A stretch of DNA of 64,000 nucleotides, taken from the NCBI RefSeq assembly GCF_900066015.1, contig NZ_LN890655.1, positions 2,830,726 through 2,894,725 on the forward strand, in the 5' to 3' direction. Below, one piece after another: positions 1 through 64,000 of the stretch. The DNA is from Candidatus Promineifilum breve. Its GTDB lineage: Bacteria > Chloroflexota > Anaerolineae > Promineifilales > Promineifilaceae. A program made the position numbers and the translations under genes. The notes below the pieces were generated by a model. The model had not been told where the DNA came from. It made no database searches and was given only the letters and a program-made list of their open reading frames with translations. Position 1 is the first letter of the stretch, and each line of letters begins with the position of its first letter.

Positions 1-132
1 TATGAGACGTTGGCCGCCACCGCGCCGGAGCGTTTGGCCGAGATTTGCCAGGCCCCGGCGATGCGCGCCCCCAATTATGGAGCCTGGGTCGCCCTGGCCG
101 CCGAGTTGGCCGCGGCCCGCGGGAGCAACTAA
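1..132 (+). CDS. 3' end of an unidentified protein (partial)
   Basis: The frame is open from the first base and ends with TAA at 130-132, giving the last 43 residues of a protein that begins outside the window. The tail is Ala/Leu/Glu-rich and helical-looking and ends in ARGSN. It lies only three bases upstream of the fasciclin protein gene on the same strand, so the two are probably co-transcribed. Too little is visible to assign a family. Confidence 0.6.
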   Translation, partial: YETLAATAPERLAEICQAPAMRAPNYGAWVALAAELAAARGSN

Positions 133-135
133 GCC

Positions 136-1878
136 ATGTTTCGCTATCGCACCGACGAAGAGATCAGGCGCTATGATCTAATGAAGCTGGGCGTGCTGCT
201 CATGCTGCTGGCGCTGCTGGCCCTCACCTGGATCGCCACCCGCGACATGGATGTGGCCGGGACGGTGGTCGATGAGTCGGCCACCGCCGCCGCCGAACTG
301 GCCTCCGTGCCCGCGCCCACGCTCGGCGTACCCTCCATCAATGCTCCGGCTGGGGCCTTGCCGCCCGGCGGCGTAACGCTCAGCGGCACGGCCGGCCCGG
401 GGGCGCAGGTCGTCATTCTGATCGATGGCCTTCCGGCCGGCGCGGCCAGCGCCGGGGTCGATGGCGCGTGGTCGACCACGGTCGATCTGCCGGCCGGCGA
501 CTACACGGTTCAGGCCCAGACGGTCGATAACGTCGGCGCGGTGGTGGGCGAGTCGGCGCCGATCCTCATCCACGTGGGCGAAACGGAAGAGATCGCCGTT
601 GAACCGGGCGAGTTGGCGATGCCGGGCTTCGACCCATTGACCGGGCGCTATATGTTCTCCGGCACGGCCGCGCCGGGCCAAACGGTCACGATCAGCAGCA
701 ACGGCACGGTTGTGGGCACGGGTCTGGCCGACGAAACAGGCGCGTGGGCCATCGCCGTGCAGTCCGACGCGATCGGTGGCGAGGTGACGATGCAAAGCAC
801 CAATGCCGCCGGCGACGTCGTCGGGCAGAGCCTGCCGCTCAAGCTCAACGGCCGGCCGCCCAGCCTGAACGTGACCGGCGATGTGCAAGTTGACCCAAGC
901 GGCGGCGCGCTGCTGTGGCCCGCCCGGCCGGAAGGGGTAGCCCTGAGCGGCCGGGGCGAGCCGGGAACCGCGGTTGAGATCGTCGTTGACGGCGCGCCCG
1001 CGACCACGGCCGTGGTCGACCCCAGCGGCCAGTGGACGGCGACGCTGACCCTGCCCGAAGGCGTCCACGTTCTCCAACTGAACACCCTCGACCCCGGCGG
1101 GGCGCTTCTCCTGGCCGCGCTGCCGGTCACGGTGGCGGTGGGTGAGGCGGCTCTGGCGGAAGGGACACCGGGAGCGACCGAGGCCGCGCCGGCTGATGGC
1201 GGCCAGACGGTGGCCGAGCTACTGGCCGGTCGCCCCGAGTTCGCCGCTTTTTGGGCCGCCGCGCAGGCCACGGGGCTAAGCGAGACGCTGGCCGAGGCGA
1301 CCGAATTCACCGTCTTTGCCCCGACCGACGACGCGTTCAATGAGTTGCCGCCGCAGGTGATCGACGGCTTGACGGCCAACCCGGACGTGCTGGCGCAGCT
1401 CTTGCAATACCACGTGGCGCGCGGCCAATACGCGGCCGCCGACCTGCTCGTCGTGCAGCCGGCGACCTTGGACGGTCGTCTGTTGACCATCGCGGCGGAG
1501 AATGACACCCTGACGGTTAATGATGCTCTGGTGAGCGCGCCGGACATTGCCGCCACGAACGGCGTCATTCACGCCATCGACCGCATCCTCGTGCCGCCGC
1601 TGGCGGTGGGCGTGCGCCCGCCGGTCATCGACGAATCCGGCGTGCCGACCTTCACCGGCCCATTGCTGACCATCGTCGGCACGGCCGAACCTAATCACAC
1701 GATACTGATAGAATTGAACGGCGAGTCATTCGGTCAGCCGGCCGTCGTGGGGCCGGATACGACCTGGCTGGTGGCGGGCGACGTAACGACGGGCGAATAC
1801 CGGATTATCGCCTACATGCTGAGCGCGTCCGGCGCATTGGAAGCCATCTCGCGGCCGGTGATATTACCGGTCAGATAA
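136..1878 (+). CDS. Membrane-anchored Ig-like/fasciclin surface protein
   Basis: A 580-residue protein probably displayed outside the cell. After a short charged cytoplasmic end there is one hydrophobic segment (about residues 16-36) acting as signal anchor. Three bacterial Ig-like repeats follow (about 65-147, 164-238, 266-335), each with the Gly-Xaa-Ala-Xaa-Pro-Gly pattern and a GAW or GQW turn. A fasciclin (FAS1) domain covers about 355-490, with the FTVFAPTDDAF box and the GVIHAIDRIL box typical of the family. A last Ig-like repeat ends the protein. FAS1 domains are known adhesion modules, so attachment to matrix or neighbouring cells is the inferred role. The gene follows the preceding stop by three bases. 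Domain calls are firm; ligand unknown. Confidence 0.85.
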   Translation: MFRYRTDEEIRRYDLMKLGVLLMLLALLALTWIATRDMDVAGTVVDESATAAAELASVPAPTLGVPSINAPAGALPPGGVTLSGTAGPGAQVVILIDGLPAGAASAGVDGAWSTTVDLPAGDYTVQAQTVDNVGAVVGESAPILIHVGETEEIAVEPGELAMPGFDPLTGRYMFSGTAAPGQTVTISSNGTVVGTGLADETGAWAIAVQSDAIGGEVTMQSTNAAGDVVGQSLPLKLNGRPPSLNVTGDVQVDPSGGALLWPARPEGVALSGRGEPGTAVEIVVDGAPATTAVVDPSGQWTATLTLPEGVHVLQLNTLDPGGALLLAALPVTVAVGEAALAEGTPGATEAAPADGGQTVAELLAGRPEFAAFWAAAQATGLSETLAEATEFTVFAPTDDAFNELPPQVIDGLTANPDVLAQLLQYHVARGQYAAADLLVVQPATLDGRLLTIAAENDTLTVNDALVSAPDIAATNGVIHAIDRILVPPLAVGVRPPVIDESGVPTFTGPLLTIVGTAEPNHTILIELNGESFGQPAVVGPDTTWLVAGDVTTGEYRIIAYMLSASGALEAISRPVILPVR

Positions 1879-1975
1879 TAGATAGGGTATAGTCCATCAG
1901 GAGTCAGCAAGAATGGCCGGCCTGGTGTAGTCATACCGCGACGCCGCGCCGTATCGAGAAGGGAGAAAAGCGACG

Positions 1976-2905
1976 ATGAGCAATGATTTCATGGATTTAT
2001 TGTCCGGGGCGGCTGACGACGATGAGCCGGGCCAGGGCGAAAAAGGGATGGGCGATCTGCTCGGCAGCCTGTTGGGTGGCGGCGGCGGCGGTGCCCAGGG
2101 TGGCATGGGCGATTTGCTCGGCAGCCTGCTGGGCGGTGGCGGTGCCCAGGGCGGCTCGTCCGGCGACATGGGCGCTCTGCTCGGCAGCCTGCTGGGCGGC
2201 GGTGGCGCGGCATCCAGCGGCTCGTCCGGCGATATGGGCGACCTGCTCGGCGGTCTGATGGGTGGCGGTGGCGCCGCGGCGTCCAGCGGCTCGTCCGGCG
2301 ACATGGGCGACCTGCTCGGCGGGCTGATGGGCGGCGGTGGTTCGTCGCAATCGGCCGGTGGTCTGGGTGGCCTGTTGGGCGGCTTGCTGGGCGGCGGCGG
2401 CGGCGGCGATCAGATGAGCTTCGGCGGCGGCGGCGGTGGCATGTCCCTGCCCTTCGCCGGTACGCTGGCCGAAAAGCTGGGCATCTCCCAACAGATGGCT
2501 AATATGCTCATCATGGGCGCGATTGGCCTGCTGACGTCGTCGATGGCCAAGAACCGCAGCGCCGGTCGTGGCGGCACGGCCGATATCAACAGTCTAACCG
2601 ACCCCGATTTCATCCGCTCCAGCGGCGTTGCCGGGCGGCTTTCGGGCCAGATGGGCATCAGTGAGGATGACGCTATCCTCGGCTTGCAGCAGACAATGGG
2701 CCTGATGGTGGCCGGCCAACCGGCGGCGAGCAAAGCCCCGGCCAAGAAGAAGACGGCCAAGAAGACAACCACCACGGCCAAGAAACCGGCCGCGCCCAAG
2801 AAAGCGTCGGCCCAAACGACAAAACCCAAGCCCAAGAAGAAACCGGCCCAGCCGAAAGCGGAAAGCTCCGACTTCATGGACTTACTGGATGACCTGACTC
2901 GCTAG
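1976..2905 (+). CDS. Gly-rich tandem-repeat protein with Lys-rich tail
   Basis: A 309-residue protein preceded by a good ribosome site (gaagggag). Residues about 22-150 are tandem modules of 15-22 residues built on GDMGDLLGGLMGGGG, separated by Ser/Ala linkers. Residues about 155-235 form a helical domain with two segments (EKLGISQQMANMLI, GQMGISEDDAILGL) faintly like DUF937/YidB proteins. Residues about 240-290 are Lys/Ala/Pro-rich, like histone-tail or DNA-binding extensions. The N-terminal motif DFMDLL reappears at the extreme C terminus, flanked by acidic residues. There is no signal peptide. Function unknown; a self-assembling or nucleoid-associated role is only a guess. The next gene downstream is mscL. 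Confidence 0.75.
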   Translation: MSNDFMDLLSGAADDDEPGQGEKGMGDLLGSLLGGGGGGAQGGMGDLLGSLLGGGGAQGGSSGDMGALLGSLLGGGGAASSGSSGDMGDLLGGLMGGGGAAASSGSSGDMGDLLGGLMGGGGSSQSAGGLGGLLGGLLGGGGGGDQMSFGGGGGGMSLPFAGTLAEKLGISQQMANMLIMGAIGLLTSSMAKNRSAGRGGTADINSLTDPDFIRSSGVAGRLSGQMGISEDDAILGLQQTMGLMVAGQPAASKAPAKKKTAKKTTTTAKKPAAPKKASAQTTKPKPKKKPAQPKAESSDFMDLLDDLTR

Positions 2906-3042
2906 GACGACCGGCCAAAGGGCGGGGCGCGGCGGTGGGTTGCGGCTAACATTGTGTGGGATGGTTGGGGCGGGGTGGCCCATTCGGTGTCCCCTGCCCC
3001 GGCCATAGCATTAAAAACCAATATCAGATTTAGGAGAAAACT

Positions 3043-3435
3043 ATGATTAAAGAGTTTCGTGAGTTTATCATGCGCGGGAATGTGATTGAGCTGGCCGTGG
3101 CCGTCATCATCGGCGCGGCGTTTACAGCCATCGTCAACTCCCTCGTCAATGACATCATCATGCCTATCATCGGCGCCATCCTGGGCGGAATCAATTTCGC
3201 TTCCCTGGCTATTACGGTGGGCGACGCCAACATCACCTACGGCAACTTCATTCAAGCCATCATCAATTTCCTGCTCATTGCCCTGGTGTTGTTCCTGATC
3301 ATTCGCTCCATCAACCGCATGAGCCGCAAGCCGGCCGCCGCGCCCGCCGCGCCGCCCGCGCCGCCCGCGCCGACGAACGAGGAACTGCTGTTGCGCGAGA
3401 TCCGCGACCTGCTGCGCGATCGTCGCCAGCTGTAA
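3043..3435 (+). CDS. mscL: Large-conductance mechanosensitive channel MscL
   Basis: A 130-residue inner-membrane channel that opens under high membrane tension and protects against osmotic downshock. The N-terminal amphipathic helix MIKEFREFIMRGNVIELAVAVIIG is followed by TM1 with the conserved pore-lining GxxxA pattern, a short periplasmic loop (SLAITVGDANITYGNF) and TM2 (FIQAIINFLLIALVLFLIIR). The C-terminal cytoplasmic helix carries EELLLREIRDLL after a Pro/Ala linker. Length is normal for the family. The start is supported by taggag just upstream. It is the only non-surface gene in this stretch of envelope genes, and a second mechanosensitive channel of the MscS type lies about 17 kb away. 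Confidence 0.97.
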   Translation: MIKEFREFIMRGNVIELAVAVIIGAAFTAIVNSLVNDIIMPIIGAILGGINFASLAITVGDANITYGNFIQAIINFLLIALVLFLIIRSINRMSRKPAAAPAAPPAPPAPTNEELLLREIRDLLRDRRQL

Positions 3436-3529
3436 ATAAACCGGCGGCGTGCCGGCGCCCACAGCCGGCGCGCCGCCCCTTGACGACTTCACACCCGCCG
3501 GGACGGGCCATTATCTGGAGGAAGCAAAG

Positions 3530-4513
3530 ATGTCCATCTTCCGTCGTATCATCGGAATACTTATGATCCTCGTCGGCATCGTCGGGCTTATTATCGCCGG
3601 GGCGGGGGCCTATTTCGCCGGTCAGGCCATCGACGCCGTCGGCGCGGGGCTTAATTCCACCGTCGATCTGCTCGACCAGACTGTGGGCACGACCACGGCC
3701 AGCCTGGAGAACGTCAAGGCCACGCTCGGCGAGGCGAGCAATACGCTCACCACGGTCACGGACGCCACGCGCAACGTGGCGACGACCATATTCGACACCC
3801 AGCCGCTGCTGGAGCAGGTGACGACGATGACCACCGACACCGTGCCCGGCAGCCTGGAGGCGGTCAACACGGCCATTCCCAACCTGGCCGGCATCGCCGC
3901 CACCATCGACACCACCCTGGAGCGCCTGAGCAACTTCAGCATCGACCGCACCATCGGCGCCGGGTTGGTGCAGATTCCCCTCAGCTTCGATTTGGGCATC
4001 GATTACAACCCGGAGCAATCATTCGATACGGCCGTGCTGGCTATCGGCGAGAGCCTGGTGCCCCTGCCCGACCAATTGCGGGCGATGGAGGCCAACCTCA
4101 ACACCACCGTCGCCAATCTGGGCAACATCGGCAGCGACATCGAGGCCCTGTCGGGCAACATTGAAGGCATCAACACCACCGTCGAGCAATTCGTCCCCCT
4201 GCTCGACCAGTACATCGCCATGCTGGCCCAGATCACCGGCTCGCTGGAAAATGCCCGTGCCCAGGTCAACGCCAACCTCGGTACGATTAAATGGGTCGCC
4301 ACCGGCCTGATGATCTGGTTCGCCGTTTATCAGATCATGCCCATCTACTTCGGCTATCGCATGTTGTCCGACAAGGTTGTGGAGGGTAGCATCGAGGAAC
4401 GGCTGGAAGAAGAGCGCGAAGAAATGAAAGAGCGAGTGAAGGAAGCCGAAGAGAAGGCTGAGGATGCCGCCGAAAGAGCCGAAGACGCGGCCAATGATAT
4501 CGCCTCAGCCTAG
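3530..4513 (+). CDS. Two-TM protein with extracellular coiled coil
   Basis: The start at 3530 is preferred because ggaggaag sits just upstream and the protein then begins with a basic end and a clean membrane helix (RIIGILMILVGIVGLIIAGAGAYF); an in-frame codon at 3449 would add 27 unlikely residues. The 327-residue product has this N-terminal helix, a long Thr/Asn/Leu-rich heptad-like region (about 35-250), a second membrane helix near 260-285 (WVATGLMIWFAVYQIMPIYFGY) and a highly charged Glu/Lys/Ala coiled coil at the C terminus. Both ends would be cytoplasmic and the middle outside. No catalytic motif is visible and I do not recognise a named family. Confidence 0.8.
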   Translation: MSIFRRIIGILMILVGIVGLIIAGAGAYFAGQAIDAVGAGLNSTVDLLDQTVGTTTASLENVKATLGEASNTLTTVTDATRNVATTIFDTQPLLEQVTTMTTDTVPGSLEAVNTAIPNLAGIAATIDTTLERLSNFSIDRTIGAGLVQIPLSFDLGIDYNPEQSFDTAVLAIGESLVPLPDQLRAMEANLNTTVANLGNIGSDIEALSGNIEGINTTVEQFVPLLDQYIAMLAQITGSLENARAQVNANLGTIKWVATGLMIWFAVYQIMPIYFGYRMLSDKVVEGSIEERLEEEREEMKERVKEAEEKAEDAAERAEDAANDIASA

Positions 4514-4638
4514 CCGCCGCGGCCGGTTGACGGATTCGAGAGTTTTCCAACGGGAGTTTTATGATATTCGCGAACCCGTTGAGTGATTGCTCGCCGACTC
4601 TCGGGCGATGAGACGCAAGACAAGGTAGGAGAAGTTGG

Positions 4639-7242
4639 ATGAACAACAACGAACAAACGAATAGGGATCCTCGCGTTATTCTGGCGGGGCTTGTCCTGGC
4701 TCTACAGATCATCGGCCTTCTGTGGCTGCTTCTCTTCGCCCGCGACCGGCTGGCGGCCTTCTCCGGGGAAGCCCCCACGACGGACGTGGTTGCCCAGGCC
4801 ACGGTAGCCGCGACTGAAGAGGCCACCGAGGCCCCGGCCGTCGATACCGCCGCCACGACCGAGGCCGAAGCTGCCCTGACCTCGGCCACGGCCACAGCCG
4901 AGGCCGCCGCGGCCGAGACCGCCGCCATGGCCGACGCCGCGCTGTTGCCCGAAGAAGTGGCCGTCGATACCACGGCCCTCGAAGCCGCCGGTCTGGCTGA
5001 TGCCGATCAGCTGCCCACCTGGGTGGCGACACTGGTGCCGGGGGCCGCGGCCGACGCCGCCGCCGGCCGCCCGGCCTTGCCGCCCCACTTGCTGCTCAAC
5101 TTCGTCGATCCGCAGAATCCCGACGCCGAACCGGCCGCGCCGGATATGATCGATCTCAACCAGCCCCAGGTGCGCGTCATCCCCATCGCCACTCTGCTGT
5201 CCTTGCTGGAGCAAAGCGGCGACGCCGCCGGCCAGGAAGCGCTGGATGACCTGTTGTCGTTGCTGGAGCAGCAGCCCGACCCGGCCGAGGCCGGCGTGCC
5301 CGTCCCGCCCGTATTGGGCCAGGCGGTGCAGAATTTCGTCGCCCAAACCGACTATCGCGCCTTCGGCGGCGGCCAGGGTATCGGCTACGTCACCCATATC
5401 AGTGGCCAAAACGTCGTGCCCGTCACCAATGAATCGGGGCTGAACTACGTCTACCAGGGCGTCACCGCCGACGGCGAGCAGTACGTCTTCCTGTCCTGGC
5501 CGCTGGACGCCGACTTCCTGCCGGAGACAGTCGACGACGCCGCCGACCAGGTCGAAATGCTGGCCTCCAATCCGGCCGGCTATTACACCGATCTGCAAGA
5601 GCAGGTGAACACCAACGACGGCGCGGCCGGGCTGCGGCCGTCGTTGCGGATGCTGACCGCGTTGGTCGGCGCGCTGTCGCTCCGCGGCCAGGTGGCCGAA
5701 GTCGATGAGAGCGCCCTGGTCCAAGTATCGACCGAAGACGCCACCGGCATCACCTGGAACTGGACGGGCAGCGCCGCCGCCGATGGCGCGGAGACGGCCG
5801 TCGAGACGCCCCAGAACTACCAACTCGTCCTCTGGCCCGATGGAACCTATAGCCTGCGGGCCGACTGCAACGTTGGCGGCGGCGTCTATACCGTTGACGC
5901 CGACGGGACGATCGAACTGCAACCCGGCGCGCTGAGCCGCGCGTTTTGCCCCGAAGGTTCGCGCGATACGGAGTTTGTCCAATCGCTGCTGGCCGCCCGC
6001 GCCGTGGCCTTCAACGAGAGCGGCGACATGGTGCTGACGCTGGAAGACGGCGGGACGATGACGCTGGCCAACGCCGGCGCGGCCGAGACCGAGGCAGTGG
6101 CCGAGGCCGAGGAACAGCCCGCGGCCGACGGGGCCGGGCTGGCCGGCCTGACGCTGCAATGGCCGGGCTACACCAACGCCGCCGGCGAAACGGTCACCGT
6201 GGACAACCCCGAAAACTACCTCATCACGCTGCTGCCCGACGGCACGTTCAACGTCGTGGCCGACTGCAACGTGGGCGGCGGGAGCTATACCTATAGCGCC
6301 GATGGCGTGCTGACCCTTGGCCCCATTCGCACGACGCTGATGGCCTGCCCCGAAGGATCGCAGGGCAGCGCCTTCCTGGCTTTCCTGGAAAGTGTCAGTG
6401 GCGTGGTCGTGGCCGATGACGGCGCGATCACCATGACCGCCGCCGACGGCGGCAGCACTACGTTCGTCAACCTGCCCGAGGCCGAGGCCCCGGCGGGCGA
6501 AGTGGCCGAGCAGCCGGCGGGCGAACCGGGCAATATCCTGTGGCAATGGACCGGTGCTGTCCCGACTGACGGCACGGCGATTACCGTGGCTAACCCGGAG
6601 CTTTACACGCTGGCCCTGCTCGACGATGGTTCCTACGTCTTCCGGGCCGACTGCAACAGCGGCACGGGCCAATACACCCTTGATGGGACGACATTGACCC
6701 TGCTGCCGGGGATAATGACGCTGGTCGCTTGCGATGCAGACTCACTCAGTGATCTGTACCTCGGTTTCCTGGGCCAGGTCGCGAGCTTTGGCCTGGGCGA
6801 AGACGGGGTGCTGGTTCTGACGCTGGCTGATGGCTCGACGCTGGCCTTCGCCAACGGCGGGCCGTTCGTGGCCGAGAGCGGCACCGGCGGCGAGACGGAA
6901 ACGGCCGATGCGCTGGCCGGCCGCGGCTGGCAATGGACCCACTTCCGCGACGCCAAGCAGGACTACGACGTGACCGGCACCTATACCATCACCTTCAACG
7001 CGGACGGCACGGCGTCCGTCGTGGCCGACTGCAACCAGGGCAACGGCACTTACCGGATCGATGATACCAACCTGACGATCTCCATCCTGGCGACGACCCG
7101 GGTTGCCTGCCCGGCCGGCTCGCTGGGTGACTCGTTTATCGAGTATCTGAACCAGGCCGGGACGTTTGCCTTCAGCGATACCACGCTGAATGTCATCCTG
7201 ATGGCCGACGGCGGCACGATGACGTTTGTGGAGATTCCGTAA
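4639..7242 (+). CDS. Membrane-anchored protein with four META repeats
   Basis: An 867-residue protein with a signal anchor at about residues 13-36, an Ala/Glu/Thr-rich low-complexity region (about 45-105), a globular middle (about 110-350) and four META-type repeats (about 370-470, 500-600, 632-740, 765-867). Each repeat has the pattern W-x-W ... Y-x(5)-DG(S/T)(Y/F) ... ADCN-x-G-x-G-x-Y ... C-x(2)-GS, with the Cys pair in all four, suggesting one disulphide per repeat. The META family includes HslJ and is usually found in secreted or periplasmic proteins. A single META domain also ends the protein encoded at 9717-12356. A surface or stress role is inferred; no enzyme signature is present. Confidence 0.8.
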   Translation: MNNNEQTNRDPRVILAGLVLALQIIGLLWLLLFARDRLAAFSGEAPTTDVVAQATVAATEEATEAPAVDTAATTEAEAALTSATATAEAAAAETAAMADAALLPEEVAVDTTALEAAGLADADQLPTWVATLVPGAAADAAAGRPALPPHLLLNFVDPQNPDAEPAAPDMIDLNQPQVRVIPIATLLSLLEQSGDAAGQEALDDLLSLLEQQPDPAEAGVPVPPVLGQAVQNFVAQTDYRAFGGGQGIGYVTHISGQNVVPVTNESGLNYVYQGVTADGEQYVFLSWPLDADFLPETVDDAADQVEMLASNPAGYYTDLQEQVNTNDGAAGLRPSLRMLTALVGALSLRGQVAEVDESALVQVSTEDATGITWNWTGSAAADGAETAVETPQNYQLVLWPDGTYSLRADCNVGGGVYTVDADGTIELQPGALSRAFCPEGSRDTEFVQSLLAARAVAFNESGDMVLTLEDGGTMTLANAGAAETEAVAEAEEQPAADGAGLAGLTLQWPGYTNAAGETVTVDNPENYLITLLPDGTFNVVADCNVGGGSYTYSADGVLTLGPIRTTLMACPEGSQGSAFLAFLESVSGVVVADDGAITMTAADGGSTTFVNLPEAEAPAGEVAEQPAGEPGNILWQWTGAVPTDGTAITVANPELYTLALLDDGSYVFRADCNSGTGQYTLDGTTLTLLPGIMTLVACDADSLSDLYLGFLGQVASFGLGEDGVLVLTLADGSTLAFANGGPFVAESGTGGETETADALAGRGWQWTHFRDAKQDYDVTGTYTITFNADGTASVVADCNQGNGTYRIDDTNLTISILATTRVACPAGSLGDSFIEYLNQAGTFAFSDTTLNVILMADGGTMTFVEIP

Positions 7243-7293
7243 GCGGTTCGGCGGCCGGGCCGTATGGAAGATTGACAAATCAATCGGCTCTTT

Positions 7294-7366
7294 GTAGGGG
7301 TCAGGCAACCGGGAGAGACGTTGTTAAGAAGCACATGGCTTCGTCTCCCGGTTGTCTGACCCCTAC
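7294..7366. repeat. GTAG-ended imperfect inverted repeat
   Basis: The left arm (7294-7320) begins GTAGGGGTCAGGCAACC and the right arm (7342-7366) ends GTCTGACCCCTAC. The arms match over 25 bases with one mismatch and a two-base insertion, around a 21-base loop. It lies between the META-repeat gene and the downstream lipoprotein gene and could act as a weak terminator. The ends match the GTAG...CTAC repeats at about 40.1, 43.3, 47.2 and 58.1 kb. Confidence 0.75.
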
Positions 7367-7414
7367 CGCGATCGCCGGCGGGCAACCGAATTGGGCGTAG
7401 CAACGAGGCGTATC

Positions 7415-9634
7415 ATGGAACCCATCAGCAGGCAGCGTCACCTGAGACGCATTCTCTTTAGCATCGCGCTCTTGATCGCTATCGGCCTGGTGGGCTGCCG
7501 GGAAGCGCCGCCGGCAGGGATTGTTGCGTCGCCCCAGGGCCAGACCCCGGCGGCCACCGCCCAGGACGCGGCCACGGCCCCAATCGCCCCCGGCGACTCG
7601 GCCACGCCCGCCGCCGCCGGCGATGCCTGGGCCGCCGTCCGCCAGCGCGGCCGGCTCATCGTCGGCACGTCGGCCGATTACCCGCCGTTTGCCTACTACA
7701 CTGAGGATTTCCAACTGACCGGCTACGACATCGCCCTGGCCCGCCTATTGGGCGAGCGGCTGGGCGTAGAGGTCGAATTCAACGACATGGCCTTCGACGG
7801 CCTGGGCGGCGCGCTACAGGTAGGTCAGATCGACGTCGCCATCGCCGCCATCTCCATCACCGACCAGCGCCGCCAGACGGTCGACTTCTCCAATCTCTAT
7901 TTTGTCAGCGAAGGCGCGGCGCTGGCCCGCGCCGGCGAGGGCATCACCATCAATCGCCTTGAAGACCTGGCTCCCTTCCGGGTGGCCGTCCAGTCCGGCT
8001 CGGTCTATCAAACGTGGCTGGAAGAAGAGGCGATCGCCACGGGCCTATTGCCGGCCGATCAGCTGCTGGTCTACGTGGCCGCGAGCCAAGCCGTGGCCGA
8101 CCTGCGCGCCGGCTTGGTCGACGTCGCCATCGCCGATGCCCTGCCGCTGGAGGTGGCCGCCCGCGACGAGGGCTTGCAAATCGTCGGCCGCGGCCTGAAC
8201 CGGCAGCGCCTGGCCGTGGCCCTGGGGCGCGGCTCCACGTTGCTTTCGCCCATCAATGAGGCGCTGTTCGATCTGCAAAATGAGGGCGAATTGGCCCGGC
8301 TGGCCGAGGAGTTTCTCAGCCTGGATGGGGAAGAGTTGGCCCCGTTGCCCGAAGCGGAAGCGGCCACACCCGAAACAGAAACGCCCGAAGCGAGCGAACC
8401 GGCCCGCGCCCCCGAATGCGTCAACGCCATGACCCTCATCGCCCACCTTTCGCTCGACGATGACGCCATGCGCGCCCCGCCGCCCATCAGCCCCGGCACG
8501 CCCTTCCAGAAGAGTTGGCGGCTCCAGAACAACGGCACCTGCACCTGGGGCGAGGGCTACGTGTTGACCCCCGTGGGCGGCAACGTGCCCCAGGCATCGA
8601 TGGGCGGCGCGCCGACGGTCGTCCCCGGCCCGGTGGCTCCCGGCCAGACGGTCGATGTGACCGTCAATCTGGTCGCCCCGCTCCTCCCCGGCGTCTATCA
8701 GGGCTTCTGGACGATGCGCGGGCCGAACGGCCTGCTCTTCGGCGACCGCATCTGGGTCGGCATCACCGTGCCCAGCCTGCCCACGCCCACCCCGCCGCCC
8801 ACGGCCACCACCTCGCCGACCATCGCCTTCACGGTTGATCGGACGAGCATCCGGGCCGGCGAATGCGTCACCTTCACCTGGCAGGTGAGCGACGGCGGCA
8901 CGGTCTTTTTCGCCGCCCAGGGCCAGAACTGGCAGCAAAACCAGGTCGCGCCCTCGGCCGGGCAGGGGGAATGCCCCCAATCGACAACGACCTATGAATT
9001 GCGCGTCGTGGATGCCGGCGGGGCCGCGGTCGTCCGCAGCATCCGCATTGACGTGCAACCAGCCCCCAACGCGCCCCTGATCGAAGCCTTCACGGTGACG
9101 CCCAGCAACCAGATCGTCGCCGGCCAGTGCGTCGAGGTGCGCTGGCGACTCAGCGGCGACGTGGACAACGTCCGCGTGAGCCGCAACGAGACGACGCTGT
9201 GGAACGGCGCGCCCCTCAGCGGCACGTCGCGCGATTGCCCCGCGGCCGGCAATTACGCCTATGCCATCGAAGTCACCGGGCCCGGCGGCACGTCGCGCGC
9301 GCTGGAGAATGTCACCGTGCTGGCGGCCACGCCCGCGCCCGGCACGCCGACAACCACGCCCGCGCCCGGCCAGGCACCGGTCATCACCAGCTTCGGCGTC
9401 AACCCCAGCCGCATCTTCGTCGGCAGCTGCGTCACCGTCTCATGGGGCGTGGGCGGCAACGTCAATCGCGTGCAATTGCGGCGCGATGGCGTGCTGGTGC
9501 TCGACTTTGCACTTTTCACCGGCAGCGTCACCGATTGCCTGAACGCCGAGGGCATGTATGAATACCGGATCGACGCGGCCAATGCCCAGGGGGGGACGGC
9601 CTTCCAGCAGGCGACGGTGGTGGTCGTGCGCTAA
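7415..9634 (+). CDS. Lipoprotein: SBP3 domain, FW domain, three Ig repeats
   Basis: The start at 7415 gives a proper lipoprotein signal (RRILFSIALLIAIGLVGC, Cys 28); an earlier in-frame codon at 7352 falls inside the upstream repeat. The 739-residue product has a family 3 solute-binding domain (about 72-300; GRLIVGTSADYPPF, AFDGLGGALQVGQIDVAIAA), as in polar amino-acid ABC transport. Next come an NBR1-like FW domain (about 332-451, with W in SWRLQNNGTCTW, GFW and IWVGITV) and three Cys-containing Ig-like repeats (about 467-547, 552-638, 654-739). No ABC permease or ATPase is nearby, so a receptor or ligand-capture role at the surface is as likely as transport. It is a paralogue of the next gene. 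Confidence 0.87.
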   Translation: MEPISRQRHLRRILFSIALLIAIGLVGCREAPPAGIVASPQGQTPAATAQDAATAPIAPGDSATPAAAGDAWAAVRQRGRLIVGTSADYPPFAYYTEDFQLTGYDIALARLLGERLGVEVEFNDMAFDGLGGALQVGQIDVAIAAISITDQRRQTVDFSNLYFVSEGAALARAGEGITINRLEDLAPFRVAVQSGSVYQTWLEEEAIATGLLPADQLLVYVAASQAVADLRAGLVDVAIADALPLEVAARDEGLQIVGRGLNRQRLAVALGRGSTLLSPINEALFDLQNEGELARLAEEFLSLDGEELAPLPEAEAATPETETPEASEPARAPECVNAMTLIAHLSLDDDAMRAPPPISPGTPFQKSWRLQNNGTCTWGEGYVLTPVGGNVPQASMGGAPTVVPGPVAPGQTVDVTVNLVAPLLPGVYQGFWTMRGPNGLLFGDRIWVGITVPSLPTPTPPPTATTSPTIAFTVDRTSIRAGECVTFTWQVSDGGTVFFAAQGQNWQQNQVAPSAGQGECPQSTTTYELRVVDAGGAAVVRSIRIDVQPAPNAPLIEAFTVTPSNQIVAGQCVEVRWRLSGDVDNVRVSRNETTLWNGAPLSGTSRDCPAAGNYAYAIEVTGPGGTSRALENVTVLAATPAPGTPTTTPAPGQAPVITSFGVNPSRIFVGSCVTVSWGVGGNVNRVQLRRDGVLVLDFALFTGSVTDCLNAEGMYEYRIDAANAQGGTAFQQATVVVVR

Positions 9635-9716
9635 GCGCGGGAAACGCGCCGCCAAAAATACTATTGTCACCGCCCATAAGGTGACATAAAATTAAACCAG
9701 GCAAGGAGGCTACGTC

Positions 9717-12356
9717 ATGGCAGATAACCTGGAAGATAGGGGCGATGAGTTCGAGACCGAACAACCCGTCTACGACGGCGAGACCCACGTCTATGATCCC
9801 GATCCGCCGGATCAGACCTATACCCTCGATGATGAGGTGGAGGCCGCGGCCCGCAGCAATCTGAATTGGGTTTTGGTGGGGCTTGTGGCCCTGGCGGCGG
9901 TGGTGTTGGGGCTGCTGCTCTATTACTTTCTGTTTAGCCGCCCTCGGGAAAGCGTCATCAACCCGCCCACCAACCCCGAAACCGGCGAAAACTCCTGGAA
10001 TCGCGTGCGTAGCGCCGGGCGTATGGTCGTCGGTACGTCGCTCGACTACCCGCCCTTCACCTTTCGCAACGATCAGTTCCAGCCCGACGGCTTCGACATG
10101 GCCGTTATCCGGGAGATCGCCGGCCGCCTGAGCGTGGGCACCGAGATCAAGGACATGGCTTTCGATAGCCTGTTCAGCGCGGTGGAACTGGGCCAGGTCG
10201 ACGTCGCCATCGCCGCCATTACCGTGACGACCGAGCGCGAGGCGCTGGCCGATTTCAGCAACATCTACTGGATCGGCGAGGAAGGCATTCTGGCGCGGGC
10301 CGATTCGGACATCAGCGCCATCCGCACCCTGTCGGAGATGGCCGGCCGCCGTATCGGCGTGCAGCGCGGCAGCGTCTATCAGACGTGGCTGCAACGCGAC
10401 CTGGTCGACGCGGGCATTACCCAATCGGCTAACCTGTTTGTCTACGAGACGGTCGACGCCGCCGTGCGCGACCTGCGCGAGCAGCGCCTGGATCTGGTCA
10501 TCGTCGACCGCCGCGTGGCCGATGCCAGCGCGGCCCAGGGCGGCGTGCGGCTGGTCGGCGGCGGACTGAACCCGCAGCGCTACGCCATCGCCGTGCGCAA
10601 CGGCGCCGACAGCCTGCGCAACGAGATCAATAACGCCCTGCTCCTGTTGCAGAACGAGGGGCGCATTGCCCAACTGGCCCAGCAATTCCTCAACGTCGGC
10701 GCGGGCGAGATCATTACCCCACCGGCCCCGACGCCGACGGTCCCCATCCAGCCGACCACGCCGGCCGTCCAGCCGACAGTCGGCGCTTGCGTCAACGGTA
10801 TGCGCTTCGTGGCCGATCTGAATCTCGACGACAACAATATGACGTCGCCGCCGCCCATCAGCCCCGGACAGGCGTTCAGCAAGGGTTGGCGCATCCAGAA
10901 CAGCGGTACCTGCGCCTGGACGACGGCTTACCGCCTGGTATTCGTCAGCGGCAACGTGCCCGGGGCCAGCATGGGCGGCCAGCCCACGGCCGTGCAGGGC
11001 TTCGTGGCCGCCGGGCAGCAGTATGACATGTTCGTCAATCTGGTGGCCCCGCTGTCGGCCGGCGTCTATCAGGGCATCTGGCAGATGGTCGATGAACAGA
11101 ATCGCCCGTTTGGCGACCGCATCTGGGTCGGCATCACCGTGCCCGCCTCGCCCACGGCCACGGCCGCGGCGACGCAAACCCCGTCGCCCAGCATCAACTT
11201 CACCGTTGACCGCACCAATATCCTGCAGGGCGAATGTGTCACCTTTGTCTGGAACGTGCAGAACGTCACCGCCGTCTACTTCCACGCCCAGGGCGAGGCG
11301 TGGCAGAACAACCAGGTGCAGCCGCAGGGCAACCGCGTGGCCTGCCCGTCGACGACGACGACCTACTTCCTGCGCGTCCTGCGGCCCGACGGCACGGTGG
11401 AAGAACGGCAAAACGTTATCACCGTGCGGCCGAACGTCAACGCGCCCAATATCACCCAATTCGTGGCCGCGCCGTCGCAGGTGACCACCGGCCAATGTGT
11501 CACGCTGCAATGGGACGTGCAGGGCAGCGTCAGCCGGGTCACCATCAGCAATCAGTTCCGCGTCCTCTGGGACAACGCCCCCTCGCGCGGCAACACCCAG
11601 GACTGCACCGGCGGTCAGCCGACGACCATCGAGTTCAAGCTGCAAGCCACCGGCCCCGGCGGCACGAGCCAGGCCCTGGAATACGTCAACGTCGTCAGCC
11701 CGGCCACGGCCACGCCCGTGCCCACCGCGCCGCCCACCCAGCCGATCATCGACTCGTTCACCGTGACACCGGGGCAATTGCAGACCGGCCAATGCGTGCA
11801 GATCTCCTGGAGCACCAGCGGCGCGACGTGGCTGGTGCGCCTGATGCGCAATAACGTGCTCGTGCTGGACAACGCCGGCCTGTCCGGCTCGGCCCAGGAC
11901 TGCCTGCAATTCGCCGGGTCGTATACCTATCAACTGGTCGCCAGCACCACCGGCGGCCAATCCATCTCGCGCGATCAATCGGTGCTGGTCAGCGAGGCCC
12001 CGCCGGTCAATCCGCTGGCCGGCAAGACCTATGGCCTGACCGATCTGAACGGCGCGCCGATCGTGGCCGGTACCAACCTCACGGTGACCTTCAACGCCGA
12101 TGGTACACTGAACGGCTCAGGCGGCTGCAACAGCTACAACGGCCGCTACACCGCCACCGCCGACGGCCTGATCAGCGTCAGTGAACTGTCGTTGACCAAC
12201 TCATTGTGCCCCTCGCCGCCGGGGGTCATGGAACAGGAGGGGGCCTACATCAACGCCTTGCGCGCCGCCGTCACCTTTGTGTTCCCGGATCGCACGACGC
12301 AGATGGTCATGTACAATGCCGCCCGGCAGGATATATTGCGCTATATCCTGAGATAG
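9717..12356 (+). CDS. Membrane-anchored SBP3-FW-Ig-META protein
   Basis: An 879-residue paralogue of the preceding lipoprotein with a different anchor. An acidic cytoplasmic end (1-48) leads into one TM helix (about 51-73), then a family 3 solute-binding domain (about 96-330; GRMVVGTSLDYPPF, AFDSLFSAVELGQVDVAIAA), an FW domain (about 355-474), three Ig-like repeats with paired Cys, and a META domain at the end (about 763-879; GGCNSYNGRY). A strong ribosome site, aaggagg, precedes the ATG. The shared core with the neighbour indicates tandem duplication followed by change of anchor and C terminus. No transporter subunits accompany it. Ligand unknown; amino-acid-like small molecules are plausible from the SBP3 family. 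Confidence 0.88.
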   Translation: MADNLEDRGDEFETEQPVYDGETHVYDPDPPDQTYTLDDEVEAAARSNLNWVLVGLVALAAVVLGLLLYYFLFSRPRESVINPPTNPETGENSWNRVRSAGRMVVGTSLDYPPFTFRNDQFQPDGFDMAVIREIAGRLSVGTEIKDMAFDSLFSAVELGQVDVAIAAITVTTEREALADFSNIYWIGEEGILARADSDISAIRTLSEMAGRRIGVQRGSVYQTWLQRDLVDAGITQSANLFVYETVDAAVRDLREQRLDLVIVDRRVADASAAQGGVRLVGGGLNPQRYAIAVRNGADSLRNEINNALLLLQNEGRIAQLAQQFLNVGAGEIITPPAPTPTVPIQPTTPAVQPTVGACVNGMRFVADLNLDDNNMTSPPPISPGQAFSKGWRIQNSGTCAWTTAYRLVFVSGNVPGASMGGQPTAVQGFVAAGQQYDMFVNLVAPLSAGVYQGIWQMVDEQNRPFGDRIWVGITVPASPTATAAATQTPSPSINFTVDRTNILQGECVTFVWNVQNVTAVYFHAQGEAWQNNQVQPQGNRVACPSTTTTYFLRVLRPDGTVEERQNVITVRPNVNAPNITQFVAAPSQVTTGQCVTLQWDVQGSVSRVTISNQFRVLWDNAPSRGNTQDCTGGQPTTIEFKLQATGPGGTSQALEYVNVVSPATATPVPTAPPTQPIIDSFTVTPGQLQTGQCVQISWSTSGATWLVRLMRNNVLVLDNAGLSGSAQDCLQFAGSYTYQLVASTTGGQSISRDQSVLVSEAPPVNPLAGKTYGLTDLNGAPIVAGTNLTVTFNADGTLNGSGGCNSYNGRYTATADGLISVSELSLTNSLCPSPPGVMEQEGAYINALRAAVTFVFPDRTTQMVMYNAARQDILRYILR

Positions 12357-12386
12357 TCTGATAACGTTGAATTGGATGTAACTAAA

Positions 12387-12414
12387 AAAGGGCGGCCACC
12401 TGGCCGCCCTTTTG
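12387..12414. terminator. Bidirectional terminator between convergent genes
   Basis: A GC hairpin (agggcggcca / tggccgccct) with an A run on its left side and a T-rich run on its right. It lies between the end of the SBP3-FW-Ig-META gene and the end of corA, so it can stop transcription from both sides. Confidence 0.85.
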
Positions 12415-12441
12415 TTTTGGCGAATGGTAAGCGGGGTGGGG

Positions 12442-13494
12442 TCAGAACCAGCCGCGGCGCTTCATAAACAGCAGCAGCCCACCGGCCACCGTCGCCATCA
12501 GCAACAGCACGGCCGGGTAGCCCCACGGCTGCTCCAACTCGGGCATATATGTAAAGTTCATGCCGTAGATGCTGGCGATGAAGGTGATGGGCAGGAACAC
12601 GGTGGCGATGACCGTCAGCAGTTGATTGACACGGCCGGTGTTGCGCTCCACGTTGCCCATGTACAGATCCATCACTTCCTTGAGCATGGCCCGCAGGCGA
12701 TCGTAATTAGTGAGCAGCGTCTCGATCTCGCGCAGCAGCGACTTGGTGAAGAACTTGGCGACCGGTTCGGTGATGAACCTCGATTCCGCGTCCTTCACGT
12801 ACTCCAGAAAATCTTCCATTTCCAGCAGCGGTTCGTTCCAGGGTTTGATGTCCTCGCGCGCGCTCAGGATGGCGCGATAGACCTGTTCGCGGCCGCCGCC
12901 GGTCAATACCCGGTCTTCCAATTGTTCCAGTTGATGGCCCAGGTGCTTGAAGCCCTGCTGGAAGTGCTCCACGATGACGGCCCGGATGAGCAGATAGAGC
13001 AGATAGTCGGGGCCGTGTTCCATCACGTGGGTCAGATGGTTCAGCGCCCGCCGCCGCGTACGCGAGAAGAGGCCGTGCAACTGGTGCTCATAGAGGATGA
13101 GGGCGTTGCTGGTCAGAATAAAGGAGCCGCGACTTTGCACCAGCCGATCCTCCTTCTCTTCCAGAAAGGGAACCATGTACTCCAGGTAGAGACAATCCTC
13201 ATACTCGGCCTCGAACGCCACCTGGGTTTCGTCCAGAATATCGGGCAGGATGAATGGGTCGACGTTGAAATGGCGCAGTAACTTGCTTAGCTCCTCTTCG
13301 TCGTGCACGTCGCGCACGGTGACCCAATTGACGCGCGTGGCATCCACCCGCCGCAGGAGTTCATCGATGTTGTGACAATCGAAGCTGACGATCTCCTGGG
13401 CATCGTAGACGACGATGGAGTAGCGCGTTTTGACCGTGTTGCCGTTTTGGGCGTCGCCGTTGGGTGTCGGCCGGATTCCTCGCATCTGAGCCAT
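12442..13494 (-). CDS. corA: CorA-type magnesium/cobalt channel
   Basis: A 350-residue CorA family divalent cation channel. The N-terminal two thirds form the cytoplasmic alpha/beta funnel; the C terminus has two TM helices. The signature loop YGMNF follows the first of these (VFLPITFIASIYGMNF), and the second (YPAVLLLMATVAGGLLLF) leads to a basic tail KRRGWF, as expected. The periplasmic loop reads MPELEQPWGYP, close to the usual MPEL. Length is typical. A gaggtaagg ribosome site precedes the start. The gene is convergent with the upstream surface-protein gene and shares strand with argS, 39 bases further up. Confidence 0.96.
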   Translation of the reverse strand: MAQMRGIRPTPNGDAQNGNTVKTRYSIVVYDAQEIVSFDCHNIDELLRRVDATRVNWVTVRDVHDEEELSKLLRHFNVDPFILPDILDETQVAFEAEYEDCLYLEYMVPFLEEKEDRLVQSRGSFILTSNALILYEHQLHGLFSRTRRRALNHLTHVMEHGPDYLLYLLIRAVIVEHFQQGFKHLGHQLEQLEDRVLTGGGREQVYRAILSAREDIKPWNEPLLEMEDFLEYVKDAESRFITEPVAKFFTKSLLREIETLLTNYDRLRAMLKEVMDLYMGNVERNTGRVNQLLTVIATVFLPITFIASIYGMNFTYMPELEQPWGYPAVLLLMATVAGGLLLFMKRRGWF

Positions 13495-13533
13495 AGCCTT
13501 ACCTCGTAGATTAAGTGATAGCTATCGCGACGG

Positions 13534-15198
13534 TTACATCACGTCCGGGGCGCTCATGCCCATCAAATCGAGCACGCGGGCGAAGACCAACTTGGCCGCC
13601 CGGTAGAAGCGCAGCCGGGCCAGGCGCAGCGGCTCCGGCACCTCGCTATGGAGCACGCGACACTCCTCGTAGGCCGTGTGGAACAACGCCGCCAGCTCGG
13701 TGGCATAGAAAGCCAGGCGGTGCGGCTCATAGGTCGTGGCGATCATCTCCACCACGTCGCCCAACTCCAGCGCCTTGCGCAGAAAGGCCAGCTCGCGCTC
13801 GTGGGTCAGCAGGCTCAGGTCGGCGTCGCGGTCGGCGTCGGCGGCCAGCCCCGCCTCGGCCCATTTGCGGAAGATGCCGGCGCAGCGCACGTGGGCGTTC
13901 TGGATGTAGTAGACCGGATTCTTGTCGGAGTGTTCCACGGCCAGATCGAGGTCAAAGTCGACCGGGCTATTGGCCGAGCGCGAGATCATGAAGTAGCGGA
14001 TGGCGTCGGCCCCCACTTCGTTGACCAGTTCATCGAGGGTTACGAACAGGCCGCGGCGCGTGCTCATGCGCACCGCCCGCCCGCCGCGCACCAGGTTGAC
14101 GATCTGGTGCAGCAGCGTATGGACGAAGGCCGGGTCGTAGCCCAGCGCCTGGACGCCCCACAGCACTTGCGGCGCGGTGGCGTGGTGGTCGGGGCCGAAG
14201 ATATCGACGACCAGATCGAAGCCGCGTTGGGCTTTGTCCCGGTGATAGGCCATGTCGGGCAGGCGGTAGGTCGCCTCACCGTCGGCCTTCACGACGACGC
14301 GATCCTTGTCGTCGCCGAAGGCCGTGGTGCGGAACCAGTGGGCGCCGTCCTGCTCGTAGACGTAGCCGCGCTGCTGCAACTCGGCCAGCGTGTCCCAGAC
14401 GGCCCCGGTCTCGTAGAGGCTTTGCTCGCGGAAGTAGTTGTCGAAGTGGATGCCGATGCGGGCCAGCGTCTCTTTCTGCTGGCGGGAGATGCGGTCGCGG
14501 GCATACTCGGCGAAGACATCGGCCGGCAATTCGGCCAGCCCGTCGCCGCGCTCGGCGATGAGTTCCTTAGCCAGATCGATGATGTATTCGCCCTGGTAAT
14601 GGTCGTCGGCCAGTTCGGCCGGTTGGCCCAGGGCCTGCAAATAGCGAGCCTTCACCGATTCGCCCAGCAGGGTGATCTGGCGGCCGGCGTCGTTGTAGTA
14701 ATACTCCAGCACCACGTCGTAGCCGGCGGCCTCCAGCACGCGGTGGAGCGTGTCGCCGATGACGCCGCCGCGGGTGCGGCCGAGAGTGATCGGCCCGGTG
14801 GGGTTGGCCGAGACGCATTCGACCTGGGCCGACCGGCCGGTGAAGCCCAGATCGACTCGGCCGTAGCTGTCGCCCGCGGCTAATATGGCATCGGGCAGCG
14901 CCCGCAGCCAGTCGGGCGACAAGCGAAAGTTGATGAAGCCCGGCGGCACAACGCCGACCTCGCCCACGTAGGCGGGGGCGGTCAGATGGGCGGCGATGGC
15001 CTCGGCGATCTTCAGCGGGGCCATGCGCGCCGGGCGGGCCAGTTGCAGGGCGATGGCCGTGGCGTAGTCGCCGTGGGTCGTCTCGCGCGGGCGCTCGACG
15101 AGCACGTTGGGCAGATCGAAGGCGGGCAGCGCCCCGGCGGCCTGGGCCGCGCCGATAGCCGCCCGGACGGCGGCCGAAAGTTCGTGATGGTGTAGCAT
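13534..15198 (-). CDS. argS: Arginyl-tRNA synthetase
   Basis: A class I aminoacyl-tRNA synthetase that charges tRNA-Arg. The 554-residue product has the N-terminal Arg-tRNA synthetase domain, the catalytic core with SANPTGP before the HIGH-motif position, the KMSKS-equivalent RMSTRRGLFVTL, the ADAIRYFMISR segment, and the C-terminal DALR anticodon-binding domain (PHRLAFYATELAALFHTAYEECRVL). The start at 15198 is preferred over a codon six residues upstream. Odd point: where most ArgRS read HVGH after NPTGP, this protein reads TLGR. Whether this is the only argS in the genome cannot be seen here. Confidence 0.93.
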   Translation of the reverse strand: MLHHHELSAAVRAAIGAAQAAGALPAFDLPNVLVERPRETTHGDYATAIALQLARPARMAPLKIAEAIAAHLTAPAYVGEVGVVPPGFINFRLSPDWLRALPDAILAAGDSYGRVDLGFTGRSAQVECVSANPTGPITLGRTRGGVIGDTLHRVLEAAGYDVVLEYYYNDAGRQITLLGESVKARYLQALGQPAELADDHYQGEYIIDLAKELIAERGDGLAELPADVFAEYARDRISRQQKETLARIGIHFDNYFREQSLYETGAVWDTLAELQQRGYVYEQDGAHWFRTTAFGDDKDRVVVKADGEATYRLPDMAYHRDKAQRGFDLVVDIFGPDHHATAPQVLWGVQALGYDPAFVHTLLHQIVNLVRGGRAVRMSTRRGLFVTLDELVNEVGADAIRYFMISRSANSPVDFDLDLAVEHSDKNPVYYIQNAHVRCAGIFRKWAEAGLAADADRDADLSLLTHERELAFLRKALELGDVVEMIATTYEPHRLAFYATELAALFHTAYEECRVLHSEVPEPLRLARLRFYRAAKLVFARVLDLMGMSAPDVM

Positions 15199-15262
15199 GG
15201 GCGACGATTCTAGCATCTTGCCCGCTGTCTTGCGAGAGATAACCTCGGTTATCGGGCGCGGG

Positions 15263-15291
15263 TTGCGCGGCCACCTTCCGTTTCGTATACT
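15263..15291 (+). promoter_or_regulatory. Candidate promoter of the 15324 gene
   Basis: A TATACT -10 box at 15286-15291 is preceded at 17 bases by TTGCGC, a weak -35 match. It lies in the divergent gap between argS and the hypothetical-RDD genes, 32 bases upstream of the start codon. Confidence 0.4.
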
Positions 15292-15323
15292 CTCATTGAG
15301 CCGAAAGTAGCTGATAAACCATC

Positions 15324-16220
15324 ATGCAACCTAACGTACCCAGCACTGCCCCCTTGGATGATCGTAGCGTAGCGCCGCTCGCTCCGGAGTTGCCGGTTGT
15401 CGAGCGCCCCATGGTCGGCCCGGCATACAGCTATAACACCACGGAAGACGGGTTGATGCCGCTGGCGGGTGGGTCACTGCCCGTCTATCGGTCGCCCGAC
15501 GCCGCGCCTGTCTCGGCCGACCCCGAATTCGACGCCTATCTGGCCGTGGTCAAGATGCTGCTGGGGGGGGCCATCGAAGGCACGGCCGAGCTGACCCGGC
15601 GGCTGGAGCGGCTGGAGGCCGAATTGCGCGCCGCCGAAGCCGGGCCGCCCGGCCCCGGCGAGGTGAACAGTTCGGCCGACGTCGTGCGCTACCTGCTCTT
15701 CGGCGCTTCTCTGGCGGCGGCCGACGGGCTGCGCCGGCGGGCGTTCCAGTGGGCGGAAGCGTCGGATATGTTCTGGCGCACTACCAGCAGCGTCGTTGCC
15801 CCCCTGACCACCGGCCGCCTCACCAGGCGCATCGTCGGCCCATTTGACCGGGCCTTCGGCCGCCTGGTCGATCGCGGCCAGCAGCGGGTCAACGACTGGG
15901 TGGAGTTGGGCCGGGCCAATGAACCGGCGAGCCGTTTGCTGGCCCGCGAAGCCTATCTGGAAGTCGTTGATGACTTAATCAGCTTCCTGGCCGAAAACGA
16001 GGAGTTGGCCGACCTGGTGCAGAAGAAGAGCGTCGGTCTGGCGACCGAGGCGGTGGACGAAGTCCGCTCGCGGGGGGTATCGGCCGACGCCATCGCCGAG
16101 AACATCGTGCGTCGTATTCTGCGCCGGCCGCCGCGCACTGAACTGCCCCAACCGCCGGATGCCCTGCGGCAGACGCTCCTCGACATCCCCGCAACGAACG
16201 ATCATGAGTCTGGATTCTAG
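15324..16220 (+). CDS. Conserved-looking hypothetical protein beside RDD gene
   Basis: A 298-residue soluble-looking protein without signal peptide or clear TM helix. The first 85 residues are Pro-rich and probably disordered. The rest is helical and charged, with ADVVRYLLFGASLAAADGLRRR, a basic Arg-rich middle and LAENEELADLVQKKSVGLATEAVDEVRSRGVSAD, ending in RRILRRPPRTELP. Its end overlaps or abuts the RDD membrane-protein gene, so the two are translationally linked. The next gene is a wax ester synthase, which suggests an envelope or lipid-related role, but I do not recognise a named domain. Confidence 0.75.
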   Translation: MQPNVPSTAPLDDRSVAPLAPELPVVERPMVGPAYSYNTTEDGLMPLAGGSLPVYRSPDAAPVSADPEFDAYLAVVKMLLGGAIEGTAELTRRLERLEAELRAAEAGPPGPGEVNSSADVVRYLLFGASLAAADGLRRRAFQWAEASDMFWRTTSSVVAPLTTGRLTRRIVGPFDRAFGRLVDRGQQRVNDWVELGRANEPASRLLAREAYLEVVDDLISFLAENEELADLVQKKSVGLATEAVDEVRSRGVSADAIAENIVRRILRRPPRTELPQPPDALRQTLLDIPATNDHESGF

Positions 16221-16806
16221 CATGGCATCACCCGTGGACATTCCGCCGGCCGCGCCCCTTTTGTCATCCTCACTGCGTGGGCATTATGCCGGCTTCGTCA
16301 CGCGCGCCGTGGCCTTCGTCATCGATTTTTTGCTGGTGGTGACGACCCAAATTGTCGTATTGCTCATCCTCCGCCTGTTGTTCCAGTTCTTCGGTCTCAG
16401 CTCGCTGGCCGAGGCCCTGTTCTATCCGGACGCGGCCGTCGTCGATCCGTCGGTCATGGTCACGGCCACGCGCTGGTCGATCCTCGTCTTCGGCAGCAAT
16501 CTCCTCTTCGACGCCTACATGATCGCCGGGTGGCTGCTGGTCGACCGCACCATCGGCCAGGCGGCGCTGGGGCTGCGGGTGCGTCGGAGCGACGGCCGCC
16601 CGCTGACGCTCGGCTCGGCCATTCGCCGCGTTATCGGCTACTACCTGTCCATGTTGCCCCTGTTCCTCGGCTTCCTGTGGGTGCTGGTCGACGACCGGCG
16701 GCAGGGCTGGCACGACAAGCTGGCCGACACGGTGGTCATCTATGACTGGGAGGCGCGGTTGGGGCGGCGGCTGCGGCAGTGGATGGCCCGACAGGCCCAG
16801 AGCTAA
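16204..16806 (+). CDS. RDD family membrane protein
   Basis: About 200 residues with three or four membrane segments. The RDD signature is visible: the first helix begins GFVTRAVAFVIDFLLVV (R and D conserved), and later GQAALGLRVRRSDGRPLT and DDRRQGWHDKLADTVVI match the family's conserved blocks. RDD proteins are poorly characterised and often sit beside transporters or lipid genes. Two starts are possible: ATG at 16204, overlapping the previous gene by 17 bases, or ATG at 16222, just after its stop. Neither has a strong ribosome site, consistent with translational coupling. Confidence 0.9.
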   Translation: MSLDSSMASPVDIPPAAPLLSSSLRGHYAGFVTRAVAFVIDFLLVVTTQIVVLLILRLLFQFFGLSSLAEALFYPDAAVVDPSVMVTATRWSILVFGSNLLFDAYMIAGWLLVDRTIGQAALGLRVRRSDGRPLTLGSAIRRVIGYYLSMLPLFLGFLWVLVDDRRQGWHDKLADTVVIYDWEARLGRRLRQWMARQAQS

Positions 16807-16816
16807 CCGCCCGATT

Positions 16817-16844
16817 TTGACAACCGCCCTCGCTGACATATACT
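16817..16844 (+). promoter_or_regulatory. Promoter, probably giving a leaderless mRNA
   Basis: A perfect TTGACA at 16817-16822 is followed after 16 bases by TATACT at 16839-16844. The ATG of the wax ester synthase starts 7 bases after the -10 box, so the expected transcription start coincides with the start codon, and there is no ribosome site. Confidence 0.7.
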
Positions 16845-16851
16845 CAACTAC

Positions 16852-18264
16852 ATGGCCGCCACAATTACTCCCCTCGCCAACGTCGATGCCGCCTGGCTAA
16901 AAATGGAAGACCCGACCAACCTGATGATGGTCACCGGGGTGCTCATGTTTCCCCGGCCGGTCGATATGGACTATTTCCGGGCGTTGATCGAGAGCCGACT
17001 GCTGCAATTCGACCGCTTCCGCCAACGTGTCGTGCGGCCGTCGTTGCCGCTGGCCCCCCACTACTGGGAGTTCGACCCCCATTTCAACGTCAATGCCCAC
17101 CTGCATCGCATCGGGCTGCCCCATCCCCACGACAAGAGCGCGCTGCAACAATTGGTCAGCGAACTGATGAGCACCGGCCTCGATTTCAGCAAGCCGCTGT
17201 GGCACATGCATGTGGTGGACGGCTACGGCGAGGGCGGGGCGGTCATCGTGCGCCTGCACCACGCCCTGGCCGACGGCATGGCCCTGGTGGGCGTGCTGCT
17301 GGCCCTGACCGATATGAACCCCGGCGCGCCGCGCCCCACGCCCAACGGCCACCTTGCGGCGGCCGAGCCGGACGCCCTCGCCCCGCCAAGCCCGTTGCGC
17401 GGCTCGTGGGAGGCGCTGCAATTGCGGGCGGCCGAAATGGCCGGCCGGGGGGTGGGCGTCGGCCGTCGGGCGCTCATCGAGGGGCTGGAGACCTATCTCA
17501 ACAACGACCGGCCGCGCCAACTGGCCGAGATGACCACCGATTACGCCCACGCCGCGGGCAAGCTCGTCTTGCGGGCGGCCGACAACCAGACCATCTTCAA
17601 GGGCGAGCTAGGCATTGCCAAGCGGGCCGTCTGGTCGCGGCCGTTGCCCCTCAGCGAGGTCAAGGCCATGCGCCAGGCGCTGGGCGTCACGGTCAACGAC
17701 CTGATGATCGCCGCCGTGGCCGGGGGATTGCGCCGCTATCTGGAAGGGCGCGGCGAAGAGGCGGTCGATTTTCGCGCTGCCGTGCCGGTCAATTTACGCG
17801 GCCCGCATGAGATGGGCGGCCTGGGCAACAAGTTCGGGCTGGTCTTCCTCGATCTGCCCGTAGCCACGGTCGATATGCCGCGGCGGTTGGCTCTCGTCCG
17901 CTACCGGATGGAGGCGCTGAAGAACAGCCACGAAGCGCCGGTTGCCCTCGACATCCTGGGGGCCATCGGCTTCTCGGCCCAGATGGTGCAGGACGCGGTG
18001 GTGCGGATGATCGGCTCCAAGGCCACGGCGGTGATGACCAACGTCCCCGGCCCGCCCATCCCGCTCTATCTGGCCGGGCAGCCCATCGAGCGCATGATGT
18101 TCTGGGTGCCGCAGAGTGGGCGGTTGGGGCTGGGCCTCAGCGTCCTCAGCTACGCCGGCAACATCTACCTCGGCATCGCCAGCGACGCCGGTCTCGTGCC
18201 CGACCCGGATGGGATTTTGCTGGGGTTTTATGCGGAGTATGATGAGTTGTTGGGGATGGTTTAG
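16852..18264 (+). CDS. Wax ester synthase/diacylglycerol acyltransferase (WS/DGAT)
   Basis: A 470-residue acyl-CoA-dependent O-acyltransferase that makes wax esters or triacylglycerols. The catalytic HHxxxDG motif is present as HHALADG near residue 136, after VVDGYGEGGAVIVRL. Later conserved blocks include PLSEVKAMRQALGVTVNDLM, the PVNLR segment and NVPGPPIPLYLAGQPI, all typical of the family. Length is normal. The promoter upstream is placed for leaderless translation. Together with the RDD gene it suggests neutral-lipid storage or lipid remodelling. The exact acyl acceptor cannot be told from sequence. Confidence 0.93.
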   Translation: MAATITPLANVDAAWLKMEDPTNLMMVTGVLMFPRPVDMDYFRALIESRLLQFDRFRQRVVRPSLPLAPHYWEFDPHFNVNAHLHRIGLPHPHDKSALQQLVSELMSTGLDFSKPLWHMHVVDGYGEGGAVIVRLHHALADGMALVGVLLALTDMNPGAPRPTPNGHLAAAEPDALAPPSPLRGSWEALQLRAAEMAGRGVGVGRRALIEGLETYLNNDRPRQLAEMTTDYAHAAGKLVLRAADNQTIFKGELGIAKRAVWSRPLPLSEVKAMRQALGVTVNDLMIAAVAGGLRRYLEGRGEEAVDFRAAVPVNLRGPHEMGGLGNKFGLVFLDLPVATVDMPRRLALVRYRMEALKNSHEAPVALDILGAIGFSAQMVQDAVVRMIGSKATAVMTNVPGPPIPLYLAGQPIERMMFWVPQSGRLGLGLSVLSYAGNIYLGIASDAGLVPDPDGILLGFYAEYDELLGMV

Positions 18265-18288
18265 CTTTTGCAGAGGTTGAGCTGCCGG

Positions 18289-19977
<1,689 letters not shown>

Positions 19978-20103
19978 AGGGAAGTGTCCTGTGTTCAGTA
20001 TCCAGTATTCAGTAGGTCAGTAGGTCGCTATCGTGATCGCTATCGCTATCGTAATCGTTCTTCATCGGTCTGTGGTCTGTGGTCTGTAGTCCGTGGTCAG
20101 CGA
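19978..20103. repeat. Low-complexity intergenic word repeats
   Basis: The gap between GH13 and MscS genes consists of short repeated words: cagtattcagta, cgctatcg repeats, gtctgtggtctgtggtc and gtggtcagcg. The same GTGGTCA words occur at 41.8 kb, 49.3 kb and inside metH. No gene is seen here. Confidence 0.7.
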
Positions 20104-21759
20104 TCAGTGGTCAGCGGTCTCCGCTTCACTCGTCACTTGCGGTATGGTAATAGCGTTGCCGTCACGCAGGGCGGCATAGGCCGGCGACATGATCTCGACG
20201 CCGGCGGCGGCGAAGTGATCCTGAATATTGCGGTGCAGATCGGAATAGATGAGCGGCAAGTATTGGGGCTGGCGGGTGTGGACGTTTAGCTCATAGCTAA
20301 CGTGGAAATCGTTCAGCGCGGTTTGCAACACAAACGGCGGCGGTGTCTTCTCGATGTGGGCGGTGTCCAGCGCGGCGGCGATTAACAACTCGTGGATGCG
20401 CTGCCAGGCCACGTCGTAGCCGATGGTAATGGTGGTGTGCAAGACGACCCCCTTTTCGGCCGCCATCCGGCTAAAGTTCGTCACCGACGTGCCCAGAACC
20501 AGCGCGTTGGGGAACGACACCACTTCGTTTTTGAATGTACGCACGCGGGTTGTTAGAAGATATTTGCCGACCACCTCGCCGATACTGTTTTGAATCTGGA
20601 CGTAATCGCCCAGACGGAACGCGCCGGTGTAGGTCAGGATGATGCCGGCAATGATATTGGCGATGGCCGACGACGAGGCCAGCGTGAAGAGCAGGGCCAG
20701 GAAGGCGCCGATGCCCTGGAACACCGGCAGGTTGCTCAGCGGCAGCGACGTAAAGCCGACGATGACGGCGACGACGATCAGGAAAATGTTGACCATCTTG
20801 CCCGTAAAAATCGCCCAGTCCGGCTCGAACGACGGCAGCCGCACAACGCCGCGGCTCACTTCGCGGAACAACAGATTTACCAGCCGCGTGATCAACCAGG
20901 TGACGGCTGCCAGAACAAGCAGAAAGGCCACTTCCGGCAAAGCCGCCGTGATCAGATTCCAAAGCCGGGCCAGGGGATTCAGGATCAATTGGATGAGGCT
21001 TTGGCCCAGAGGGCGGGTGCGGGGAAAAGAGCGCAAGATAACGGGGATAGCCACCGTGATCAGGAAAATCGACAACGCTATTTTGCCAAAGCGTAACAGG
21101 CCGCGCACCAGGCGGCTGAATTGGCCCGACTGGTAGAACTCGGAATGACTTAGCGTCGGCGGCAGACGACCCGACTCGGTGGTGGGGTCGAGCTTATCGA
21201 CCAGCCAGTCGCCGAAGCGGTTGATCAGCCAGAGCAGGCTGAGCAGCCCCAGCAGAACCAACAAGGCAATCCCCAACCTGGCGCCTAGCGCCGGCGCGCT
21301 GACGCCGGCCTGCCCGGCGGCGATGGCCGTCTGGATGATGGCCGCCCACTCCTGAGCCAGTTCCTGCCGGGCGCGTCCTTCGGCCGCGGCGTCGGCATCG
21401 CTCACCGAAACCAACACCTTTTCGCCGACCATAATGTCGGTCGCGCCCTCCACGTCGCGCACCGTGACGATGATCTCGCCGCTGAAGGGGTTATTGGCTA
21501 ACTGGCTGATGTGGTCAGACACCAAAGCGGCCCGCTCCGTGGCCGTGATGGAGCCGACGCGGGTCTTCAGGCGAAACAACTCCTGACCATTGACGATGAC
21601 CGGCGCGCCCTCCTGGGCCGGAGGCGTGGCGGCCGGTGTGGCGGTGGGTTCCACCTGATAGACGGCCGATGCGGCCACCGGGCTACTCCAGATGAGCAAG
21701 AGAAGGGTAACAAGGAGCGGCCATCCGCGTCGGCGGCCGGTGTGCGGGTGTGGGTGCAT
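20104..21759 (-). CDS. MscS-family mechanosensitive channel
   Basis: A 551-residue small-conductance mechanosensitive channel with a secretion signal (WPLLVTLLLLIWSSPVAASA) and a periplasmic domain of about 130 residues. Several TM helices follow, then the MscS pore and beta domain: helix VFQGIGAFLALLFTLASSSAIANIIAGIIL, then FRLGDYVQIQNSIGEVVGKYL, VSFPNALVLGTSVTNFSR, and the C-terminal alpha/beta cage. It releases small solutes under membrane tension. The stop codon lies inside low-complexity repeat DNA, and the last residues (VTSEAETADH) may be partly derived from it. Confidence 0.93.
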   Translation of the reverse strand: MHPHPHTGRRRGWPLLVTLLLLIWSSPVAASAVYQVEPTATPAATPPAQEGAPVIVNGQELFRLKTRVGSITATERAALVSDHISQLANNPFSGEIIVTVRDVEGATDIMVGEKVLVSVSDADAAAEGRARQELAQEWAAIIQTAIAAGQAGVSAPALGARLGIALLVLLGLLSLLWLINRFGDWLVDKLDPTTESGRLPPTLSHSEFYQSGQFSRLVRGLLRFGKIALSIFLITVAIPVILRSFPRTRPLGQSLIQLILNPLARLWNLITAALPEVAFLLVLAAVTWLITRLVNLLFREVSRGVVRLPSFEPDWAIFTGKMVNIFLIVVAVIVGFTSLPLSNLPVFQGIGAFLALLFTLASSSAIANIIAGIILTYTGAFRLGDYVQIQNSIGEVVGKYLLTTRVRTFKNEVVSFPNALVLGTSVTNFSRMAAEKGVVLHTTITIGYDVAWQRIHELLIAAALDTAHIEKTPPPFVLQTALNDFHVSYELNVHTRQPQYLPLIYSDLHRNIQDHFAAAGVEIMSPAYAALRDGNAITIPQVTSEAETADH

Positions 21760-21840
21760 TGAGTTAGCCTGTTTGTGTCGAGATGGGAGAGATTATCCTC
21801 GCCATCGCCTGGCGCGGCAATTTACCGGCCCGCGGGGGCC

Positions 21841-22437
21841 TCACCCGTTGTTGCGCCGATAGAGGCCAATCCACTGCCCGGCGGCCGAGTCGGCGATGAG
21901 CGTCGCCAGCCGTTTGCGGCGCGTCTCCTCGCGCTTGGCGCTGGTGACCCAGTGCGATGCCCCGCGACGGTAGTGGGGCGGCTGCACTTCCCAGTAGGCC
22001 CAGGCCGTGGCGTTGGCGCGGAACTCGGCCTCGTAGGTGGTGTCGAAGGCGGCCGACTGGCGCTCATAGGAATATTGCTCGTCCCGGCCGGCGTCACGGG
22101 CTTCGAAGGCGGCCAGCCCCGCCGGTTGCATTAGCCCCTGTTCGATCAATTCCTGCGCCCGGCGGATATTGACGGCACTCCAATGGCTGCCCTTGCGGCG
22201 CGGCGTGAAGCGGTTGGCATAGCTGATGTCATCGAGGCTTTTGCGGATGCCGTCGATCCAGCCGTAGCACAAGGCCTGATCGACCGCCTCCGGCCAGCTC
22301 ATACTGGGCCGGCCGCTGCTCTTCTTGTAGTAGCCGGCCCATAGTTCGTCGGCCGTGGCGTGATTGGCCGCCAGCCAGGCGCGGAACTCGGCCGGGGTGG
22401 CGAAGATTATCACGTTGGTGGGTTCCTTGCTGGACAT
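21841..22437 (-). CDS. YdeI/OmpD-associated family protein
   Basis: A 198-residue soluble protein. The N-terminal half has the family blocks FRAWLAANHATADELWAGYYKKSSG, MSWPEAVDQALCYGWIDG and RFTPRRKGSHWSAVN. The C-terminal half has the helical FEARDAGRDEQYSYERQ and the end segment RGASHWVTSAKREETRRKRLATLI. Members are annotated as bacteriocin-protection or stress-associated, but the biochemical role is unknown. It lies alone, convergent to nothing and divergent from the McrB-like gene. Confidence 0.88.
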   Translation of the reverse strand: MSSKEPTNVIIFATPAEFRAWLAANHATADELWAGYYKKSSGRPSMSWPEAVDQALCYGWIDGIRKSLDDISYANRFTPRRKGSHWSAVNIRRAQELIEQGLMQPAGLAAFEARDAGRDEQYSYERQSAAFDTTYEAEFRANATAWAYWEVQPPHYRRGASHWVTSAKREETRRKRLATLIADSAAGQWIGLYRRNNG

Positions 22438-22628
22438 AGTCAGGGATGGTAATCGCCGCGGATGGGGTTGTCAATTTCTTTCTCTCTGCGCCCTCCGCGT
22501 CTTACCTCCGCGTGCTCCGCGTTCCTCTCCTCTTCATCCCCGATTTGCCCATTCCGCCGCCATCCACCTATACTTATGCCCGTGAACCGAACCTGCCGTA
22601 CCGCTCGCTTAGCCGGGAGAAGCGCGTC
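22438..22628. other. Intergenic gap with short CTCCGCG word repeats
   Basis: The gap holds repeated words at about 22486-22530 (gccctccgcgtc, cctccgcgtgctccgcg), another low-complexity class. A ribosome-site-like gggagaag precedes the downstream ATG. No gene is supported. Confidence 0.5.
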
Positions 22629-24119
22629 ATGCCCCTAGACGATGACGCCGCCCCCCGCCCCCTGGCTGCCCCCTTTGCCGCCATCTTCGGCGACCGGGCC
22701 ACGGCCGACTGGGCCTTCGACCGCTTTGCCCGGACCATCGAGCGGCTGGGCGGCGGGCCGAATGACCCGCGCTTTGCCCTGACGCTGCCCCACGGCCGGA
22801 CGATGCTGCGGCTGAATCTGGGCAACTGGGCGGTGCTGGACGTGTCCGCCCGCGCCGGTGTGCTGCATCTGACGGCGCTCATCGAGCCGATGGTGGGCGC
22901 TTTCTCGTTCCCGCGCAGCGAACCGTACGCCCGCAGCGACGACAGCATGGCCGTTTTCAGTGTGCCGCTGGACACGGCGAGGGCCTGGCCGGAGGAGCTG
23001 CGCCGCGTCTACGAGGAAAGCATGATCGTGCTCGCCGAGCGCTTCGGCCGCTACCAGTCGTCGCCCAGCCGGCGCTTCCATCAGGCCGAACTATTCCGGG
23101 CGCTTTTCGACACGGCCGAGCGGGAGCGCTTGTTGACCGATGGCCTACCGCCGGCGAGCGTCGCCGGCGAGGGCCGCGCCGGCCGAGAGCGATCTGCCCC
23201 CGCCGCCCGCGCCCTCCGCGAGACCCGGCCCCAATGGGGCGCGAGTCAACAAGCCATGCCGGAGCCTTATCCACGGGCCAACTTTCTCGCTGACACCTAT
23301 CTGACCGAAGAGACTGCCGACGAACTCCACGACCTGCTGCGGGAAAAGCGGCAGATCATCCTCTATGGCCCGCCGGGCACGGGCAAGACCCACGTGGCCC
23401 GTCGCCTGGGCCGTTGGCTGACCGGGCTGGCCGACCCGCCGCCGGAACGGCTGACGATCATCCAGTTCCACCCGGCCTACAGCTATGAGGAGTTTATCGA
23501 GGGCATCCGGCCGGAGAGCCGCGAGCGCGGCGGCCGATTCCACGTCGACTACCCCGCCCGGCCCGGCGTCTTCGTTCGCTTCTGCCGCCAGGCGGCGCAT
23601 ATCGATGGGCCATGTGTCTTCATCATTGACGAGATCAATCGCGGCAACATCGCCCGTATCTTCGGCGAGTTGACGCTGTTGCTGGAGTACCGCGACGAAG
23701 CGATCCCCTTGCCCTACTCCGGCGAGCGCTTTCGCATCCCGCCCAACGTTCACCTCATCGGCACGATGAACACCGCCGACCGCTCCATCGCCCTGGTCGA
23801 TTTTGCCCTGCGCCGCCGCTTCCACTTCTTCCACTTTGCCGCCGACCCCGATCTGTTCGACCGCTGGCTGGCCCGGCAGCCGTCCGCGCTGCCCTATCTC
23901 GGCGCGCTCTACCGCCGGCTGGCGGCCGAGGCCATCGACGACCCCAACTTCGCCATCGGCCCCAGCGCCTTCATGCGCGAACTGGATGAGACCGGGTTGG
24001 CCCGCCTGTGGCGGCGCACGATCATGCCCTATCTGGAAGAATACTATATCGACCAGCCGGCCAGGGCGCGGTTGTGGGCTTGGGAGGGGGATGTGGTTAG
24101 AAGCTTGCGAGGGTCATAA
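22629..24119 (+). CDS. McrB-like AAA+ ATPase (AAA_5), no McrC partner
   Basis: A 496-residue protein, taking the ATG at 22629 after gggagaag. Residues about 1-180 form an N-terminal domain that I do not recognise (LPHGRTMLRLNLGNWAVLDV and later a helical region). The McrB-type AAA+ module follows: Walker A GPPGTGKT near residue 247, FHPAYSYEEFIEGIRPE, Walker B VFIIDEINRGNIARIFGEL, sensor IGTMNTADRSIALVDFALRRRF. McrB is the GTP-driven motor of the McrBC modification-dependent nuclease. The nuclease subunit McrC is missing on both sides; the next features are a broken DUF5615 gene and a secreted protein. It could be an orphan restriction motor or a separate AAA+ function. Confidence 0.88.
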   Translation: MPLDDDAAPRPLAAPFAAIFGDRATADWAFDRFARTIERLGGGPNDPRFALTLPHGRTMLRLNLGNWAVLDVSARAGVLHLTALIEPMVGAFSFPRSEPYARSDDSMAVFSVPLDTARAWPEELRRVYEESMIVLAERFGRYQSSPSRRFHQAELFRALFDTAERERLLTDGLPPASVAGEGRAGRERSAPAARALRETRPQWGASQQAMPEPYPRANFLADTYLTEETADELHDLLREKRQIILYGPPGTGKTHVARRLGRWLTGLADPPPERLTIIQFHPAYSYEEFIEGIRPESRERGGRFHVDYPARPGVFVRFCRQAAHIDGPCVFIIDEINRGNIARIFGELTLLLEYRDEAIPLPYSGERFRIPPNVHLIGTMNTADRSIALVDFALRRRFHFFHFAADPDLFDRWLARQPSALPYLGALYRRLAAEAIDDPNFAIGPSAFMRELDETGLARLWRRTIMPYLEEYYIDQPARARLWAWEGDVVRSLRGS

Positions 24120-24240
24120 AGAGGCGTGGTGTACAGGCCGTATCGGCCCAAGACGTGGGAAATCTCGGCTTGACGGACGAGCAGCAACTGGCATACTCTC
24201 AGGCGCTCAATATGGTTCTCTTCACCCATGACGAGGATTT
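24101..24240 (+). pseudogene. DUF5615-like (PIN-like) gene remnant
   Basis: Frame 24101-24240 reads RRGVQAVSAQDVGNLGLTDEQ and then QALNMVLFTHDEDFL, which matches the middle of DUF5615/PIN-like toxin proteins. The N-terminal LDExLP part is absent because the frame opens after a stop overlapping the McrB-like gene. Past FL the frame turns to unrelated residues. A partner antitoxin of the DUF433 type is not seen. The rest of the gap up to 24680 shows no gene. Confidence 0.6.
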
Positions 24241-24322
24241 CCTCATGGTATCCGTTCGTATGCCGCTCTTCGCCCACGCTCCTACCGGTTTACTGCCCTG
24301 TCTTTCGACGAACACACATCTA

Positions 24323-24351
24323 TTGACATTTACCTGCGACCGATCTACGAT
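24323..24351 (+). promoter_or_regulatory. Candidate promoter for the secreted protein
   Basis: A perfect TTGACA (24323-24328), a 17-base spacer and TACGAT (24346-24351). It would give a leader of over 300 bases before the GTG start at 24681, so the assignment is tentative. Confidence 0.35.
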
Positions 24352-24680
24352 GTAAGTAATTCTGACGGTGTTGGGTTTATCCAACGTCAGATGATCAGGA
24401 AATCTAGAGCCATCCATACAACCAAACGAGGCGAATTGCAATTGTTCTTACCTCGCCTGCCGGGCAGTCACCTGGCCGCGCGGGCTGGGGTTTATCTGGC
24501 GTCGTGTGTCCCCAAAGCCACTGCCTTTAGGGACAAGGAGGAGCAATATGGCAATGAGTGGGCAAGAAGCGCTCCTTCAAGCTGATTAAGCGTCCGCGAG
24601 CGACCCGCCTTGCCCGGCCCACAAAATTCCACAATTCTCTTGGTTTTTGTGTCACTCCTGAGACAGGAAGGAGGTGTAAC

Positions 24681-25463
24681 GTGACACAGAAGCGGTTTTT
24701 CTATGTACTGTTGGTAACGGTGTTGGGTCTGTTCCTGGCTGCCACGGTCGTCGCCGCCCAAGGGGATACCGCGGTGGAGAAGATCGAAACGGCTATGCTC
24801 GTCCTCGGGCAACCCTATGTACCCGATGGGCCGGCCAAGGATGGTGTGACGGTCAACAGAATGAAGGAAGGCGGCATCATGCCGGCCACCCCGACCGAGA
24901 AAATCGGGCTGTCCCCGACGATCACCCCTTCTAAAGTTCTCTACAAGGTCCGCGAGACGTTCGAAGGGGTATGGCCAACCGGCTTGTGGTATACCTATGA
25001 CAACAACGGCGCCACCGGCGGCCAGGTTTGTTGGGATGACGACGACTGGATCCATTACAAAGGTTTCTGGAGCGGTTCTTCGGCCAACGGTTGCGCCGAC
25101 GGCATTGACCCGTGGACAGAATACTATCCCGATAACATGGATTCGTGGATGGTCAACGGTCCGTTCAGCACCGTGGGGGCCAAGAACGCCAAGATCGGCT
25201 TCAAGTATTGGAACCAATCGGAATTGAACTACGATTACCTATGGTGGTGCGCCTCGGCTGACGGGGCCAACTTCTATTGCTACGGGCACACCGGCAGCAG
25301 CAACGGCTGGAAGTCCGGCTCGATGAACCTGAAGCGCGTTCCGGGATACGGTAGCATGATGGGCGACCCGACCGTCTGGGCTGCATGGGTTTTCACTAGT
25401 GATGGAAGCGAAGTTGATGACGGCGGCTTTGTGGACAACGCCGGCATTGTTGTAACGAGGTAA
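24681..25463 (+). CDS. Secreted beta-sandwich (MAM-like/M6-associated) protein
   Basis: The start is taken as GTG 24681, preceded by ggaaggaggtg, which gives a classic signal peptide (KRFFYVLLVTVLGLFLAATVVAAQ). The 260-residue product has a region of about 75 residues and then a domain of about 170 residues: ETFEGVWPTGLW, VCWDDDDWIHYKGFWSG, DSWMVNGPFSTVGAKNAKIGF, YDYLWWCASADG, VWAAWVFTSDGSEVDDGGFVDN. This is the jelly-roll pattern found in immune-inhibitor-A-associated and MAM-like domains of secreted proteins. No protease motif (HExxH) is present. It is followed by a strong terminator. Likely an exported binding protein; target unknown. Confidence 0.75.
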   Translation: MTQKRFFYVLLVTVLGLFLAATVVAAQGDTAVEKIETAMLVLGQPYVPDGPAKDGVTVNRMKEGGIMPATPTEKIGLSPTITPSKVLYKVRETFEGVWPTGLWYTYDNNGATGGQVCWDDDDWIHYKGFWSGSSANGCADGIDPWTEYYPDNMDSWMVNGPFSTVGAKNAKIGFKYWNQSELNYDYLWWCASADGANFYCYGHTGSSNGWKSGSMNLKRVPGYGSMMGDPTVWAAWVFTSDGSEVDDGGFVDNAGIVVTR

Positions 25464-25522
25464 CCTATCCGGGCCGGCAACGGCCCGCGCGATGGCGCGG
25501 ATCACTGCAGGCCACTTCATAA

Positions 25523-25559
25523 AAAGGGGCCCTCCTGAACCGTTCAGGAGGGCCCCTTT
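25523..25559. terminator. Strong bidirectional terminator
   Basis: Near-perfect 18-base arms (aaaggggccctcctgaac and its complement) flanked by an A run and a T run. It sits between the convergent secreted-protein gene and metH. Confidence 0.9.
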
Positions 25560-25584
25560 CTCAATCCAGCCGTTTGCCGGATGA

Positions 25585-29364
<3,780 letters not shown>

Positions 29365-29371
29365 ACAAAAA

Positions 29372-29390
29372 GCCTCTCAGGATGAGAGGC
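29372..29390 (-). terminator. Riboswitch-controlled terminator of metH
   Basis: On the minus strand the hairpin gcctctcatc/ctgagaggc is followed by five U. Its 5' arm CUCUCAUC is fully complementary to the 3' strand of riboswitch helix P1 (GAUGAGAG), so the two structures exclude each other. The 3' arm also contains gagagg, which lies 8 bases before the ATG at 29364 and could serve as ribosome site. Confidence 0.85.
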
Positions 29391-29408
29391 TTCGCAATTC
29401 AAGCTGCT

Positions 29409-29522
29409 ACTCTCATCTGTCAGTAGATCGACCTGCTGTCGAACTCTGCCGGATTTGGCACCTGCCTTGTGGGCGGTTGCCGAGGTATCGTCGGGCCGGT
29501 CCCTCCACCTCTCTCGATGAGT
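29409..29522 (-). promoter_or_regulatory. SAM-I (S-box) riboswitch upstream of metH
   Basis: Read on the minus strand, the element has the S-box core: P1 5' strand actcatc, then gagaggtggagggaccggcc, the cggcaacc block, the ggtgccaaatccggcag block and the P1 3' strand gatgagagt. These are the conserved SAM-binding elements in the correct order and spacing. A terminator follows at 29372-29390. By known S-box logic, SAM binding stabilises P1, frees the terminator and stops metH transcription; without SAM the P1 3' strand pairs with the terminator arm. Confidence 0.93.
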
Positions 29523-29595
29523 ATACGGTTGTTGGCTGAACAATTGTCTGAAGATTAATGCAGATGGGCGTTGGTGTCAAATCGGCACGTAGATA

Positions 29596-29672
29596 ACACA
29601 GAGCGCACAGAGGCACAGAGGGAAGAGAGTAGAATTCTAACGTCTCCTCTTTGCCTCTGTGCCCTCTGTGTA
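29596..29672. repeat. CACAGAGG-type inverted repeat
   Basis: A left arm rich in cacagagg words (acacagagcgcacagaggc) and a right arm with gcctctgtgccctctgtgt, about 77 bases in all. It lies between the metH riboswitch and the first of the secreted paralogues. Confidence 0.7.
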
Positions 29673-29711
29673 ATTTTCTGTTTTGTATTGACAAATAGCC
29701 TGGGAAACAAC

Positions 29712-29735
29712 AAGGCCTCTCCGAAGAGAGGCCTT
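29712..29735 (-). terminator. Terminator after the paralogous secreted gene
   Basis: The minus strand reads aaggcctctc, a four-base loop, gagaggcctt and then a T-rich run. It lies 38 bases after the stop codon of the gene at 29773-30426. Confidence 0.75.
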
Positions 29736-29772
29736 GACTGCGCCTGTTTATCCTGTCATGCGGTGGGGCGAA

Positions 29773-30426
29773 TTACCAGCCGTAATTCTCCCAGCCGTCG
29801 AAGGTGCCGCCTTGCTTGACGAGCACCGCGGTGTAGTGAATATTCATCGGGTACCAGTCGGCCGGGTTCTCGCCGCTCCAGTTGAAGCCGCCCTTGTCGC
29901 TGACCGGCTTGTTGTTGCGGTTGCGCACGGAGAAGCCGTCCTTGGTGCGCGGACTACTCCAGAGGATGGGCTGGTTGTTCTTCTTCCACATATCGCTCAG
30001 CTTGAACGACCAGGTGCGCTCGGAGCCGGGCACGCCGTCAATCCGTTGGCCCTTGCAGTTCTCGCGGCTACCCTGCCAGAAGCAGAAGCCGAGCTTCATG
30101 CCGGGCTGGTTTTCCGGGATGCTGATGATGCGCGCGCGGAAGTAGAGCGTGCCGCCGGCGAAACCGGCATATTGGCCGCTGGTCCAGTTGGCGTTGGCTG
30201 CGCCGGGCGGCGGTTTATCAACCACGAAGCCGCCCAGCGCCTGGGTGACGCTGAAGGGGTTCGCGTTGCTGCCCCGGTTGTAGACCAGGATTTCGTCCGA
30301 AGTGCCGTTGCCGGCCGATTGGGCGCGGGCGGCCGTGGCGCCGAACAGGGCCAGGCCCAGGATGGCGCTCACGAACAACACCAGGACCATCATTCTGGCC
30401 CACGGTTTCTGCGTTTGTTGACTCAT
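29773..30426 (-). CDS. Secreted paralogue 1 of an unrecognised domain family
   Basis: A 217-residue protein with a signal peptide or anchor (MMVLVLFVSAILGLALFGATAARA), a short linker and one domain (about 45-217) shared with the next three genes upstream. Hallmarks: DEILVYNRG, a strand block LYFRARIISIPENQPGMKLGF, the Cys pair CFWQGSRENCKG, TWSFKLSDMW, WSSPRTKDGFSVRN, NKPVS, WSGENPADWYPMN and the C-terminal VLVKQGGTFDGWENYGW. The pattern suggests an all-beta, aromatic-rich fold as in carbohydrate-binding modules, but no catalytic motif is evident and I do not recognise the family. It is closest to the 30481-31125 gene. Confidence 0.8.
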   Translation of the reverse strand: MSQQTQKPWARMMVLVLFVSAILGLALFGATAARAQSAGNGTSDEILVYNRGSNANPFSVTQALGGFVVDKPPPGAANANWTSGQYAGFAGGTLYFRARIISIPENQPGMKLGFCFWQGSRENCKGQRIDGVPGSERTWSFKLSDMWKKNNQPILWSSPRTKDGFSVRNRNNKPVSDKGGFNWSGENPADWYPMNIHYTAVLVKQGGTFDGWENYGW

Positions 30427-30480
30427 TTGTTTCCTTACTCCTCTATGCCTGATGGGCCGGTCACGGGCGCGTCGCGCCGC

Positions 30481-31125
30481 TTACCAGCCGTAGTTTTCCC
30501 AACCGTCGAACGTGCCGCCTTGCTTGACGAGCACTACGGTGTAGTGGACATTCATGGGATACCAGTGATCCGGATTCTCGCCACCCCAGTTCCAGTTCTT
30601 CTTGGAGCTGACCGGGTTGTTCTGCGCGTTGCGGACGATGAAGCCGTGGCGCTGGCGGGGTTGCGACCAGTTGATCGCCTTCTTCACCCACATATCGCTC
30701 AACTTGTGCGACCACGTGCTCTCGGCGCCGGGAACCCCGGTCAGCCATTGGCCGCGGCATTCCTCGTTCTTGAAATGGTCCTGCCAGACACAGAAGCCGA
30801 ACTTCATACGATTCTGGTTCTGGGGAATGCTGATGACGCGCGCCCGATAATAGAGCGTGCCGCCGGCAAACCCGGCATACTGGCCGGAAACCCAGTTGGC
30901 GTTGGCCGCGCCGCTGGGCACTTCCATGATGAAGCCGTTCATCGACTTGGTGATGGTGAAGGGATTGGTTTTCGTCCCGCGGTTGAAGACGAGAATCTCG
31001 TCGGCGGTGCCGTTGCCGGCGCTGACGCCGGCGGTCGTGCTGAACAGCATCAGGCCGACCAGCGCGCTTATGAACATGACCAGGACCATTAGCTTGGCCC
31101 ACGGTTTCTGCGATCCTTGTGACAT
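30481..31125 (-). CDS. Secreted paralogue 2 of the same domain family
   Basis: A 214-residue protein, colinear with paralogue 1 and separated from it by 54 bases, with an aggaga ribosome site before the start. The leader PWAKLMVLVMFISALVGLMLFSTTAG is followed directly by the shared domain: LYYRARVISIPQNQNRMKFGF, CVWQDHFKNEECRG, TWSHKLSDMW, INWSQPRQRHGFIVRN, WGGENPDHWYPMN, VVLVKQGGTFDGWENYGW. The C-terminal 20 residues are nearly identical to paralogue 1, pointing to recent duplication. Its leader region (31126-31582) is long and repetitive. Function unknown. Confidence 0.8.
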   Translation of the reverse strand: MSQGSQKPWAKLMVLVMFISALVGLMLFSTTAGVSAGNGTADEILVFNRGTKTNPFTITKSMNGFIMEVPSGAANANWVSGQYAGFAGGTLYYRARVISIPQNQNRMKFGFCVWQDHFKNEECRGQWLTGVPGAESTWSHKLSDMWVKKAINWSQPRQRHGFIVRNAQNNPVSSKKNWNWGGENPDHWYPMNVHYTVVLVKQGGTFDGWENYGW

Positions 31126-31582
31126 CGAACTTTCTCCTGCTACGGTTAGTTTGCTGGTGCGATCCAGCAGAGTGATCGCGCTTAGGCAACCACCAGTGGC
31201 TAAAAGCGTGGTGAGACAGACGGCGACAGCGCGTTACCCCGACGCTACAGGCGCGTCGAAACGGCTACTTGCGCAATTCAGGAGGATAACAGGCGTCCCA
31301 GCCCAATCACTCTCGGCTGAGGTTTGAAACCCCGATGGTAACAGCCGTCCCAAGCGGCTACTGCCCTACCACACTATTGGCTAAACGACAAGTGTTATAG
31401 CACCGCTCCAGCCCGCGCATTGTACCGGCGCGGGAATTTGTGTCAATGCCCCTTCTCTAGGCATACTAATGGGATGCTTAACTTGAAAGGGACAAAGCGA
31501 GCCATAGCGTGTCGTTAGCCGGTTGACAATGATGTGGCCGAAGCCGGATTGGTTACCGGCTTCGGCCCGGCTCTTCGGCCGT
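31126..31582 (-). other. Long noncoding leader with repeated 32-base motif
   Basis: This 457-base gap holds no gene. It contains two 32-base copies (31237-31268 and 31330-31361) that share ccccga at one end and cggctac at the other, with a taacag/tacagg core, and a partial third copy (ataacaggcgtcccagcc) near 31285-31305. The region lies directly upstream of paralogue 2 and could be a structured leader RNA or a degraded repeat array. Confidence 0.5.
31534..31566 (-). terminator. GC hairpin after paralogue 3
   Basis: An inverted repeat ggccgaagccgg ... ccggcttcggcc lies 17 bases after the stop of the gene ending at 31583. It lacks a clear U run, so it may be a weak or Rho-assisted terminator. 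Confidence 0.5.
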
Positions 31583-32653
31583 TTAGGGGTAGTTTTGCCA
31601 GCCGGAAAAGGTTTCCCCGGCCGCTACCAGAACTACCTGGAAGCGCAGATTCATCGGATACCAGTCGTTGGGGTTGTTGCCGCCCCAGTCATCGCTGGTC
31701 TTGTTGCTGACGGGATCGTTCTGGCCGTCGCGCACGGAGAAGCCCATCTTCTTGCGCGGTTCGCTCCAGAGGATTTCGGCGCCATTCTTTCGCCACATAT
31801 CGTGGGGGCTGAAATCCCAGGTGGATACCTGGCCGGCCACGCCGGGCACGTCGTTGCCGCGGCAGTTCTCGCGCTCCCCCTGCCAGAAGCAGAAGCCGAG
31901 TTTCATGCCCGGCTGATTGACCGGGATGCTATAGATGCGGGCGCGGAAATAGAGGCGGCCGTCGGCATAGTTGACCGGCGACTCCCAGTTCTGCCCCAGG
32001 TATTGCGACGTCTTGTCCATGGCGAAGCCGCCTTCGTCAATGGTGATCGGCTTGTTCCAGTCGTAGATCAGCATCTCGCCGCCGGGCGGGGGCGGGGGTT
32101 CGTCGTCGGCAATCAAGGTGACGTTGTCGAGGCTGTACTGGACGCCCTTGCCCTTGGTGGCCTGGAAGCGCAGCAATGCGTCGCTGACCGTCTGGCTGAA
32201 GCCGGTGGTGGTGAAGGTGTGGGTGAAAAGCTGGCCGGTGGTCGTCAGATTGAAAGATTTGTTGCGCACGCCATAGTTGGCGCGGGGCGGCGCTTGTTGG
32301 ACCAGGGTCACGGTAACGTCGTCGCCATTGGACGACTGCGCCCAGAAGCTGAGGACGTAGGTCGTATTGGGCTGGAGCGTGATGCCATTCTGCGACAATT
32401 GGCCGCGGGCGGTGCGGCTGGTGTTGGCGAATTGCCCGGCCGCGCCGTTTTCGGCCGGTGTGCCGGCGCTCAGCGTGCAGTTCTTGCACGTCCAGGCGGT
32501 CGTGCCGTTCTCGAAATCGCCGTTCACAACCACGTTTTCGCCGTCGGCGCGCAACCCGGCCGGGGCGGCAAAGGCCACAACGGCCAGCGCGGTCAGGGCC
32601 AGAGCCAGGACGACCACGCGCAGCCACTTCATCGGAAAGCTATCGATCTTCAT
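31583..32653 (-). CDS. Secreted paralogue 3: CBM-like domain plus shared domain
   Basis: The start at 32653 follows a gggag site and gives a signal peptide (WLRVVVLALALTALAVVAFAAPAG). The 356-residue product has an N-terminal jelly-roll of the carbohydrate-binding type (about 37-185): VVVNGDFENGTTAWTCKNC, PNTTYVLSFWAQSS, and SLDNVTLIADDE as closing strand. A short Pro/Gly linker leads to the shared family domain (about 195-356): MLIYDWNKPITIDEGGFAMD, LYFRARIYSIPVNQPGMKLGF, CFWQGERENCRG, WDFSPHDMW, GGNNPNDWYPMN, ETFSGWQNYP. The added CBM-like module supports a role in binding polysaccharide or cell-surface glycan. Confidence 0.82.
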   Translation of the reverse strand: MKIDSFPMKWLRVVVLALALTALAVVAFAAPAGLRADGENVVVNGDFENGTTAWTCKNCTLSAGTPAENGAAGQFANTSRTARGQLSQNGITLQPNTTYVLSFWAQSSNGDDVTVTLVQQAPPRANYGVRNKSFNLTTTGQLFTHTFTTTGFSQTVSDALLRFQATKGKGVQYSLDNVTLIADDEPPPPPGGEMLIYDWNKPITIDEGGFAMDKTSQYLGQNWESPVNYADGRLYFRARIYSIPVNQPGMKLGFCFWQGERENCRGNDVPGVAGQVSTWDFSPHDMWRKNGAEILWSEPRKKMGFSVRDGQNDPVSNKTSDDWGGNNPNDWYPMNLRFQVVLVAAGETFSGWQNYP

Positions 32654-33144
32654 GCAATCTCCCGCAAGGTGATTTCTGTCCGCTGGAGATGATCGCCGGC
32701 CGCGCCGGGCAAGCCTAACCAATAACCTACAGACCATGACGGGGCTGTTTCATCTCCCACGGCTGGGGCCGCTTTAACGGCGACCATCGAGAGCGTGGCT
32801 AATCGCTCCCGACCGAGCCTGAAAAGGATAGATTAAACACGGTTGGACACCGATGGAACGGGTTTTACCAATACACGATCTGCTTTATTCCGCTGCATCC
32901 GTGGCTCAACCTGTGTTTAACCTATTCATCAGCAAGACAAGTGTACCGATGCCGGGCCGGTTGCCGCGTGAAAAGCGCGTCTAAATTGGGTGAGCATTGC
33001 GATGATTCCCCACGCGCCCACGGGTGACCCAGCACGATGATAGAGGTGAATAATTACAATCCAGATGAACGTGGGCAGCCGGACCGCGTCTAGACGCGAT
33101 CTATTTCATCAAATATTAATGTTTTAGGCCACGAATCCGTGTGA
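32654..33144. other. Gene-free gap with a decayed ATCCGT-type repeat
   Basis: The gap upstream of paralogue 3 contains, at about 32834-32925, an imperfect inverted repeat (attaaacacggttggacacc ... acctgtgtttaa) related to the better-preserved copy at 39196-39308. Nothing else is recognised; no RNA gene or reading frame is supported. Confidence 0.5.
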
Positions 33145-34224
33145 TTAATCGATGTAATTATCCCAGCCGGAGAAGCCCGCGCCCTTTTCGACGACGACGA
33201 CCGTGAAGCGCAGGTCCAAGGGATACCAGTCAGCGGGATTTTCGCCGCTCCAGTTCCAGCCCTGGTTATCGCTGACCGGGTCATTGTCTTTGTTGCGCAC
33301 GGCAAAGCCGTTGCGCTTGCGCGGCAAGGCCCAGTTGACGGGTAGCCCGGCCATTTGCCACATATCGCCCACCGCAACCGACCAGGTGACGACCGTGCCG
33401 TCGTAGCCGGGAACGCGATTGCCGCTGCAATTCTCGGCCTCGCCCTGCCAGAAGCAGAAGCCGAGACGCATCTTCTCTTGGGCCACCGGCATATGGCGAA
33501 TCTCGGCCCGGAAGTAGAGCGTGCCCTGGGCATAATTGATGGGCGTTGTCCAGTTGCCGTTAGCCAGCGGTGGCAGGTCGATGGCGAAGCCGCTGTGCTC
33601 CCTGGTGACGGGCTGGTTCCAGTCGAAGATGAGCAATTCATCGCCGGGCGGCAGGGTCGGCGTGACGGTCGGGGTAGCGGTTGTGGTCGGCGTGGCGGTC
33701 GTCGTCGGGGTGGCCGTGGCCGTGGCCGTGGCCGTGGCCGTAGCCGTAGCCGTAGCGGCCGGCGTGTCCGTCGCCGTCGCGGTGGCGGTCGCGGTTGGCG
33801 TGTCGAAGGGCGTCGGTGTGGCCGTCGGCGTGGCGGTGGGGCCGCTGTCCGTCGCGGTGGCTGTCGGCGTGGCCGTGGCCGTGCTGGTGACCGTGACGGT
33901 TGTCGTTGTCGTAGCCGTCGGCGTGGCCGTCAGCGTGCCGGTGACGATGGCCGTCGCGGTGCCGGTGGGCGTTGCGGTGGTCTGGGGGTCGATGGTCGGC
34001 GAGGCTGTCGCGCCGGCCGTCGTGGTCGCCGTGGGGGTGGGGCCGCCCAATTCGCCCAGCAGCACCGGCAGAAACGCGCCCGGCGACAACTCCGCGCCGG
34101 CCGCCCGGCTATTGGCCCACAGGCCGCTCAGGGCCGCCAGGAACACCAACAGGATGCCCGCCATGAGGCCACAGAACAACATAAAGCGTTTGAATGCGCT
34201 CGCCATCGCAGAAGATTTATTCAT
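33145..34224 (-). CDS. Secreted paralogue 4 with Thr/Ala/Pro stalk
   Basis: A 359-residue protein with a hydrophobic leader (FMLFCGLMAGILLVFLAALSGLWA), then a stalk of about 130 residues composed almost only of Thr, Ala, Pro and Val (PTATPT and ATATAT units, about 60-195), then the shared family domain (about 197-359): LLIFDWNQPVTREHSGFAIDLP, LYFRAEIRHMPVAQEKMRLGF, CFWQGEAENCSG, TWSVAVGDMW, NWALPRKRNGFAVRN, WSGENPADWYPLD, GAGFSGWDNYID. The stalk would hold the domain away from the membrane and is a likely O-glycosylation target. An aaaggaag site precedes the start. The stalk DNA is highly repetitive and prone to length change. Confidence 0.82.
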   Translation of the reverse strand: MNKSSAMASAFKRFMLFCGLMAGILLVFLAALSGLWANSRAAGAELSPGAFLPVLLGELGGPTPTATTTAGATASPTIDPQTTATPTGTATAIVTGTLTATPTATTTTTVTVTSTATATPTATATDSGPTATPTATPTPFDTPTATATATATDTPAATATATATATATATATPTTTATPTTTATPTVTPTLPPGDELLIFDWNQPVTREHSGFAIDLPPLANGNWTTPINYAQGTLYFRAEIRHMPVAQEKMRLGFCFWQGEAENCSGNRVPGYDGTVVTWSVAVGDMWQMAGLPVNWALPRKRNGFAVRNKDNDPVSDNQGWNWSGENPADWYPLDLRFTVVVVEKGAGFSGWDNYID

Positions 34225-34403
34225 TGTACTTCCTTTGGGATTGGCTCCCAGACGGGAATATTATAACGGTTCTACCGGCCCGCTGCCCATAATTGCTGCA
34301 CTTTTCATACAATAGGTCATAGAAACCCTGTTACCATCACCCGCAACTTGCCCGCCGCCTGACCGTATAGAGTAACAGGTATCCCGTAGAGGAAGGTCTG
34401 AGC

Positions 34404-34793
34404 ATGAGTGACAAGGAACCCCTGAAAATCACCCTGGCCGATTTGGGTGAAGAGGCCCGGCCGGACGCGCCGGAGCCGCCGTCGGTCGCGGCTGAGGGCG
34501 CGGCCAACCTCGGCCACAAAATGGGCGACGCGATGAAGGACTCCGCCGCCCGCGCCGCGCACAAGATCGCCGACGCCACGGCCGGCGTGACCAGCCGCGG
34601 CGCCGAAGCCGTGCGCGACAAGGTCGGCGAGGCTGTCCAGGCCCAATCGAAGGCCACGGCCGACGCCATCGAGGCCCGTCTGCGCGAGATCGACTGGAAG
34701 GACGAGGCCCAGAAGGGGGCCGAGGGCGGGCTGCGCTGGCTCAGCAAGCGGTTGGAAGAGCTGGCCGAGAAGCTGCGCGCCGGGAAGCAGTAG
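34404..34793 (+). CDS. Small helical LEA-like hypothetical protein
   Basis: A 129-residue cytoplasmic protein without signal or TM segment. After an acidic, Pro-rich start (about 1-35) it is a continuous amphipathic helix rich in Ala, Lys, Asp and Glu, with repeated 11-residue-like periods (HKMGDAMKDSAARAAHKIADA, GAEAVRDKVGEAVQAQSKATADA), as in LEA or apolipoprotein-like stress proteins. A gaggaagg site precedes the ATG. It stands next to the STAS gene on the same strand, with a separate promoter between them. Function unknown. Confidence 0.7.
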   Translation: MSDKEPLKITLADLGEEARPDAPEPPSVAAEGAANLGHKMGDAMKDSAARAAHKIADATAGVTSRGAEAVRDKVGEAVQAQSKATADAIEARLREIDWKDEAQKGAEGGLRWLSKRLEELAEKLRAGKQ

Positions 34794-34845
34794 GTCAGTC
34801 TGAACGGATCGATTGCCCCACGGACCCATTGATCCCCTTCCCCGC

Positions 34846-34873
34846 TGGACAATCCCCCACGCTCCGGTAATAT
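34846..34873 (+). promoter_or_regulatory. Promoter of STAS gene, probably leaderless
   Basis: TGGACA (34846-34851), a 16-base spacer and TAATAT (34868-34873). The ATG starts 7 bases after the -10 box, the same geometry as at the WS/DGAT gene, and no ribosome site is present. Confidence 0.65.
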
Positions 34874-34880
34874 TTCATTT

Positions 34881-35228
34881 ATGAATATCGAGTTTGAAGA
34901 GATCGACGGCATCATCGTGGCGACGTTGTTCGGCGAATTGGACGGCCGCACCGCGCCTCTCGTGCAGGATCAGTTGTTGGCCTTGCCCCGGTTGGGCGGC
35001 AAGGTGTTGCTCGATATGAGCGGCGTCGGTTACATCTCCAGCGCCGGGCTGCGCGCCCTGCTCATGCTCTACCGCCAGATGGTGGCCGACAACGGCCGCG
35101 TGGCCCTCGTCGGCCTGACGGAGAGCATCCGCGACGTGATGAGCGTCACCGGCTTTCTGGAGTTCTTCAACGACTACGGCACGCTGCCGGAGGGGCTGGC
35201 GGCGCTGCGGGCGGATGATGACCAATAG
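34881..35228 (+). CDS. STAS-domain anti-sigma factor antagonist
   Basis: A 115-residue single STAS domain of the SpoIIAA/RsbV type. The conserved segment VLLDMSGVGYISSAGLRALL contains the Ser that is phosphorylated by partner anti-sigma kinases in this family. Such proteins bind an anti-sigma factor when unphosphorylated and so release a sigma factor. No kinase or phosphatase partner (RsbW, RsbU) is adjacent; it appears monocistronic behind its own promoter. Confidence 0.93.
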   Translation: MNIEFEEIDGIIVATLFGELDGRTAPLVQDQLLALPRLGGKVLLDMSGVGYISSAGLRALLMLYRQMVADNGRVALVGLTESIRDVMSVTGFLEFFNDYGTLPEGLAALRADDDQ

Positions 35229-35260
35229 ATCAGCCGTTCGGTACGGGCTGACCTGCTCCC

Positions 35261-35986
35261 CTACTCCCTCGCCATCACTCTCACGTTCTGTCGCAACTTG
35301 ACGATACTGTCGGCCGGGTGATACCCCTTGCGCACACTGGTGTTGGCATAGACCAGCGTCCGCGGGCCGATGATGCAGCCGGGGTTGAGCACCGCGTTGC
35401 AGCCCGTCTGCGCGTCGTCGCCCAGGATGGCCCCGAATTTCGTTAGGCCGGTATCGTATTCCACGCCGTCGATCACCAGCTTGATCGTCGGCCGTTTGCC
35501 GGTGGCCGCGTCTTTGGCGCTCAGGATGCCCAGATTGCTCAGCTTCGTGCCCGCGCCCAGATTGACGCGGTGGCCGAGGATAGAGTCGCCAACGTAGGCG
35601 AAGTGGGGCGCGGCCGCGCCGGGCAGGAAGAGGGCGTTCTTGGCCTCGCTGGCGTGGCCCAGCGTGCTGCCCGCCAGCAGGATGACGTTCTCGCGCACGT
35701 AGGCCCCGTGGCGCACCACCGCCCCCGCGCCGATGTAGGCCGGGCCGACGATGTAGGCTCCCGGCTCCACCACCGCCCCGGCCTCGATGACGATGGCCGC
35801 CTCGCCCAGCCACGCCCCGTCCAGCACCGTGCCGTCGATGCGCCGGCCGCCTTCCGTCAGCCGGGCCACGTGGCGCTTGATCTGCGGCAAGGCTTGCCAG
35901 ACGGTGTCGCAGCCGTCGAAGAGGGCGGCGGTGGCGGGGTCGGAGAGGTCGAAGAGGGATTGGGGTTGCAACAATTGGTCGGTCAT
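35261..35986 (-). CDS. Left-handed beta-helix (hexapeptide) acyltransferase-like protein
   Basis: The start at 35986 gives a 241-residue protein; an upstream codon adds ten unlikely residues. The N-terminal part (LFDLSDPATAALFDGCDTVWQAL) resembles the linker found before GlmU-like acetyltransferase domains. It is followed by hexapeptide repeats (about 60-190: VIEAGAVVEPGAYIVGPAYIGAGAVVRHGAYV, LLAGSTLGHASEAKNALF, DSILGHRVNLGAGTKLSNL) and a late segment GDDAQTGCNAVLNPGCIIGP. This is the fold of sugar-nucleotide acetyltransferases such as the GlmU C terminus; the uridylyltransferase domain is absent. Substrate uncertain, probably an amino sugar phosphate or nucleotide sugar. Confidence 0.82.
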   Translation of the reverse strand: MTDQLLQPQSLFDLSDPATAALFDGCDTVWQALPQIKRHVARLTEGGRRIDGTVLDGAWLGEAAIVIEAGAVVEPGAYIVGPAYIGAGAVVRHGAYVRENVILLAGSTLGHASEAKNALFLPGAAAPHFAYVGDSILGHRVNLGAGTKLSNLGILSAKDAATGKRPTIKLVIDGVEYDTGLTKFGAILGDDAQTGCNAVLNPGCIIGPRTLVYANTSVRKGYHPADSIVKLRQNVRVMARE

Positions 35987-36041
35987 TTGATTACTCCAGC
36001 GGCTGATTGTAGCCAAAGGAGCGGATTTGTCATTTGCCCGA

Positions 36042-36087
36042 TTGACAACCGGGCCGATTCGCAGATAATTAGCTATAGTTGCTAATT
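36042..36087 (+). promoter_or_regulatory. Promoter and operator of the toxin-antitoxin pair
   Basis: TTGACA (36042-36047) and GATAAT (36064-36069) with a 16-base spacer. A perfect inverted repeat aattagc/gctaatt (36067-36087) overlaps the -10 box, where Phd/YefM antitoxins usually bind to repress their own operon. Confidence 0.7.
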
Positions 36088-36106
36088 AGTTGCCAGGAGA
36101 TACTTG

Positions 36107-36400
36107 ATGATCAATCAACTCCCTACTATCGCCCCCATCAGCGATCTCCGCTTGCGGCAGGCCGAGATCATTGAACAAGCCAAGGAAGGCCCGGTCATCC
36201 TGGTCGAACGCGGCAGCCGCCCGGCGTTGATCGCTATATCGCCGGAACAATGGAACCTGCTGGCCGAGCAAGTGGAATATCTGCAAGACGCGCTGGCCGT
36301 GTATAAGAAAAAATGGGAATTGGCGACGGGTCAGGATGAACTGGTCGAGCTTTCGCCGGAAGAAATAAGCGAGTGGCTTGGCGATGACGTACCGGCTTAA
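36107..36400 (+). CDS. Phd/YefM-type antitoxin
   Basis: A 97-residue antitoxin with the Phd/YefM DNA-binding half (ISDLRLRQAEIIEQAKEGPVILVERGSRPALIAISPEQWNLL) and an acidic C-terminal toxin-binding tail (DELVELSPEEISEWLGDD). The ATG at 36107 has aggaga six bases upstream. It overlaps the RelE toxin gene by 17 bases, the usual coupled layout. The palindrome in its promoter is a plausible autoregulatory operator. Confidence 0.9.
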   Translation: MINQLPTIAPISDLRLRQAEIIEQAKEGPVILVERGSRPALIAISPEQWNLLAEQVEYLQDALAVYKKKWELATGQDELVELSPEEISEWLGDDVPA

Positions 36401-36653
36401 GCTCACCCGCCAGGCGCGGGCTGAGATCGACACCTTGCCCGGCAACATGCGCCAACGCATTCGACGCACCATCGCCCAATTGGCCGAGAACCCTAGACCT
36501 GATAACGCCAAAGCACTGCGGGGCGAATTGCGAGGCTATTATCGTGTTCGCATTGAGGCGTATCGGATCATCTATACTGTTGATGATGATGTCGTCGTCG
36601 TAGAGGTCGTGCGTGTGGCGAAGCGTTCCCCACGAACCTATGATCATCTATAA
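36384..36653 (+). CDS. RelE/ParE-family toxin
   Basis: An 89-residue RelE-fold protein: YRLKLTRQARAEIDTLPGNMRQRIRRTIAQL, then the core KALRGELRGYYRVRIEAYRIIYTV and the end VVVVEVVRVAKRSPRTYDHL. The Arg/Tyr pattern fits the ribosome-dependent mRNA endonuclease group, which cleaves mRNA during translation, though ParE-like gyrase inhibition cannot be excluded by eye. The start inside the antitoxin gene indicates coupled translation. Confidence 0.9.
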   Translation: MTYRLKLTRQARAEIDTLPGNMRQRIRRTIAQLAENPRPDNAKALRGELRGYYRVRIEAYRIIYTVDDDVVVVEVVRVAKRSPRTYDHL

Positions 36654-36668
36654 TAATGAGGCAATCAG

Positions 36669-36995
36669 ATGGACGATAAAGCGTTTGCCGAGTTGATGGA
36701 GAGCATCAGGGAAGCGGGAGAGATCAAGCGTGGTCTCAGGAAGCCGGAGCGCGTATTTGAATTTGCGTCCCCTATGAAACCTGAATATGACTTTAGCCAG
36801 GGAAAACGTGGCGCGGTAACACCCTTGCCGCCCGGAAAGAGCCGGATCACGATCCCCTTGGACGAGGAAGTGCTTGAGTGGTTTCGTGATCAGGTAGAGG
36901 AGGCAGGCGGGGGAAACTATCAAACCCTGATCAATCAGGTGTTGTTGGACTACGTGCGTAACCAGCCAGGGCAGGCACCACAAGAGGATATGTGA
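36669..36995 (+). CDS. Chimeric BrnA-like antitoxin, third gene of the TA operon
   Basis: A 108-residue protein beginning 15 bases after the RelE stop. Its C-terminal half (about 55-100) has the ribbon-helix-helix pattern of BrnA antitoxins (SRITIPLDEEVLEWFRDQ, GGGNYQTLINQVLLDYV). Its N-terminal 33 residues (FAELMESIREAGEIKRGLRKPERVFEF) look instead like the start of HigA/XRE-type antitoxins. No BrnT toxin is adjacent; a complete BrnT-BrnA pair lies at 56.5-57.0 kb. It may be a transcriptional regulator of the Phd/RelE pair or an orphan antitoxin. Confidence 0.8.
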   Translation: MDDKAFAELMESIREAGEIKRGLRKPERVFEFASPMKPEYDFSQGKRGAVTPLPPGKSRITIPLDEEVLEWFRDQVEEAGGGNYQTLINQVLLDYVRNQPGQAPQEDM

Positions 36996-37041
36996 CGGCG
37001 CATTATCCGCGAAGAATTAGCCGCATACAGTTAATTCGGAA

Positions 37042-37989
37042 TCACTCCTCTTTCTTCACCCTAACCACCTCATCCCGCGTGATCTGAAAATGATCAAAAT
37101 CGCGGGCGACAAAGGTATTGGGGAAGGTCAGCCGGGCTTCCTGGCGGATCTCGCGCTCGGCGTAGCGGCGGGAGAGGTGGGTCAGGATGAGGTGCTTCAC
37201 CGCCGCGTCGCGGGCCAGGGCCGCCGCGCGGGCGGCCGTCATGTGGCCGAAGTCGACCGCCATGCCGCCCTCTTCCTCCGTGTACGTCGCTTCCATCACC
37301 AGCGCATCGGCCCCACGCGCAACCTCGATCAGATTGTCGGTGCGCCCCACGTCGCCGATGTGGACGTACTTCGTGCCGGGCAGCGCCGGGCCGAGCACGT
37401 CGTCGGGCTGCACGACGCGGCCGTCGGCCAGCGCCACCGCCTCGCCGCGCACCAGCAGCGACCGCTCCGGCCCAAAGGGCACACCCAGCGCGTCGGCCCG
37501 CTCGGCCAGAAAGGGGCGGTGGGGTTGTTCCTCGAACAGGTAGCCCAGATTGTCCGGCCCGCGGTGGCTGACCTCGAACGCCGTCAGCGTGAACTTGTCG
37601 TCGGTGCAGATCACGTCGCCCGGCCGGATGGCGTGCAGGCCGATCTCAATCGGCGGCCGGTGACCGGCGAAGACGACCTTGAATAGCAGCTCGTGGACGC
37701 GGGCCAACGTGGCCCGCCCGCCGTAGATGTCGATGTGGTCGAGATTCTCCCAGCGGGCCAGGGTGGAGATGAGGCCGCCCAGCCCCAGGATGTGGTCGAG
37801 ATGGCCGTGGGTCAGCAGCACCGTATCCAGCCGCTTGAAGCCCAGGCCGCTGCGCAAAATCTGGCGCTGCGTACCCTCGCCGCAGTCGAGCAGGAAACGG
37901 TAGTGGCGGTGCAGGATGACGTGGGCGGCCAGCCCCCGCGTGACGGTCGGCGCGGACGACGACGTGCCCAGAAAAATCAGTTCAAACAT
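37042..37989 (-). CDS. rnz: Ribonuclease Z
   Basis: A 315-residue metallo-beta-lactamase fold tRNA 3'-processing endonuclease. Conserved parts: the N-terminal LGTSSSAPTVTRG, the metal-binding HGHLDHILGLGG (HxHxDH), FEVSHRGPDNLGYLFEE, the segment YVHIGDVGRTDN with a further metal ligand, and the late EATYTEEE and HLILTHLSRRY. Length matches the bacterial family. It matures the 3' ends of tRNA precursors in the cytoplasm. The downstream neighbour (rtcA) also acts on RNA 3' ends, but a repeat lies between them and they are probably separate units. Confidence 0.95.
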   Translation of the reverse strand: MFELIFLGTSSSAPTVTRGLAAHVILHRHYRFLLDCGEGTQRQILRSGLGFKRLDTVLLTHGHLDHILGLGGLISTLARWENLDHIDIYGGRATLARVHELLFKVVFAGHRPPIEIGLHAIRPGDVICTDDKFTLTAFEVSHRGPDNLGYLFEEQPHRPFLAERADALGVPFGPERSLLVRGEAVALADGRVVQPDDVLGPALPGTKYVHIGDVGRTDNLIEVARGADALVMEATYTEEEGGMAVDFGHMTAARAAALARDAAVKHLILTHLSRRYAEREIRQEARLTFPNTFVARDFDHFQITRDEVVRVKKEE

Positions 37990-38011
37990 AATGCTCAGTG
38001 CCGGGTGAAAA

Positions 38012-38100
38012 AATTGGCGACGGATTGGACGGAAACTACGGATACAAACTGATTCGCCTTCTTAAATCCGTTCATTCCGTGCTATCCGTAGCCAATCTTA
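38012..38100. repeat. ATCCGT-type inverted repeat between rnz and rtcA
   Basis: The left part has attggcgacggattggacgg and actacggata, the right part has tatccgtagccaat. It overlaps the last codons of rtcA, whose stop region lies in the right arm. Related copies occur at 39.2, 50.8 and 53.2 kb. Confidence 0.7.
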
Positions 38101-39165
38101 TCCGAGTGTGAAGCCCGCGCCGATCACCTCGATCGTCGCCGGCCCTGCCAATTCGCCGGTAATAGTGATGGTCGTAGCCAACCAGCGCCGCAACAGTTCG
38201 GCATTGGTGACGGTGTGTAATGTCAGATGGTCGGTTGTGTAGCTCGCGCGGCCGTGGGCCAGGGCCAGCGGCAACAGGAGTTGGTCGGCCAGATGTTGGT
38301 CGACCATGGCGTTATTGTCCACGAAAGACAGCGCTTCCGCAACCGCGGCCTCGGCCACGCGCTCCGACGGCAATCCCTGGCGGCCCAGGGCGCTGAAGCC
38401 TCCCTGCGGCAGCCACAGGAAGATGCCCGCCCCCGGCCCGGCCCCTTTCTCGCGCCGCGGCTCGATCTTCGACGATAGGCCGGCGGCCGACAGCAGGTTC
38501 GTCGCCCGGCCGGCCATGCGCTGGGGGATGTCGGCCGGCAGGTTGGTGACGGCGGCCACACCTTCCACCCGTTCGACGGGGACGTGGGCGAACTCGGGGG
38601 CGACCAGGTGGTCGAGCGGCGCCACCGTGGCCGACACCACGCCGCCGCCGACGGGATAGAAGCCCCAGGCCGCCAGTTCGGCGTCGAAGCGAACCCCCAT
38701 GCGGGCGAAGACCGGCCCGGCCACGTGGGTCATGTAGTGCCACGGTGGACTCATGGTCACGTGGGTTCCGCCGCGCAGCGTGACCCGCGAGCGCCCGCCG
38801 GCGAACAGCAGCGGCCACAGGATGGCCTGGAAGATAAGGGTGATGGCCCCGGCCGAGCCGCCCTGAGAGTTGGCGCTGACGTCGAACTCATACGTCCCCG
38901 GCTGGGGCGACATGGCCGGGCGAAACTCCAGCGTGCGCGAATCCAGCGCGTCGCCGACCAGGGCCGCGCCGCACAGCCGGGCCACGGCGCGCACGGCCGT
39001 CAGGTGTTGCGGGCGCAGGCCGGGCTTGCTGCGATTGGCGCGCAGATGGGTCAGGCGGAACGGCCGCCCGGTGAGGGCCGACAGGCTGAGACTGGTGCGT
39101 AGAACCTGGCCGCCGCCTTCGCCCAGGCGGCCGTCGATGGTGAGCATAGGCTGCCAATTATCCAC
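38098..39165 (-). CDS. rtcA: RNA 3'-terminal phosphate cyclase
   Basis: A 355-residue enzyme that converts RNA 3'-phosphates to 2',3'-cyclic phosphates using ATP. Family blocks: MLTIDGRLGEGGGQVLRTSL, RANRSKPGLRPQHLTAVRA, SANSQGGSAGAITLIFQA, GGTHVTMSPPWHYMTHV, and near the end the catalytic-His region NAMVDQHLADQLLLPLALA. The start may be 39165 or 39147. No rtcB or rtcR is in view. The 3' end runs into an inverted repeat. The enzyme acts in RNA repair or end modification. Confidence 0.95.
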   Translation of the reverse strand: MDNWQPMLTIDGRLGEGGGQVLRTSLSLSALTGRPFRLTHLRANRSKPGLRPQHLTAVRAVARLCGAALVGDALDSRTLEFRPAMSPQPGTYEFDVSANSQGGSAGAITLIFQAILWPLLFAGGRSRVTLRGGTHVTMSPPWHYMTHVAGPVFARMGVRFDAELAAWGFYPVGGGVVSATVAPLDHLVAPEFAHVPVERVEGVAAVTNLPADIPQRMAGRATNLLSAAGLSSKIEPRREKGAGPGAGIFLWLPQGGFSALGRQGLPSERVAEAAVAEALSFVDNNAMVDQHLADQLLLPLALAHGRASYTTDHLTLHTVTNAELLRRWLATTITITGELAGPATIEVIGAGFTLG

Positions 39166-39195
39166 GGTTCGCCGGCCTTGTCATAATAAGAGGGA

Positions 39196-39308
39196 GAATT
39201 TAAACACGGATAGGACACGGATTTAACGGATTTAACCGATTGAACGGATCGAGGGCGGGTTCAATCCGTCGAATCCGTTTGATCCGTGTCCTATCCGTGT
39301 TTAATTCT
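39196..39308. repeat. Long ATCCGT-type inverted repeat
   Basis: Arms gaatttaaacacggatagg and cctatccgtgtttaattc enclose further nested ATCCGT/ACGGAT words, about 113 bases in total. It lies between rtcA and the sugar transferase gene. Confidence 0.8.
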
Positions 39309-39340
39309 TTCTGTGTGGTAAACCAATCGCCCGGCAATAA

Positions 39341-39364
39341 AAAAGCCCCACCGGAGTGGGGCTT
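39341..39364 (-). terminator. Terminator of the sugar transferase gene
   Basis: The minus strand reads aagccccactccggtggggct followed by a run of six T. It lies about 25 bases after the stop codon at 39390. Confidence 0.85.
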
Positions 39365-39389
39365 GACGAATCAGAATAGTGTGCGGTTA

Positions 39390-40025
39390 TTAAGCGTGGA
39401 CGGCAAAGGCCACAACCACCGACTGCATAAGGATTTGCACGTCGGTCACGATCGACCAGTTGCGGATGTAGCGCGTCTCCAGTTCGACCCGGTCATCGAG
39501 GCGGCGGCTGTGGCCGCTGACCTGCCACAGGCCGGTCATGCCGGGCAGCACGCTGCAATAGCCGTCGATGCGATGGCCGAACTTGAGCAGCTCGGCGCGG
39601 GTCATCATGCGCGGGCCGACCAGCGACATGGTGCGGTTCAGCACGTTGAACAGCCGGGGCAGTTCGTCCAGCCCGTAGCGGCGCAGGAAGCGGCCGACGC
39701 GGGTCAGGCGCGGGTCGCTATCGACGCTGCCGGTCAGCACTTCCATCCACTGGTCGCGGTTGGCGATCAGCCGGTCCTCGCCGTCAATGTGCATCGTGCG
39801 GAACTTGTAGGCGTCGAATTCGCGCCCCCGGCGGCCCACGACGCGGCGGCGGTAAATGACCGGGCCGGGCGAATCGAGCTTGATGAGCGCGGCGATGATC
39901 AACAGCAGCGGGGCGATGAGCAGCAGGGTCGGGATGGTCAGGGCGTAATCCAGGCCGAGCTTGAGCGTGCGGTGTGGTTGCCGCATGGTGATGGTTGGAG
40001 TCGTGTTGCTGCGTGCCTGTATCAT
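39390..40025 (-). CDS. Undecaprenyl-phosphate sugar transferase (WcaJ/WbaP type, short)
   Basis: A 211-residue initiating glycosyltransferase of exopolysaccharide or glycan assembly, which moves a sugar-1-phosphate onto the lipid carrier. It has one membrane segment (YALTIPTLLLIAPLLLIIAALI) and the catalytic domain with KLDSPGPVIYRRRVVGRRGREFDAYKFRTM, DELPRLFNVLNRTMSLVGPRMM, and PGMTGLWQVSGHSRRLDDRVELETRYIRNWS. It is the short form without the four extra N-terminal helices. Upstream is a GTAG-type repeat and a block of glycosidase-like genes, so it may start synthesis of a surface glycan, but no other glycan assembly genes are in view. Confidence 0.93.
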   Translation of the reverse strand: MIQARSNTTPTITMRQPHRTLKLGLDYALTIPTLLLIAPLLLIIAALIKLDSPGPVIYRRRVVGRRGREFDAYKFRTMHIDGEDRLIANRDQWMEVLTGSVDSDPRLTRVGRFLRRYGLDELPRLFNVLNRTMSLVGPRMMTRAELLKFGHRIDGYCSVLPGMTGLWQVSGHSRRLDDRVELETRYIRNWSIVTDVQILMQSVVVAFAVHA

Positions 40026-40136
40026 GTCTATCCCTATCCTCGTCGCTCGCGCGGCGTAATGCCCTGATTGCCTAGGGATAGAATAGGCCGGTTCGCTTAC
40101 GAAATTCCTTACGGAAACTTACGGGTTTTTCACGCT

Positions 40137-40203
40137 GTAGGGCGGGATGGTATCCCGCCGGGCGGGATGGTATCCCGCCGGGCGGGTTGCCAACCCGCCC
40201 TAC
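40137..40203. repeat. Three tandem GTAG-ended palindromes
   Basis: After GTAG at 40137, two copies of ggcgggatggtatcccgcc are followed by ggcgggttgccaacccgcc and end with CTAC at 40200-40203. On the minus strand the terminal GTAG provides the TAG stop codon of the copD-like gene. Confidence 0.9.
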
Positions 40204-40697
40204 ACGGCCGTGGCAATCGCCGTGAAAAACAGCACCGCCGCCGCGGCCAGCAGATTCAGCCGCAGATAGCGAATCTCGCGCCGGGCGATCTTGTCCCGCT
40301 CGGCGGCGGCCGTTTCCGGTTGCGACGCTTCCAGGAGCGCCAGCCGCGACATAGCCGGGTAGAGGAAAAACTGGAGATAGACGGTCAGGGCCACCATGCC
40401 GCCATAGGCGACGTGCTTCAGCAGGATGGCCCAGGCCCACAGGCTATCGACCTGCAAGAAGCCGTTGTAGTTCTCGTCGTTGGTCATCTGGATGAAGCCG
40501 GTGATGAGCAGGATGATCAGCGCCGCGTTGACCCAGGGCAGGAAGCGCTTTTGCAGCCCGAACCACTGGTTGGCCGACAGCGTGCCCTGCCGCAGTGCCG
40601 GCCAGGCGATGAAGGCCATCAGCGCCACGCCGCCCAGCCAGACGACCGTCGCCAGCAAGTGAACCCAATAGGACGCCACGAGAACCCAGAAACTCAT
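40200..40697 (-). CDS. CopD-like four-helix membrane protein
   Basis: A 165-residue integral membrane protein with four helices: WVLVASYWVHLLATVVWLGG, VNAALIILLITGFIQM, LLKHVAYGGMVALTVYLQFF and LNLLAAAAVLFFTAIATAV. The WxH...WLGG start matches the CopD/YncI group of copper-resistance-associated or heme-related membrane proteins. The start at 40697 overlaps the end of the glycosidase-like lipoprotein gene by 4 bases, so the two are co-translated. Its TAG stop is supplied by a repeat, so its true C terminus may have been altered. Metal specificity unknown. Confidence 0.8.
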   Translation of the reverse strand: MSFWVLVASYWVHLLATVVWLGGVALMAFIAWPALRQGTLSANQWFGLQKRFLPWVNAALIILLITGFIQMTNDENYNGFLQVDSLWAWAILLKHVAYGGMVALTVYLQFFLYPAMSRLALLEASQPETAAAERDKIARREIRYLRLNLLAAAAVLFFTAIATAV

Positions 40698-41812
40698 TCT
40701 TTTTCCATATCCTTCAGCGCGTCGTAGGCCGGGCGGGGCGTACCGTCGGGCAGGACAATCGACCACCACCACTGCTCATCGTCGGGCGTCCACTCCCAAT
40801 CGGCGATGTAGATCGTCACCATCAGCCCCATCCACGGCCGCCAATGTGCGGCGGCGTACTGGTAGGCCCGCACCAGATAGTCGGCCTGCGTCGCCTCGTC
40901 CACGGCGTGCCAGGCGTAGTCGGGATGCACCTCATCGACCGTCCAGCCCATCTCCAGAATGGCGACCTGCTTGTGGCCGTCGCCGTTGGCGACCATCAGC
41001 GCGCGCAAATCTTCCACGTGGCGGAAGGCGAACCAGCGCCCGCCGCCATACTCCTCGGCCTCGGCCTCGACCGGGGACAGTTCCGGCGGGGCCTTATAGC
41101 CGGGCGCGTTCACGCCCAGCACGTCGAAATAGTCGGCCGCGCCGGCATCGTACATCCCTTGCAGGAACTTCTCGTCGGGCATGGCCTGTGTGCTGTCGGT
41201 GCCGGTGGGGGCCAGCCCGGCGGAGATGACGATGGCCGCCGGGTCGGCGGCCTTGATGGCCGTATAGCACACTTTCAGCAGCTCGGTGTAGGCCACCGGG
41301 TCGGGCGGGCGCAGGCCCCACTCGCGGTCCAGATTCGGCTCGTTCCACACCTGATAGGCGCCGATACGGCCGCGGTAGCGCTCGGCCACCGCGCCGCAGA
41401 AGTCGCCATAGTCGGCCGGGTCGGCCGGTGGGCCGTTGTCCTGCCACTGGTTATCGAGCGGCTCCGACCAGAACGGCTGGCGGTCGAGCCGCACCACCAG
41501 CTTCAGCCCGGCCTTCTCCACCTCATCGACGATGTAATCGGTGCGATACCAGTCGAATTGCCCCTTCTCGATGCCCTCGATGTCGCGCCAGGGGAACTTC
41601 TGCTTCACCCAGTTGAAGCCCATGTCGTTGATCAGTTGCAGATCGCGCAGGGCCGTATCCGGCTTCCACCACAGGAAGGCGTGGATGCCGAAATCAGGCG
41701 AGGCGAAGGACATGACCACCGGCTCGTCGCCCATCAGCGCCGGCTCGTCGCCCGCCGGCCGGCAGCCGACCAGCAGCAGCGCCAGAAGCAAGGGCAGTAG
41801 GATGCGGTACAT
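40694..41812 (-). CDS. Glycosidase-like lipoprotein (GH39/cellulase barrel type)
   Basis: A 372-residue lipoprotein (signal YRILLPLLLALLLVGC, Cys at about 17) with a TIM-barrel of the clan A glycosidase type. Visible blocks: FGIHAFLWWK, MGFNWVKQKFPWRDIE, GAYQVWNEPNLDREWG with the acid/base NEP signature, IVISAGLAPTG, VLGVNAPGY, and VAILEMGWTVDEVH with a likely nucleophile Glu. It ends ...WWSIVLPDGTPRPAYDAL, which is common to this group. It is a paralogue of the next two upstream genes. Likely acts on an extracellular polysaccharide; substrate unknown. Confidence 0.87.
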   Translation of the reverse strand: MYRILLPLLLALLLVGCRPAGDEPALMGDEPVVMSFASPDFGIHAFLWWKPDTALRDLQLINDMGFNWVKQKFPWRDIEGIEKGQFDWYRTDYIVDEVEKAGLKLVVRLDRQPFWSEPLDNQWQDNGPPADPADYGDFCGAVAERYRGRIGAYQVWNEPNLDREWGLRPPDPVAYTELLKVCYTAIKAADPAAIVISAGLAPTGTDSTQAMPDEKFLQGMYDAGAADYFDVLGVNAPGYKAPPELSPVEAEAEEYGGGRWFAFRHVEDLRALMVANGDGHKQVAILEMGWTVDEVHPDYAWHAVDEATQADYLVRAYQYAAAHWRPWMGLMVTIYIADWEWTPDDEQWWWSIVLPDGTPRPAYDALKDMEKE

Positions 41813-41818
41813 GGGGGG

Positions 41819-41893
41819 GCAGTGGTCAGTGGTCAGTGGTCAGTGGTCAGCGTCTTAACTGTCCACTGTCCACTGACCACTACCCACTGATTA
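41819..41893. repeat. GTGGTCA-word repeat between glycosidase genes
   Basis: Five tandem gtggtca-type words (cagtggtcagtggtcagtgg) are followed by inverted copies (ctgtccactgtccactgacc). The repeat fills the gap between two paralogous lipoprotein genes and reaches the stop codon of the upstream one. Confidence 0.8.
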
Positions 41894-43228
41894 CGGATTT
41901 TTCGGCATCGCCGCCAGCGCGCCGAAGGCGGGGCGGGGGATGCCCTGGGTATCGACGATGCTATAGGGCACGGGGTCGTCGGTCGGGCCGTTGCCCTTGT
42001 TGCCGAAGTCGAAGTTGAACAGGAAGGCCAGCCACACGTCGTCGGAGGCGTTCATCTGCGTGAAGGCCTGGGTGATGTAGGTGGCCTGATCGTCAAGGGT
42101 ATTGTCCTGAGCGAACTCGAAACCGAGCGGGAATTCAGTGTAGCCCTCGCTGGTGGCCCAGCCGAACTCGGTGACGCACAGCTTTTTGTTGGGATCCACG
42201 GCCTGCACCTTCTGGGCGTAGGTGTCCAGCGTGGTGTAGAAGCTCCACGAGTGGTGGGGGTTATCGAACGGGCCGCGGAACAAGGCCGTGGCCGCCTTGG
42301 GCGACGAGCCGGTGGCGTCATAGGCCACGTCCGGCCCGATGTTGTAGCCGTTGTGGTGGACGCCGACGCAATCGGCATAGTTCAGCAGACCGGCGGCCAG
42401 GGCGCGATCCAGATACTCGAAATCGTCGGCCCAGCGCACCCAGTCGCCCGTGCCCGTCGGCGACAGCGCGCCGCTGATGACGATGATGTTGGGGTCCTTG
42501 GCCTTGATGGCGTCGCGGGCCACCTGCAGGAAGCGCACGTAATCCTCCGGGCTGATGCCGTTGGTGCTGGTCCATTCGCGATCCAGGTTTTGCTCGTTCC
42601 AGACCTCAATGGCGCTGATCTGGCCCGGGTGGCGGTCGATGAGCAGGCCCAGGAAGCGGGCATACTCGTTGTAGTCGTCGGGCGGGCCGTTTTCGCCGCC
42701 GGCGGCGCGCGTCCAGGCCGGCGCGCCGACGACGCTGAGCATCAGGCGCAAGCCCTTCTTGTGGGCCTCGTCGATCACGGCGTCATAGAAGAACCATTGC
42801 CCTTCGACGCCCTGATCGGGTTCCACCAGCCACCATTGAATTTGGGCCTTCACCCAATTCATGCCCAACTGGTCGTGGACGGCGGTCATCGTATCGGCCG
42901 GGTTGCCGACGGTGGCGTTGCCGTGAATCTGGATGCCGTAGCCGAACTGGTCAGTCGGCCAGGGGCCATTGGCGACCGGAGCGGTGGTCGGCGCGACGGC
43001 CTCGCCCTCCGGCGCGGCCGGGGCCAGCGTCGGCGTGGGCAGCACTTCGCCGACAACAGCCGGCGGCGGCAGGGTCGCCACGGCCGCCGGATCAGTGGTG
43101 GCCACGGGTTGTTCGACCACCGCGCCCGCGGTCGGCTCGGCGGCTGTCTGGCCGCCGCCACAGGCGGCCAGCGCGAACAGGAAGACGGCGATGAGCAAAA
43201 GGGTCAGTTTATTACGTTGCACTTGCAT
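41891..43228 (-). CDS. Glycosidase-like lipoprotein, second paralogue
   Basis: A 445-residue lipoprotein (LTLLLIAVFLFALAAC, Cys at about 23) with an Ala/Pro/Thr-rich linker (about 25-95) and a clan A barrel: FGYGIQIHGN, LGMNWVKAQIQWWLVEPDQG, ISAIEVWNEQNLDREWTS (acid/base Glu in NEQ), IIVISGALSPTGTGD, CVGVHHNGYNIGP, LCVTEFGWATSEGY (likely nucleophile Glu), WLAFLFNFDFG. It has the same order and spacing as the 40694 gene and as the C-terminal part of the 43362 gene. Exported glycan hydrolase or binding protein is inferred. A run of GTAG-type repeats lies upstream. Confidence 0.88.
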   Translation of the reverse strand: MQVQRNKLTLLLIAVFLFALAACGGGQTAAEPTAGAVVEQPVATTDPAAVATLPPPAVVGEVLPTPTLAPAAPEGEAVAPTTAPVANGPWPTDQFGYGIQIHGNATVGNPADTMTAVHDQLGMNWVKAQIQWWLVEPDQGVEGQWFFYDAVIDEAHKKGLRLMLSVVGAPAWTRAAGGENGPPDDYNEYARFLGLLIDRHPGQISAIEVWNEQNLDREWTSTNGISPEDYVRFLQVARDAIKAKDPNIIVISGALSPTGTGDWVRWADDFEYLDRALAAGLLNYADCVGVHHNGYNIGPDVAYDATGSSPKAATALFRGPFDNPHHSWSFYTTLDTYAQKVQAVDPNKKLCVTEFGWATSEGYTEFPLGFEFAQDNTLDDQATYITQAFTQMNASDDVWLAFLFNFDFGNKGNGPTDDPVPYSIVDTQGIPRPAFGALAAMPKNP

Positions 43229-43252
43229 GGATGCTTCTCCTCCTTAATAGTT

Positions 43253-43359
43253 GTAGGGCGGGATGGTATCCCGCCCTCTTAAACTGTAGAGCAGATGGGG
43301 CGGGTTGCCAACCCGCCCTACAATCAAGACGGATCAGGCGGGTTGCCAACCCGCCCTAC
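43253..43359. repeat. Cluster of three GTAG-ended palindromes
   Basis: Unit 1 (43253-43277) is gtagggcgggatggtatccc with its complement; units 2 (43297-43321) and 3 (43337-43359) share gggcgggttgccaacccgcc and both end in CTAC. They fill the gap between the two glycosidase-type genes. Confidence 0.9.
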
Positions 43360-43361
43360 AT

Positions 43362-46300
43362 TTAGTTACCCATCACCTGCCGCAACGTCTCGCACGCCGG
43401 GCAGCTGCCGTTGGGCCGGATCATGGCGTAGCCGGCCTGCGGGTCGTCGCCGAACGTCTTGAAATCGACATTGAAGACGACGATCATGCGCACCCGGCCG
43501 CTCTGGACGCCGACGCGCACGGCCTCGGCCAGATATTGCGCGTGCTCGGCCACGGTCAGGTTGAACGGCGCTTTCCACAGGAAACCGGCCGGCAGCGAAC
43601 CCCACTCCTCACCGCTGAGATAACCCAGTTCGGTGAAGCACAGTTGCCCCGCGCCCGCGCCGGTATAGGCATTGATCATGCCCTGGAAGTAGCGGGTGTA
43701 GTGGCCGCCCGCGCCGCGCGGGTCGCCGCTGGTGGCCGATGGCGGCATCAGCCCTTCGTTGTAATGCACGCCGATGCAGTCCGACGCGCTGCCCGCCCCG
43801 GCGGCCATCATGCCCGCCACGTAGGGCGCATCGTCGCAACCGCCGCCGCCGCAGCCGCCGAAGAAGCCGGTCGGGGCCGGAGCGCCGGTGATGACCATGA
43901 CGCCGGGATTGGCGGCCTTGATCTTCTGGTAGGCCGGCTTGAGCATGTTGTTGACGTAGGACGCCGGGTCGATCTGGCCGATGGGCCATTCGCGCTCGAT
44001 GTTCATCTCGTTCCAGACCTCGATGGCGTCCGGCCCCAGGGCGGCCACGCCGCCCAGGAAGTTGGTGTAGGCCTCGAAGTCGATGCTGCTGGGGTAGAGT
44101 TGGCCGGGGATGCTGAGGAGAATCTTCATGCCCGCGGCGTGGGCTTCGTTGATCAGCCCGGCCACGGCCTCCGGCGAGTCGCCGGGGCCCCATTTGTGTT
44201 GTTTCTTGACCCACTTCATACCGGCGTACTGCATCGTGCCCGAGGGCATACCGGCGGCCTGCCCGCCCAGCTCGAAGCTGCCGACGGCGATGGGAGCCAC
44301 CGACGGCGGGACGACGACCGGCGCGGCGGCGGCGCCACTGGCCGGCGTGCCGCCCGCGGCGGCGGCCGGCGGCGCGGCCTCAACGACCGGCAGGCCGGCC
44401 GTGCTGAAGCCGGTGTTGACCGTCACCAGTTCGCCCAAGACCCAGCCCTCTGCGCCGCCGGGCAGGGTGACGTTGAGCCAACTGCCCGTCTCGTTGCGGC
44501 CGATGAGTTGCAGGAGCGTGCCCGCCCCGGCCCCACCGGCGATCGTGCCGTAGTTGATGCCAGGGCCGGTGCGCACGTTGATCGGCGCGTTGACCACGGC
44601 CGTGGCGTCGCCCGGATCACCCAGATTGGCCGAGGGGGCGGCCGTGGCCGCCGGTTGACCGCCACTGGTGGCCGTGGCCGCGGGCGTCGCTTCGGCCGTT
44701 GCTTCCGGTGTCGCCGTGGGCGCTTCGGCCACCGCTTCACCGGCGACGACGACTTCGACCTGACCCAGATCGGCTATCGTCTCACCCAGGACGAGATCGG
44801 CCTCGACCACGTAGGTGCCGGGGTTGGCCGACGCCGTCCAGGTGAAATCGAGGTCGCTGCCCGTCTCGCTGGCGATGACGCTATTGCCGGCGTCACGCAC
44901 GGTCCAGGCGATGGCCGCGCCGCCGGGTTGGGGCGCGTCGCCCTGGCCCAGGAAGTTGTTGAGCGCGGCGGCATAGGCCGGGCCGCTGCCCAGCACCAGC
45001 CCGCGCACCGTGGCCCCGCGCAGGTTGAAATCGGACGCCAGTTGCAGGCGTTCGACGAGCGCCGCCTCGCTGATGAACCACACCGTCTGCTCTTGCCCGG
45101 CCTGCTCAAAGGTGTACTTGTAGGCCAGCGCGTTGCCGTCCCATTCCAGCGGACCGGCCGTGCCTTCCAGAGCCACGTCCACCGCCGCGCCGGGATCGAC
45201 TTGCGCGATGTCGCCGACCGCGCCGCCGGCCACGGCCAGTTGGCCGAGGTGGGCCAGCGCCTGCTCGGCGGGCAATTCGGTATAGAGGTCGCCGACCTTG
45301 TTGATGGCCCCGGCGGTCAGCAGCAGGTTGACCTTGCTGCGGTCGATCTGGCCCACGGCCCAGGCCACCAGTTGCTCGGCCGGGCCGCCGTCGGCATAAG
45401 CCGTCGGGTCGAGGGGCATCTGGACGTGGACGATGTCGGCCGCGCGGCCGAGGGCGGCCCAATTCTGGCCGCCCGTGTCCCAGCCGTTGCCGGCGGGCGC
45501 GGGCGTGCCCAGGGTGATCGCCAGTTGCAGCCCTTCGGCATGGAGCGCCGCGGCCAATTTTTCGACAACGGACGTGAAGGCGGCCGACAGGGGGCCGGGC
45601 ACGCCCTGGTAATCCAGGTGAACGCCGGCGTAGCCTTCGGCCGCGGCCTGGCCGACGAGGGCGCTGATCTGGGCGTCCTGCAGGCCGGTATCATTTAGGA
45701 AGGTGGTGATGGCCGTCTGATCGGTCACCGCGCCACGGTTGGTGACGCGCAGGAAGCGGGCGATGCCCTCCGGCGCGGCGCCCACTTCGCCGGTCAGGGT
45801 GCCGTCGGGGCCAAGGACCAGCGGGCCGACGGACGCTTCATCCACCAGCGCGGTCACGTCTTCGGGAGCGGCGGCGTCGGGCGCGTATTCGGCGCTGATG
45901 ACCGGATCGGCCGTCGGGACGCTGCGGACGAGGGCCAGCGCGCGCGGCAGCGGGCCTTCATCAGTCACGGCCTGCCCGGCGGCGGCATCGATCTGCCCCG
46001 GCACGAGTAGCCAGGCGCTGCCGTCCCAGCCGCGCAGGTCGATATCCTCGACCTCGGTGGCATCGGCCGGCAGCGGCAGGGTGATTTGTCCGGTGGGCGT
46101 ATCGCCGGTGAAGTCGAGCACGTAGGCGTCGCCGACCAGCGATTCGGCCGGCAGGGCGGCGGCGGCATCGGCCAGCGCGCCGCCGGCGGCCGTCGCCAGG
46201 TCAGCGGCGGCCACGCGGCTCACGCCGACCGTCGCGCCTTCGAGCGTCATCAGGGCGACACCATCCGGCAGATCGGCGGCGACGACGGCGGTGGCTACCG

Positions 46301-46457
46301 GGGTGGCCTCGGCCGCGCCGCCGCCCAGGCCCAGGCGCGTGCCCAGCGAAATGGGTGGCAGGAACAGTCCTAACAGAATCAAGGCGACGACGACGACGAG
46401 GCCGCCGACAATCGGCCACGACAGGCGCCGGCCCGTTTTGGTTTCGTTTTCTTCCAT
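43362..46457 (-). CDS. Large exported protein: GH18-like, Ig, SH3b and GH39-like domains
   Basis: The start at 46457 (MEENETK) gives 1031 residues with a signal anchor (about 15-35, WPIVGGLVVVVALILLGLFL). Domains in order: an N-terminal region (about 50-200); a GH18/spore-wall-hydrolase-like barrel (about 200-430; GYAGVHLDYQGV, LQLAITLGTP, DIVHVQMPLDP); an Ig-like segment (about 500-575); an Ala/Pro/Thr linker; a bacterial SH3 domain (about 615-685; APINVRTGPGINYGTI, GSWLNVTLPGGAEGWV); and a clan A glycosidase-like barrel (about 725-1031; IEVWNEMNIEREW, CFTELGYLSGEEWG). In the first barrel the motif reads HLDYQG rather than DxDWE, so it may bind rather than cut. A cell-wall or exopolysaccharide remodelling role is inferred. 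Confidence 0.85.
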   Translation of the reverse strand: MEENETKTGRRLSWPIVGGLVVVVALILLGLFLPPISLGTRLGLGGGAAEATPVATAVVAADLPDGVALMTLEGATVGVSRVAAADLATAAGGALADAAAALPAESLVGDAYVLDFTGDTPTGQITLPLPADATEVEDIDLRGWDGSAWLLVPGQIDAAAGQAVTDEGPLPRALALVRSVPTADPVISAEYAPDAAAPEDVTALVDEASVGPLVLGPDGTLTGEVGAAPEGIARFLRVTNRGAVTDQTAITTFLNDTGLQDAQISALVGQAAAEGYAGVHLDYQGVPGPLSAAFTSVVEKLAAALHAEGLQLAITLGTPAPAGNGWDTGGQNWAALGRAADIVHVQMPLDPTAYADGGPAEQLVAWAVGQIDRSKVNLLLTAGAINKVGDLYTELPAEQALAHLGQLAVAGGAVGDIAQVDPGAAVDVALEGTAGPLEWDGNALAYKYTFEQAGQEQTVWFISEAALVERLQLASDFNLRGATVRGLVLGSGPAYAAALNNFLGQGDAPQPGGAAIAWTVRDAGNSVIASETGSDLDFTWTASANPGTYVVEADLVLGETIADLGQVEVVVAGEAVAEAPTATPEATAEATPAATATSGGQPAATAAPSANLGDPGDATAVVNAPINVRTGPGINYGTIAGGAGAGTLLQLIGRNETGSWLNVTLPGGAEGWVLGELVTVNTGFSTAGLPVVEAAPPAAAAGGTPASGAAAAPVVVPPSVAPIAVGSFELGGQAAGMPSGTMQYAGMKWVKKQHKWGPGDSPEAVAGLINEAHAAGMKILLSIPGQLYPSSIDFEAYTNFLGGVAALGPDAIEVWNEMNIEREWPIGQIDPASYVNNMLKPAYQKIKAANPGVMVITGAPAPTGFFGGCGGGGCDDAPYVAGMMAAGAGSASDCIGVHYNEGLMPPSATSGDPRGAGGHYTRYFQGMINAYTGAGAGQLCFTELGYLSGEEWGSLPAGFLWKAPFNLTVAEHAQYLAEAVRVGVQSGRVRMIVVFNVDFKTFGDDPQAGYAMIRPNGSCPACETLRQVMGN

Positions 46458-46864
46458 GAAATTAAGCCCCTTACCCGGATTATATTCGGTTGAGATGAAC
46501 TCGCGCGTTGCATAGACCGAAAAAAAGCGGCCCAAACGTGCAGCCGCCCATCCTGTCTATTCCGGTTAAACAACTCGCATTCTAGCACATGACGGCGCGC
46601 GGGCAACCCCGCCGGGCCTGTGGAGGGGTTCCGTAGGCATTACATTGAGAAATAATTAACCTTGGGTAGGCTTGACAGTCTCAGCGAACAGGGCCGCTTG
46701 ACAGGGTAGGGGGCGTGGCTATACTCACCGCAATTCATCATGCCCGTGCCTTCATGGTGTCCGCGCAAGGGAACGGGGCATCGGCGTGAGCCTAACGATG
46801 ACCTGCTCGGCAGGGGCCGTTCCCCGCCTGGGGGCAGCGACAAGACAAGGAGAGTAGATTTCAG
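46458..46864. other. Gene-free gap with promoter and structured leader
   Basis: The gap between the divergent large glycosidase gene and the SCP2 gene holds a good promoter (46698-46725) and a leader of about 135 bases. The leader can fold, for example gggaacgg near 46769 with ccgttccc near 46818. No known riboswitch motif was recognised and no gene is seen. Confidence 0.5.
46698..46725 (+). promoter_or_regulatory. Sigma-70-type promoter of the SCP2 gene
   Basis: A perfect TTGACA (46698-46703), a 16-base spacer and TATACT (46720-46725). Confidence 0.75.
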
Positions 46865-47185
46865 ATGAGCGTAGCCGATATTTTCAACAGCATGCCCGGC
46901 CGCTTCCAGGCCGACAAGGCCGCCGGGGCCAACATGAGCATCCTTTTCGATCTGAGCGGCGATGAAGGCGGGCAATACTACGTCAACATCGCCGACGGGC
47001 AACTGGCCGTGACCCCCGGCGCGCCGGCCGCCGCCCCCAGCGCCACGGTCAAGATGACGGCCGAGGATTTCGCGGGCATGTCGTCCGGCAGCCTGAACCC
47101 GATGATGGCCTTTATGACCGGCAAGATCAAGGTCGATGGCGACCTGAACTCGGTGATGAAGTTCCAGTCATTGGTCGGTTTCTAA
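46865..47185 (+). CDS. SCP2 sterol-binding-domain protein
   Basis: A 106-residue single SCP2 domain. It shows the expected pattern FQADKAAGANMSILFDLSGDEGGQYYVNIADGQL and the late VKMTAEDFAGMSSGSLNPMMAFMTGKIKVDGDLNSVMKF. The family binds lipids or hydrophobic ligands and is often linked to lipid metabolism. It has its own promoter, an aaggagag ribosome site and a strong terminator downstream, so it is monocistronic. The ligand cannot be predicted. Confidence 0.93.
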   Translation: MSVADIFNSMPGRFQADKAAGANMSILFDLSGDEGGQYYVNIADGQLAVTPGAPAAAPSATVKMTAEDFAGMSSGSLNPMMAFMTGKIKVDGDLNSVMKFQSLVGF

Positions 47186-47191
47186 TTCATT

Positions 47192-47215
47192 GTAGGGCGG
47201 GTTGCCAACCCGCCC
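47192..47215. repeat. GTAG-type palindrome after the SCP2 gene
   Basis: gtagggcgggttgccaaccc plus the closing gccc, six bases after the stop codon. The CTAC end is lost; the core is identical to units at 40.2 and 43.3 kb. Confidence 0.85.
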
Positions 47216-47232
47216 GCTTCGTCTAACTAAAA

Positions 47233-47258
47233 AAGGCGGGCCAATCGGCCCGCCTTTT
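47233..47258. terminator. Bidirectional terminator
   Basis: A hairpin aggcgggcc/ggcccgcct with an A run before and a T run after, between the convergent SCP2 and amidohydrolase genes. Confidence 0.9.
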
Positions 47259-47275
47259 TATTGGATAGCCATTCT

Positions 47276-49288
47276 TTATCCCGGCGTGGTGTCCTTCTCG
47301 TAGTTGGCACTGGTGGCGATCTCGGCGTATTCCCGCCGCTCGGCCCGGTCGAAGTCCAGGCCGCATTGCGCCACCAGTTCGGCGATCAGCCCGGCCTTGC
47401 GCTGGGCGTCGCTGCGCGACCAGGTGCGCGACTTGATCTCCAGGAAGTAGCCCGGCAACTCCGGCTCCAAGACCTTGTCCAGATTGATGGCGAAATCGGT
47501 GGCCTTGTAGAGAATGTGCCAGCGGTGGCGATCCTTATGGACGCGCAGTTCGCGGGCCGGGGCGAAATACTCCTGATAGAAGCGCAGGCTGCGGTCGGCC
47601 GCCGCCAGCCAGCGCGACCGCGACATCATCACCGCGTTGGGGAACTCCTCCCGGCCGCCCTCGCCGATGAGCGTCAGCCGCGCCCGCACCTGGGTCACGT
47701 CGCCGGCCTCATTGATGAACTCGTCCTCGCGATAGCGCAGGCGGTTGGCGTCGGGGTCGCCCTGGTCGAACAGGAAGTAGTGGTCGTATTGCCGGTAGTG
47801 GGCGTAGCGGGTGGTGGTGATGGCGCTGCTCTCCAGCAACATTTGCAGGGCGGTGTCGTCGGCCATCGGCACCTTCACCTGCACCTCGAAGCTCTCCTGG
47901 CGCTGGACGCCGGACAGTAGAACCAGCTTGTTATAGGGGCTGGATTCGCGCTCCATGACAAAGGCGTCGATGTCGGCGGCCACGCGCAGGGCGTCGGTGC
48001 GGGCGGCGGCTTCGTCCACGGTCAGCAGGGCGCGGTCGCGCATCAGCCAGCGGCCGTTGCAGATCACGTGGCTCACGTCGGCGCTCTTGCCGGCGTAGAC
48101 GATGCGCGAATAGACGGCGTCAGGGTGGTTGTGGAAATGGGGCTGGTTGTGGATGCCGCTCATATCGAGCACGGCGATGTCGGCCCGCTTGCCCGGCTCC
48201 AGACTGCCGGTGATGGCTCCCATGTGGACGGCCCGCGCCCCGCCGATGGTGGCGATCTCCAGCGTCTGGCGGGCGGGCAGGGCGGTGGGATTCTGGGCGG
48301 CGATCTTGGCGATGAACGACGCCAGCCGCATCTCCTCCACCATGTCCAGGTCGTTGTTGCTGGCCGGGCCGTCGGTGCCCACGCCGACCTTCAGCCCCAA
48401 TTTGAGCATCTGCGGGATAGGGGCGATGCCGCTGGCGAGCTTGAGATTGCTCGACGGGCAATGGGCCACGCCCGCGCCGGCTCGCCGCAGGCTGAACATA
48501 TCCTCTTCGTCGATGTGGACGCAATGGGCGGCCAGCAGCTTGGTATCGAGGATGCCGTGTTGCTCCAGCCAGGTGACGACCGACATGTGGTTCTGGTTGA
48601 CGCTGTTATCGGCCTCCAGCCGCGTCTCGCTGACGTGGGTGTGCAGCGGCACGTCGAAGGCGCGGGCCAGATCGGCGCAGGCTAGCAGCAGCTCCGGCGT
48701 GGCCGTATACCAGGCGTGGGGGGCCACGGCCGGCTGGATGAGCGGGTGGCCGTTCCAATGCTCGATGAAGCGGCGGCAGAGCAGCAGCGCGTCCTCGAAC
48801 GTCTCGGCGTCGGGCGCGGGGAAGACGAGGATGGTCTGGCCCAGCAGGGCGCGCATCCCGATCTCGGCCACCTGCTCGGCGATGGCCTCTTCATAATAGA
48901 ACATATCGGCGAAGGTGGTGACGCCGGAGCGAATCATCTCGGCGCAGGCCACGCGCGCCCCCAACTTGACGAAATCGGGCGTGACGAATTCGCGCTCGAC
49001 GGGCATCAGGTAGCCCAGCCAGACGTCGAGGCGCAGGTCGTCGTTGAGGCCGCGCATGAGGGTCATGGGGATGTGGGTGTGGGCGTTCACCAGGCCGGGC
49101 ATGATGACCGTGTCGGCGCACTCGACGGTTTCGGTGGCGGCATAGGCGCGGGTTATCTCGTCCGTCGGGCCGACGGCGATGATGGCATCGCCGCGAATGG
49201 CGACCGCGCCGTCCTCGAATACCTCGTACTTACCGTTCATCGTCACGACGGTTCCGCCGCGCAATAGAATGTCTACTTGTTCAGGCAT
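47276..49288 (-). CDS. Amidohydrolase (deaminase type) fused to a CYTH-like domain
   Basis: A 670-residue protein. Residues about 1-450 form a complete metal-dependent deaminase of the MtaD/SAH-deaminase/cytosine-deaminase group: NAHTHIPMTLMRG with the HxH ligands, APHAWYTATPELL, HTHVSETRLE, AAHCVHIDEEDM, AHCPSSNLKLASG and GTDGPASNNDLDM with the metal-binding Asp. Such enzymes deaminate adenosine-type compounds. Residues about 465-645 form a CYTH-like extension: FEVQVKVPM in place of ExExK, a middle Tyr/Phe and RLRYREDEF strand, RARLTLIGEG, and the end PGYFLEIKSR. CYTH domains act on triphosphates. The signature's second Glu is Gln here, so activity is uncertain. The next gene, divergently read, is a pyrimidine nucleoside phosphorylase, fitting a nucleoside-salvage context. 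Confidence 0.85.
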   Translation of the reverse strand: MPEQVDILLRGGTVVTMNGKYEVFEDGAVAIRGDAIIAVGPTDEITRAYAATETVECADTVIMPGLVNAHTHIPMTLMRGLNDDLRLDVWLGYLMPVEREFVTPDFVKLGARVACAEMIRSGVTTFADMFYYEEAIAEQVAEIGMRALLGQTILVFPAPDAETFEDALLLCRRFIEHWNGHPLIQPAVAPHAWYTATPELLLACADLARAFDVPLHTHVSETRLEADNSVNQNHMSVVTWLEQHGILDTKLLAAHCVHIDEEDMFSLRRAGAGVAHCPSSNLKLASGIAPIPQMLKLGLKVGVGTDGPASNNDLDMVEEMRLASFIAKIAAQNPTALPARQTLEIATIGGARAVHMGAITGSLEPGKRADIAVLDMSGIHNQPHFHNHPDAVYSRIVYAGKSADVSHVICNGRWLMRDRALLTVDEAAARTDALRVAADIDAFVMERESSPYNKLVLLSGVQRQESFEVQVKVPMADDTALQMLLESSAITTTRYAHYRQYDHYFLFDQGDPDANRLRYREDEFINEAGDVTQVRARLTLIGEGGREEFPNAVMMSRSRWLAAADRSLRFYQEYFAPARELRVHKDRHRWHILYKATDFAINLDKVLEPELPGYFLEIKSRTWSRSDAQRKAGLIAELVAQCGLDFDRAERREYAEIATSANYEKDTTPG

Positions 49289-49420
49289 GAATTACTCCAG
49301 GAATGTGGTGGCGACCACGGACGGCAGACCACTGACCACTGACCGCTGCTGGACAATAGACGTTGCCTTGGCGAACAAATCTTCGCGGTCTGTGATCTGT
49401 TGTCTGTGGTCGTCTTCCGT
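49289..49420. repeat. GTGGTC-word repeats in the divergent gap
   Basis: Words such as gtggcgaccacgg, ccactgaccactgaccgctg and gtctgtgatctgttgtctgtgg, of the same class as at 20.0 and 41.8 kb. No gene here. Confidence 0.65.
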
Positions 49421-49452
49421 TTCCACCGCATTATACCGATTCCTGTTATAAT
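49421..49452 (+). promoter_or_regulatory. Candidate promoter of the nucleoside phosphorylase gene
   Basis: A perfect TATAAT at 49447-49452, 31 bases before the ATG, with a weak TTCCAC at 49421. A short dyad (ccgat/atcgg, 49436-49455) spans the -10 box and could bind a regulator. Confidence 0.5.
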
Positions 49453-49482
49453 CGGTAAACTGAACGCGAGGAACACAGAGTA

Positions 49483-50811
49483 ATGGCTGCAAAGACAAGA
49501 ATGGTCGATCTCATCGCCCGCAAGCGCGACGGCGGGGAATTGACCACGGCCGAGATCGACGGCTTCATCCACGACTACACCGCCGGGGACATCCCCGACT
49601 ATCAGGCCGCGGCGCTGCTGATGGCGATCTACCTGCGCGGCATGAACCGGCGCGAGACGGTCGATCTGACGCTGGCCATGGCTCACTCCGGCGACACGCT
49701 CGATCTCCACGACGTGGCCCCCTTCATCGTCGATAAACATTCGTCGGGCGGCGTGGGCGACAAGACCAGCCTGGTCGTGTTGCCCTTGGTGGCCGCGGCC
49801 GGCGCGCCGGTGGGCAAGATGAGCGGCCGGGGGCTGGGCAGCAGCGGCGGCACATTGGACAAGATGGAATCGTTCGCCGGGTGGTCGCCCACACTGACCC
49901 TGCCGCAGTTCAAGCGCCAACTGGCCGACATCGGTCTGGTGCTGGCCGGGCAGACCCACGACCTGGCCCCGGCCGACGGCAAGCTCTACGCCCTGCGCGA
50001 CGTGACGGCCACGGTCGATAACCGCGCCCTCATCGCCGCCTCGATCATGTCCAAGAAGCTGGCCGCCGGGGCCGACGCCATCGTGCTCGACGTGAAGACG
50101 GGCAGCGGCGCGTTCATGCCCACCGTGGCCGCGGCCGAAGAGTTGGCCCGGCTGATGGTCGAAATCGGCGAAGATGCCGGGCGGCGCGTCGTGGCTCTCA
50201 TCTCCGACATGAATCAGCCCTTGGGCCATGCCGTGGGCAACGCCCTGGAAGTGCGCGAGGCCCTCGACGCCCTGCGCGGCGGCGGCCCGGCCGACTTGTG
50301 GGCGCATTGCCGCGCCGTGGCCGGCCACATGCTGCTGCTGGCCGGCAAAGCGGACTCGCTGGGCGCGGCCGAGGCGCTGGTGGACGCGGCGCGGGCCGAC
50401 GGCCGCGGCCTGGCCAAGTTGCGCCAACTGGTCGTGGCCCAGGGGGGCGACGGCCGCCAGGTGGACGACCCCGACCGGCTGCCAAAGGCCCGCTACGTCG
50501 AGCCGATTGAGGCCAAACAGAGCGGCTACGTTACGGCGATGGACACGGCCGAGTTGGGCTGGGTGTGCGTACGCTGCGGCGGCGGCCGGCTGGTGAAGAG
50601 CGACGTGATCGCCCCCGGCGTGGGCTTCCTGTTGACGGTGAAGATTGGCGACCACATCGAGGCCGGGCAGGTCATCGGCGAGATGCACGCCGACGACGAC
50701 ATGACGCTGCAACAGGCGCAGCGCGACATCCCGGCGGCCCTCACCGTGGCCGACGACCCTGCGCCGCCACGGCCCTTATTTTATGCGACGATTGATGGAG
50801 AGAAGAATTAG
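49483..50811 (+). CDS. Pyrimidine-nucleoside/thymidine phosphorylase
   Basis: A 442-residue enzyme that splits pyrimidine nucleosides with phosphate to base and (deoxy)ribose-1-phosphate. Conserved: VDLIARKRDGGELTTAEIDGF, the phosphate-binding KHSSGGVGDKTSLV, the GRGLGSSGGTLDKMES signature, the lysine-bearing SIMSKKLAAGADAIVLDVKTGSGAFM, and the C-terminal barrel-sandwich domain with the final QIDYPAL-like region. Length is typical. A gagg site precedes the start. It lies divergent from an amidohydrolase and upstream of a glucokinase, suggesting salvage of nucleosides and sugar phosphates. Whether it is DeoA or Pdp cannot be settled by eye. Confidence 0.95.
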   Translation: MAAKTRMVDLIARKRDGGELTTAEIDGFIHDYTAGDIPDYQAAALLMAIYLRGMNRRETVDLTLAMAHSGDTLDLHDVAPFIVDKHSSGGVGDKTSLVVLPLVAAAGAPVGKMSGRGLGSSGGTLDKMESFAGWSPTLTLPQFKRQLADIGLVLAGQTHDLAPADGKLYALRDVTATVDNRALIAASIMSKKLAAGADAIVLDVKTGSGAFMPTVAAAEELARLMVEIGEDAGRRVVALISDMNQPLGHAVGNALEVREALDALRGGGPADLWAHCRAVAGHMLLLAGKADSLGAAEALVDAARADGRGLAKLRQLVVAQGGDGRQVDDPDRLPKARYVEPIEAKQSGYVTAMDTAELGWVCVRCGGGRLVKSDVIAPGVGFLLTVKIGDHIEAGQVIGEMHADDDMTLQQAQRDIPAALTVADDPAPPRPLFYATIDGEKN

Positions 50812-50879
50812 CTACGGATTTTGACGGACAAAACGGATTTTAAATCCGTTTCGTCCGTGAGAATCCGTAGCCAATTCTT
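50803..50879. repeat. ATCCGT-type inverted repeat
   Basis: Arms aagaattagctacggatt (50803-50820) and aatccgtagccaattctta (50861-50879) with nested gacggac/gtccgt and acggattt/aaatccgt pairs. The left arm contains the stop codon of the nucleoside phosphorylase gene. Confidence 0.88.
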
Positions 50880-50892
50880 ATAAGGAGCAATT

Positions 50893-51687
50893 ATGGAGCT
50901 ACTAGGCATCGACATTGGTGGTTCGGGGATCAAGGGGGCCATCGTCAACGCGGCCACGGGCGAACTGGTGACCGAGCGGCTGCGTTTGCCGTCGCCGCCC
51001 ACGTTCCAGCCGGATGAGGTGGTGGCCGTCGTCGCCGATCTGGTGAAGCAATTCAACTATAGCGGCCCCATCGGCGTCGGCTTTCCGGGCGTGGTCATGC
51101 ACGGCACGGTCGTCGCCCCGCCCACGGCGCTGGCTTTCCCCAATTGGGTCGGTGTCAATCTGGCCGAGAGAGTGAGCGCGGCCGTGGGCTGCCCGGTCAC
51201 GGTGGGCAACGATGCCGACGTGGCCGCCATGGCCGAGATGTTTTTCGGCGCGGGACGGGGCGAGACGGGCGTGGTGATGATGTTCACCCTGGGCACGGGC
51301 ATCGGCAGCGCCCTGTTCATCAACGGCCACATCGTACCCAATACCGAGATGGGCCGCGTCTATCCGCGCGACAGCAAGAAAACCATCGAGCAACTGGCTT
51401 CCGACCGCGTTCGCGAGGAGCAGAAGCTAAGTTGGAAAGAGTGGGGCGAGAAGCTGAACGACTATTTCAAATATATCGAACTCCTCTTCTATCCCGACGT
51501 CATCATCATCGGCGGCGGCGTCAGCAAGAAGCATGAGAAGTTCTTCCCCCACATCAAGGTGCGGGCCAGACTGATACCGGCCGCCTTCCGCAACGAAGCC
51601 GGTATCGTCGGCGCGGCCATGGCTGCTCTGGACCAGATCGCCCCCCAGCCGTGGGAGTTGCCGGGTGCGGGGCATAGCGAGGGGTAA
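50893..51687 (+). CDS. ppgK: Polyphosphate glucokinase
   Basis: A 264-residue ROK-family kinase that phosphorylates glucose using polyphosphate (and in many cases ATP). It starts with the phosphate-binding [15 protein letters not shown] and has the sugar-binding [13 protein letters not shown], the [18 protein letters not shown] segment with the catalytic Asp, the [24 protein letters not shown] region and the PpgK-typical [39 protein letters not shown] taaggag ribosome site precedes the ATG. The ROK zinc Cys cluster is absent, as usual in this subfamily. It fits with the alpha-glucosidase at 18-20 kb in feeding glucose to glycolysis. Confidence 0.95.
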
Positions 51688-51712
51688 GGCGGATGATGCG
51701 TATGGTTATTAA

Positions 51713-51790
51713 GCGCAGGGGAGCGGGGGAGCAGGGGAGCAGGGGTGATCGGCCTCTCCCCTGCTCCCCTGCCCCCCTGCTCCCCCGCGC
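51713..51790. repeat. GGGGAGCA-word inverted repeat
   Basis: A left arm of gcaggggagcgggggagcag words and a right arm of complementary ctcccctgctcccctgcccc words, about 78 bases. The same words recur inside metH and inside the VWA gene. Confidence 0.85.
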
Positions 51791-51820
51791 TTCCACCGCT
51801 CCCACGGCGAGATCACGCCC

Positions 51821-53170
51821 ATGACCACGCCCAAGCCCGGCCCCCGCACCGTCTACCTGCCCGATACGGCGCTGTTGCCGCTGGCCGAGTCGTTGGTGGC
51901 CCTGGCCAATAGCGACGGCGGGTTGATCGTGCTGGGGGTGAACCGCGACGGCCGCCCGACGTTGGAAATATGGGAAGAGGAAGCCGAGTTGGCCCTGCGC
52001 GAGGCGGCCGCCCTGTGCAGCCCGCCCGTGCCCAGCCACTTCCAGGCCGTCGAATTGCCCGCCGGGCGCTTCATCGGCATCCAGGTGCCGCGCAGTCTGG
52101 AACTCCACAGCCTGAGCGACGGCCGCGTGCTGGTGCGGCGGCGCGACGAAAACCGGCCGCTGACCGGCGAGGAGATCCGCGTGCTGGCCGCCGGCCGCCC
52201 GTCGTTGGACTTCGAGACCGAGGCCGTGCCGGGGGCCAGGCCGGGCGACCTGGACACCGAGACGCTGCGCGAATATCTGGAGAAGCGCGAGACGCGCACC
52301 GGCGCGCGGGCCGCGTCGGTCGCCACGCTGATGCACGAGATCGGGGCCACCGACCGCGAGGGCAACCCAACGCTGATCGGACTGCTGCTCTTCGGCCGCA
52401 ATCCGCAAGCCTTTCTGCCCCAGAGCGGCGTGGTCTTCGTCAAGTTCCCCGGCACCGAGCCGCGCGGCGAGGATGGCGGCATCGGCTATGGGCGGCGGGC
52501 CGAACTGACCGGGCCGGTGGCGCGCATCATCGAGCGCGCCTGGGCCATGGTCTTCGACGAGATGCGCGTGGGGGCCACGGTCAACGGCCTGGAGCGCGAG
52601 GAGCTGCTGGAGTACCCGCGCTTTGCCGTGCGCGAGGCGCTGGTCAACGCCGTGGCCCACCGCGATTACCGCATCGCCGGGCGGCGCATTGAGATTCGCA
52701 TGTATGCCGACCGGCTGGAGATCATCAGCCCCGGCGGCCTACCCGGCTATATGACCGTCGATAATCTGGTGGAGGAGCACTTCTCGCGCAACCCGCGGCT
52801 GGTGAATGGGCTGTTCCAGTGGGGCTACATTGAAGAGCTAGGGCTGGGCATCGACCAGATGATCGAGGAGATGCTCCAGGCCGGCCACCCGCCGCCGGAT
52901 TTCCGGGCCACGCCGCACTCGTTCACCGTCGCGCTGTCCAACAAGCGCGAGCGGCCGAGCGCCCCCAAATGGACGCGCAACATGAACGAGCGCCAGGCGC
53001 GGGCAGTCAACTTCGTGCGCGAATCGGGCAGCATCACCAACCGCGAATACCGCCAACTGTGCTCCGACGTATCGCCGGAGACGCTGCGCCTCGACCTGGT
53101 TGACCTGGTCGATCGCGGCATCCTGCTCAAGATCGGCTCCAAGAAGGGCACTTACTATATTCTCAAATGA
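51821..53170 (+). CDS. AlbA_2/Schlafen-type ATP-binding regulator
   Basis: A 449-residue protein of the ATP-binding RecG-C/COG2865-like group. The N-terminal AlbA_2 (Schlafen) domain is visible as SLVALANSDGGLIVLGVNRDG and GIQVPRSLELHSLSDGRVLVRRRDENRPL. The middle and C-terminal parts have the GHKL-type ATPase with AVREALVNAVAHRDYRIAGRRIEIRMYADRLEIISPGGLPG and the RNPRLVNGLFQWGYIEELGLGI segment. A winged helix follows (RQARAVNFVRESGSITNREYRQLCSDVSPETLRLDLVDLVDRGIL). Such proteins are found as transcription regulators and in accessory or defence-rich zones. It lies between two repeat elements and probably has its own transcript. Confidence 0.9.
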   Translation: MTTPKPGPRTVYLPDTALLPLAESLVALANSDGGLIVLGVNRDGRPTLEIWEEEAELALREAAALCSPPVPSHFQAVELPAGRFIGIQVPRSLELHSLSDGRVLVRRRDENRPLTGEEIRVLAAGRPSLDFETEAVPGARPGDLDTETLREYLEKRETRTGARAASVATLMHEIGATDREGNPTLIGLLLFGRNPQAFLPQSGVVFVKFPGTEPRGEDGGIGYGRRAELTGPVARIIERAWAMVFDEMRVGATVNGLEREELLEYPRFAVREALVNAVAHRDYRIAGRRIEIRMYADRLEIISPGGLPGYMTVDNLVEEHFSRNPRLVNGLFQWGYIEELGLGIDQMIEEMLQAGHPPPDFRATPHSFTVALSNKRERPSAPKWTRNMNERQARAVNFVRESGSITNREYRQLCSDVSPETLRLDLVDLVDRGILLKIGSKKGTYYILK

Positions 53171-53176
53171 AGAGGG

Positions 53177-53252
53177 AAGAATGGCTACGGATTAAAACGG
53201 ACAAAACGGATAAAAAATCCGTTATGTCCGTTTTAATCCGTAGCCAATTCTT
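53177..53252. repeat. ATCCGT-type inverted repeat
   Basis: Arms aagaatggctacggatta and taatccgtagccaattctt with inner aaacggac/gtccgttt and acggat/atccgt pairs. It begins seven bases after the AlbA_2 gene's stop and is nearly the same as the repeat at 50803-50879. Confidence 0.9.
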
Positions 53253-53257
53253 GATCT

Positions 53258-53294
53258 TTATCCCAAGCTATATCCCAAATTTCACTTGGGATAA
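53258..53294. repeat. TTATCCCAAG inverted repeat before the VWA gene
   Basis: Perfect arms ttatcccaag (53258-53267) and cttgggataa (53285-53294), with extra tatccca copies on both sides. It lies 33 bases upstream of the VWA gene start and could be an operator or a decayed repeat. Confidence 0.65.
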
Positions 53295-53327
53295 GCAGGG
53301 ATACACGGCTATATCCCCAATTGGGTT

Positions 53328-56270
53328 ATGAGTTTTAGCGCCCCCGCCGCCCTGCTGCTGTTACTGGCCCTGCCGTTCGTCGCCTGGCTTGTCTGGCCGC
53401 GACGGGCGGGCGGGCGGCCGCTGTCGGGCTGGGTGGGCCTGGGGCTGCGGCTGCTCATCGTCACCCTGATCGTGCTCAGCCTGGCCGGGGCACGCCTCGT
53501 TCGCGCCGTCGATGATCTGGCCGTGGTCTTCCTGGTCGACGTGTCCGACTCGATGGGGGCGGCCAACGTGGCCGCGGCCGAGCAGTACGTCCGCGACGCC
53601 ATCGCCGGGATGGGGCCAAACGACCGCGCCGGGGTCATCCTCTTCGGCGGCAACGCGCTGGTGGAGCAGCCAGTGCGGCCCGATGGCGCGGCCGACCTGC
53701 CCCCCTTCGCCTCGCAGCCGGCGCCCATCGCCACCGATCTGGCCGAGGCCATCCGCCTGGGATTGGCCCTGCTGCCGCCCGATGCCGCCCGGCGGCTGGT
53801 CATCGTGAGCGACGGCGCGGCCACCAGCGGCGACACGGACGGCGCGGCCCGGCTGGCGGCGGCGGCCGGCGTGTCGATCGACACCGTCCACCTGCCGCGC
53901 CCGGCCGCCGCCGGGGAGATCGTCCTGCGCGACGTGGCGGCCCCGGCCCGCGTGGGGCAGGGCGAGACGTTCCGCCTGGAAGTCAGCGCCGAGAGCGCCA
54001 CCGCGACCGAGGCCGTGTTGCGCGTGCTGGGCGACGGGGCCGTCGTCTATGAGGAAACGGTGCGCCTGCAACCGGGGGTCAACAATTTCGTCATTCGCTT
54101 GCAGGCCGGGGAGCCGGCCTTCGCCCGCTATCGGGTGCAATTGTCGCCGCTCGGAGCGGCCGATGCCTTCCCGCAGAACAACGAACTGGCCGCCTACACC
54201 GAGATCACCGGCCAGCCGCGCGTGCTGATCGTCGCCGCCGCGGGGGCGGGCGACGACGGCGCGCCACTGCCCGACGAGGCCGCCGAACTGGTCGCGGCGC
54301 TGGCGGCGTCGGGCCTGACGGTGGAGCGGGCCACGCCGGGCACGCTGCCGCCCGCGCCGGCCGACCTGGCCGGTTATGCCGCCGTCGTGCTGGTCAACGT
54401 CAACGCCCGCGACCTGTCGCCGCGCCGGATGGACGCCTTGCAGATCTACGTCCGCGATCTGGGCGGCGGGCTGGTGGCCGTGGGCGGGCCAGGCAGCTTT
54501 GGCGTGGGCGGCTATTACGGCACGCCGCTGGAAGAGACCTTGCCGGTCAACATGCGCATTGACGACCAGCAGCGCTTCCCGGCGGTCAGCATGGCCCTGG
54601 TCATCGACCGTTCGGGCAGCATGGGCGCCGAAGAGGGGGGCGTGACCAAAATCCAACTGGCGGCCGAGGGGGCCATCCGCGCGCTGGAACTGCTCAACGA
54701 CTTCGACGAGATGACCCTCATCACCGTCGATGAAGCGCCGGATGAGATCATCGGCCCCATCACCGCCGCCAACCGGGATGAGGCCATCGCCCGGATGCGC
54801 CAACTGGGCGCGGGCGGCGGCGGCATCTTCGTCCGCGCCGGGCTGGAGGCGGCGGCCGAGGCGCTGGCCGCCAGCGACAACCCGGTGAAGCATATTATTG
54901 TATTGGCCGACGGCGCGGATTCGGAGCAGAAGGAAGGCGTGCCCGAACTCATTGAGCAATTGACGGCCGAGGGCATCACCGTGTCGATGATCAGCATCGG
55001 CGCGGGGCCGGACACGCCCTGGCTGCAACAGATGGCCGAATTGGGCGGCGGGCGCTTCCACTTCACCGACCAGGCGGCCAACCTGCCGCAGATTTTCACC
55101 CAGGAGACGGTCGCCATCCAGCGCAACTACGTCATCGAGGAGCGTTTTTTCCCCACCCAGGCCGCCCCCCACGCCATCCTGACCGGCATCACGGCCACAC
55201 CGCCACTCTACGGCTACGTGGGCACCAGCGCCAGGGCCACGGCCCAGACGCCGCTGCTGACCCATCTGGGCGACCCGCTGCTGGCGACGTGGCAATATGG
55301 TCTCGGCCGCAGCGTGGCCTGGACGTCGGATGCCACCGGCCGCTGGGCGCAAGACTGGGTGCGCTGGGACGGCTTCGCCCCGTTTTGGAATCAGGCGGTG
55401 CGCTGGTCGTTCGGCGCGCGGCCGGCCGGTGGGCTGGAGGCGCGCGTCACGCTCGACGGCGAGACGGCGCGGCTGACGGTGGACGCGCAAAGCGACGGCC
55501 AATTCCTCAACGCGTTGACGCTGACGGCCAACGTCGTCGATCCCGCCGGGCAGACGCAGACCGTTACCTTGCCGCAGGTCGGCCCAGGGCAATATGAGGG
55601 GACGTTTGCGCCGGCGGGGGAGGGGGCGTATGTCATCGGCATTGGGGAAATGACGAATGACGAACGACAAATGACGAGTGAAGAGGGGGGTCTGCAAACC
55701 ACGGTCGGCTGGGTGCTGGGTTATTCGCCGGAATATGCGTCGCTGGAGGACAACCCGGCGCTATTGGCCGCGCTGGCCGAGGCGACGGGCGGGCGGGTGT
55801 TGGACATGGGCGATGTAGCCGCCGTCTTCACCCATAATCTGAGCGCGGCCCCGGCGGCGCGGCCGATCTGGCCGTGGTTGGCGCTGGCGGCGACGCTGCT
55901 GTTGCCCCTGGACGTGGCGGCGCGGCGGCTGACGGTGACGCGGGGGGATTGGGCCTCTCTGTGGCGGAGAATTAGGAATTACGAATTAGGAATTAGGAAT
56001 GAAGAGCAGAGGGCAGAGCCGGCGCGGGCGGAGGGGATGGCGCAGTTGCTGAGGGCTAAGGAGAGAGCAGGGGGGCAGGGGAGCAGGGGAGCGGGGGAGC
56101 GATTGGTGGCGGACGAGCCACCGGTCATTGCTATTGACGGCCACCAGGACACGGACGAACGAACCGCGACTAATGACCAACCACCGCCGTCCGTTGAGCG
56201 GCCAACGACGGCCGACCAGGCTGCGGACGATACACTGGCGGCGCGGTTGCGGAAGCGGCGGAATTTGTAG
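53328..56270 (+). CDS. Double-VWA membrane protein with repeat-derived segments
   Basis: A 980-residue membrane protein. Two TM helices open the protein (about 4-24 and 35-60, LLIVTLIVLSLAGARLV). The first VWA domain (about 60-190) has the MIDAS motif DVSDSMG. A beta-sandwich region (about 195-290) and a glutamine-amidotransferase-like Rossmann region (about 295-410; LGGGLVAVGGPGSFGVGGYYG) follow. The second VWA domain (about 415-590) has DRSGSMG and TDQ-type end segments. A large C-terminal extracellular part and a last TM helix (PIWPWLALAATLLLPLDVAA) precede a charged tail. Two stretches in the C-terminal third (about 776-790 and 880-920) are low-complexity repeat DNA read in frame. The TAG stop is part of a GTAG repeat. 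Related proteins sit in BatA/BatB-type systems; partners are not seen here. Confidence 0.88.
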   Translation: MSFSAPAALLLLLALPFVAWLVWPRRAGGRPLSGWVGLGLRLLIVTLIVLSLAGARLVRAVDDLAVVFLVDVSDSMGAANVAAAEQYVRDAIAGMGPNDRAGVILFGGNALVEQPVRPDGAADLPPFASQPAPIATDLAEAIRLGLALLPPDAARRLVIVSDGAATSGDTDGAARLAAAAGVSIDTVHLPRPAAAGEIVLRDVAAPARVGQGETFRLEVSAESATATEAVLRVLGDGAVVYEETVRLQPGVNNFVIRLQAGEPAFARYRVQLSPLGAADAFPQNNELAAYTEITGQPRVLIVAAAGAGDDGAPLPDEAAELVAALAASGLTVERATPGTLPPAPADLAGYAAVVLVNVNARDLSPRRMDALQIYVRDLGGGLVAVGGPGSFGVGGYYGTPLEETLPVNMRIDDQQRFPAVSMALVIDRSGSMGAEEGGVTKIQLAAEGAIRALELLNDFDEMTLITVDEAPDEIIGPITAANRDEAIARMRQLGAGGGGIFVRAGLEAAAEALAASDNPVKHIIVLADGADSEQKEGVPELIEQLTAEGITVSMISIGAGPDTPWLQQMAELGGGRFHFTDQAANLPQIFTQETVAIQRNYVIEERFFPTQAAPHAILTGITATPPLYGYVGTSARATAQTPLLTHLGDPLLATWQYGLGRSVAWTSDATGRWAQDWVRWDGFAPFWNQAVRWSFGARPAGGLEARVTLDGETARLTVDAQSDGQFLNALTLTANVVDPAGQTQTVTLPQVGPGQYEGTFAPAGEGAYVIGIGEMTNDERQMTSEEGGLQTTVGWVLGYSPEYASLEDNPALLAALAEATGGRVLDMGDVAAVFTHNLSAAPAARPIWPWLALAATLLLPLDVAARRLTVTRGDWASLWRRIRNYELGIRNEEQRAEPARAEGMAQLLRAKERAGGQGSRGAGERLVADEPPVIAIDGHQDTDERTATNDQPPPSVERPTTADQAADDTLAARLRKRRNL
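55650..55685. repeat. TGACGAA-word repeat inside the VWA gene
   Basis: atgacgaatgacgaacgac followed by aaatgacgagtga words, translated as MTNDERQMTSEE. Similar words appear in inverse at about 57790-57830. Confidence 0.7.
55968..56100. repeat. AATTAGGA and GGGGAGCA words inside the VWA gene
   Basis: Tandem aattaggaattacgaattag words (about 55970-56000) and, further on, gggggcaggggagcagggga words (about 56068-56100), both read in frame as charged or Gly-rich tail residues of the VWA protein. Confidence 0.75.
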
Positions 56271-56367
56271 GGCGGCACAATCGGCGCGACCGCTGCGGGC
56301 GGGACAATGCAGCCCCAACACCGTTCGGCAAGACGAATATCCTCGGCCGCATTGTACCACGCCTACA
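56267..56367. repeat. Degenerate GTAG...CTAC repeat at the VWA stop codon
   Basis: It begins GTAGGGCGG at 56267 and ends CCACGCCTAC at 56367. The TAG of the first GTAG is the stop codon of the VWA gene. The interior is not well paired, so this is a decayed or composite copy. Confidence 0.55.
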
Positions 56368-56447
56368 GATTGCCACTGATCCAACCAGACGTGTTACCAG
56401 CACTACCGTTCGATTAGGCCGAGAACTCAGTAAGCCATACTAAAGTA

Positions 56448-56476
56448 TTGCTAAAAATCCATATTGGGATTATACT
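56448..56476 (+). promoter_or_regulatory. Promoter of brnT, probably leaderless
   Basis: TTGCTA (56448-56453), a 17-base spacer and TATACT (56471-56476). The GTG start codon begins 7 bases beyond the -10 box. Confidence 0.6.
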
Positions 56477-56482
56477 GATTAA

Positions 56483-56782
56483 GTGGCCTCAGAGAGCAAA
56501 ACGACCTTCGAGTGGGATGCGGAAAAAGAACAAGCCAATTTGGAGAAACATGGCATCTCTTTCACACTGGCGCAATATGCCTTCACTGACTCCAGGCGTA
56601 TTATTTTGGAGGATGTGACGCATAGCACGGAGACCGAAAAGCGGTACTTCTGTTTGGGGAAAGTGGGGGAAGGCGTTGTAACGGTGCGATTCACTTATCG
56701 AGAGGGGCACATCCGTATTTTTGGCGCAGGCTATTGGCGCAAGGGAAAACAAATATATGACCGACAGAATCGTTTACACTGA
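56483..56782 (+). CDS. brnT: BrnT-family toxin
   Basis: A 99-residue RelE-fold ribonuclease toxin. The hallmark FEWDAEKEQANLEKHGISFTLAQYAFTD near the start and the core RYFCLGKVGEGVVTVRFTYREGHIRIFGAGYWRKGKQIY match the BrnT family, which cleaves mRNA and is neutralised by BrnA. The start is GTG, with no ribosome site and a -10 box just upstream, which suggests leaderless translation. It overlaps its antitoxin gene by 26 bases. Confidence 0.92.
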   Translation: MASESKTTFEWDAEKEQANLEKHGISFTLAQYAFTDSRRIILEDVTHSTETEKRYFCLGKVGEGVVTVRFTYREGHIRIFGAGYWRKGKQIYDRQNRLH

Positions 56783-56990
56783 GGGCGAAATCGACGAGGT
56801 CAGAATGATTCGCGACTTTTTGCCGCCACCCGCGGAGTTGGCCTTAAGGGAAGATACCATAAAGGTAACGATTGCCCTGAGCCGGAGCAGTGTCGAGTTC
56901 TTCAAGCGTGAGGCAGCCAAGCATCATGTGCCGTATCAAAAGATGATCCGGCGGTTGTTGGATGAGTATGCGGGACGGTTTGGGGAGTGA
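56757..56990 (+). CDS. brnA: BrnA-like antitoxin
   Basis: A 77-residue partner of the BrnT toxin. It has an N-terminal toxin-binding segment (EGEIDEVRMIRDFLPPPAEL) and a ribbon-helix-helix half (KVTIALSRSSVEFFKREAAKHHVPYQKMIRRLLDEYAGRF). The start at 56757 inside the toxin gene indicates coupled translation. In known BrnTA systems the complex represses its own promoter. Confidence 0.88.
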   Translation: MTDRIVYTEGEIDEVRMIRDFLPPPAELALREDTIKVTIALSRSSVEFFKREAAKHHVPYQKMIRRLLDEYAGRFGE

Positions 56991-57065
56991 GTTGATTTCG
57001 GCAGCCCTTACGCGCCAAGCCGGATCTGGAACCTTGAGACGCTCTGCAACCTAGTGTGGATACTA

Positions 57066-57443
57066 TTAGAAAATGGTCAGGTCTCCCAGGTCGATCTTGG
57101 CGCGAACGGCTCTGAGGAAATCGAGGCCGACGATTCCATCCAAATTAAACCCGTAATCCATTGCTCCGACTTCGATTTCGAAATGATCGGTGCGCAAATC
57201 GCCAATTGCCAGAGCATCGACTTGCTAGGAGAAAACGAACTCAGTCCCGCCAACGCCGCGAATGCGACGAACCAAGTCCTGAGGTTCCATACGCAAATCG
57301 ATTTCCATTAACCGATCAACCTGAAACAACGTGCCGGCCGATCCGGTATCCAGAAGAACGTTGTCGAGTTTCTGAGTTCGGCCGTTGTACTCGATCTCCG
57401 CGCTGACGAATGGCAGACCGTAGCGAATTGATAGATTCATCAC
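57066..57443 (-). pseudogene. Retropepsin-like aspartic protease interrupted by one TAG
   Basis: Reading the minus strand from the ATG at 57443, the first 72 residues carry the retropepsin active-site motif LLDTGSAGTLF and RGVGGTEFVFS. A TAG stop occurs at 57225-57227. In the same frame the protein then continues for 52 codons (QVDALAIGDLRTDHFEIEVG, NLDGIVGLDFLRAVRAKIDL) to a TAA at 57066. The continuation is the expected second half of this family, so a single base change (for example AAG or CAG to TAG) has cut the gene. Either a recent pseudogene or a rare readthrough case. Confidence 0.82.
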
Positions 57444-57712
57444 AAGACCGCTGATTCAACCAGACGTATTCCCAGCCAGACCCGCTCGGCGATGTCGAGT
57501 TCTTCCCGGTCCGTGTGGAGGATGTAAAATTCCCGGTCGGCCGCGTCGTGGTGCAACTGCCGGTAGCGTTCCCAGGCCGCGGTTGAATCGTCAAACACAT
57601 CAATCACAGCCAACTCATCCAGCACCCGGCGACCGTCTTCGGAACGCGCCGCAATCGCTTCGACCAGTAACCATTGACTCGGATAGCTTTGCCGCACGTC
57701 ATCCCATTTCAT
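57440..57712 (-). CDS. Small hypothetical protein paired with the retropepsin
   Basis: A 90-residue acidic protein (YPSQWLLVEAIAARSEDGRRVLDELAVIDVFDD, EFYILHTDREELDIAERVWLGIRLVE). Its stop overlaps the retropepsin start by 4 bases (ATGA), so the two form an operon. It contains no TM segment or known catalytic motif. Its role is unknown; it may be a substrate, chaperone or regulator of the aspartic protease. Confidence 0.8.
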   Translation of the reverse strand: MKWDDVRQSYPSQWLLVEAIAARSEDGRRVLDELAVIDVFDDSTAAWERYRQLHHDAADREFYILHTDREELDIAERVWLGIRLVESAVL

Positions 57713-57822
57713 TGTGAGCCTCTGGCGTTATTGTACCACAAGGCATTCTCAACTCGTCCGATTAGAGTACCAGGGGGCAGATGAGATAGGCGTTCTTTTC
57801 TTCACTCGTCGTTCGACGCTCG

Positions 57823-58140
57823 TCACTCATTACACGCTTGCGGCGTCTTGTCCGGCAGAAAGGCCAGGTACTCCTCCAGCCGGTCCTCATCCCAATCGGG
57901 GTTGTTGGTGAAGAGCGTCTTGCAGGTGAAGGCGATTAGGTCTTCGGGTGACATGGCCGCCAACTTCGCCGCCGCATCCGCGCCGCCGAGGGCCTCGATA
58001 TCGAATAAATCCACATTGAGCTGGACGATTTGCGCCTCGTCGTCCGTCCGGCAAAGTTCGCCGGGCGCGCCGCCTATGGAGGAAGAATCGCTGGCAGCGC
58101 GGCTACGGAGTCGGCGGAAGTTGTAGGCGCGATTTGGCAA
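57823..58140 (-). CDS. Short acidic hypothetical protein (uncertain start)
   Basis: A 105-residue frame whose later part looks coding: IVQLNVDLFDIEALGGADAAAKLAAMSPEDLIAFTCKTLF and DWDEDRLEEYLAFLPDK. The first 20 residues (YNFRRLRSRAASDSSS) lie opposite a GTAG repeat and a plus-strand SLAARLRSRRKL motif, so they are probably not native. The true start may be further in, or the gene may be a truncated copy. Family unknown. Confidence 0.4.
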   Translation of the reverse strand: MPNRAYNFRRLRSRAASDSSSIGGAPGELCRTDDEAQIVQLNVDLFDIEALGGADAAAKLAAMSPEDLIAFTCKTLFTNNPDWDEDRLEEYLAFLPDKTPQACNE

Positions 58141-58150
58141 ATCGCGCTAC
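58123..58150. repeat. Perfect GTAG...CTAC hairpin
   Basis: A 28-base element starting GTAGGCGCGATTTG and ending with the complementary CAAATCGCGCTAC. It follows a plus-strand motif identical in type to the C terminus of the VWA protein, and again its GTAG supplies an in-frame TAG stop. Confidence 0.85.
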
Positions 58151-58181
58151 TCCCCACGTGCCGGGTTATGGTACGCCAATA

Positions 58182-59348
58182 TTATCGATTACCTTTGGCC
58201 TGATTGTGGGTTCTACAGAGCATCTGGCAGTTCTCGGCCGAACTTTCGCCGCCTTTGCTCCACGCGGAGACGTGGTCGGCGTCCATTTCGTTGAACGTAT
58301 AGATTCTGCTCTTGTTCGTGGTGTCCCCAATCGCGCAGAGGGGACAGTTGGACTCGCCCTTGGCCTTGGCCGCTTGCGTCTGCCTGGCGTGTGCGACTTG
58401 CTTTACCTTGTCATCGAACACCCGAACCGCCAACAACTTCTTATCAACCAAGCCGCCCAAGAGATACTCAAAAATGCCTTTCCGACTCGTCACATACGAA
58501 TCGGCGGCGAGCCTTTTCACTTCGCCAGACATCTTCTGCGGATCGTAGGACTTGCCGTGGTACATCTCGTACAGCCTGCCCCACTCTAAACCCTTCATTT
58601 CCGGGAGAACGTCGACGAATACGGTTGATACCCAGTCGATCACGCTGTTGAAGTAGGCCTTCAGCTCATTGATGTTGTTGTCGTGGCGATGAGCGCTCAT
58701 GTAGCCGCCGATATTGCCCTTGCTCACCCAGTCCAGCGCCCGCTCCAGAAACTCCTGCCGGTTGGCGCTGCCTTTGACGTACGCGCTCCACTTCTGGATA
58801 TTGGCGTTCTGGCTGTTGCTGAACTCGGCCTTGGCCAGCGTTACATACGGCCCGGAGTAGATGGCGTTCAGGAGCTCCTGGGCATTGAGCGGCACGCCGG
58901 CGATGTTGATCGTCTCAAACCACTGCTTGATCTCGCTTTCCGTGCCCTCGCACTCGTAGATCAGCAAGCTCGAGACCAGAATCCTGTCCTGCTGGTCGGC
59001 CGGCAGGCTGTCAAAGTACTTCGGATTGCCGTTGTCCATGATCGCGAACTTGTTGGTGACATACCGCCCTATACTGGTGATCCGTTGCTGGCCGTCCAGC
59101 ACCTCGAACCTGTCCTCCGCGACTGTGTTGAAGTAGATCAGCCCCAGCGGATAGCCCTTGAGCAGCGAATGGATGACCGCCTGCTCCTTGCTGCCGCTCT
59201 TATCGGCATAGATGTAGTTGCGCTGGTACTCCGGCTGGATGGTGAGCCCGCCGCGCAGCCCGAATAAGCCTTTGCCTTCCAACTCGTTGTACACAAACCC
59301 GTCGCAGATGCCGGCGACGGTGATGTCGTTGCGGAGCGTTGTTTTCAC
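58182..59348 (-). CDS. DUF262 protein with C-terminal HNH nuclease
   Basis: The start is taken as GTG 59348, which overlaps the methyltransferase stop as GTGA. The 388-residue product has an N-terminal DUF262/ParB-like NTPase domain (LTIQPEYQRNYIYADKSGSKEQAVIHSLLKGYPLG, RFEVLDGQQRITSIGRYV) and an HNH nuclease at the C terminus (CPLCAI, then DADHVSAWSKGGESSAENCQMLCRTHNQAKG). DUF262-HNH proteins are known in modification-dependent restriction (GmrSD-like) and other defence systems. With the adenine methyltransferase directly upstream, a restriction-modification role is likely. Recognition sequence unknown. Confidence 0.9.
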   Translation of the reverse strand: MKTTLRNDITVAGICDGFVYNELEGKGLFGLRGGLTIQPEYQRNYIYADKSGSKEQAVIHSLLKGYPLGLIYFNTVAEDRFEVLDGQQRITSIGRYVTNKFAIMDNGNPKYFDSLPADQQDRILVSSLLIYECEGTESEIKQWFETINIAGVPLNAQELLNAIYSGPYVTLAKAEFSNSQNANIQKWSAYVKGSANRQEFLERALDWVSKGNIGGYMSAHRHDNNINELKAYFNSVIDWVSTVFVDVLPEMKGLEWGRLYEMYHGKSYDPQKMSGEVKRLAADSYVTSRKGIFEYLLGGLVDKKLLAVRVFDDKVKQVAHARQTQAAKAKGESNCPLCAIGDTTNKSRIYTFNEMDADHVSAWSKGGESSAENCQMLCRTHNQAKGNR

Positions 59349-60562
59349 CTCTTTCTGCCTTTCTTTCCCTTGATAAGAACTCTCATGTAAGGAACCACTG
59401 GCTTTTTGTTGTGGTCGTAATAGCACAAATCTGGGTGCCCTTCACTGATTTGCCCTGTTTGTCCGGATTTATAGTATGCATCAACAAATTCTTTCGACAT
59501 CCCCGTTGTCTTTGTGTATCTGCTCAAACCCACAATCTCGAACTGGTCGGGATTGTATTTGTCGAGAAAGGTGATTGGAACGCCCATGACGCCATCGTAG
59601 TCGCTGGGGATCGCATCGGTGAAGGGCACCTCGATCGCATCGTAGTTGCAATATCGATTGTACGCTTCCATTCCTTTCAGTTCCTTATGCTTGCTGAACT
59701 TAAGATTATCAGCCATGGTCATAAGCGGTAACTCTCGGTGACGCTGGCCGTGATCTAGGTTGGTGAACCAGATCGCTGGCACATTGATCAGCTTGACGCC
59801 ATCGATCGTCTTTTCGTATTTGCCCTTGTAATCGGCAATGAACCACATTCCGCCGGAGAACGCTGTGACCCCCATCCACAGCTTGTTATCCTTGATGAGA
59901 GGAAAAACCTCCTTGTACGTGATCGCGTTCTTGTTCCCGATGATTAGGAACTTCTTGCCGTACTGCATGAGCTGGGCGACGTACTCGCGAAAGAGGGAGA
60001 AGGGCGGGTTGGTGACTACGACGTCGGCTTCTTCCAGGTACGCAATGCACTCCGGGCTGCGGAAGTCGCCGCCGGGGTACTTGTCATCGCCTTTCAAAGC
60101 TGTCCGGGCGGCCTTGTTGCGCTTGAGGAAAAGCTCGACATCAGTCACGTTCGCCGCGCCGTCGCCGTCTTCGTCTTTCACCTGGCCGAGGATGACGGCG
60201 AGCGCCTTGGGCTTCTTGCGTTTGCCGTTTCCCTGGTCGTATTCCGGGAACAAGGCGAGCTGGCCGGCGATGGGGGAGCCGTCGTAACTGGTGGTGATGA
60301 GCTTTTTGAGACCGAGCTTGTTGAAGTTGGCGGCGAAGTACTTGAAGAAGTTGCTCTCGAAGGGGTCGTCGCAATTGCAGTAGACGACCTTGCCGCGGAA
60401 GGTGTCGGGATCGAACTCCAGGTAAGCCTCAACCTCTTTCTGGATGTCGACGTACTGGGTGTAGAACTCGTCCTGCTTGGCCGCCTTCGCGGCGCTCAGG
60501 CCCTGGTTCAGCGACTTGCTTGCCGTGGGCAATTTGGCCTCCTTGGGTTTGCTCGACGTCAT
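59345..60562 (-). CDS. EcoRI-family adenine-specific DNA methyltransferase
   Basis: A 405-residue N6-adenine methyltransferase. The N terminus AKQDEFYTQYVDIQKEVEAYL, the segment VVYCNCDDPFESNFFKYFAANF, the catalytic NPPF in DVVVTNPPFSLFREYV and KFLIIGNKNAITYKEVFPLI are typical of the EcoRI methylase family. An insert with a Lys-rich segment lies between these blocks. It overlaps the DUF262-HNH gene by 4 bases, so the two are made together. It presumably protects the host from the partner nuclease. Base composition is visibly less GC-rich than its neighbours, fitting horizontal transfer. Confidence 0.93.
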   Translation of the reverse strand: MTSSKPKEAKLPTASKSLNQGLSAAKAAKQDEFYTQYVDIQKEVEAYLEFDPDTFRGKVVYCNCDDPFESNFFKYFAANFNKLGLKKLITTSYDGSPIAGQLALFPEYDQGNGKRKKPKALAVILGQVKDEDGDGAANVTDVELFLKRNKAARTALKGDDKYPGGDFRSPECIAYLEEADVVVTNPPFSLFREYVAQLMQYGKKFLIIGNKNAITYKEVFPLIKDNKLWMGVTAFSGGMWFIADYKGKYEKTIDGVKLINVPAIWFTNLDHGQRHRELPLMTMADNLKFSKHKELKGMEAYNRYCNYDAIEVPFTDAIPSDYDGVMGVPITFLDKYNPDQFEIVGLSRYTKTTGMSKEFVDAYYKSGQTGQISEGHPDLCYYDHNKKPVVPYMRVLIKGKKGRKR

Positions 60563-60651
60563 CGCGGGCTAAAGATTCATGATACCGCAAGCAGGCGGTA
60601 TAGCTTTGGGAGCCGGCGGCCGAAGTCCGATTAGGCACTATTGTATCCGCC

Positions 60652-61188
60652 TCACCGCCCCGTCACAATGAAAACGTCGCCGGCCCAGCCGGCGCTGCCC
60701 CTGACCGGCGCAACCCCGTCCGGCGGCGGTCGAAGCCCCTTGAGCACCGGCACGACCCCGGCGCGGACGACCGACGACTTGCCGCTGCCCGACGCGCCGA
60801 CGACGGCCAGGAAACGCTGGTCGCGCAGGTCGTCGAGCAGGGTGGCGATGAGGCTCTCGCGCCCGAAGAACAGGGCGGCGTCGGCCTCGTTGTAGAACTC
60901 CAGCCCCTTATAGGGCGATTCGGCCGCTTCGTCCAGGTCGTCGAGCACCCAGACGAGCGCGGGGAATAGTTTTTCTAACCGGGCCAATAGCTGCGGTAAT
61001 TTCGTGCGGCGATTGAGCAGTTCCAGCAGCTCGGTTGTCTTGGTGCTTTTGTTGCCGGGCGCCAACTGACCCCAATCCACGCCCAGGTCAAACGCCAGCG
61101 ACTGTAATTCTTCCAGCGAGAAGCGCTCGACCATCTGGTGGTGAATGGTGACCAGTCGTTCGGTTGGGATCGGCCGATTCTGCTCCAT
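60652..61188 (-). pseudogene. Truncated nSTAND ATPase with effector-associated domain
   Basis: A 178-residue fragment: an N-terminal effector-associated/death-like domain (about 10-75; [43 protein letters not shown]), then the start of an nSTAND NTPase ([22 protein letters not shown], Walker [10 protein letters not shown] near residue 130). The frame stops about 40 residues after Walker A, before Walker B, so the ATPase core and any WD40 or TPR sensor are missing. Full-length relatives are usually over 700 residues. It lies next to the methyltransferase/HNH pair, so insertion of that pair may have removed the rest. Confidence 0.82.
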
Positions 61189-61272
61189 GCGATGGCCTCG
61201 ATGATGTACGCAAACGCCGATACGAGAGAGGGCAAAATTATAGCCGGGCGGGGGGAGGTGTCAAACTGGGGA

Positions 61273-61587
61273 CTACCTCAAATAAGCCTGTATCTCATCG
61301 ATCTTCCCCTGCGCCACCGCCTCATGGAGCAACGCCATCTCCTGCCGGCGCTTGAAGTACAGCGCGGCGTAGTTGCGCTGGATCAGTCCGCCGTGGAACA
61401 GGTAATGGCGGATGCGGCCGGCCCCCTCGTGGGTATCGACTAGCCCCAACGCGAAATCGACCAGCCGGGTAGTGGCGAAGTCGACCTGCTCATGCAGGTG
61501 GCCCATCAGCGTGTCGATGTCGGGGGCGGCGCCGGATTGGCCCAGGGCGCGGAACCTGTCGTAGCGGTTCATCGGTTGTTTGGTCAT
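61273..61587 (-). CDS. Small helical hypothetical protein
   Basis: A 104-residue soluble protein with aggagaaaac before the ATG. It is predicted mainly helical: MGHLHEQVDFATTRLVDFALGLVDTHEG, HYLFHGGLIQRNYAALYFKRRQEMALLHEAVAQGKIDEIQAYL. No named domain is recognised. It lies 84 bases upstream of the truncated nSTAND gene on the same strand and could be an independent small gene. Confidence 0.65.
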   Translation of the reverse strand: MTKQPMNRYDRFRALGQSGAAPDIDTLMGHLHEQVDFATTRLVDFALGLVDTHEGAGRIRHYLFHGGLIQRNYAALYFKRRQEMALLHEAVAQGKIDEIQAYLR

Positions 61588-61667
61588 GTTTTCTCCTGGT
61601 GCGCCGGTCGTGTTCCGGCGTCCGTCACTGGGTGTCGCCGGTCAGCAAACCGGCGCGAGCAACAAAA

Positions 61668-61693
61668 AAGCGCGGCTGGTGGGCCGCGCTTTG
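61668..61693 (-). terminator. Terminator downstream of the DUF4058 remnant
   Basis: The minus strand has aaagcgcggcc, a short loop, ggccgcgctt-type pairing and then a run of T. The surrounding gap (61588-61872) holds no gene. Confidence 0.75.
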
Positions 61694-61872
61694 GTCGCTA
61701 GTGGGTGAGTCCTGCCGTCAATCAGCCGTGGACAATCCTCCTGCGCGGGCGCGGCGCGGGCGGGGTATCCGAACAATCACTGACGAAGACGAACAGGTTA
61801 CGCTTCATACGGGCGGCATTGTGCCACGAGATAAGGGTGAAGTCAATGGCGTAGTGGGGAAAGGATCGGTTT

Positions 61873-62208
61873 TTAGCGGGCGGCGATCAATTCCAGCGCC
61901 CAAGCTAGGTCTTCGTCGCGCAGCGGCGGCACGGGCGGCCGGCTGTAATCGAGGCTCAGGTCGTAGCGGGCGCGTTCGTAGAGGTCGTGGAAGATGCGGC
62001 CCAACTCCACCGGCGGCTCCTCGTCTTCCGGCAACAGGGGCAGGGTGAAGGTGGGTAGCTTGTCGCGTAGATTGAACGGGTGAAGATGGGCGCGCGGCCG
62101 GGTGCTGGCCCGGCTGACGAGGATGCGATAGTCGCTGTCGATGGGCCGGCCCTGGATGGGCATCGGCCGCCCGGCGCGCAACAGGTCGATTTCGACATAG
62201 CATAACAA
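61873..62208 (-). pseudogene. C-terminal remnant of a DUF4058 protein
   Basis: A 111-residue frame matching the C-terminal half of DUF4058 proteins: YVEIDLLRAGRPMP, SDYRILVSRAS, LHPFNLRDKLPTFTLPLLPEDEEPPVELG and YERARYDLSLDYSRPPVPPL. Relatives are about 250 residues, so the N-terminal half is missing. The sequence upstream of the first ATG (62209-62300) does not supply it in any frame I can recognise. The family's function is unknown. Confidence 0.8.
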
Positions 62209-62316
62209 AAGCGGGGGTGAAGCCGCGGCTACCGATCATTATTGCTAGTCGATCGGCAGCCGCTGCTTCGCGACTGGAGGAGATAACCCAAACTGCTACT
62301 ACCATTATCCAAACGA

Positions 62317-62338
62317 TCGTCAACAAATCGTCAACAAA
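62317..62338 (+). promoter_or_regulatory. 11-bp tandem direct repeat upstream of the BTAD-kinase gene
   Basis: Two exact copies of tcgtcaacaaa (62317-62327 and 62328-62338) with 11-bp pitch, and a third copy of tcgtcaacaa at 62433-62442, just before the gene. Regulators with SARP/BTAD domains are known to bind direct repeats with 11-bp spacing near promoters. A TAAAAT -10-like box lies at 62363-62368. Autoregulation is inferred. Confidence 0.5.
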
Positions 62339-62454
62339 ACCCATATCCTGAGGGCAATATGTTAAAATGCGGTAATGTTCCGTAGACAACGCTCCGTTCT
62401 CCGTAAAATGAGGGGTTTCGGTTCGTTTACGGTCGTCAACAACAAGGAACGGCC

Positions 62455-64000
62455 ATGCAAGGATTATCGATCGCGGTGATGGGGGATATGCGCGTCATGG
62501 CCGACGGGCGCGAATTCGGCGGTTTCCGCACGCGGCTGGCCCAGGCGCTGCTGATCTACCTGGCTTGCGAACCGGGCCGCCACCGCCGCGAGCATCTGAT
62601 GTCTCTCCTGTGGCCCGGCTTGCCCCAGCTCTCGGCCCAGCAAAACCTGCGCCAGAATCTCTACTTCCTGCGCCAGAGCTTGCCGCTGGTGGCCGGGCGC
62701 GGTAACGGGGACCGGACGCCGCTCATTCTGGCCGACCGCGAGGCGCTGCAACTTAACCCCCACGCGCTGGTGGAGGTCGATGCCCGGCGGCTGGCCGACC
62801 TGCTCGATTTGCTCTACCCGACGCGGGCCTATCTGACCGAGGCCGCGGCCCTCTACCACGGCGATTTCCTGCGCGATTTCTACCTGCCCGACAGCAACCC
62901 CTTTGAAGAGTGGGCCACTGCCAGGCGCGAATCGTTCCGGCGGGGGGTGTTGCAGGTGCTGGAACGATTGACCGCCCTGGCCCTGGCCGATGAAGATTAC
63001 GAGGGCGCCGAGGGGTACGTCCGCCGGCAGTTGGCGGTCGATCCGCTGCAAGACGCGGCCCACCGTAGCCTCATTGAAATATTGGCCCGCAGCGGCCGGC
63101 GCAGCGCCGCCCTGGCCCACTTTGAATCCTATAGCAAGCTGCTGAACGCCGAATTGGGCATCAATCCCGGCGCGGGGACGATGGCCTTGCTGGGTGCGAT
63201 CCAGTCCGGCGCGGTGGCCCGGAGCGACCGGCAGCCCCAGGCCATTCGCGGCTACGAATTGGGCGAGGAATTGGGCCGGGGCAGTTTCGGCCTGGTCTAC
63301 CGGGCCTATCAACCGGCCGTCGGCCGCGACGTGGCGATCAAGATCATCCCCGGCCGCTATGCCGACGACGCCGATTTCATTCGCCGCTTCGAGGCCGAGG
63401 CCCGCACCATTGCCCACCTGGAGCATCCCCAGATCGTCCCGCTCTACGACTATTGGCGCGAGCCGGGCCACGCCTATCTGGTCATGCGCTATTTGCGCGG
63501 CGGCAATCTGAGCACGCCGGTGCAGTGGTCGTTGGCGCAGGTGGCCCATATCGTCGATCAGGTGGCCGCCGCGCTCCATTACGCCCATCAGAACGGCATC
63601 ATCCACCGCGACGTGAAGCCGGCCAACGTCCTGCTGGACACGGACGGCAACGCCTATCTGGCCGACTTTGGGCTGGCCCGGCTTTTCCGGCCGGGCGACG
63701 GCCTGCCGCTCAGCGAGTCGCTGAGCGGCACGCCGGAGTTCCTCTCACCCGAACAGGCGCGCGGCGAGGCGACGTCGCCGTTGAGCGATCAATACAGTCT
63801 GGGCCTTCTCATCTACCAGACGCTGACCGGCGCGCCGCCGTTCCGGGCCGACTCGCTGCTGCACCTGATCGAGATGCACCTGCGCCAACCGCTGCCGGCG
63901 GCGCGCGCCTTGCGGCCCGACGTGCCGGCGGCCGTCGATGCCGTTCTGGCCAAGGCCACGGCCAAGCAGGCGGCCGACCGGTTCGCCGACGTGGGCGCAT
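62455..64000 (+). CDS. BTAD/SARP-type regulator fused to Ser/Thr protein kinase (partial)
   Basis: The frame is open from ATG 62455 to the window end (515 codons). Residues about 1-90 form the winged-helix-like region of SARP regulators (LAQALLIYLACEPGRHRREHLMSLLWPGLP, NLRQNLYFLRQSL), then the BTAD helical repeats (about 100-245; AAALYHGDFLRDFYLPDSNPFEEW, AHRSLIEILARSGRRSAALAHFESY). A eukaryotic-type kinase follows from about 265: glycine loop LGRGSFGLVYRAY, VAIKIIP, catalytic loop HRDVKPANVLLD, DFGLAR and GTPEFLSPEQARG. All catalytic residues are present. The fusion suggests DNA-binding output joined to a kinase; a sensor such as WD40 repeats may follow outside the window. Confidence 0.92.
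   Translation, partial: MQGLSIAVMGDMRVMADGREFGGFRTRLAQALLIYLACEPGRHRREHLMSLLWPGLPQLSAQQNLRQNLYFLRQSLPLVAGRGNGDRTPLILADREALQLNPHALVEVDARRLADLLDLLYPTRAYLTEAAALYHGDFLRDFYLPDSNPFEEWATARRESFRRGVLQVLERLTALALADEDYEGAEGYVRRQLAVDPLQDAAHRSLIEILARSGRRSAALAHFESYSKLLNAELGINPGAGTMALLGAIQSGAVARSDRQPQAIRGYELGEELGRGSFGLVYRAYQPAVGRDVAIKIIPGRYADDADFIRRFEAEARTIAHLEHPQIVPLYDYWREPGHAYLVMRYLRGGNLSTPVQWSLAQVAHIVDQVAAALHYAHQNGIIHRDVKPANVLLDTDGNAYLADFGLARLFRPGDGLPLSESLSGTPEFLSPEQARGEATSPLSDQYSLGLLIYQTLTGAPPFRADSLLHLIEMHLRQPLPAARALRPDVPAAVDAVLAKATAKQAADRFADVGA

Follow-up and report, generated by a model that had tools for sequence, protein, structure and literature searches.

In the triphosphate tunnel enzymes YgiF and AtTTM3, the glutamates of the ExExK motif and the second glutamate of the ExE motif form an acidic patch that holds the catalytic metal 2, metal 1 is held by the first ExE glutamate together with the triphosphate, and hydrolysis is impaired when these acidic residues are mutated (PMC4641920). 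The tunnel of the polyphosphate polymerase Vtc4 has metal site 1 without site 2 and basic residues at the positions of the acidic-patch glutamates (PMC4641920). CYTH domains also occur joined to other domains: CHAD and a phosphoribulokinase-type domain are the partner domains of the ten largest clusters of the PF01928 network, and the plant proteins TTM1 and TTM2 combine a uridine kinase with a CYTH domain that lacks ExExK and ExE and keeps RxR (PMC8233210). The second family of relevance here comprises the MtaD and bacterial adenosine-deaminase amidohydrolases (4f0r, 4gbd, 4dzh, and TM0936), whose known MtaD-type members stop at ~440 amino acids and have no CYTH domain.

The window, i.e., the whole stretch of 64,000 nucleotides from Candidatus Promineifilum breve that was analyzed, encodes a protein that resembles these deaminases in residues 1–430, with all metal and catalytic residues present, and that, unlike them, also has a CYTH domain. 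The tunnel has the fold, the strand order, RxR, K-x-R, the strand-7 Asp, and the metal-1 Glu in common with YgiF, AtTTM3, SaTTM, CyaB, and ThTPase, but it differs from all of them by ExQxK, ExK, and a strand-5 Arg, and the catalytic metal-2 patch is thereby replaced. TTM1 and TTM2 are the closest parallel, as they likewise join a nucleoside-salvage enzyme to a CYTH domain without the acidic motifs. However, their partner is a kinase ahead of the tunnel and they occur in plants and amoebozoa, whereas here the partner is a deaminase of the amidohydrolase type in bacteria, and the changes are specific ones, from E to Q and from E to K. The protein resembles Vtc4 in its tunnel and differs from it in having neither SPX nor membrane parts. 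A literature search, mostly without subscription papers, found no relevant paper joining CYTH with amidohydrolase, deaminase, or Chloroflexi, and within the same scope no paper on sensor use of the CYTH fold. This fits the initial annotation, which had called the enzyme undescribed, although the architecture may already have entries in protein databases. Members that score below the Pfam cut-off, as the one in the window does, would not be expected in the PF01928 network.

One reading frame for a deaminase and a CYTH domain

A single open reading frame on the minus strand encodes both domains, at the very position from which the initial annotation had described it. Residue counts refer to 80 full-length relatives for the deaminase and to 82 non-redundant fusion proteins for the tunnel. 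The features of the frame and of its deaminase half are as follows:

47276..49288, minus strand: whole reading frame of the deaminase–CYTH fusion protein, 670 amino acids plus stop, ATG start
47999..49288, minus strand: MTA/SAH/adenosine-deaminase-type amidohydrolase, residues 1–430 (Pfam, PDB, Foldseek)
49073..49081, minus strand: H70-x-H72, predicted deaminase metal ligands (alignment with 4f0r; H72 in 80/80, H70 in 79/80 with one X)
48626..48637, minus strand: H218 (metal) and E221 (catalytic acid/base) (4f0r alignment; invariant in 80/80)
48524..48526, minus strand: H255, active-site histidine of the deaminase (4f0r alignment; invariant in 80/80)
48371..48373, minus strand: D306, metal ligand of the deaminase in a GTDG motif (4f0r alignment; invariant in 80/80)
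47912..48013, minus strand: helical linker between the domains, residues 426–459 (predicted helices 426–447 and 451–459; conservation)
47309..47896, minus strand: CYTH/triphosphate tunnel domain, residues 465–660 (Pfam, hhalign, model, PDB matches)

The amidohydrolase (~1–430) is complete, as had been claimed from the sequence: residues 8–430 match the MTA/SAH deaminase 4f0r with an E-value of 3e-88, the Pfam Amidohydro_1 match has an E-value of 8.6e-75, and the best Foldseek matches of this half are adenosine/MTA deaminases with 37–38% identity. The amidohydrolase fold with its HxH, H, E, H, D active-site set is present in the window protein, and E98 aligns with P-x-E of 4f0r, a feature of the nucleoside-type site. 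On the basis of fold and active-site residues, we thus assign the protein to the MTA/SAH/adenosine deaminase-type amidohydrolases. The best NCBIfam scores were obtained with PRK09045 (443.9 of 540 bits), PRK06038, and 5'-deoxyadenosine deaminase; as all of them were below the equivalog cut-offs, the sequence by itself does not identify the substrate. Conserved residues of the linker are F443, R447-E448, and K454-L455, and the CYTH domain (~465–660) consists of eight main strands that are followed by C-terminal helices.

The same architecture occurs at 86–87% identity in Promineifilum and near relatives (L032–L036). Of 396 Anaerolineae genomes, 243 matched the extension, as did 62 of 301 genomes in a phylum-wide sample of Chloroflexota, among them members of families outside Anaerolineae, and three Riflebacteria genomes; the relatives come mostly from metagenome-assembled genomes. 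The extension is essentially always fused, in frames of ~650–840 residues, with few exceptions, which were inspected in part and some of which lie at contig ends. When the deaminase half was used for the search, homologues of at least ~50% identity were fused with the exception of a few short frames, and the next group, at 45% identity or less, was found in frames of 430–530 amino acids. Among the 80 full-length relatives, mean pairwise identity was 59% for the deaminase and 50% for the extension, and the distance matrices of the two domains agreed (Mantel r 0.87, 0/999 permutations). This pattern, as seen in the sequences, fits an old fusion that was inherited as one unit. A one-off fusion, an assembly error, or a motif mutation was ruled out by conservation in 82/82 proteins, which span many genera and include further Chloroflexota families as well as Riflebacteria.

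Fold and residues of the tunnel

When scanned alone against Pfam, the extension of the window protein matched only CYTH (PF01928; residues 468–622, E-value 4e-4) with 20.7 bits, which is under the cut-off of 23.2 bits. Pfam CYTH was, however, matched by the extensions of 15 of 24 relatives (best E-value 8e-7), and in genome searches with the CYTH model several fused relatives exceeded the cut-off with up to 36.7 bits. When the extension profile was compared by hhalign with that of free-standing CYTH proteins from the same class (13 sequences), the E-value was 1.1e-5 over 162 columns. As a sequence-profile search of the PDB with the extension gave only chance matches to eglin c, a fold search was needed, for which residues 441–670 were modeled with AlphaFold from the window sequence and 12 relatives (mean pLDDT 83.5). 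The best PDB match of this model was 2een (Z 17.2, 172 residues, 2.7 Å), and further matches were SaTTM (7ns9, Z 16.3), CyaB (3n0z, Z 15.4), plant TTM1 (7z67, Z 14.4), and mouse ThTPase (Z 13.3). Vtc4 was matched less well (Z 8.8) than the free-standing CYTH proteins, and the CYTH-fold Mediator subunits Med18 and Med20 were also found. The initial annotation would have had to be given up if no CYTH tunnel had been predicted; instead, sequence profiles, predicted fold, and conservation across the fusion proteins agree with the CYTH layout that it had proposed. Together, sequence similarity and the closed eight-stranded tunnel of the model place the extension in the CYTH/TTM superfamily, and a chance resemblance is ruled out by the Pfam scores of the relatives together with the hhalign result and the predicted fold. 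The full-length model was weak in the deaminase loops and came without inter-domain error, and it therefore gives no reliable arrangement of the domains.

Sixteen tunnel residues are invariant in 82/82 proteins (E468, Q470, K472, D502, Y504, R518, R520, R569, K585, R587, R589, D604, E617, K619, W623, and D627). The motifs to which the comparison refers are:

47873..47887, minus strand: E468-x-Q470-x-K472, at the CYTH hallmark ExExK (82/82; alignment with free-standing CYTH proteins)
47729..47737, minus strand: R518-x-R520, putative triphosphate-binding RxR (82/82; R59-x-R61 of free-standing CYTH proteins)
47612..47620, minus strand: R557-x-R559, strand-5 acid changed to Arg (R559 in 79/82; R85-x-E87 in free-standing CYTH proteins)
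47522..47536, minus strand: K585-x-R587-x-R589, tunnel strand 6, which is basic (82/82; R587 aligned with the invariant R117 of free-standing CYTH proteins)
47477..47479, minus strand: D604, at the invariant CYTH strand-7 Asp (82/82; alignment)
47432..47440, minus strand: E617-x-K619, at the ExE of CYTH strand 8 (82/82; metal-1 Glu kept, acidic-patch Glu changed to Lys)

In the alignment with free-standing CYTH proteins, Q470 stands for the second Glu of ExExK and K619 for the second Glu of ExE, whereas Glu occupies these two positions, and the first ExE position as well, in all 13 free-standing proteins of the same class. The reading of ExExK as ExQxK in the initial annotation was thus correct, and beyond it we found that ExQxK is invariant in all 82 proteins, which makes it, as judged by this conservation, a signature of the fusion family, and that the ExE motif reads E617-x-K619. 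The acidic ExExK and ExE motifs by which catalytic TTM proteins hold metal 2 are hence replaced by ExQxK and ExK throughout, whereas the RxR, the K-x-R, and the metal-1 Glu for the triphosphate are present as R518, R520, K585, R587, and E617, again in 82/82. According to the alignment, the pattern is therefore one in which the residues for triphosphate and metal 1 were kept and those for the catalytic metal 2 were replaced. As R518, R520, K472, K585, R587, D604, and E617 are invariant, the tunnel appears to be under strong selection and not decaying.

Two known activities were considered and rejected. Class IV adenylyl cyclases (CyaB) are defined by the motif HFxxxxExExK (PMC8233210), which is absent here, as QRQESF without HF precedes E468. 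Thiamine triphosphatases have W/Y-x-R-x-R, whereas position 516 of the fusion proteins is R in 73/82 and aromatic (Y) in 2/82. In all relatives, there is also an LRFYxEYF helix (568–575) and an RTWS...D...K stretch (621–631), both invariant or nearly so, at ~47396–47587 of the window on the minus strand, which lie outside the usual CYTH motifs and possibly form a lid or a domain-contact surface.

A candidate regulatory tunnel and its alternatives

Computation shows here that the two domains are fused and inherited together, that the extension has the tunnel fold, that the residues of the deaminase are intact, and that the acidic patch is altered while the basic residues remain. That hydrolysis is lost, that the tunnel binds a ligand, that it regulates the deaminase, and which substrate is used exactly is what we infer. 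Our best explanation, to which we give a chance just above even, is that a metal-dependent nucleoside deaminase is under the control of a fused CYTH tunnel that binds triphosphate without hydrolyzing it. The deaminase half would most likely convert adenosine to inosine. The tunnel would have lost hydrolysis and would bind, together with a single metal ion, a ligand resembling triphosphate; ATP or another NTP, inorganic triphosphate, and the end of a polyphosphate chain are candidates for this ligand. Binding may then be relayed via the helical linker (426–459) and switch or tune the deaminase, by which the breakdown of adenosine made by SAH hydrolase would be tied to phosphate or energy status. 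The initial annotation had left open a nucleotide-metabolism or a regulatory enzyme, and the residue pattern favors the latter, because ligands of the catalytic metal are replaced and the triphosphate-binding residues are kept. It counts against this explanation that the Lys of the canonical T-x-K is mostly absent from the tunnel, as most relatives have Thr or a hydrophobic amino acid at position 541. The more general claim that this widespread bacterial family senses ATP, triphosphate, or polyphosphate allosterically by a tunnel that has lost its catalytic metal site through specific E-to-Q and E-to-K changes, and thereby controls nucleoside deamination, is made tentatively, with a likelihood somewhat below even.

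Loss of the motifs does not prove that all catalysis is lost, as plant TTM1 and TTM2 lack both ExExK and ExE and are nevertheless reported to cleave pyrophosphate (PMC8233210). The protein could thus be bifunctional, with a tunnel that remains catalytic by altered chemistry beside the deaminase, as a TTM1/TTM2-like pyrophosphatase or in a Vtc4-like one-metal handling of polyphosphate. Vtc4p, which has only the first metal site, carries basic residues at the positions of all four acidic-patch glutamates of AtTTM3 (PMC4641920), and these resemble K619 and R559 of the fusion protein; the strict invariance of the tunnel residues would fit catalysis as well. However, two or three acidic-patch positions are altered in every relative, and such mutations impair hydrolysis in the TTM proteins studied. 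Moreover, Vtc4 requires a catalytic lysine (Lys-458) for which no counterpart was identified in the fusion, and its structural likeness is below that of the free-standing CYTH proteins. We therefore regard a bifunctional enzyme as unlikely, at somewhat less than one chance in four.

A still less probable alternative is a CYTH domain that is purely structural and serves as a ligand-free module for oligomerization or as an active-site lid, similar to the CYTH-fold Mediator subunits. Med18 and Med20, which are not known to be enzymes, were among the fold matches, and the LRFYxEYF helix and W623 may be contact surfaces, but a structural domain would not need the invariant triphosphate-binding set K472, R518, R520, R587, D604, and E617. 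Least probable of all, and rather doubtful, is a tunnel that holds a phosphorylated nucleoside, with a deaminase that uses a phosphorylated substrate or with two sites that hand on an intermediate: both domains handle nucleoside-type ligands and are strictly co-inherited, but the deaminase keeps its nucleoside-type site including E98, and in the neighborhoods of relatives no enzyme that makes or uses such an intermediate is consistently beside the gene.

The preferred reading, a deaminase controlled by a non-hydrolyzing tunnel, makes the family a clear and conserved case for testing whether the triphosphate tunnel fold, which is known for its enzymes, can act as a sensor module. If this reading is true, turnover of purine nucleosides is coupled to the status of phosphate or energy in a phylum that is large and little studied. 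It also suggests that labels such as 'adenylate cyclase' or 'CYTH' on such proteins should not be taken as catalytic activity.

Substrate and gene neighborhood

The genome of the window encodes SahH together with MTAP and an inosine/guanosine phosphorylase (PNP), no PF00962 adenosine deaminase was found in it, and the fusion protein is its only MtaD-type deaminase at E-values up to 1e-60. The fusion protein is thus the best candidate for the conversion of adenosine to inosine, the step that is required between SahH and the phosphorylase, and from this pathway context adenosine is the likeliest substrate. 5'-Deoxyadenosine, MTA, or SAH are perhaps deaminated as well, but the presence of SahH in 57 of 60 sampled genomes weakens SAH as the sole substrate.

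Two genes near the fusion in the window are related to nucleosides or polyphosphate:

49483–50811, plus strand: pyrimidine-nucleoside/thymidine phosphorylase, divergent neighbor of the fusion
50893–51687, plus strand: polyphosphate glucokinase (polyphosphate-glucose phosphotransferase), NCBIfam 275.8 of 250 bits and thus over the cut-off

The phosphorylase adjoins the fusion also in the relatives' loci L032, L033, L035, L036, L041, and L053, whereas it is not the neighbor in most lineages, and the polyphosphate glucokinase, two genes from the fusion, is also nearby in L032, L033, and L035. As neighbors differ among lineages, we rejected the gene neighborhood as a functional guide and did not use it as main evidence. 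In other Anaerolineae (L052:1019-2947, L057:7673-9916, L060:3094-5265, and L064:3302-5335), the fusion is divergent from a gene for a 640–750-amino-acid protein, the L052 copy of which has a C-terminal endonuclease/exonuclease/phosphatase domain, and an FHA-domain regulator is near the fusion in L052, L060, and L064. On its other side in the window, the fusion gene is convergent with a gene at 46865–47185 (plus strand) for a 106-amino-acid protein that is SCP2-like by eye, without an NCBIfam match, and that is found at the same spot in many same-family relatives.
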